DNA of 24,967 nt. Origin: a virus. Under the pieces are notes generated by a model, which ran no database searches, was not told the DNA's origin, and worked only from the letters and a program-made list of their open reading frames with translations. The translations under genes were made by a program, and so were the position numbers. The stretch lies in the IMG/VR virus record IMGVR_UViG_3300027733_000193, positions 1 through 24,967 of that record, one strand, 5' to 3'. Shown one piece after another: positions 1 to 24,967 of this stretch (the first letter of the stretch is position 1; the number at the start of each line of letters is the position of its first letter).

Positions 1-138
1 TGCGGGTACAGCAACTTCCATGTATACGCCGACAAGAGAGTTCCAACCTTCTCGTGAAGAACCCCATAAGCGGTCAATGCGAACATAAGCATTAGGAATA
101 GTTAAGCCGTTAAAATTGTAGTTTGTTTGAATTGCCAT
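1..138 (-). CDS. Small phage protein of unknown function (partial, C-terminus outside window)
   Basis: An open frame reads leftwards from an ATG at 138 off the edge of the window, giving 46 codons (begins MAIQTNYNFNGLTIPNAYVR). An AGGAAAA ribosome-binding site lies a few bases upstream, which supports the start. The pattern 'NAYVRID...' followed by a short linker and a beta-rich 'VGVYMEVAV' stretch resembles small conserved proteins I recall beside tail-fibre genes in many phages, but no function is established for them to my knowledge. It is the last gene visible in the leftward fibre cassette, 41 bases after the previous stop codon. A virion-associated role is inferred from position only. 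Confidence 0.6.
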   Translation of the reverse strand, partial: MAIQTNYNFNGLTIPNAYVRIDRLWGSSREGWNSLVGVYMEVAVPA

Positions 139-179
139 TTTGTTTTCCTATTTTAAATTATTGTTTGTTAGACGCAATA

Positions 180-1730
180 CTATACAGAAGTTAGGGTTTC
201 CCAAGTTGTTGCCCCACCTACACGAAGTTTATTTAGTGTAGTGTCAAAATATATTGCACCTTTTACGTAATCTGGGGCTGATGCTGCTTGTTGTGGCTTG
301 ATTAGACCGCCAACAGCCAAAGTGCCACTTACTTTTGCATTACCTGTTACATCTAGTTTTTCTGTTGGTGATGCAGTCCCGATACCGACATTACCACCGC
401 TAGTAAACGTAGCTACGGTAAGTTGTGAATTACCTAAAGATGCTTGTATATCTACATTCGCTGAGCGTACTGCTGTAGCTGGGTCAACCCAATAGTTTCT
501 AATACCCCCTGTACCTATATCATTTCCTCCAGCATCCCTTAATACAAATTGACTATGTAGTCCAAATCCAGCCGCAACACCAACTACAGTATTAATTAAT
601 GATAATTGTTGTATGGTTGTTATAGCGTTTATTGATGCGGTAGATTCTTGTACAGTAAATTTAGTATTCCAAGCGTTTGGAATTACCCCAATACCTACTT
701 TACCTCCTGACACTACACTCATAGATATAGCAGAGCCACCAGCCCTGAAATGCATTGCTGTGCCCATTTCAATAGAAGTGTCGTTGACTTTTCCGTAAGT
801 ACCCGTTGCCACATTCAATAAATAGTTAGCTGCATTTACACCCCCAGCTGCATTTACACCACCATTCACCTGCAACTTATTTACACCATCGTCTGTTGTT
901 TTGCCTATTAAGACATTACCACGTGAAGTTAGAGTCATGTGTTGTGTGGGTGATGTTGCCACAGCCCCAGAACCCTTTGTCCAAAAAGTCATGTCGGTAG
1001 AATAATCAAGAGCTGAGCTACTTCTATAAACCCGAATTGATGCCGTACCATTATCCGAGCCAATTCTAAAGTTCAAGCCAGCGTATCGTGTGTTATCTCC
1101 ACCAGTATCAGTAGTGTTATGAATCAAAGCATCGACACCAGCAGATGGAGCCGACGAAACAACAGCCATACCATCGGCAGTTATATTTCCCTCTACTTGT
1201 AACTTATTAGCCCCATCGTCTGTTGTTTTATTAATTAACAAATTACCCTTAGAGGTTAACTTCATTGCTTGTGTAAAAGTAACAGGAGTCCCTATAGTGC
1301 CTGTCGCAGCACTGCTCCAAATGTGGTTACCTTGAAGCATTTGATAAGTAGCCGCACCAAATGAACTAGCATATTTCCAAGCACCATCATAGTAAGTATT
1401 TTCTGTGATGGACAGATTAGCGGGACTATTACCCCAGAGAGCACTACCAGAATTACCTATTTCTAAAACCTTTCCAATACTCCAAACATTGGGAGTAACT
1501 CCGACACCAACATTACCAACATCATCAACAACAACCAAGCTATCCTGTACTTCACCTGTAGTACCGTTAAACCTAACTAAGGCATTATCTGTTGAGGTTA
1601 CCTTAGCAACCTTCCCATCAACATAACTTTTAGAAGCCCCATCAGTAGTATTCACTGGGGTTGCCACGTTAGTTATAGTTTGTCCATTATTGTCCAAACC
1701 ATTTTTTACCACAAATCTTTTACTTGTCAT
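180..1730 (-). CDS. Modular tail fibre with GIG-type repeats
   Basis: A 516-residue protein likely to be a trimeric tail fibre or side fibre used in host recognition. Residues about 5-40 (FVVKNGLDNNGQTITNVATP) closely match the start of the neighbouring 488-residue fibre, suggesting a shared virion-attachment module. The body carries repeated 'GNVGIGTxxPxxKLxVxG' units, at about 72-90, 158-180, 268-290, 343-360 and 446-463. Two of them are almost identical blocks centred on KTTDDGxNKLQVxG. This repeat type is known in phage fibres that often end in an intramolecular chaperone (peptidase S74), but no such domain is visible. The chain instead ends in a short 'GAIYFDTTLNKLRVGGATTW' module common at fibre ends. 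The start is set by AAGGAGAG upstream, which overlaps the stop codon of the preceding gene, so the two are probably translationally coupled. Confidence 0.8.
   Translation of the reverse strand: MTSKRFVVKNGLDNNGQTITNVATPVNTTDGASKSYVDGKVAKVTSTDNALVRFNGTTGEVQDSLVVVDDVGNVGVGVTPNVWSIGKVLEIGNSGSALWGNSPANLSITENTYYDGAWKYASSFGAATYQMLQGNHIWSSAATGTIGTPVTFTQAMKLTSKGNLLINKTTDDGANKLQVEGNITADGMAVVSSAPSAGVDALIHNTTDTGGDNTRYAGLNFRIGSDNGTASIRVYRSSSALDYSTDMTFWTKGSGAVATSPTQHMTLTSRGNVLIGKTTDDGVNKLQVNGGVNAAGGVNAANYLLNVATGTYGKVNDTSIEMGTAMHFRAGGSAISMSVVSGGKVGIGVIPNAWNTKFTVQESTASINAITTIQQLSLINTVVGVAAGFGLHSQFVLRDAGGNDIGTGGIRNYWVDPATAVRSANVDIQASLGNSQLTVATFTSGGNVGIGTASPTEKLDVTGNAKVSGTLAVGGLIKPQQAASAPDYVKGAIYFDTTLNKLRVGGATTWETLTSV
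828..863. repeat. 18-bp tandem duplication in fibre gene
   Basis: Two adjacent 18-base units, 828-845 and 846-863, differ at one position. They encode the duplicated hexapeptide GGVNAA in the 516-residue fibre, right after the second KTTDDG repeat block. The reading frame is kept. It looks like recent slippage within the repetitive fibre body. Confidence 0.8.
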
Positions 1731-1742
1731 AATTCACTCTCC

Positions 1743-3209
1743 TTAGACAATAATTAATGTACCGATTACCTTAATTGCGGTGACGGCATTGGTTGGTGTT
1801 GCTAAAAGTCTTATATTACCTGATAAAATGTCAGCATCCAAAGTTAATAAGCTAACCCCTGTGAAAATTGAACTATATTCAGTCAAACTTACACTAGCAC
1901 CATCATGAATCAATAACAATTCTGCTGTATGGTAAGAACTTCCTGAAGTTACACTAACAAGCAGTTTAGCTGTACGATAAGTTGCAGCAGGGATAGAAGC
2001 AATAACTTGATTGGCTGTGGTAGCTGAAGTGGTTAAGGTATAACTTGTAATAGTACCATAATCTAAGGTAGCTATTTTACTTCCCGCCGTGACCCTGCCT
2101 TTTGCATCAACAGTAACACTGGAATAAGTACCAACCGTAACACCTGAGTTAGCTAAAGTTAAAGCAATACCTGTAGTACCTGTACCTGTAGCATCACCTG
2201 TTACTGAAATACTTTGGTTAGCTGTTAGGTAAGTGTTTGAATCAAAAGAAGCTACACCATTTGTCAGTTTAACCAAACCAGTTGAAGCTGATGATAAACC
2301 CGCAACAGATGTCAAATTAGCATTCGAACTTTGTGCATCTGTAATACCATAACCCGCTAAAGTGGTTGGATTAGTACCTGCTGTAACTAAACCTTTAGCA
2401 TTTACAGTAACTGATTTATATGTCCCCGCAGTAGCTACAGTTGCTAAAGTACCCGCAGCAGTAACATTGGCTGAACCGTCAAAAGACACACTCCAAACTA
2501 CATCACCTGACATTGCTACAGTTCTAGCAGTAGCTAATTTAGTTGCAGTATCCGCATTACCCGCAACAGGGCTAACTTCAATATAAACAGTACCTGACCA
2601 ACGATAGATTTTATTTGTTGTCAAGTCAACATAAATAATACCTGCTGAACCTGAAGCTGGGAAAGAAGCTAAAGCAGCATATTCAACAACATCATCAACA
2701 TAAGAAGGTAAGTAAGCAGCAGCAACTTTACTATCAGAACCTAAAGGACAAACACCATTAGCAGCCCCAATTGTACTTGAAGCAATTCTAGCTGTTGCAT
2801 CAATCGCATTAATAGTAATTGCAGATGAACCATCAAAACTTACTCCATTAATAGCTCTAGGTGTTTGTAAAACAGTTGCAGAACCCGCATTACCCGTAAT
2901 TGTAGTTTGGTCACCTGTGTTACTGCCACTCAGTGTAGTAATACCTAACTTAGTTTTGATGGTAGCGGAAGTTTCATCACCTGTGTTAGTACCAGAAATA
3001 CCCGCTAATTTAGTTTGTTCTGCGGAAGTATAATCTTGTGTTGACAAGCCTTTACCCGCAACAACATCTACTTTTAAAGCAAGTGCAGCATCAACATAAG
3101 TTTTGTTTGTTGCATCAGTAGTGTTAACAGGGGTATCAACATTAATAATTGTCTTGCTATTATTATTAATACCGTTTTTTGCGGTAAATCTAACGTAATT
3201 TGTAGCCAT
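1743..3209 (-). CDS. Tail fibre protein with 'HDG' C-terminal domain
   Basis: A 488-residue fibre protein. Residues about 6-41 (FTAKNGINNNSKTIINVDTP) are paralogous to the start of the next gene downstream and probably attach the fibre to the virion. The middle consists of typical fibre repeats: STQDYTSAEQTKLAGI (about 56-71), 'GTNTGDET' and 'GSNTGDQT', a 'IIYVDLTTNKIYRWSG' module (about 191-206), and two 'GTYxSVTVxAKGxVTAG' units (about 262-278 and 360-376). Residues about 383-488 form a beta-rich C-terminal domain with the signature LLLIHDGASVSLTEYSSIFT, shared with the preceding gene and, from memory, with fibres of aquatic phages. The likely role is receptor binding. Its start lies just upstream of the previous gene's stop site, only one base apart, so translation is probably coupled. 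Confidence 0.8.
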   Translation of the reverse strand: MATNYVRFTAKNGINNNSKTIINVDTPVNTTDATNKTYVDAALALKVDVVAGKGLSTQDYTSAEQTKLAGISGTNTGDETSATIKTKLGITTLSGSNTGDQTTITGNAGSATVLQTPRAINGVSFDGSSAITINAIDATARIASSTIGAANGVCPLGSDSKVAAAYLPSYVDDVVEYAALASFPASGSAGIIYVDLTTNKIYRWSGTVYIEVSPVAGNADTATKLATARTVAMSGDVVWSVSFDGSANVTAAGTLATVATAGTYKSVTVNAKGLVTAGTNPTTLAGYGITDAQSSNANLTSVAGLSSASTGLVKLTNGVASFDSNTYLTANQSISVTGDATGTGTTGIALTLANSGVTVGTYSSVTVDAKGRVTAGSKIATLDYGTITSYTLTTSATTANQVIASIPAATYRTAKLLVSVTSGSSYHTAELLLIHDGASVSLTEYSSIFTGVSLLTLDADILSGNIRLLATPTNAVTAIKVIGTLIIV

Positions 3210-3210
3210 T

Positions 3211-4254
3211 TTAGTTTCCTATAAACGTTTTTACTGCGGTTATTGTAGTTGTTACTTCAAAAGTCGTACCATAAAATTTAAGAAAACCATCAGTAATATC
3301 ACAACTTAAGTCAATCAGATTGGTTAAAGTATACAATGTACTTTCTTCATTCATACTTGCAGAAACCCCATCATGTATAATTGTAATGTAAGTAGAATGT
3401 CTTTGATTACCTGATTGAGCTTGTATAAGATATGTAACTGTACCAACTGAAGCAATAGGTAAGTTATCTAACAAAACTGTACTAGGTGTATAAACAATAG
3501 TCCTAAAATCACTAATACTACTTTTAGTTAAATTCAGGTTAACATTTGTAGAAATTAAACTTAAAATGTCTAAGTTAGTTTGGTAGTTTAAATCATTAGT
3601 TAGTTGACTTACTGCTGTGGGTAAAGTAGGTAAATTACTTAAATCAGTGTAACTACCTGATTTAGCTACATTAGATAGAGAAGAATCATTAGTTTTTGAA
3701 GCTAACATGGTTACAATTTCTTGATAATCATGTCCATCAAGTAAATCAGCATCTAAACCTGAACCTGTACCATCAACTGTAATTAATTTATTTAAAAGTT
3801 CTGTTGGTGAAATACCGTCAATTGCTGCCTGAACAGTACCATAACCATAAGTACAGACTAAGAAATGTCCGTTAAAGTTCTGTGAGCCAATTGAAACTGT
3901 GTGGTTTGTAACATTAGGATTATCTAAAGTAACTAACAGTTCATTGGATGTATTTATCACATAAGCATTCCAAATCAAATTACTTTGTGGGGAATGTTCT
4001 AAAACAGCTTCACCATTAACAATTTGTTTTGTTTCGGTAACAAACAACAAGTCATCTTTGTTTTCTTTCCAAGTAAGTATCCATTTACTTTTCGAAGCAC
4101 TCCATTCATAACCCGCAGACCCGCCACCAACAAACATATCAGCTACAGCATCTAACACAGTTACTTGCATACCGTCAAACTTATTTACAATAGCATTTCT
4201 ATCAGCTATCGTGCCAACTTCTTTATCCCCATCATTAGATATAATAATTGCCAT
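3211..4254 (-). CDS. Tail fibre / structural protein with shared C-terminal domain
   Basis: A 347-residue putative fibre. The N-terminal part (about 1-65) contains TIADRNAIVNKFDGMQVTVL, an attachment-type module I recall from phage structural proteins, ending in a W-rich 'YEWSASKSKWILTW' segment. Residues about 159-178 (TVDGTGSGLDADLLDGHDYQ) are a classic fibre motif, followed by SGSYTDLSNLPTLPTAVSQL (about 199-218), another recurrent fibre unit. Residues about 255-347 form a C-terminal domain with 'TIIHDGVSASMNEESTLYTL', homologous to the end of the downstream 488-residue fibre but diverged. AGGAAAG stands just ahead of the ATG at 4254. The gene follows a 59-base gap containing a strong hairpin, the largest gap within this leftward cassette. 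Confidence 0.75.
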   Translation of the reverse strand: MAIIISNDGDKEVGTIADRNAIVNKFDGMQVTVLDAVADMFVGGGSAGYEWSASKSKWILTWKENKDDLLFVTETKQIVNGEAVLEHSPQSNLIWNAYVINTSNELLVTLDNPNVTNHTVSIGSQNFNGHFLVCTYGYGTVQAAIDGISPTELLNKLITVDGTGSGLDADLLDGHDYQEIVTMLASKTNDSSLSNVAKSGSYTDLSNLPTLPTAVSQLTNDLNYQTNLDILSLISTNVNLNLTKSSISDFRTIVYTPSTVLLDNLPIASVGTVTYLIQAQSGNQRHSTYITIIHDGVSASMNEESTLYTLTNLIDLSCDITDGFLKFYGTTFEVTTTITAVKTFIGN

Positions 4255-4277
4255 AACTTTCCTTACATAAAGGTAGA

Positions 4278-4304
4278 TATGTGGGGCAGGTTATACCCCA
4301 CATA
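4278..4304 (-). other. Perfect 9-bp hairpin between fibre genes (possible weak terminator or mRNA-end structure)
   Basis: Positions 4278-4286 (TATGTGGGG) pair perfectly with 4296-4304 (CCCCACATA) around a 9-base loop. The hairpin lies 9 bases past the stop codon of the coiled-coil fibre gene and before the ribosome-binding site of the next. Read leftwards it is followed by TCTACCTTTATG, which is not a proper U-tract, so a strong intrinsic terminator is not supported. A partial terminator, an attenuator or a 3'-end stabilising structure is possible. Confidence 0.5.
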
Positions 4305-4313
4305 AAGAACTAA

Positions 4314-5222
4314 TTAAGCATTTACATAAAGGTATTGAATGGCGACAGAGAAACCGTCCCACTGACCAGAAGTATCAACAGAAATAATGTAAGTTTTGCC
4401 TGAAGCATCAGAACTATCAATGAAAACAGGAGCATCATAAGCTACACCTGAACCATCAACATAACGAACAGTACCAAAGTTCATAATGCCGTTAATACCA
4501 GCTTTAGGAGCTTTTGATAAAACAATTTTGTTAGCAGAAACAATAAGAGTTTCTAATTTAGGTAATGAACCACCTTGAGTAGCAGCATTATCAGCATAAG
4601 CTTTTAAAGCAATATCAAGTGCAGAGTCAGCAGCGATACGTGCAGCAACTTCAGTAGATAAACCAGCACTTAAAACAGCTTCAGCCGCAACTGCACGACT
4701 AACTTCACTTGCTAAATCTGTGCGTAAAACTAACTCAGCAGCTTCAGCACGGTTAACTTCAGTAGTTAAAGCACTTGAAGCAGAAGTAGCTAAAGAAGTA
4801 ATAGCACCGTTTAAGGTACTGTCAGCAGCTTGGAAAGCAGCAACAACTTCAGTTAAAGAATCAAGAGCAGCACCATCAACGTTAGACAATACGTTGTTGA
4901 TTTGAGTTTGTAAACCAGCATCACCTGCAATACGAGCAGCTTCTTCAGTATTAACGTCAGCAATACGAGCAGAAACTTCAGCAGACAAGTTGTTAGTTAA
5001 CAACAGTTCAGCAGCACGGGCAGTTGAAGCTTCAGCAGCTAGATTGTTTGTCAAAACTAACTCAGCAGCACGAGCAGCAGCAGCTTCTGTAGCTAAGTTA
5101 TTGGTTAAAACCAATTCAGCAGCTTCAGCACGAGCTAACTCAGTTGCATCAGCAGCATATAAAGAAGTTAAATCAGCATTCAAACCAGCAATGCTACTTT
5201 TAGAACGTGTAATTAAAGCCAT
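4314..5222 (-). CDS. Repeat-rich coiled-coil tail fibre protein
   Basis: A 302-residue protein dominated by Ala/Glu-rich heptad-like repeats, probably a trimeric coiled-coil shaft. Three 18-residue units (core AAELVLTNNLA) run over about residues 31-86, further units appear at about 158-206 (RAEAAELVLRTDLASEVSRA and relatives), and an intervening segment has 'GLQTQINNVLSNVDGAALDS'. The last 85 residues are a non-repetitive beta-type domain (LETLIVSANKIVLSKAPKAG to QYLYVNA), likely the distal or tip domain. I place the start at the ATG at 5222, because GGAG lies 7 bases upstream. A TTG at 5234 would extend the chain by four residues but would read through that ribosome-binding site. Alanine is encoded very often by GCA/GCT in a uniform way, consistent with, but not proof of, strong expression. 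Confidence 0.8.
   Translation of the reverse strand: MALITRSKSSIAGLNADLTSLYAADATELARAEAAELVLTNNLATEAAAARAAELVLTNNLAAEASTARAAELLLTNNLSAEVSARIADVNTEEAARIAGDAGLQTQINNVLSNVDGAALDSLTEVVAAFQAADSTLNGAITSLATSASSALTTEVNRAEAAELVLRTDLASEVSRAVAAEAVLSAGLSTEVAARIAADSALDIALKAYADNAATQGGSLPKLETLIVSANKIVLSKAPKAGINGIMNFGTVRYVDGSGVAYDAPVFIDSSDASGKTYIISVDTSGQWDGFSVAIQYLYVNA
4965..5132 (-). repeat. Three 54-bp coding repeats of the coiled-coil shaft
   Basis: Three consecutive 18-codon units encode ELVLTNNLATEAAAARAA, ELVLTNNLAAEASTARAA and ELLLTNNLSAEVSARIAD-type segments. Spacing is exactly 54 bases and protein similarity is high. The DNA copies have diverged at third positions, so the duplication is not very recent. 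The repeat probably sets shaft length. Confidence 0.75.
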
Positions 5223-5261
5223 TTGTATCTCCAAAAAATTTATAAGTTTTCTAAATCGGTT

Positions 5262-5483
5262 TTACTTAGTCCGACAACTGATAGCAGATATTCTCTGGTG
5301 ATTTATCTCTCTAATTATTTTTTTAACTGTTGAAAATGTAGTTTTTAAAGGTTGATACTCTAAAAGTAATTTTTTATACTCTTCTTTAGACAGGTTTGTT
5401 ATATATAACTTACTATTCTCTAACCTGTAATTGTAACCTTTAGAAATTACCCATGAAGCAAAGTAAAAATCTCTTATACGCAT
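5262..5483 (-). CDS. Small DUF5659-like protein
   Basis: A 73-residue protein, MRIRDFYFASWVISKGY... The opening 'DFYFASWVISKGYNYRLE', the short beta pair 'KLYITN' and the following helix 'SKEEYKKLLLEYQ' match the pattern I recall for the DUF5659 family of small phage and bacterial proteins ('FYLASFLLAKGxxL...'). That family has no assigned function. The ATG lies two bases after the stop codon of the upstream gene (TAATTATG), so translation is probably coupled. Lysine-rich at the C-terminal half; no cysteine pair, membrane span or signal peptide. It sits between two structural genes, so it may be a minor virion or assembly factor. Confidence 0.6.
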   Translation of the reverse strand: MRIRDFYFASWVISKGYNYRLENSKLYITNLSKEEYKKLLLEYQPLKTTFSTVKKIIREINHQRISAISCRTK

Positions 5484-5485
5484 AA

Positions 5486-6112
5486 TTAAGTTAAGTATGA
5501 TACAACACCTAAACCTTCTACCAACTCTGATTCATTTAAAACAGCATAGAATAAACCGTCTAACTCTAATAGAGTTAAGTCATCGTACTCTAACACACCT
5601 TCTGTACCGTACACAATACATAAATTAAATAAAAAGTCACCTTTTGGTCGTGAAGGTAGAAGTATTTTGTTATTTATTATTTCTGTTCTAGTTATTGTGA
5701 CTAATTGTAAATTATCTAACTTTTGTTTATCAGTTGCGGATAATAAACCCGCAAAATCTTGGTTAGCTAAATTACCTGACAGGTGGTCAAATTCGTCCAA
5801 GTATACACTTTTTTCACTTGGGTAAGTGATAAAAACATGCTTACTTCCTTGTATAAATTCAACAAGGTTATCATTATTTGATGAAGAAAATACTTCAATT
5901 CTTTCTAAAGCATTTTGAATGCTCTTATATTTACCTAGACCTATCTCCCAATAAGTACCTAACTGACTTTCTATTGCATAATAACATAAATCATTATTAC
6001 TTAGTTTAGACGAGAAAGGTAGGAAATTGTCAACTGCACCTAGTAAATTTACTCTACCTATCCCTTCTACTTGTGTTACTTCTTTAACTCGGTTAGCTAG
6101 TTTAAGTGACAT
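5486..6112 (-). CDS. Minor structural protein with conserved N-terminal module and fibre motif
   Basis: A 208-residue protein. Residues about 1-112 follow a module that I recall from many phage tail or receptor-binding proteins: 'LANRVKEVTQVEGIGRVNLL' then 'GAVDNFLPFSSKLSNNDLCY', 'YWEIGLGKYKS', 'FSSSNNDNLVEFIQGSKHVF' and 'ITYPSEKSV'. It is followed by 'FAGLLSATDKQKLDNLQ' (about 119-135), a standard linker unit of phage fibres. The C-terminal 65 residues are not recognised. No clear ribosome-binding site stands before the ATG at 6112; it lies 20 bases after the upstream stop. A role in the tail tip or as a fibre adaptor is inferred from the modules and context. Confidence 0.65.
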   Translation of the reverse strand: MSLKLANRVKEVTQVEGIGRVNLLGAVDNFLPFSSKLSNNDLCYYAIESQLGTYWEIGLGKYKSIQNALERIEVFSSSNNDNLVEFIQGSKHVFITYPSEKSVYLDEFDHLSGNLANQDFAGLLSATDKQKLDNLQLVTITRTEIINNKILLPSRPKGDFLFNLCIVYGTEGVLEYDDLTLLELDGLFYAVLNESELVEGLGVVSYLT

Positions 6113-6132
6113 AGGTAAATACTACAAAACAT

Positions 6133-6369
6133 TTAAGAAAGTTTTATTATATTATGAGAAGTCATCCATGTAAATACTCCAACTGCAATAATACCTACTA
6201 ACCAAAAAAACTTAGTTATAATAGTTTCACCAACTTCTTTATAGAAACTATTTCTAGCTTCTTCAACAGCTTTTTTAGCAATAATTATAATTTGTTCCTC
6301 AGATAGTTCATATCTGTTAAACTGAGGGCATTGTGTAAAAATAACTGGATTATCTTCTTGACTAGACAT
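6133..6369 (-). CDS. Small membrane protein with a single transmembrane segment
   Basis: A 78-residue protein with a charged helical N-terminal half (ELSEEQIIIIAKKAVEEARN) and one hydrophobic span near the C-terminus (FFWLVGIIAVGVFTWM). Small proteins with this layout occur close to phage fibre and lysis genes; some are annotated as holins or membrane proteins, but one span preceded by a long amphipathic helix does not prove a holin. I place the start at the ATG at 6369, with AAGG 8 bases upstream; a GTG at 6378 overlaps that ribosome-binding site. It is the first gene of the leftward cassette, directly after the divergent promoter region. No endolysin is visible in the window. Confidence 0.55.
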   Translation of the reverse strand: MSSQEDNPVIFTQCPQFNRYELSEEQIIIIAKKAVEEARNSFYKEVGETIITKFFWLVGIIAVGVFTWMTSHNIIKLS

Positions 6370-6502
6370 CTTATTCACCTTAATATAGATTAGGTTAAGT
6401 ATATAAAACAGAAAATAGCTAAATAAGTTATTTTCCTCTCTAGTTTAAAACATAAACAAGTTTGAAGCAAGTAAATAAAAATTTAGTTTACAAGGATAAA
6501 AA
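6370..6502. promoter_or_regulatory. Divergent intergenic region with expected promoters for both arms
   Basis: This 133-base AT-rich gap is the only place where the two transcription directions part, so promoters for both the leftward fibre cassette and the rightward packaging operon would be expected here. No sequence matches the sigma70 consensus well. The best leftward candidate is TTGCTT (6465-6470 on the complementary strand), a 17-base spacer and TAAACT (6442-6447). A rightward candidate, TTATTT then CATAAA at 6453-area spacing, is poorer. A phage-encoded late activator or polymerase could explain weak boxes. AAGGA at 6492-6496 serves the terminase gene. Confidence 0.4.
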
Positions 6503-7222
6503 ATGTTAGCTGAAGAAATGATGGATACATCACAAAACATTATAAATATACATTCAAAAGTAAGTCCTATAGTTTTAGCTAATTTACTTGGTTGTAATGT
6601 ATCTTTAATATACCAACACAGTCAGTTAGGTAGATTACCTATAGATTTTACTGAACATACTTATTTAGAATGTCTACACATGTATATAGGTTACTATAAA
6701 AAAAGTGTGGAACTTAAAGTAGTTAAGGAAAGAAACGAACAAGAATTAAGATTAGCTAAAGCAGCAGAAGAAAGTAGGTTAAAAGAAGAAAAAGATAGGG
6801 CTAGGATTGAAGCAGAAAGACAAAAGGAAGCTAATAAAACAAAAAGAAGGACTTTTAATGCGGGTGACGGTGATGATGGTGATGATGGTTTACATCCTTT
6901 AATTGCGGCAAAAATGAAACAGGACATCAGGATTGGTAAAGCTAAAGAAGGGCAATTACTTTTAAGGAACATGATAGACAGGGGAGAATATATCTCAATG
7001 CGTGAAGTCTATGAACTTTTAGAACCTTTCCTACAGGCTATAAAAAATAATTTAGTAAGTATTTCCTCTGATATACCTGAAGTACAAGAACAAATAGACC
7101 AAAACATGAGTAATCTATATAATCTTGGTGTGACTATTGCTGATAAAGCCGCTGAAGATGGTAAATTAATTGTACAGAAAATATTGAACACTGAATTAAA
7201 CATTGCTGATATAACTTTATAA
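6503..7222 (+). CDS. terS: Terminase small subunit (Nu1-like)
   Basis: A 239-residue protein likely to recognise the packaging site and recruit the large subunit. Residues about 21-50 (VSPIVLANLLGCNVSLIYQH) look like a winged or simple helix-turn-helix. A long charged helix follows (about 68-115), then a flexible Asp/Gly linker GDGDDGDDG (121-129) encoded by 9-base tandem repeats. Residues about 130-200 (AKEGQLLLRNMIDRGEYISM and REVYELLEPFLQAIKNNLVS) fit the pattern of Nu1-family small terminases. The chain is longer than lambda gpNu1 (181 residues), mainly in the coiled helix. The ATG follows AAGGA. The large subunit starts four bases after its stop, which strongly supports the assignment. 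Confidence 0.75.
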   Translation: MLAEEMMDTSQNIINIHSKVSPIVLANLLGCNVSLIYQHSQLGRLPIDFTEHTYLECLHMYIGYYKKSVELKVVKERNEQELRLAKAAEESRLKEEKDRARIEAERQKEANKTKRRTFNAGDGDDGDDGLHPLIAAKMKQDIRIGKAKEGQLLLRNMIDRGEYISMREVYELLEPFLQAIKNNLVSISSDIPEVQEQIDQNMSNLYNLGVTIADKAAEDGKLIVQKILNTELNIADITL

Positions 7223-7226
7223 CCTT

Positions 7227-9152
7227 ATGTTTACAGAAACAGATTCAAACATAGCCGAAAGACTTTTTTTAGGTAACTTACTTAAACTATTTAAACAACC
7301 TATAAGGATAGGTACTTTAAAATGGGCTGAAACTTACAGAATAATGACTAGCACAGAATCCGCTATTGTAGGTAGGTTTAGTAACAAACCAACACCTTAC
7401 ATGGAATTTGTATATGATTGTGCGGATAATACATCAATTCCTGTAATAGTTGCGGTTAAATCCGCTCAAATAGGTTGGTCAGAAGCAAGCAATAACATTA
7501 TCGGTAAATGGATAGTTTCAGACCCATCAAAGATAATTATGGCATTTCCTAGACTAGCTTCAGCAAGAAACTACTCAAGAGAAAAGATAAAACCTTTTTT
7601 CTCTGGTACTAAAGTTTTGCGGGATTTAATAAATCAAAACGTAGCTAAAGAAAGTTTTAACTACTTTGAGTTTCCTAATGGCTTCTTAAAGTTAATTACA
7701 GCAGGTTCTGTGGGTGAGATGAAGTCCTCCTCCATACCTAGAATTATTATTGAAGAGCCTGATGACTTAAAATCTGATGTAAATGGTCAAGGTGATAGTT
7801 TAGATATTGTAATTGAAAGGCAAAAAACCATACCAACAGTTAGAAAGAAATTAATTTATGGTGGTACACCAACTGATAAAGATTTTAGTAAAGTAGAAGA
7901 TGCTTATAAAAAGTCAAATCAAATGGTGTTTAAAGCAGAATGTCATCATTGTGGTGGTTTACATGAATTAAGCTTTAATAACCTGTTTGAAGATGATTAC
8001 CCAGATAGATACATTGACGAGATTTACGGTACAAAAAACCCTGAGTCTGCTTACTATCTTTGTCCTTTATGTGAAAAACATTGGACTTTTGAAGAGAAAA
8101 AACAAAGTATAGTTAATGGTTTAAAACATGGTAACAAAGGTTGGCATATAACAAAACCTGAGATAACCGATATTTATGGTTTCGCTTTCAATGAATTACT
8201 TTCGTCCTTCCCCGCTTCAAGCTATAAAGAGTTAAGTAAGAAAAGAATTTTAGCAGGCTTAGAGTTAGCTAAAGGTAATGAAGGCAAGATGAAGTCCTTT
8301 GTAAACAATAACATGGGTAAAGCTTATGCTAGTGGTAGTTCAGCGTTAGAAGCAGAGGAAATGAAACTGCTTAGAAGCAATTACCCTGAACATATTGTAC
8401 CAATGGAGGGTTTAGTTTTAACTGCTGGTATAGATGTTCAAGATAATCGTTTTGCTGTAGTTATTCGTGCTTGGGGAAGAAACAACAACTCATGGTTAGT
8501 TAGTTGGTTTGAGATTTTTGGTGATGTAAAAAACCAAGATGATTATATTTGGAAAGAGTTAGCGGATAAAACTGTTTTTGCGGAAATACCTCACATAACA
8601 GGTAAAAAACTGCGGGTTGCTGCGGTTTCTATAGATTCAGGGGATAACACAGAGTTGGTTTATAAATGGGTTTTAGAAATGAACCAATATAACCCGCAAG
8701 TATTCGCAACTAAAGGTGTAAAAGATTTGCGGTTTTCTGATGATGAAATATATCGTGAACCTGCTAACCTAGAGTTTAACGTAACAAAACAATATAGAAA
8801 GAGTATGGCTGAGACTATGGGGGTATCTTTATTCCTTCTAGGCGCACATAAAGCACACAATGAAATATTAAACCGTGTTATTTTAAACAACAATAAAGAA
8901 GCTAGAAGTAACATATATTATTTTAACCAACAAAGTTACGGTATGTATGAAGAACAGATGACTTCATGTAGACGTATTGTTGATGCAAATTCAGGGTATA
9001 ATAAAGCAGTTTATAAACTTATTGCGGGCAAACGTAAAGAAGCTATTGATGCTGAGAAGAATGCTTTACATGCTAGTTATGCTATAGGGTTAAGAAACTA
9101 TGGTTACGAGAATTGGAAAGCTATTGAAGATTACTTATATAATGATAGATAA
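7227..9152 (+). CDS. terL: Terminase large subunit (lambda gpA family)
   Basis: A 641-residue ATPase-nuclease that cuts concatemeric DNA and drives it through the portal. The N-terminal region has the family pattern 'WAETYRIMTSTES...GRFSNKPTPYMEF' at about 33-61. The variant Walker A is KSAQIGWSE at 78-86, comparable to the deviant lambda gpA P-loop, and the Walker B is IIIEE at 173-177. A 'YGGTPTD' motif (211-217) matches the coupling motif region. A CxxC pair at 239/242 with another at 279/282 probably binds zinc. The nuclease domain opens with TAGIDVQDN (399-407), where D403 is the likely first metal ligand. Length equals lambda gpA (641). No clear ribosome-binding site precedes the ATG; coupling to the small-subunit gene four bases upstream is likely. 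Confidence 0.95.
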   Translation: MFTETDSNIAERLFLGNLLKLFKQPIRIGTLKWAETYRIMTSTESAIVGRFSNKPTPYMEFVYDCADNTSIPVIVAVKSAQIGWSEASNNIIGKWIVSDPSKIIMAFPRLASARNYSREKIKPFFSGTKVLRDLINQNVAKESFNYFEFPNGFLKLITAGSVGEMKSSSIPRIIIEEPDDLKSDVNGQGDSLDIVIERQKTIPTVRKKLIYGGTPTDKDFSKVEDAYKKSNQMVFKAECHHCGGLHELSFNNLFEDDYPDRYIDEIYGTKNPESAYYLCPLCEKHWTFEEKKQSIVNGLKHGNKGWHITKPEITDIYGFAFNELLSSFPASSYKELSKKRILAGLELAKGNEGKMKSFVNNNMGKAYASGSSALEAEEMKLLRSNYPEHIVPMEGLVLTAGIDVQDNRFAVVIRAWGRNNNSWLVSWFEIFGDVKNQDDYIWKELADKTVFAEIPHITGKKLRVAAVSIDSGDNTELVYKWVLEMNQYNPQVFATKGVKDLRFSDDEIYREPANLEFNVTKQYRKSMAETMGVSLFLLGAHKAHNEILNRVILNNNKEARSNIYYFNQQSYGMYEEQMTSCRRIVDANSGYNKAVYKLIAGKRKEAIDAEKNALHASYAIGLRNYGYENWKAIEDYLYNDR

Positions 9153-9166
9153 ATTAGGATAAGATA

Positions 9167-9433
9167 ATGATTTTACCTTTAGAAGAAGCTAAAACACAGT
9201 TAACCACTGTAAATGCCGCAATACAAAACTTAATTGAGGGTAAGAGAATTTCTGAATTAAGGGTGGGTTCAGGGGGCTTTCAACGTCTTTTACGTTATCA
9301 GGAAATAACCATAGATTCTTTAAGGGAAATTCAAAAAGAACTTTTAGTCTTAATTGACAGTTATGAGCCTACTAAACCCAAATTCAGAACTAATGCCCAC
9401 ATACCTATGATTGTAACAAAGGATATATATTAA
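9167..9433 (+). CDS. Head-tail joining protein, gpW-like
   Basis: An 88-residue protein in the exact place of lambda W, between the large terminase and the portal. It has two helical segments (LEEAKTQLTTVNAAIQNLIE and 'RLLRYQEITIDSLREIQKELL') flanking a short beta turn 'ISELRVGSGGFQ', as in gpW-type connectors. These sit below the portal and help to hold packaged DNA and to form the tail-binding site. It is slightly longer than gpW (68 residues), with a basic and proline-containing tail. A TAGGATAAG ribosome-binding site precedes the ATG. Its stop overlaps the portal start by one base (TAATG). Confidence 0.75.
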   Translation: MILPLEEAKTQLTTVNAAIQNLIEGKRISELRVGSGGFQRLLRYQEITIDSLREIQKELLVLIDSYEPTKPKFRTNAHIPMIVTKDIY

Positions 9434-10878
9434 TGACTCAGTTTTATGACCCTTATGGGAACTATATCTATGACCCTGTAGAGCAAAGAGCTTTTGAAGG
9501 TTCTAGCACAAATTACAGAAATGCTCAAAGAACTTTACTTTCAGGTGAAGCTGATACTTTAGCCGCTAGGGAAATACTAGCCTTACAGATGAGGTCTGAA
9601 CATGCTGTAAGAAATAACGGGTATGCTAAGACAGCTTTAACAAAGTATATAACTTCAATGGGTTCGGTTAAAGTAAATTGGAAAGATGGTAAAAATAAAG
9701 TACATACTCAGATGCAAGATTATTGGGATGAGTTTGCAGAAAACCCTAACCTAGATGGGTATGGTACTTTATGTAATACTGAAAGTGTGTGGCACTCTTC
9801 TGTGTTTGTTACAGGAAGTGCTTTTACCCGCATGGTTATACGGAAACAAGGAAACAAAAACAAAATACCTTTAAAATTACAAAACATACCAAGTCAGTTA
9901 CACAATGTCTTTTATATGGGAAACAATTCCTCAGATATTGTGAGAAATGGTATAAAATTTGTAGATACAAAACCTGAAACTTACTATTTTAGAAAAGGTA
10001 TACATGAACAGTTATGGTATAACGTATCAAATACCTTCCCACAAGTAGAAATACCCGCAAATGAATTGTTACATATTTTTGTGCGGGAAAGTGCGGGTCA
10101 GTGGATAGGTATTCCTTATTTATCCGCAATTCTATTAAGTCTGTATGAATTAGATGAATTAAATGATGCAACAATAGCAAAACAGAAAGCGGCACAGGCT
10201 ATTGCATGGATTGTAGAAAATACAAACCCACTTAATATGACACCAACAGGCTCACCAATTGTAACAAAAGATAAAGAAAAACAGGATAAGATTGTTTTTA
10301 AATCTACAGGTGGTAACACACAGTATTTGAATAAAGGGGAAAGGATTAACTTTTATCAATCAACAGATATTGGGGCTAACTTACCTGTACTTATAAAAGC
10401 TGAACTACATAGAATAGCCGCTACAGTAGGTATTCCTTACCACAATCTAACAGGTGATACTTCAGGATTAGATTTCTCTTCTATTCGTGCTATAGGTATA
10501 GAGTTAAGAACAAGAATAGAGTACATACATCACATGTACACTATACCTTTAGGTTTAACACCTTTAACAAGTTACTTTAAAAATTTAGGTAAGTTGTACT
10601 CTAAAAAAGTAGGTAATGCTGTTCCTGTATATCAATTACCTAGATGGTATGGTGTAGATGCTTTAAAAGATGCTCAAGCTGATTTACTAGAAGTGCAGTC
10701 GGGTTTCTCAACTTTAGAATCAAAATTAGATGAAAGGCATACAACCTTTGAGCAGATTATGGCAGACAGGGATAAAATTAAAGAGAGTGGTTTAGACCAT
10801 CTTCTCTCAACTGAAACAAATACTATGACAAATCAAATGGGCAATACACAAGCTAACCCTAAATCAACTACAGCATAA
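9433..10878 (+). CDS. Portal protein (lambda gpB family)
   Basis: A 481-residue protein that forms the dodecameric DNA channel at one capsid vertex. The N-terminal 'ARE...RSEHAVRNNGYAKTAL' with a following 'WHSSVFVTGSAFTRMVIRKQ' segment and the long helix 'LDELNDATIAKQKAAQAIAW' agree with the lambda portal family, as does 'LHRIAATVGIPYHNLTGDTS' followed by 'SSIRAIGIELRTRIEYIHH'. The polar Asn/Gln/Thr-rich tail (from about 455) is typical of a disordered C-terminus, which lambda gpB loses by proteolysis. Slightly shorter than gpB (533). The start overlaps the stop of the gpW-like gene. Downstream lie 64 bases with a strong promoter. Confidence 0.92.
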   Translation: MTQFYDPYGNYIYDPVEQRAFEGSSTNYRNAQRTLLSGEADTLAAREILALQMRSEHAVRNNGYAKTALTKYITSMGSVKVNWKDGKNKVHTQMQDYWDEFAENPNLDGYGTLCNTESVWHSSVFVTGSAFTRMVIRKQGNKNKIPLKLQNIPSQLHNVFYMGNNSSDIVRNGIKFVDTKPETYYFRKGIHEQLWYNVSNTFPQVEIPANELLHIFVRESAGQWIGIPYLSAILLSLYELDELNDATIAKQKAAQAIAWIVENTNPLNMTPTGSPIVTKDKEKQDKIVFKSTGGNTQYLNKGERINFYQSTDIGANLPVLIKAELHRIAATVGIPYHNLTGDTSGLDFSSIRAIGIELRTRIEYIHHMYTIPLGLTPLTSYFKNLGKLYSKKVGNAVPVYQLPRWYGVDALKDAQADLLEVQSGFSTLESKLDERHTTFEQIMADRDKIKESGLDHLLSTETNTMTNQMGNTQANPKSTTA

Positions 10879-10886
10879 ACAAAGTG

Positions 10887-10916
10887 TTGACGTATACTTA
10901 TTGTTAATAGTATAAT
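10887..10916 (+). promoter_or_regulatory. Near-consensus sigma70-type promoter before the protease-capsid genes
   Basis: TTGACG (10887-10892) and TATAAT (10911-10916) are separated by 18 bases. The -10 box is a perfect match and the -35 box matches five of six positions. It lies in the longest gap of the rightward operon. A start site near 10923 would give a leader of about 20 bases, containing the AAGGG ribosome-binding site of the protease gene. It could give capsid genes transcription that does not depend on the upstream operon promoter. Confidence 0.75.
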
Positions 10917-10942
10917 CAAGTAACTTTAAAAAGGGTTTCTAT

Positions 10943-12175
10943 ATGAAATACGGTAGACTTTTAACTAGATTATATAACCAACCGCTCGCAATAGCTCAAA
11001 GTAAGTTAGATATTCTAACATCTGAAGTTACTTTAAAGTTACTTGCGGGTGAAACATTACCAACTTTAGATAGCAAAAGTAAAGAAAATACTTTCATAGG
11101 TAGCCCAGCTATCATTAATGTATTCGATACTTTAGTTTCTAAAAATGGTGTTGGTGACAGTGGCAGCACAAGTTATGAATCTGTAACAAGACAAATAAAC
11201 CAAGCAATTTCAACAGGACAACAAAAAATACTATTTTATATTGATAGTTCTGGTGGTGAAGTTAGCGGTTTATTTGCTCTTGCTGCCTTCATAGCTTCTT
11301 TACCTATCAAACATGGTATAGAAACTGTAGCAGTAACTGATGGTATGGCTGCTTCGGCTGCCTATGTTTTAGCATCTTCGGCACAGAAATTGTATGCAAC
11401 ATCATCTTCTATACTAGGTTCTATTGGTGTTATAATGACTTTGGTTAATGTAACTGAAGCGGATAAACAAGCGGGAATTAAGTATACAGTTTTAAGAAGT
11501 AAAGCGGATAAAGCCTTACTAAACCCGCATGAAGATTTTACACCTAAAGCTATAGAAGATGCTGTAAAAATGTTATCTGAACTGGACAACATAATGAATG
11601 AAGCTATCATGTCTTCACGAAAAATGTTAAGTAAATCTGTTATAGATAGTTTAGCTGGTTCTACTGTTCTAGCTGAAGAAGCTTTATCACTGGGATTAAT
11701 AGATGGTATTGTTACTTCCTTAGATGATGTTATCAATACTGAAATAAAAATCAACACAATAACCAACAAAAAGGACAACAATATGACCTTAGAAGAAGCC
11801 TTAGCAAAGAACATTGAATTAAGTTCTGAGCTACAAGCAGTTAAAGCAAACCAAACTTTGGAAATTTCTAAAGCTAAGTTATCTGAACAAACAAGAATTG
11901 TAAGTATTTTAGAAGCCGCAAGCACTTTTAATTTATCTACAGATTTTGCGGTTAAACGTATTAAAGCTAATTCTTCCGTAGAAGATGCTGTAGAAATGTT
12001 TGAAGGTATTAAAGAAGCTTTGCAAATGTCAAATAGTTTAGATACTTCAATTGCGGCTCAAAGCACTTTAAATGAAGAAATGTTAGCAAAAAATGTACCA
12101 GAAGACTTTTTATCTTCTCTTATTGGTGCTGTAGATAAAATTCAATCACAAGACTTATATAAAGGGGTTAAATAA
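10943..12175 (+). CDS. Head maturation protease (S49 / lambda gpC-like) with C-terminal scaffold
   Basis: A 410-residue ClpP-fold serine protease fused to a scaffold domain. The oxyanion-type motif is DSSGGEVSG at 101-109. The nucleophile is Ser138 in DGMAASAAY, and Lys190 in 'SKADKALLNP' is the likely general base. The Ser-Lys spacing of 52 residues equals that I recall for lambda gpC (S166/K218). Residues about 195-265 complete the S49 fold (LAEEALSLGLIDGI). After an Asn/Lys linker comes a helical scaffold region (about 281-410) that can also be made from an internal start at 11783. The protease cleaves scaffold and portal tails during prohead maturation. The ATG follows AAGGG with ideal spacing. 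The stop overlaps the next start (TAATG). Confidence 0.9.
   Translation: MKYGRLLTRLYNQPLAIAQSKLDILTSEVTLKLLAGETLPTLDSKSKENTFIGSPAIINVFDTLVSKNGVGDSGSTSYESVTRQINQAISTGQQKILFYIDSSGGEVSGLFALAAFIASLPIKHGIETVAVTDGMAASAAYVLASSAQKLYATSSSILGSIGVIMTLVNVTEADKQAGIKYTVLRSKADKALLNPHEDFTPKAIEDAVKMLSELDNIMNEAIMSSRKMLSKSVIDSLAGSTVLAEEALSLGLIDGIVTSLDDVINTEIKINTITNKKDNNMTLEEALAKNIELSSELQAVKANQTLEISKAKLSEQTRIVSILEAASTFNLSTDFAVKRIKANSSVEDAVEMFEGIKEALQMSNSLDTSIAAQSTLNEEMLAKNVPEDFLSSLIGAVDKIQSQDLYKGVK
11771..11785 (+). promoter_or_regulatory. Internal ribosome-binding site for the nested scaffold
   Basis: AAGGA at 11771-11775 lies 7 bases before an in-frame ATG at 11783 (codon 281 of the protease gene). It is as good as the ribosome-binding sites of the main genes in this window. 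Its placement exactly at the protease-scaffold junction supports a real internal start. Confidence 0.8.
11783..12175 (+). CDS. Scaffold protein nested in the protease gene (Nu3-like)
   Basis: An in-frame internal ATG gives a 130-residue protein identical to the C-terminal part of the protease. It is helical and polar: 'MTLEEALAKNIELSSELQAV' begins a probable coiled coil, 'EQTRIVSILEAASTF' and 'NSSVEDAVEMFEGIKEAL' are further helices, and the C-terminus carries 'EDFLSSLIGAVDKIQSQDLY', a likely capsid-binding helix. In lambda, scaffold Nu3 is made from such an internal start within gene C and guides the assembly of the capsid before being degraded. The start here has its own good ribosome-binding site. 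Independent synthesis is inferred, not shown. Confidence 0.75.
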   Translation: MTLEEALAKNIELSSELQAVKANQTLEISKAKLSEQTRIVSILEAASTFNLSTDFAVKRIKANSSVEDAVEMFEGIKEALQMSNSLDTSIAAQSTLNEEMLAKNVPEDFLSSLIGAVDKIQSQDLYKGVK

Positions 12176-12627
12176 TGGCTGATTATAATGGTGGTTTTGT
12201 AAATTACCCTGATAGAGTAACCAAGAAAACCTTTTTTCGTGCAGATGACAGACAAACTAAAACAGTAACCATTAAATCAGGTCAAGTTTTAAAAGCTCTA
12301 AGTTTTGTAGAGACTGATTCTGCGGGTAAAGCTATTGCTCATAGTGGGGTTGTAGGTGGAAAAAAGATTGCGGGTGTGACAGTATTTGATGTTGATGCTT
12401 CTGCGGGTGATGTAGAAGCAAGTATTTATACTGAAGCTAGTTTCTGGGCTAGTGCTTTAGTTTGGTCAGTTGATGCTTTAACACAAACAATTGATAAGTT
12501 TGATGGTACAACTGTTGCTGTTACTGCTTATGATACAGGTTGTACTACAGATTTACTTAAACAAAAATTCGTTGAAGGTACTGAATTTGAACCTTTAGGA
12601 TTCTTAACTGCTGGGGAGCAATTATAA
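12175..12627 (+). CDS. Head decoration protein (lambda gpD-like)
   Basis: A 150-residue protein fitting the head decoration family, which forms trimers at capsid threefold sites and stabilises the expanded shell. Typical elements are the 'TKTVTIKSGQVLKALSFVET' segment, followed by 'KIAGVTVFDVDASAGDVEAS', and 'ASFWASALVWSVDALTQTID'. The last helix region ends 'FEPLGFLTAGEQL'. It is longer than gpD (110 residues), as in many relatives. It lies between the protease-scaffold and the major capsid gene, exactly as in lambda. AAGGGG precedes the ATG, which overlaps the previous stop by one base; the next start overlaps in the same way. Confidence 0.9.
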   Translation: MADYNGGFVNYPDRVTKKTFFRADDRQTKTVTIKSGQVLKALSFVETDSAGKAIAHSGVVGGKKIAGVTVFDVDASAGDVEASIYTEASFWASALVWSVDALTQTIDKFDGTTVAVTAYDTGCTTDLLKQKFVEGTEFEPLGFLTAGEQL

Positions 12628-13814
12628 TGGCACTTACTTTTCTTGACCCTTACCAAGCCAGTAAGGTTTTATCAGGTGTAATTCCTGCAAACAAAGTTAA
12701 AAGACCTAATTGGTTACAATCTTTTTTCTCTAATGTAAGTTCAACTGAAAAAGATACTGTAAACTTTGATGTAGAATTCACTGCAAAAAATACTATGGGT
12801 ATGTTTGTTTTACCTGAAGTAGATGTTACACCAATTACTTTAAATGAGTTTGGTACAAAAGAATTACGTTTTTCTTATGCTAAAGAAGGTTTGAATTCTC
12901 CTGATTATGAAGAAATCAATGTACGTCAATTAGGGCAGGCTTTTGGTGTTCAAGATGTTATGGCTAATGAAGCTATGAATCTTCGCTCAAAACTAGCTTT
13001 GGCTGAACAAAGATTTGAAAACCTGTTTGAATTGACTGCAACAAATATTTTAATTTACGGGGGTTATGAAGCTTCTTCAGAAAAACATCCTAAAATTAGA
13101 TATTCTTTTGGTCGTAAAGTTATTACTTCTACATCAGATTTTAATTCTGATTTAGTTCCTTCAGTTAACTTAACTACTACAGCAGTCAAAGCTGCTTGGG
13201 ACGCTTCACAAGTAATTATGCCTGTTTTATCAGGTACTTACAGTGATGGTAGACGTGCATGGTCTAAAGCAAACATTACAGCTAAGACAGCTACACCTGT
13301 TTTAGATTTGGTTAAAATGTATGAAACTGCTAAATATCGTGCGGGTACTGAAGCTTGTTTAATGTCAGCAGATGCTTATGAAGCTTTTAATTTTGATTTG
13401 ATTACAAATTACAAAGACGCTTCTGTAACTACTTTAGATGTTATGTTACGCACACAACAAGATATTTTACCAAGAATTAAAGATGTACAAGGTTTGACTT
13501 ATAAAAGGTCATACCCACTTGGTAATGGGGAATTAATTGATATTCATGTATATGATGGTTTCTATCATACAAGAACATCAGGTGCAGCAACTAAGTATGT
13601 TCCAGATGGTTTTGTTGTTTTAATCCCACCTTCAGAAAACGGTATTAAGGTTTACGGAAGAATTAAACACCCTAGAGCTAATTACTCTGCTATGCCTAGA
13701 TGGATTAACTATTGGGAAGATGTTAAAACTGGTAAACGTGAATGGGAAATTCATACAAACTTCCTTATGGGACATACAGATATTGATTCTGTTGTCTGTT
13801 GGAAAGTTTTGTAA
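12627..13814 (+). CDS. Major capsid protein (lambda gpE family)
   Basis: A 395-residue HK97-fold coat protein. The sequence 'LDPYQASKVLSGVIPANKVK' followed by 'WLQSFFSNVSSTEKDTVNFD' and 'VLPEVDVTPITLNEFGTKEL' is typical of the gpE family, as are 'RSKLALAEQRFENLFELTAT' (long helix), a central 'MSADAYEAF' segment, and the end 'RANYSAMPRWINYWEDVKTG' / 'GKREWEIHTNFLMGHTDIDS'. It is larger than lambda gpE (341 residues). GGGGAG is the ribosome-binding site. No terminator follows; the next gene starts 13 bases on. Confidence 0.92.
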   Translation: MALTFLDPYQASKVLSGVIPANKVKRPNWLQSFFSNVSSTEKDTVNFDVEFTAKNTMGMFVLPEVDVTPITLNEFGTKELRFSYAKEGLNSPDYEEINVRQLGQAFGVQDVMANEAMNLRSKLALAEQRFENLFELTATNILIYGGYEASSEKHPKIRYSFGRKVITSTSDFNSDLVPSVNLTTTAVKAAWDASQVIMPVLSGTYSDGRRAWSKANITAKTATPVLDLVKMYETAKYRAGTEACLMSADAYEAFNFDLITNYKDASVTTLDVMLRTQQDILPRIKDVQGLTYKRSYPLGNGELIDIHVYDGFYHTRTSGAATKYVPDGFVVLIPPSENGIKVYGRIKHPRANYSAMPRWINYWEDVKTGKREWEIHTNFLMGHTDIDSVVCWKVL

Positions 13815-13827
13815 GTAGGATAAGTTA

Positions 13828-14508
13828 ATGGCGGTCAGCATAGATTTTTCTGAATTATATAAGGTACATCAACAACTTATAGATTATAAAGACATTTCTA
13901 TAGCTGAACCGTTAATTACAAAATCTTTTGTTAAGTTTAATGATGTTTTAGGTGATAGGGTTAGTAAGTTATATGCTCACCCTAAAAAATTAAATGATAT
14001 ATCAACTAATTTACATGGACTTCCTAAATTAGTTAATAAAGGTATGTTAGAGTATTCGGTAACTTATCCACATAGGTTAACAAGTTTGACTGAATATCCT
14101 TTACTTAAAGAAAAAGTAGCAACACCTACAGCAAAATTCCCAAAAAGAATGCCTAACAGTTACGTTATTTGGACTCCTTCTAGGTTTGCTGAACAGGTTA
14201 GTGTTATTATTAGAAGGGGTAAACCTTTAGTAACATCTAGGACAAACAAAAACTTAAAGGGTTTTCATAATAAAAGCCGTAATGTTATAATGGCTAGAAA
14301 ACAAAAAGCTACTTGGAAAGTATACCCTTCTTATCTTGTTGAAGGTGAGAGAGCACCATATAGTGAAATATACGCACCTAGTTTAGCTCAGTTAGGAAGT
14401 ATTACTTTTGATAAAGACCCTACAGTGATTTTATCTGTTGATTTTTTATACGAAGATATACAAAACATTCTGCTTGACAATGCTACAATTTTGCTTACAA
14501 AAGGTTAG
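13828..14508 (+). CDS. Tail completion protein (lambda gpZ-like), tentative
   Basis: A 226-residue basic protein without a decisive motif. Its size, basic middle ('KEKVATPTAKFPKRMPNSYV', 'SRTNKNLKGFHNKSRN') and end 'VDFLYEDIQNILLDN', plus the segment 'YPSYLVEGERAPYSEIYAPS', suggest the gpZ/HK97-gp10-like family of tail completion proteins, which bind the head-proximal end of the tail so that it can join the head. It is the first gene after the major capsid protein; lambda has two small genes (FI, FII) before Z, so the order differs here. TAGGATAAG precedes the ATG. The stop is one base from the next start. Confidence 0.5.
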   Translation: MAVSIDFSELYKVHQQLIDYKDISIAEPLITKSFVKFNDVLGDRVSKLYAHPKKLNDISTNLHGLPKLVNKGMLEYSVTYPHRLTSLTEYPLLKEKVATPTAKFPKRMPNSYVIWTPSRFAEQVSVIIRRGKPLVTSRTNKNLKGFHNKSRNVIMARKQKATWKVYPSYLVEGERAPYSEIYAPSLAQLGSITFDKDPTVILSVDFLYEDIQNILLDNATILLTKG

Positions 14509-14509
14509 T

Positions 14510-14827
14510 ATGTTAGAATCAGAAGATGAAATAGCAATTATTTTAGATACTTTAGGTGAGAATCTTGAATTTGACTTTGGTTTAGTGAAAGGTATTCCAG
14601 AGCAAGTAGTCTATTCAGTACAAGGTTTAAATTCTATCTACGATATTGAAAAACAAGATACATCATTTTATATAAATTACCTTGACTTTTATCAACATAA
14701 GATAGAGGTTAAAGATAGATTTATGTATCTTATTCGTGATGCTGAATATACGTTTGAGGTAACATCTTACTCAGTAATGTTAGATGGTTGGGTTGTTTTA
14801 AAAGTAAATTTGTTGGGACTTAATTAA
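14510..14827 (+). CDS. Head-tail stopper / neck protein (gpFII-like), tentative
   Basis: A 105-residue acidic protein, MLESEDEIAIILDTLGENLE... with a beta-rich second half. The terminal pattern 'AEYTFEVTSYSVMLDGWVVL' followed by 'KVNLLGLN' is what I expect for small beta-barrel neck proteins of the gpFII or stopper type, which plug the connector and receive the tail. I choose the ATG at 14510, one base after the previous stop with AAAGG upstream. A longer frame opens at 14438 but would overlap the previous gene by about 70 bases and begins with an uncharacteristic Cys/Phe-rich segment. The stop overlaps the next start (TAATG). Confidence 0.5.
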   Translation: MLESEDEIAIILDTLGENLEFDFGLVKGIPEQVVYSVQGLNSIYDIEKQDTSFYINYLDFYQHKIEVKDRFMYLIRDAEYTFEVTSYSVMLDGWVVLKVNLLGLN

Positions 14828-15240
14828 TGTATAATGAACAATTACTTATTGATGTTATTAAAAGTAAAACAAGTTACATTGTTGAATTGGCTGAAGACAG
14901 TACAATTGAATTGGTTAACGTAAATTCTGTAACAACACCAAGAGTTTATGTAGGACATTTAGGTATAAAACCTGAAAATCCAAACAATTACCATGTTAAT
15001 GGTTATAACGAATTTGAAAATCCTAGTATATTGCTTACATCTATTCAATTTATTTGTGATAGAAATCAACTAGCGGAAGTGCGGACTAATATAGCGGAAG
15101 CTTATAGAAATTTTACACCTTTTGCGGGTGACAGTGATTATTCTAGTTTAATTTTTATGGAAGCTCAGGCTATAGCTAAAACAGGTAATAAAATGTGGTG
15201 GCAAGAAATTGTAGGTTTAATTTTCCCAAGAATATCATAA
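14827..15240 (+). CDS. Tail terminator protein (lambda gpU-like)
   Basis: A 137-residue protein likely to cap the tail tube at its head-proximal end and fix its length. The alternating alpha/beta pattern fits the gpU family: an N-terminal helix 'NEQLLIDVIKSK', strands 'PRVYVGHLGIKPENPN', 'SILLTSIQFICDRNQLAEVR' and the terminal 'GNKMWWQEIVGLIFPRIS', whose 'W...IVGLIFPR' ending is characteristic of tail terminators in my recollection. It is close in length to gpU (131 residues). It lies two genes before the tail tube, as expected. The start overlaps the preceding stop by one base. Confidence 0.65.
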   Translation: MYNEQLLIDVIKSKTSYIVELAEDSTIELVNVNSVTTPRVYVGHLGIKPENPNNYHVNGYNEFENPSILLTSIQFICDRNQLAEVRTNIAEAYRNFTPFAGDSDYSSLIFMEAQAIAKTGNKMWWQEIVGLIFPRIS

Positions 15241-15253
15241 AAGAGAGAAATAT

Positions 15254-15478
15254 ATGTCAATTTATATAGAAAATCCTGATGGAACAGTTCAAGTGTTAGT
15301 TGAAGATTATTCTTCAGGTGATTTTGCTAACTTAACAGGTGATGGTGTGACAACCTTACCAAGTTTAGGTAATGATAGTTTAGCTTTAAAGTCAGAAGTA
15401 ACGGGTTTGAAAACTTCTTTAGATGCTTTAATTGCGGATTTAGATTCAGTAATGGTTTTAAACCAACCAACCATATAA
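15254..15478 (+). CDS. Small protein of unknown function between tail terminator and tail tube
   Basis: A 74-residue acidic protein (MSIYIENPDGTVQVLVEDYS...) not recognised. It has a short beta opening, a Gly/Thr-rich middle ('NLTGDGVTTLPSLGN') and a predicted helix 'LKSEVTGLKTSLDALIADLD' with heptad character, then an unusual end 'VLNQPTI'. The middle and helix recall fibre-type linker repeats rather than enzymes. AGAGAG lies upstream of the ATG, and the tube gene follows after 10 bases, so it is co-transcribed with tail genes. It could be a minor tail protein or an adaptor; nothing in lambda corresponds. Confidence 0.6.
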   Translation: MSIYIENPDGTVQVLVEDYSSGDFANLTGDGVTTLPSLGNDSLALKSEVTGLKTSLDALIADLDSVMVLNQPTI

Positions 15479-15488
15479 GAGGTATATA

Positions 15489-17321
15489 ATGTCACAAGTT
15501 GCAAAGTTTGACCAGAAAGCTATTGTTTTGTATGGTTGCCCACAAGTAACTGAAGGTATTTCAGTAAAACAAAACTTTTTCAATACATTTAGCGGACTTG
15601 ATGCTGATAATCGTGAAGTTGAGTTAGCTTACAGAATTAATACTTTTGGTGCTGAAGTTAGTTGTTATAAAGGTATTATTACATATACCCCTGGAGTTAA
15701 ACCACAAGAAATATTTACAAAAATACCATTCAAGGATGGTGAGAATCCTTTTAAAACTTTATCTGTTGGTTCTTATATTTATGATATTCAAGGTTCTATA
15801 AGTTTAGCTAACAGTGAACTTAAAGGAGATATTTTAGGTAGAATTCAAAGTATTGCTGCTACAGTTCCTAACACTGTTGGTGGTATTACCACACCTGTAT
15901 ACGTCAGAACCCTAACTTTAGAAGAATTACCTGTAGTAAAACCATTTATCACAGGTGTACAAATGAAACAATCAGGTGGGATTGATTCAACTGAATACCA
16001 TAAATTTCGTGTAGGTTTAGGTCCTAAAAACGCTATTGCCGCACTTAACTTTAACTTCTCTATTGACACAACTTCAGATAGTTTTCAATATATTGGTGAT
16101 GAGTTAGATAGAGATGAAGTTACCGTAATTACAGATAGAACATGTAAGTTTGATTTTGAAACTTTTGTACCTGTTTTGGGTACTTATGATAATAAAGTTG
16201 ATTTGGGGATTACAGTTGGTAGTGCTACTTTTACAAGTTATCCTGATTCTAATGGTGACCCACTGTACACTGATGAGATTGTTGTAACTTTAGCGAATAC
16301 TGTAGTTAATAATATAATTACTGCATCAGCTATTTTAGTTTATACAGCCATACCTATCGGAAGTTATTTAAACTATTATGATGCTTCAGGTAATTTAATT
16401 GAAATAGGTAAAATTACTGGTAAAGTTGCTGATGGTACTGTTCGTAAACTAACTATAGCATCTCCAACACAAGTATATGCTGATTCTGCCGCAGCAAATA
16501 ATGCCTTAGCAAATAAAACCCTAGTCCTAACACTAACCGAAAGTGTAGCAAACATACCTTTATCTTCTTGGTTTCAAGCTACTGGAATGAGTTTAACTGT
16601 AGTTCCTTCAGCTAAACAATACTACATTACAAATAAACGTATTTCAAATACCTTTATGACTGTAGAAATTCATCGTGCATCACCTGATATGCGTTTGAAA
16701 GATAAAGTTTATACTTTAACCGATGTTAGAGGAAGTATTGACCTTGATTTAGTTATTGGTTCTAAACCTAAATTCAAATTCGCTTTTGAAGGTAACGTAA
16801 ACCAAGCTAAAATTGCGGCAGAACATTTAAAAGTTTTCCCTGATTTTGAAAAACAAAAACAAACTACTTCAAACACTCTTAAATCTTCAAGTATTTCTTA
16901 TATTTCTTTAAGAGAGTATGATGGTTTGCAAGAGAATATCCCTGCACCTGCTACAGAATCTAATATTGAGTTTAATAAAATTACAGCACCTAACTTTACA
17001 GGTTTTGAGTACAGTAGATACCAAACAAGTGGTTTAGATTCTTGGTCTAAAGGTGGTACACCTTCTGACCTTACTGTAAGTATTTTAGAAGACATCAGTT
17101 CTAGTGCAGTTGTATTTGACCCGCACGATAACTTAGAGATGTATCACACACTAGAATTGAAGTATAAGAAAAATGATGTTCAATCAGGTATAGGTTCAAC
17201 AGTTAGGATTGTGTTTGATAAACTACAATTAACAAAAGTAACTGCGGGTACTATTGCCAAATTTGTATCCCAAGATGTTGGCTTTAGAAATGTTGGTAAA
17301 ACAACAATATATTTCAGCTAA
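15489..17321 (+). CDS. Major tail tube protein, unusually large (tentative)
   Basis: A 610-residue protein placed where lambda has its tube protein gpV (246 residues), between tail terminator and tail chaperones. The end 'VRIVFDKLQLTKVTAGTIAK' then 'FVSQDVGFRNVGKTTIYFS' and the segment 'IGSKPKFKFAFEGNVNQAKI' are beta-rich and of the type seen in tube or tube-decorating domains. About residues 235-400 (from TVGSATFTSYPDSNGDPLYT to KNKRISNTFM-like strands) look like an extra beta domain that could decorate the tail surface. Cys is rare. GAGG precedes the ATG. A different possibility is a tail sheath-like or baseplate wall protein, but no contractile-tail genes are present. Confidence 0.6.
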   Translation: MSQVAKFDQKAIVLYGCPQVTEGISVKQNFFNTFSGLDADNREVELAYRINTFGAEVSCYKGIITYTPGVKPQEIFTKIPFKDGENPFKTLSVGSYIYDIQGSISLANSELKGDILGRIQSIAATVPNTVGGITTPVYVRTLTLEELPVVKPFITGVQMKQSGGIDSTEYHKFRVGLGPKNAIAALNFNFSIDTTSDSFQYIGDELDRDEVTVITDRTCKFDFETFVPVLGTYDNKVDLGITVGSATFTSYPDSNGDPLYTDEIVVTLANTVVNNIITASAILVYTAIPIGSYLNYYDASGNLIEIGKITGKVADGTVRKLTIASPTQVYADSAAANNALANKTLVLTLTESVANIPLSSWFQATGMSLTVVPSAKQYYITNKRISNTFMTVEIHRASPDMRLKDKVYTLTDVRGSIDLDLVIGSKPKFKFAFEGNVNQAKIAAEHLKVFPDFEKQKQTTSNTLKSSSISYISLREYDGLQENIPAPATESNIEFNKITAPNFTGFEYSRYQTSGLDSWSKGGTPSDLTVSILEDISSSAVVFDPHDNLEMYHTLELKYKKNDVQSGIGSTVRIVFDKLQLTKVTAGTIAKFVSQDVGFRNVGKTTIYFS

Positions 17322-17347
17322 TAATTTTTTAACTAAGCGAGGACGAC

Positions 17348-17902
17348 ATGACAAAACTATTTATTAAAGCACAAAAACCTTCAGTAGAGAAAGTAATTAC
17401 GGCTAAAGGTGTTAAAGATAATGTAACTGTAGGTATCAAAGTTTATTCTAATTCAGAGATTGACACGATTAGAAAGAACTTTCAGTCTATGTTAGAAAAC
17501 ATTAAGGTTAGCAGATTACTCCGAGAAGTTGAATTAGTCAAAGAAGACAATGACTTATCAATCTCAGAAACTGAAAGTAAACTAGAAGAATTATATTCTC
17601 TTATTGATGTATACCAAGAAGAACAAAAAGATAAATTACATGCTTTTTATCGAGAGCATGTTTTGTATCTTAAAAATGCTTCCCTAGCTTATGAAGATGA
17701 TTTAGGTAAACGTGTTGATGTTCTTGTAACTGATACAAAAGAAGCAAAGGATAATGAATCCTTGTGGGAAAAACCAGAAAAGTGTCTACCCGTCCTCCTA
17801 GACATATTTTTTGATTCACCGTACTACAGGGATTCATTTATTACTGTAATTACCGAAACTATCCTTAACTATTCTGATAAGGAAGCAGAAAGAAAAAACT
17901 AA
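17348..17902 (+). CDS. Tail assembly chaperone, short form (lambda gpG-like)
   Basis: A 184-residue protein that in this family binds the tape measure and keeps it soluble until the tube assembles. N-terminal beta segment 'LFIKAQKPSVEKVITAKGVK', then charged helices (LSISETESKLEELYSLIDVY and 'EEQKDKLHAFYREHVLYLKN'), and a helical end 'ITETILNYSDKEAERKN'. It lies directly between the tail tube and tape measure genes. GAGGACGAC precedes the ATG. The last sense codons are AGA AAA AAC before TAA, which form the slippery heptamer A AAA AAC, so a minority of ribosomes should shift into the longer product. Confidence 0.8.
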   Translation: MTKLFIKAQKPSVEKVITAKGVKDNVTVGIKVYSNSEIDTIRKNFQSMLENIKVSRLLREVELVKEDNDLSISETESKLEELYSLIDVYQEEQKDKLHAFYREHVLYLKNASLAYEDDLGKRVDVLVTDTKEAKDNESLWEKPEKCLPVLLDIFFDSPYYRDSFITVITETILNYSDKEAERKN

Positions 17903-18282
17903 TTGAAGCAGGTAAGGCATTAGGTAGAGCATCTTTAGAAAAACCTAATGCCGAAACTGTACTTAAAAATAAACAAGATGAAGATTCTTTTTTGCAAGCC
18001 TTCCCTGATTTTAAAGATGAAGAATCTGAAGAAGAGGAAGAGGAAGATATAGAAGAGGAAGAGATTTTTTATATCTTCGATACGGTAAAAGACTTATTCG
18101 ATATTTACAATATTTGTTTAAGTTATGTAGTAAATGAGTTTAATTCTTTAGATTCTACTGTTTTAATAGCCTTAATTAAGGATAAAGGTCTTAATATAAC
18201 AGATAGTTTGTCAAAAATCCCTTACATTCACAGTGGTTTTCTGAACATAATCAACTCAAAGGCAAAAAGCAATGGCAAATGA
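17348..18282 (+). CDS. Tail assembly chaperone, frameshifted long form (gpGT-like)
   Basis: A -1 shift at 17893-17899 skips the TAA at 17900 and continues from codon CTA at 17899 to the TGA at 18282, adding 127 residues to give about 311. The extra part starts LIEAGKALGRASLEKPNAET, passes through a strongly acidic run (ESEEEEEEDIEEEEIF) and ends in a helical region 'SLDSTVLIALIKDKGLNITD', comparable in place to the T part of lambda gpGT, which contacts the tube. The T frame has no ATG and no ribosome-binding site near its beginning, and the next gene (tape measure) overlaps its end by 11 bases, so frameshifting is the natural way to express it. Confidence 0.85.
17893..17899 (+). promoter_or_regulatory. 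Programmed -1 frameshift slippery site A AAA AAC
   Basis: The heptamer follows the X XXY YYZ rule in the correct phase: codons AAA (17894-17896) and AAC (17897-17899) can both re-pair one base back as AAA and AAA. The zero-frame stop follows immediately at 17900-17902. Sites of this kind link G and GT in tail-chaperone genes of many long-tailed phages. Confidence 0.88.
17916..17952 (+). promoter_or_regulatory. Perfect 10-bp stem-loop downstream of the slippery site (possible pseudoknot)
   Basis: GGCATTAGGT (17916-17925) pairs fully with ACCTAATGCC (17943-17952), leaving a 17-base loop. The stem starts 16 bases after the heptamer, somewhat further than the usual 5-9. Loop bases CATCTT (17930-17935) can also pair with AAGATG (17975-17980), which would make an H-type pseudoknot. 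The pairings are seen directly; the stimulatory role is inferred. Confidence 0.65.
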
Positions 18283-21200
18283 TAAAAATTTGAATTTAAG
18301 GTTAAAGGTTGTCTTTGATACTGATGGTACTGCTGTACTACGAACCTTAAAGGAAATTCAAAAAGGGGAAGAAGCCAAGAGTAAGGAAAATGATAGGCAG
18401 GTTCGGATTGCTCAGGGGTATAACGATGAGCAAATAAAACAGTTAGATAAAGCAGATAAACTTAAAGGTTTAATGCAAAAAACAAATGATATATCGAAAA
18501 AAGCACTAGACGAACTAAATAAACAGGTTAAGGAACAAAATGATTTATATGTTAAAGGTGTAATAAGTCAAACAGAGTTAAATAGAAAAAGTCAGGAAAT
18601 ACTTGATACTGATAAACAGAGGTTAGATAACCATAACAATATACTTAACAGTTACAAAAAAGAACTTGGAATTATAAATGGTATTGTTGAAGCACTTGGC
18701 AAGAAAAATAAAATAGAGAATGAACCACCACCAAAAATAACTTCTAGTGGTTATTCAGGGTATAATTTGCCTAATGGTAAATCAAGGGCAACTAAGCCTA
18801 TGGGTTATGACTATGTTTCAGGTGGGGCTGCTTGGGATAGGGAAAAAATAGAGAAAGAAGGTAAAGATTTAATATCCGCAATAACCAAAGTAGGAAAACA
18901 ACAAGAAGAAGAATATAAACAACTTATAAAAGCCCAAGAAGAAGTATTTAGAAATGCACATAAAGTAGAGTTTGATAGAAGGTTAAGCCTATTTAGAGAA
19001 CAATCTAAAGAAGAAATCCGCCTACAACAACTTACTTTAAAAATAAAAGAAGGTATAGCTTTAGAAGGTGAGAATAGTATCACAGCTTTTAAAGCTAAGC
19101 AAGCGGAAAAACACTTACAAATAGAAAGAGAACTTCAGCAAAAGTTAGTTTCTTTAAATGATAGGGTTGGTGCGGGTGAAATATCTTTAGCTGATGCGGC
19201 TAGATTACGCACACAAGCAATTGAAGCCCAAACAAGAGCAATCTTATCTAATAATTCCGCTACACGGCAAGGAATATCCTCTAGAACAACTCAAGATACC
19301 TCTTCTACCAACACTTCCGCATCAATGACAGGTAGAATGTCACAAGGTTATGTCCCACCTAACTTAACCGCAACCTTATCCCAATACAGTAGAGCTTACA
19401 GGGATAGTTTATCTATAATTAACTCAAATAATGTTGCTTTAGAAAGAAATCATCAACTACATCACAACATTGTTCTTCGTGTTGTTGAGTTAATTGGTCT
19501 GTATCGTGCATGGAATCTTGTACTTAACTCCATAGCAAAAATCCCGCAAGTAGGTATAGAATTAGAATCTACCATAGCAAGTTTAACCGCTACTGCGGGT
19601 GGTTCTGGTGGTATGGGAAGTGTTATGGAGGGTTTAAGAAAAGAAGCTGACAGAACAGGCATATCCTTACTCACTTTAAGGGAAACTTTTAGAGGTTTTC
19701 AAGCATCAACAAGTTTAGCTGGAGAAACTATTGATTCTACTTGGAAAATGTTTACGGACTTGAACACTGTTATTACAGGTTTACATCTTCCAGCAGACAA
19801 AGCTAGTGGAATCTTCCTAGCTATGGCACAGATTTTTAATAAAACAAAAGTACAATCTGAGGAGTTAGTTAAGCAGTTAGGTAACTTACTGCCGGGTGCT
19901 TTTGCTAGTTTTGCTGCGGCTAACAGTATAGCTTTTGGTGGACAGTTTAAAAACTCTTTAGATTTGATTAACCAAATGAAAAAGGGTATGGTTTTTGCTC
20001 ATGATACTGTTGAAAACTTTACTGAGTTTTTAGCTAATCGGTTTGCCCCTGCCTTTGCTTTAGCTAGTCATAGTTTAAATGCTGAAATAGGTAGAATGAA
20101 TACAAGTTTTGTTCTTTTAAGTGAAGGAATATATAACTCTACTTCAGGAATTATTTTAGGTTTTGTAAGGGGAGTTACTTCAGCCGTTAATGCCATTAGA
20201 GGTGCTATTGATGGTACAAATAATTTAGGTAACATTTTTAAAGGTGTTCTAGCTGTAGGTATTGGTTTAACTGTAACAGCATTAATAAACTACACGACTC
20301 AATCTGTTATAGCTGCTGCTTTAAGTATACAAAAAACAAGTGCTTTAGTTGCTGAAGCGGCTGCAACGGCTGCACTTACAGGAACTACCGAAGCTTTAAC
20401 TTTTGCACAAGCAGGAGCTATAGTTACTAGCAAAGGTTTAGCATCTGCACTAGCTTTTTTCACTAGCAAAGCCTTTATTGTAGGTGCTTTTGTAACGGCT
20501 GGGATAAGTCTTTACAATGTTTTTACCTCATGGCGGAAACCTATAGACGATGCAAATGATTTTTTAGAGAAAACAAAAGAAAATTTAGACAAAGTTTTTG
20601 AAAAACCAGCAACTTTAGAGATGAAGATTGATGCTGACCCTATGGTTAAGGAAGCAACTAAGATTAAGGAGGGTTTACTAAAAGATATTGCAGAGACAGA
20701 AACGAAACTTAAAGATAAATGGTACAACAAGAGTCTTATAGGGCTGTTTGATATAGCAAAGTTGGAAGAAGAAAAGAAAAAAGTTGTTGAGATTGACGAT
20801 AAAATAGTTGTTGTACGTGAAAATGCTAAGATAACTTTACAAATAGAAAATCAACAAGCTTTATTAGATATTTCTGAAGTAAGTAACAAAATGGAAGTGT
20901 TAGCTTTAGAAGCACAGGGACTTAGTGCAGAGGCATCTAAGTTAAGATTTGAAACTACTTATGCTGGTGACATAGCTAAAGCAAATAAAATAATCGAAGA
21001 AGGTAATGCACCTGTTTATAAATTGTCACGAACACCTAGTATACTTGATTCTATAAATGCTACACAAGGTAATTTACCAAAACCAACTACAGCTATAGAG
21101 GCTGATAAGGAGAGGCTTAAATATTTGCAAAAGACTAACGGACTTAATGCAGATGAAACAGCTGAAGGACTGTTCCTTACAAACAAAATAGAACAGCACG

Positions 21201-23047
21201 AACAAGCAACTAAAACATTAGCTAACTATGATATAGCAAGTAACAAAGCATCTTTAGATAAACAAGCAAAGGATGTGGCTGATTACACACAACTTAAATT
21301 AAATATTGGTAAAGCTGCTTTTGGGGAAGCTAAAACTGCTGAAGAGGCTGCACAGAAAGCTAGAATATCTGCTGAGTTAACTGCACAAAAACAGTTAGAA
21401 GAACTTCAAGGTTACAGAGCTGAGCTTAATTATGCATCTAAAAATGGTCCGTTAAATGAAGAACAGAAAAAGAAATTAACTGAGATAACTGAGCTAGAGA
21501 AAAATGTCCGTACTGGTGTAGAGAAAGCTGTATCAGAGGCTAGAGAGGATTTTAATAAGAAAAATACTGAAACAGCTAAAGAAGGTTTTGAATCCGATAC
21601 CAAAATGGCTAAAGCATTTTACAAAGATTACATACGAGATGCTGACAATGCTAGTAAAGTAATTTTAGGGCAAATAGAAAAAACTTCTTGGGCTTATGAA
21701 GACCAAAAAATAACATTACAAGAATTTTATCAACAAAAGAGAGAACTTCTTGAAAAAGATTTTAAACAACAAACTGAAGCATCTGAGAAAGCTTTAGAAT
21801 TAGCTAAACAAGTTAATGACCCGAATAAAATTTTAGAATATACGGATAGAGTTGCGGGTTTAGCGGATGCAAAGGAAAGAAATAATACGCAACTTGACAG
21901 AGAGCTTTACTTAGCGGAACAGAAAAAACTTGTTGATGATATTAATTTAAAATACCAAAAAGATTTACTTAATATAAGTACAAAAAGAAGCCTAGCTGAA
22001 GGTAAGTATTTAACAGGTTTAACCAATGAAATAGCTTACGTTAAAGAAATCAATGATTTACGTGTAAAAGAAATTCAAGCAATTTATAAAGCTATTGATG
22101 CAAAAAAAGAATTACTAGCTTTACCCGATACAGAAGATAAAAAAACCCTACAAGAAGATGTAGATAAATTAAACGATGAGGCTGCTAAAAAAGCTATCCC
22201 AATCGGAACAACCCCACAATCTGTTTTAGCTTTAAAAGGTAGTGACCCATTCAGTAAGTTTATGGGTATGAGTCCAAATACAAAGATTGGTGAATTGAAT
22301 TCTAACAAAAAGGTTGCGGAAACAGCTATTGAGGGAAAGTACGGAAAACCCGCTACAGGCAGTGAAGCATACGCTAAACAACTTGCAGAAAAAGAAGCGT
22401 TAGATAAAACCTATGCTGAAGCTTCTAAAGCAATATATTTAGAAAGTTATGGTTCTATAGCTGGTTATGGTGCTGATAGTTTCTTATCTTTAACTTCTTC
22501 TATGCAAGCTTATTATGGTGCTGATAGTGAAGCTGCTCAAGCTGCCTTTATAGCTTACAAAGCTTTTAAAATATCTGAAATTATTATAACAACAAGCTTA
22601 CTTGCTATGAAGTTAGCTGCTTCACAAGCTGATATGCCTTTTGTAGGTCCTGCACTTGCTGCGGCTATGATTCCTTTAGCTTATGCTATGGGTGCTATTC
22701 AGATTGCTACTGTAATTGCTCAACCTATGCCTGCTGCTGCTCATGGTGGTTTAACTAATGTACCTGAAGAACAAACTTACTTACTTAACAAAGGTGAGAG
22801 GGTTTTATCACCTAAACAAAATACTGACTTTACCAACTATCTAAAAGGTAAGCGTGAACAATCATCTAGTGGACAAAACCAAAATAATGTATATAATATT
22901 GCTGTAACTGTTAAAAGTAATAAAGATGATAAGCCATCTGATACAGGTAATAAAGTAGCTGAGGCAGCTATGAGAGCTATAGCTAACCAAGAAATAAATA
23001 AAGCATCTAGGTTAGGTAACAAATTAAATAAAATATCTTCCTTTTAA
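18272..23047 (+). CDS. Tail tape measure protein
   Basis: A 1591-residue protein that sets tail length and is ejected with the DNA. It is mostly helical: a charged coiled N-terminal part (about 1-390), a core of TMP type (about 390-560, 'RVVELIGLYRAWNLVLNSIA', 'LGNLLPGAFASFAAANSI'), two hydrophobic segments (about 655-680 'AVGIGLTVTALI' and 720-750 'FIVGAFVTAGISLYNVF'), another long charged coiled region (about 760-1400), a hydrophobic stretch (about 1435-1485, 'GPALAAAMIPLAYAMGAIQI'), and the common tape-measure end 'AAHGGLTNVPEEQTYLLNKG' followed by ERVLSPKQN. At about 0.15 nm per residue, the tail would be near 240 nm, much longer than lambda's. It overlaps the chaperone frame by 11 bases. 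Confidence 0.95.
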   Translation: MANDKNLNLRLKVVFDTDGTAVLRTLKEIQKGEEAKSKENDRQVRIAQGYNDEQIKQLDKADKLKGLMQKTNDISKKALDELNKQVKEQNDLYVKGVISQTELNRKSQEILDTDKQRLDNHNNILNSYKKELGIINGIVEALGKKNKIENEPPPKITSSGYSGYNLPNGKSRATKPMGYDYVSGGAAWDREKIEKEGKDLISAITKVGKQQEEEYKQLIKAQEEVFRNAHKVEFDRRLSLFREQSKEEIRLQQLTLKIKEGIALEGENSITAFKAKQAEKHLQIERELQQKLVSLNDRVGAGEISLADAARLRTQAIEAQTRAILSNNSATRQGISSRTTQDTSSTNTSASMTGRMSQGYVPPNLTATLSQYSRAYRDSLSIINSNNVALERNHQLHHNIVLRVVELIGLYRAWNLVLNSIAKIPQVGIELESTIASLTATAGGSGGMGSVMEGLRKEADRTGISLLTLRETFRGFQASTSLAGETIDSTWKMFTDLNTVITGLHLPADKASGIFLAMAQIFNKTKVQSEELVKQLGNLLPGAFASFAAANSIAFGGQFKNSLDLINQMKKGMVFAHDTVENFTEFLANRFAPAFALASHSLNAEIGRMNTSFVLLSEGIYNSTSGIILGFVRGVTSAVNAIRGAIDGTNNLGNIFKGVLAVGIGLTVTALINYTTQSVIAAALSIQKTSALVAEAAATAALTGTTEALTFAQAGAIVTSKGLASALAFFTSKAFIVGAFVTAGISLYNVFTSWRKPIDDANDFLEKTKENLDKVFEKPATLEMKIDADPMVKEATKIKEGLLKDIAETETKLKDKWYNKSLIGLFDIAKLEEEKKKVVEIDDKIVVVRENAKITLQIENQQALLDISEVSNKMEVLALEAQGLSAEASKLRFETTYAGDIAKANKIIEEGNAPVYKLSRTPSILDSINATQGNLPKPTTAIEADKERLKYLQKTNGLNADETAEGLFLTNKIEQHEQATKTLANYDIASNKASLDKQAKDVADYTQLKLNIGKAAFGEAKTAEEAAQKARISAELTAQKQLEELQGYRAELNYASKNGPLNEEQKKKLTEITELEKNVRTGVEKAVSEAREDFNKKNTETAKEGFESDTKMAKAFYKDYIRDADNASKVILGQIEKTSWAYEDQKITLQEFYQQKRELLEKDFKQQTEASEKALELAKQVNDPNKILEYTDRVAGLADAKERNNTQLDRELYLAEQKKLVDDINLKYQKDLLNISTKRSLAEGKYLTGLTNEIAYVKEINDLRVKEIQAIYKAIDAKKELLALPDTEDKKTLQEDVDKLNDEAAKKAIPIGTTPQSVLALKGSDPFSKFMGMSPNTKIGELNSNKKVAETAIEGKYGKPATGSEAYAKQLAEKEALDKTYAEASKAIYLESYGSIAGYGADSFLSLTSSMQAYYGADSEAAQAAFIAYKAFKISEIIITTSLLAMKLAASQADMPFVGPALAAAMIPLAYAMGAIQIATVIAQPMPAAAHGGLTNVPEEQTYLLNKGERVLSPKQNTDFTNYLKGKREQSSSGQNQNNVYNIAVTVKSNKDDKPSDTGNKVAEAAMRAIANQEINKASRLGNKLNKISSF

Positions 23048-23056
23048 ATATAATTT

Positions 23057-23431
23057 ATGTCTACTACAGCCACTTTTCTTCCCCACTCCGAAAAAATACT
23101 TTTGTCAAGTTCTAAAACAAGAGGGTTTAGAATGGTTGAAATGGGTTTTGACGGTTATCAGCAAGCAGCACCTAAAGGATTGAACCCTGCTTTTGATACT
23201 TGGGCAGTTGAGTGGGGTGGTTTAACTTTAACTGAGAAAGATGAAATTGAACTTGCTTTAACTTCTTCAGGTTCATGGGGAATATTGTTATGGAGACCTC
23301 CTAAAGAAACTTTAACTAGAAAGTTTAGAATGTCTTCTGATGGTTACACAGTTTCTATGGTTGGTAGGGGAAGCTTCTCTATCAGTTGCACACTTAAACA
23401 AGTTTTTGACATATTAACAATCAATGGATAA
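23057..23431 (+). CDS. Minor tail protein (lambda gpM-like)
   Basis: A 124-residue protein with the gpM family layout: 'FRMVEMGFDGYQQAAPKGLN', a central 'WAVEWGGLTLTEKDEIELAL', the turn 'GSWGILLWRPPKETLTRKFR' and the closing 'FSISCTLKQVFD'. It belongs to the distal tail or hub initiator, where tail polymerisation starts. The position after the tape measure and before gpL-like and gpK-like genes is exactly as in lambda. No clear ribosome-binding site lies before the ATG; coupling to the tape measure stop nine bases upstream is likely. It overlaps the next gene by 8 bases. Confidence 0.85.
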   Translation: MSTTATFLPHSEKILLSSSKTRGFRMVEMGFDGYQQAAPKGLNPAFDTWAVEWGGLTLTEKDEIELALTSSGSWGILLWRPPKETLTRKFRMSSDGYTVSMVGRGSFSISCTLKQVFDILTING

Positions 23432-23981
23432 CACAGATTTTGTAAAAGAAACGGAATCCTCAACTGTATCTAATGTTATTGAGTTGTTTATATTAGATTT
23501 AAGTTTAATTAATGGTTTTGATGCTTTAATTAACGGTTTTGATGGGGCTAACCCTACTTATTGGACTCCGTCAGGTGTTGTTATGAATGGTAACATACCC
23601 TCTGCACTAAAATTCAATGGTAATACTTATATTCCCTACCCTGTAAGAATCTCAGGTATTTCTCAGTCATCTGAAGGGGCTTACCCGCGACCTCAATTAG
23701 ATATTGCTAATGTTGATAAAATAATGGGTGGTTTATCTTTTATCTATGATGATATTGTAGGTGCTTCAATAACTTACATGAAGACCTTTTATAATTTTAT
23801 AGAGGCTGGGTTATCTTCCCCACCACTGAAATACTACATTGCTAGAAAATTAAGTCATGATATTAATATTTTGTCGTTTGAGTTAAGGACAGCTTTGGAT
23901 AAAGAAAGAGCTTACTTACCTTCGAGACAGATGTTAAAGAAAGATTTTCCTGGGTTAGGTATAAATAAGAGTGTAAAATGA
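23424..23981 (+). CDS. Minor tail protein (lambda gpL-like), without the iron-sulfur end
   Basis: A 185-residue protein matching the front part of the gpL family: 'VIELFILDLSLINGFDALIN' and 'YIPYPVRISGISQSSEGAYP' then 'RPQLDIANVDKIMGGLSFIY', 'DDIVGASITYMKTF' and 'HDINILSFELRTALDKERAY' ending in 'LPSRQMLKKDFPGLG'. Lambda gpL (232 residues) carries C-terminal cysteines that bind a [4Fe-4S] cluster; this protein ends soon after the 'LPSRQ' point and contains no cysteine at all. The gene is intact, with overlapping starts on both sides (8 bases before, ATGA 4-base overlap after), so this is a shorter family form rather than a visible frameshift. Confidence 0.8.
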   Translation: MDNTDFVKETESSTVSNVIELFILDLSLINGFDALINGFDGANPTYWTPSGVVMNGNIPSALKFNGNTYIPYPVRISGISQSSEGAYPRPQLDIANVDKIMGGLSFIYDDIVGASITYMKTFYNFIEAGLSSPPLKYYIARKLSHDINILSFELRTALDKERAYLPSRQMLKKDFPGLGINKSVK

Positions 23982-24700
23982 TAACTTTAAATCAGGTACA
24001 GAAAGCTAAGATACATAAATATAGTTTGTTATGCTATCCTAATGAAATGTGTGGTTTACTTACTGAAGATGACTTTATAAGCATACCTAACTTAAGTGAA
24101 GAACCTAGAAGTAACTTTAAGTTAGATACAAAAGCTATGTTACCTTACTTAGGTGGTGTTAAAGCTATTGTACATAGTCATTGTAAGAATCCTAAGTTAC
24201 CTAGTGTACTTGATGAAAGAACTCCATCTATAGCTGATATGGAAGGTCAAAAAACATCTGCTGTACCTTGGTTAATTGTTTCTTGTGATGGTTCAGTTGT
24301 TTCTAGCCCTCTTCAAATACCTAGAGAACCTAATAACAACTATATTGGTAGGGAATTTGTATGGTATGTTAGTGATTGCTACACTTTGGTGCAAGATTAC
24401 TATAAATTCGAACTAAATATCTTACTTCCAGACCATAAAGCTAGAGAAGATTACAGACTTTTACGGAATTCACATAATTTATTTGATGCTTTTATTGAGG
24501 AATATGGTTTTGTTACTAAACATAACTGGGCAGAGGCTGTTAATGGTGATTTAGTATTACTTAATCATAAGGGTAGTGTAAGAAATCATTTAGGTATTTA
24601 TCATAACGGTAAAATAATCCATCAAGACATGCTAAGTGTTGAGATACCTTTTGAACAAGTTTTACCTTATATTTGTGAGTTTTTGACTTATGTTGCTTAA
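23978..24700 (+). CDS. Tail tip assembly peptidase, JAMM plus NlpC/P60 domains (lambda gpK-like)
   Basis: A 240-residue two-domain protein. The N-terminal domain (about 1-115) has the JAMM metalloprotease residues: E23 in 'NEMCGLL', H66 and H68 in 'IVHSHC', then S84 and D87 in 'TPSIADMEG'. The second domain is NlpC/P60: Cys134 in 'YVSDCYTLVQDYY' is the expected nucleophile and His204 in 'RNHLGIYHNGKIIHQ' the general base. This combination is found in lambda gpK, needed in tail tip assembly and possibly cutting peptidoglycan in infection. It follows the gpL-like gene with an ATGA overlap and precedes a gpI-like gene. Confidence 0.92.
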   Translation: MITLNQVQKAKIHKYSLLCYPNEMCGLLTEDDFISIPNLSEEPRSNFKLDTKAMLPYLGGVKAIVHSHCKNPKLPSVLDERTPSIADMEGQKTSAVPWLIVSCDGSVVSSPLQIPREPNNNYIGREFVWYVSDCYTLVQDYYKFELNILLPDHKAREDYRLLRNSHNLFDAFIEEYGFVTKHNWAEAVNGDLVLLNHKGSVRNHLGIYHNGKIIHQDMLSVEIPFEQVLPYICEFLTYVA

Positions 24701-24967
24701 AGTTTTCAAAGATATAAATAATTTTGATGAATTTAATTTTGATTCTTGTTACATACAGGAGATGTTAAGCTTAATTAAATTAGCTCATGGTAGTGTTTAC
24801 ACTGATAATATTGTTTTAAAAAAACATGCTTTTGTTTTGTACCAAGAAGGTAAAGAACCTGTAATTTTAACTGAAGATGTTATTTTTTCAAAACTTCCTG
24901 AAGAATATCAATTACTTATCTTACCTGAGATTGGTGGTGATATACCTGTACCTTTTATTCTTATTGC
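24690..24967 (+). CDS. Tail assembly protein (lambda gpI-like), partial
   Basis: An open frame from the ATG at 24690 to the window end gives 92 codons. It overlaps the previous gene by 11 bases. The segment 'LTEDVIFSKLPEEYQLLILP' followed by 'EIGGDIPVPFILIA' resembles the ubiquitin-like first part of gpI proteins, where a beta fold is followed by a glycine-rich hydrophobic region. gpI works with gpJ in tail-tip assembly and is cleaved or lost from the finished virion. A central host-specificity gene (gpJ type) is expected just outside the window. There is no good ribosome-binding site, so coupling is likely. Confidence 0.7.
   Translation, partial: MLLKVFKDINNFDEFNFDSCYIQEMLSLIKLAHGSVYTDNIVLKKHAFVLYQEGKEPVILTEDVIFSKLPEEYQLLILPEIGGDIPVPFILI

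Follow-up and report, generated by a model that had tools for sequence, protein, structure and literature searches.

In phage lambda the tail assembly chaperones gpG and gpGT are made at a ratio of about 30:1, by an arrangement that long-tailed phages widely share (PMC5009743). It is a familiar trick of tailed phages to let some ribosomes slip back one base, so that a single message gives a tail-building helper in two forms. In this study we describe a candidate locus of this kind in a virus record of 24,967 bases (IMG/VR IMGVR_UViG_3300027733_000193, positions 1 to 24,967), the whole of which we call the window. Like lambda gpG/gpGT, the locus lies between the tail-tube position and the tape measure gene and consists of two overlapping frames, with a heptamer of the form X_XXY_YYZ near the end of G, a predicted -1 shift to a longer GT product and tail genes in lambda order around it. 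It differs from lambda in the heptamer itself (A_AAA_AAC instead of G_GGA_AAG), in a 0-frame stop codon that adjoins the heptamer, in G and T proteins that have no significant family match and in a covarying two-tier hairpin downstream.

Three other systems invite comparison. The g-t genes of HCTV-1 and HCTV-2 also use the heptamers G_GGA_AAC and A_AAA_AAC (PMC5009743), but these are archaeal (haloarchaeal) viruses and the comparison covers the heptamers alone. In E. coli dnaX an A-type heptamer is likewise followed by a hairpin, and a Shine-Dalgarno-like AAGGA lies upstream here too; however, the heptamer of our locus ends in C and not in G, the dnaX shift gives a shorter product, and selection on the Shine-Dalgarno-like element is not supported here. 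The stimulator of HIV-1 gag-pol (PMC7618472) resembles ours in architecture only: in both, a strong upper stem stands apart from a lower stem that is partly built of the spacer, whereas virus and sequence are unrelated and an internal loop takes the place of the GGA bulge.

Results

Genomic setting and relatives

Judged from its genes, the locus is embedded in a lambda-like morphogenesis module. A gpA-type terminase, a lambda-family portal, a decoration protein and a capsid E gene lie upstream in the window, followed by an ORF in the tail-tube position, G, T, the tape measure gene and then M-, L- and K-like genes (Table 1). Two overlapping frames lie directly 5' of the tape measure gene, a layout common to the relatives with full loci. 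The tail-tube-position ORF (window 15489-17321) encodes 610 aa and has no Pfam or PHROG match; its relatives range widely in length, between about 420 and 625 aa, as though extra domains had been inserted. Rfam and ARAGORN gave no matches in the window.

For comparison we used 23 distinct loci including the window, the relatives being taken from IMG/VR. DNA and protein searches of INPHARED (50,697 phage records) with G, T and the tube-position ORF gave no matches, a profile search of genome contigs with the capsid profile gave no prophage relative, and a DNA pattern search around the heptamer returned two matches only. The G/T pair belongs to an undescribed environmental phage family.

Table 1. 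Positions of the features of the G/T locus and of the neighbouring tail genes in the window
Feature	Positions	Strand	Remarks
Predicted G-type tail assembly chaperone ORF, 184 aa	17348..17902	+	ends AGA AAA AAC TAA; homologues in 18 aligned loci
Shine-Dalgarno-like AAGGA, 9 nt 5' of heptamer	17879..17883	+	selection not supported
Slippery heptamer A_AAA_AAC, in G phase	17893..17899	+	22/23 distinct loci; G_GGA_AAC in remaining one
T domain, -1 frame, 127 codons, without Met	17899..18282	+	3' end inside start of tape measure gene
Lower helix 5' arm GCAG, 8 nt after heptamer	17908..17911	+	11 bp long in L003; weak in window alone
Upper stem 5' arm GGCATTAGGT	17916..17925	+	perfect pairing; covariation in subclade
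Putative pseudoknot loop arm CATCTT	17930..17935	+	not supported
Upper stem 3' arm ACCTAATGCC	17943..17952	+	perfect pairing; covariation in subclade
Lower helix 3' arm CTGT	17957..17960	+	weak in window alone
Putative pseudoknot downstream arm AAGATG	17975..17980	+	not supported
Tape measure protein gene, directly 3' of G/T	18272..23047	+	PHROG 2335, E 3e-30; TMP_3 just under cut-off
M-, L- and K-like minor tail genes, lambda order	23057..24700	+	Phage_min_tail, Phage_tail_L, NLPC_P60 plus JAB

A conserved heptamer at the end of G

The first-pass annotation, made from the window alone, had placed an in-phase A_AAA_AAC at the end of G, and this heptamer is indeed found there, directly adjoining the G stop codon. 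The genes of the window contain 46 in-phase slippery heptamers, and no other has a long -1 frame behind it (127 codons here, 33 for the runner-up). In all 23 distinct loci a conserved in-phase heptamer lies near the end of G and T lies in the -1 frame, with G ending exactly at the heptamer or one codon further. A_AAA_AAC occurs in 22 of the 23 and the slippery G_GGA_AAC in the other. This exception, L045 (positions 5995-6001; also L046), has G_GGA_AAC at the same place and in the same phase and represents a natural exchange of slippery heptamers.

Codon choice at the site is strikingly uniform. The codon before AAA-AAC ends in A in 22/22 A-type loci, whether it stands for Arg, Ala, Leu, Val, Ile or Thr, and the Asn of the heptamer is AAC in every locus, though AAC is mostly a minority codon. 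At each of the two positions (first base of the heptamer and third base of the Asn codon) the synonymous probabilities multiply to about 1e-12, a figure that takes no account of kinship among the loci and so overstates the strength of the result. In E. coli A_AAA_AAC is an inefficient shifter, but insertion sequences very likely make use of heptamers of the type seen here (PMC4066793). A small share of GT would be in keeping with a weak heptamer.

The T frame and the G and T proteins

Positions 17881 to 18282 are open in the -1 frame, with no ATG over the 127 codons counted from the heptamer, which bears out the earlier claim that T has no ATG of its own. The first possible start of T is a TTG at 17992, T codon 31, and this TTG is not conserved. 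Conservation of T sets in at the codon that directly follows the heptamer (the sequence there is typically L-I-E-A-G), and nearly all loci have no start codon in that stretch. A conserved heptamer, a fixed phase and a T frame conserved without a start codon are, taken together, hard to explain except by a -1 ribosomal frameshift.

Searches with the proteins gave little. Phage_TAC_4 matches 4 of the 18 G homologues, at or below the cut-off (best 20.4 against 21.1 bits); the G of the window has no Phage_TAC_4 match, and an NCBIfam search with G gave chance-level matches only. Sequence searches of the PDB with the G and T profiles gave no matches. The AlphaFold model of G reaches a pLDDT of 85, and a fold search with it found no significant match among viral or PDB structures; nine of the 50 best viral fold matches carry chaperone or tail-assembly names, all with E above 0.1. 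The model of T is poor (pLDDT 66). The PDB fold matches of G lie on a long helical insert and belong to the common helical-hairpin kind. Several relatives (L004, L005, L015 and L031) have a much shorter form of this insert (residues about 35-103, window 17450-17656), so that the core of G would consist of two beta hairpins plus C-terminal helices. Since the family matches of G are sub-threshold and its fold matches are not significant, it is mainly gene order and the frameshift itself that speak for the proposed chaperone role.

A two-tier hairpin downstream of the heptamer

The perfect 10-bp stem reported by the first-pass annotation was confirmed: its arms pair by Watson-Crick pairs throughout and enclose a 17-nt loop. 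Only two stems of at least 10 bp with a loop of at most 30 nt exist in the 25 kb window and this stem is one of them, with p about 0.007 against recodings that preserve the T protein. The other (14004-14034) is AT-rich and lies within a gene. The stem is the top tier of a longer, interrupted two-tier hairpin, whose lower helix (17908-17911 with 17957-17960) has pair probabilities of 0.92-0.99 in the window. A spacer of 16 bases, as first noted, is therefore correct for the upper stem but not for the whole hairpin, of which the lower helix begins 8 nt past the heptamer; this brings the spacer inside the 5-9 nt that usually separate heptamer and structure (PMC7618472).

The window and three relatives (L003, L030 and L063) form a subclade that can be aligned without gaps. 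In the fold of L003 an 11-bp lower helix begins 3 nt past the heptamer, and an internal loop separates it from an upper helix that occupies the columns of the upper stem. In L030 and L063 most of these columns are able to pair, and the predicted fold of L030 has a lower helix with partly different partners; in the window the lower helix is reduced to the short form given above. Cells of the alignment were paired in 84% of cases against 22-41% in slid registers (three sequences), with five pairs altered on both sides. The consensus fold energy of the four sequences was matched by 0 of 500, 1 of 1000 and 0 of 1000 controls under three null models. Where both partners fall on third codon positions, 23 of 32 cells were paired, all by Watson-Crick pairs (null 11.6, p 0.001), four pairs showed two-sided changes (p 0.007) and the register was the best of 18, although this test was run after the single-helix test and went back to the same four sequences, and the structure had been derived from the same sequences that were used for counting. 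When the helices were tested one at a time, with synonymous changes only, most results fell short of significance, since much of the pairing is already dictated by the protein; the lower helix of the window did not rise above the recoding null. Covariation thus supports the two-tier hairpin in the four-member subclade only, where a conserved hairpin stands close behind the heptamer (8 nt from it in the window) and is predicted to have a stimulating effect.

Covariation of the stem in related phages, which the first-pass annotation had named as a check, was accordingly found among the closest relatives; the hairpin is not shared with other subclades, which have different ones or none. L031, L036, L043 and L044 have a 7-bp hairpin that begins 3 nt past the heptamer, L045 has an 8-bp GC-rich stem, and in L004, L005, L006 and L035 no structure rose above chance. 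Perfect or near-perfect hairpins of about 14 bp were seen in L016 (12716-12795) and L060 (5843-5922), of other sequence and at another place, further downstream than in the subclade of the window. As the hairpins differ between subclades while the heptamer stays, it is the heptamer that is fixed in this site and the hairpin that is lineage-specific.

We also considered an upstream stimulator of the dnaX type and obtained no support for it: Shine-Dalgarno-like pairing over the 23 loci was no better than in recodings for the same protein (mean p 0.50).

Discussion

Heptamer, T frame and gene order over 23 distinct loci strongly support the tail-chaperone -1 frameshift that had been claimed from the window alone. 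On this sequence evidence, a programmed -1 ribosomal frameshift very probably yields a tail assembly chaperone in two forms, G and GT, with a hairpin that probably holds the ribosome and no need for a pseudoknot. The majority of ribosomes would read AAA-AAC-TAA and release the 184-aa G. In a minority the tRNAs for Lys (on AAA) and Asn (on AAC) would slip one base back onto AAA-AAA, and reading would resume with CTA ATT GAA and so on to give a GT fusion of about 311 aa, ending just inside the tape measure gene. The two-tier hairpin (lower helix from 17908, upper stem 17916-17952) probably keeps the ribosome on the heptamer, and this stimulation would not require a pseudoknot. By analogy with lambda, G may bind the tape measure protein and T may recruit tail-tube subunits.

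Could the two products arise in another way? RNA polymerase might slip on the A run and produce messages that are one base longer or shorter, leaving the ribosome without a part. An A run is present and transcriptional slippage is known in bacteria (PMC5009743), but the run comprises six A only, in the window as in the other A-type loci, and the GGGAAAC of L045 keeps the X_XXY_YYZ pattern without such a run. As the phase of the heptamer is moreover fixed in all loci, we regard polymerase slippage as extremely improbable. It is just as hard to believe that T is a separate protein made from its own start, for example the TTG at codon 31, without any fusion. That codon exists, but conservation begins 5' of it, immediately past the heptamer, in a stretch where almost no locus has a start codon; the TTG is itself not conserved, and the conservation of the heptamer would be left unexplained.

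More weight attaches to the question of what, if anything, stimulates the shift. An H-type pseudoknot in which CATCTT of the loop pairs with AAGATG downstream had been suggested, and the 6-bp match is present as described, with five of the six pairs still possible in L030. The pseudoknot nevertheless found no support: a loop-to-downstream match of at least 6 bp arises in 24% of recodings, the pairing is broken in L003 and L063 (two of the three close relatives) and no pair is altered on both sides, so that we consider it very unlikely. It is also conceivable, if on balance unlikely, that the frameshift is real while the hairpin either has no role or needs a trans-acting protein, the strong stem being 16 nt off and the heptamer alone sufficing for a low level of GT. 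Heptamers by themselves shift ribosomes to a measurable degree in E. coli (PMC4066793), significant structures are lacking in several relatives, and in cardioviruses a stem at a distance of 13-14 nt acts together with a protein (PMC7618472). Against this stand the third-codon-position covariation and the consensus-fold tests in the four-member subclade, and the lower helix, which gives a spacer of 8 nt in the window. We therefore prefer a ribosomal frameshift that the two-tier hairpin would stimulate; the case for such a hairpin is stronger here than is usual, and there is none for a pseudoknot.

In conclusion, the best-known phage frameshift gains with this locus an environmental family that had not been described; otherwise the locus is ordinary. 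The loci of the family form a natural set with a constant slippery site and with hairpins that are exchanged between subclades, useful for testing whether hairpins control the G:GT ratio. AAC-ending heptamers are strong shifters in eukaryotes. In E. coli they are poor ones (PMC4066793). It might be, though we think it rather improbable, that the family fixes AAC-ending heptamers because the Asn tRNA of its hosts slips more easily on AAC, the hairpins then setting the G:GT ratio. If this were true, lineage-specific hairpins, two-tier and HIV-1-like in architecture in the subclade of the window, would tune the ratio of G to GT.
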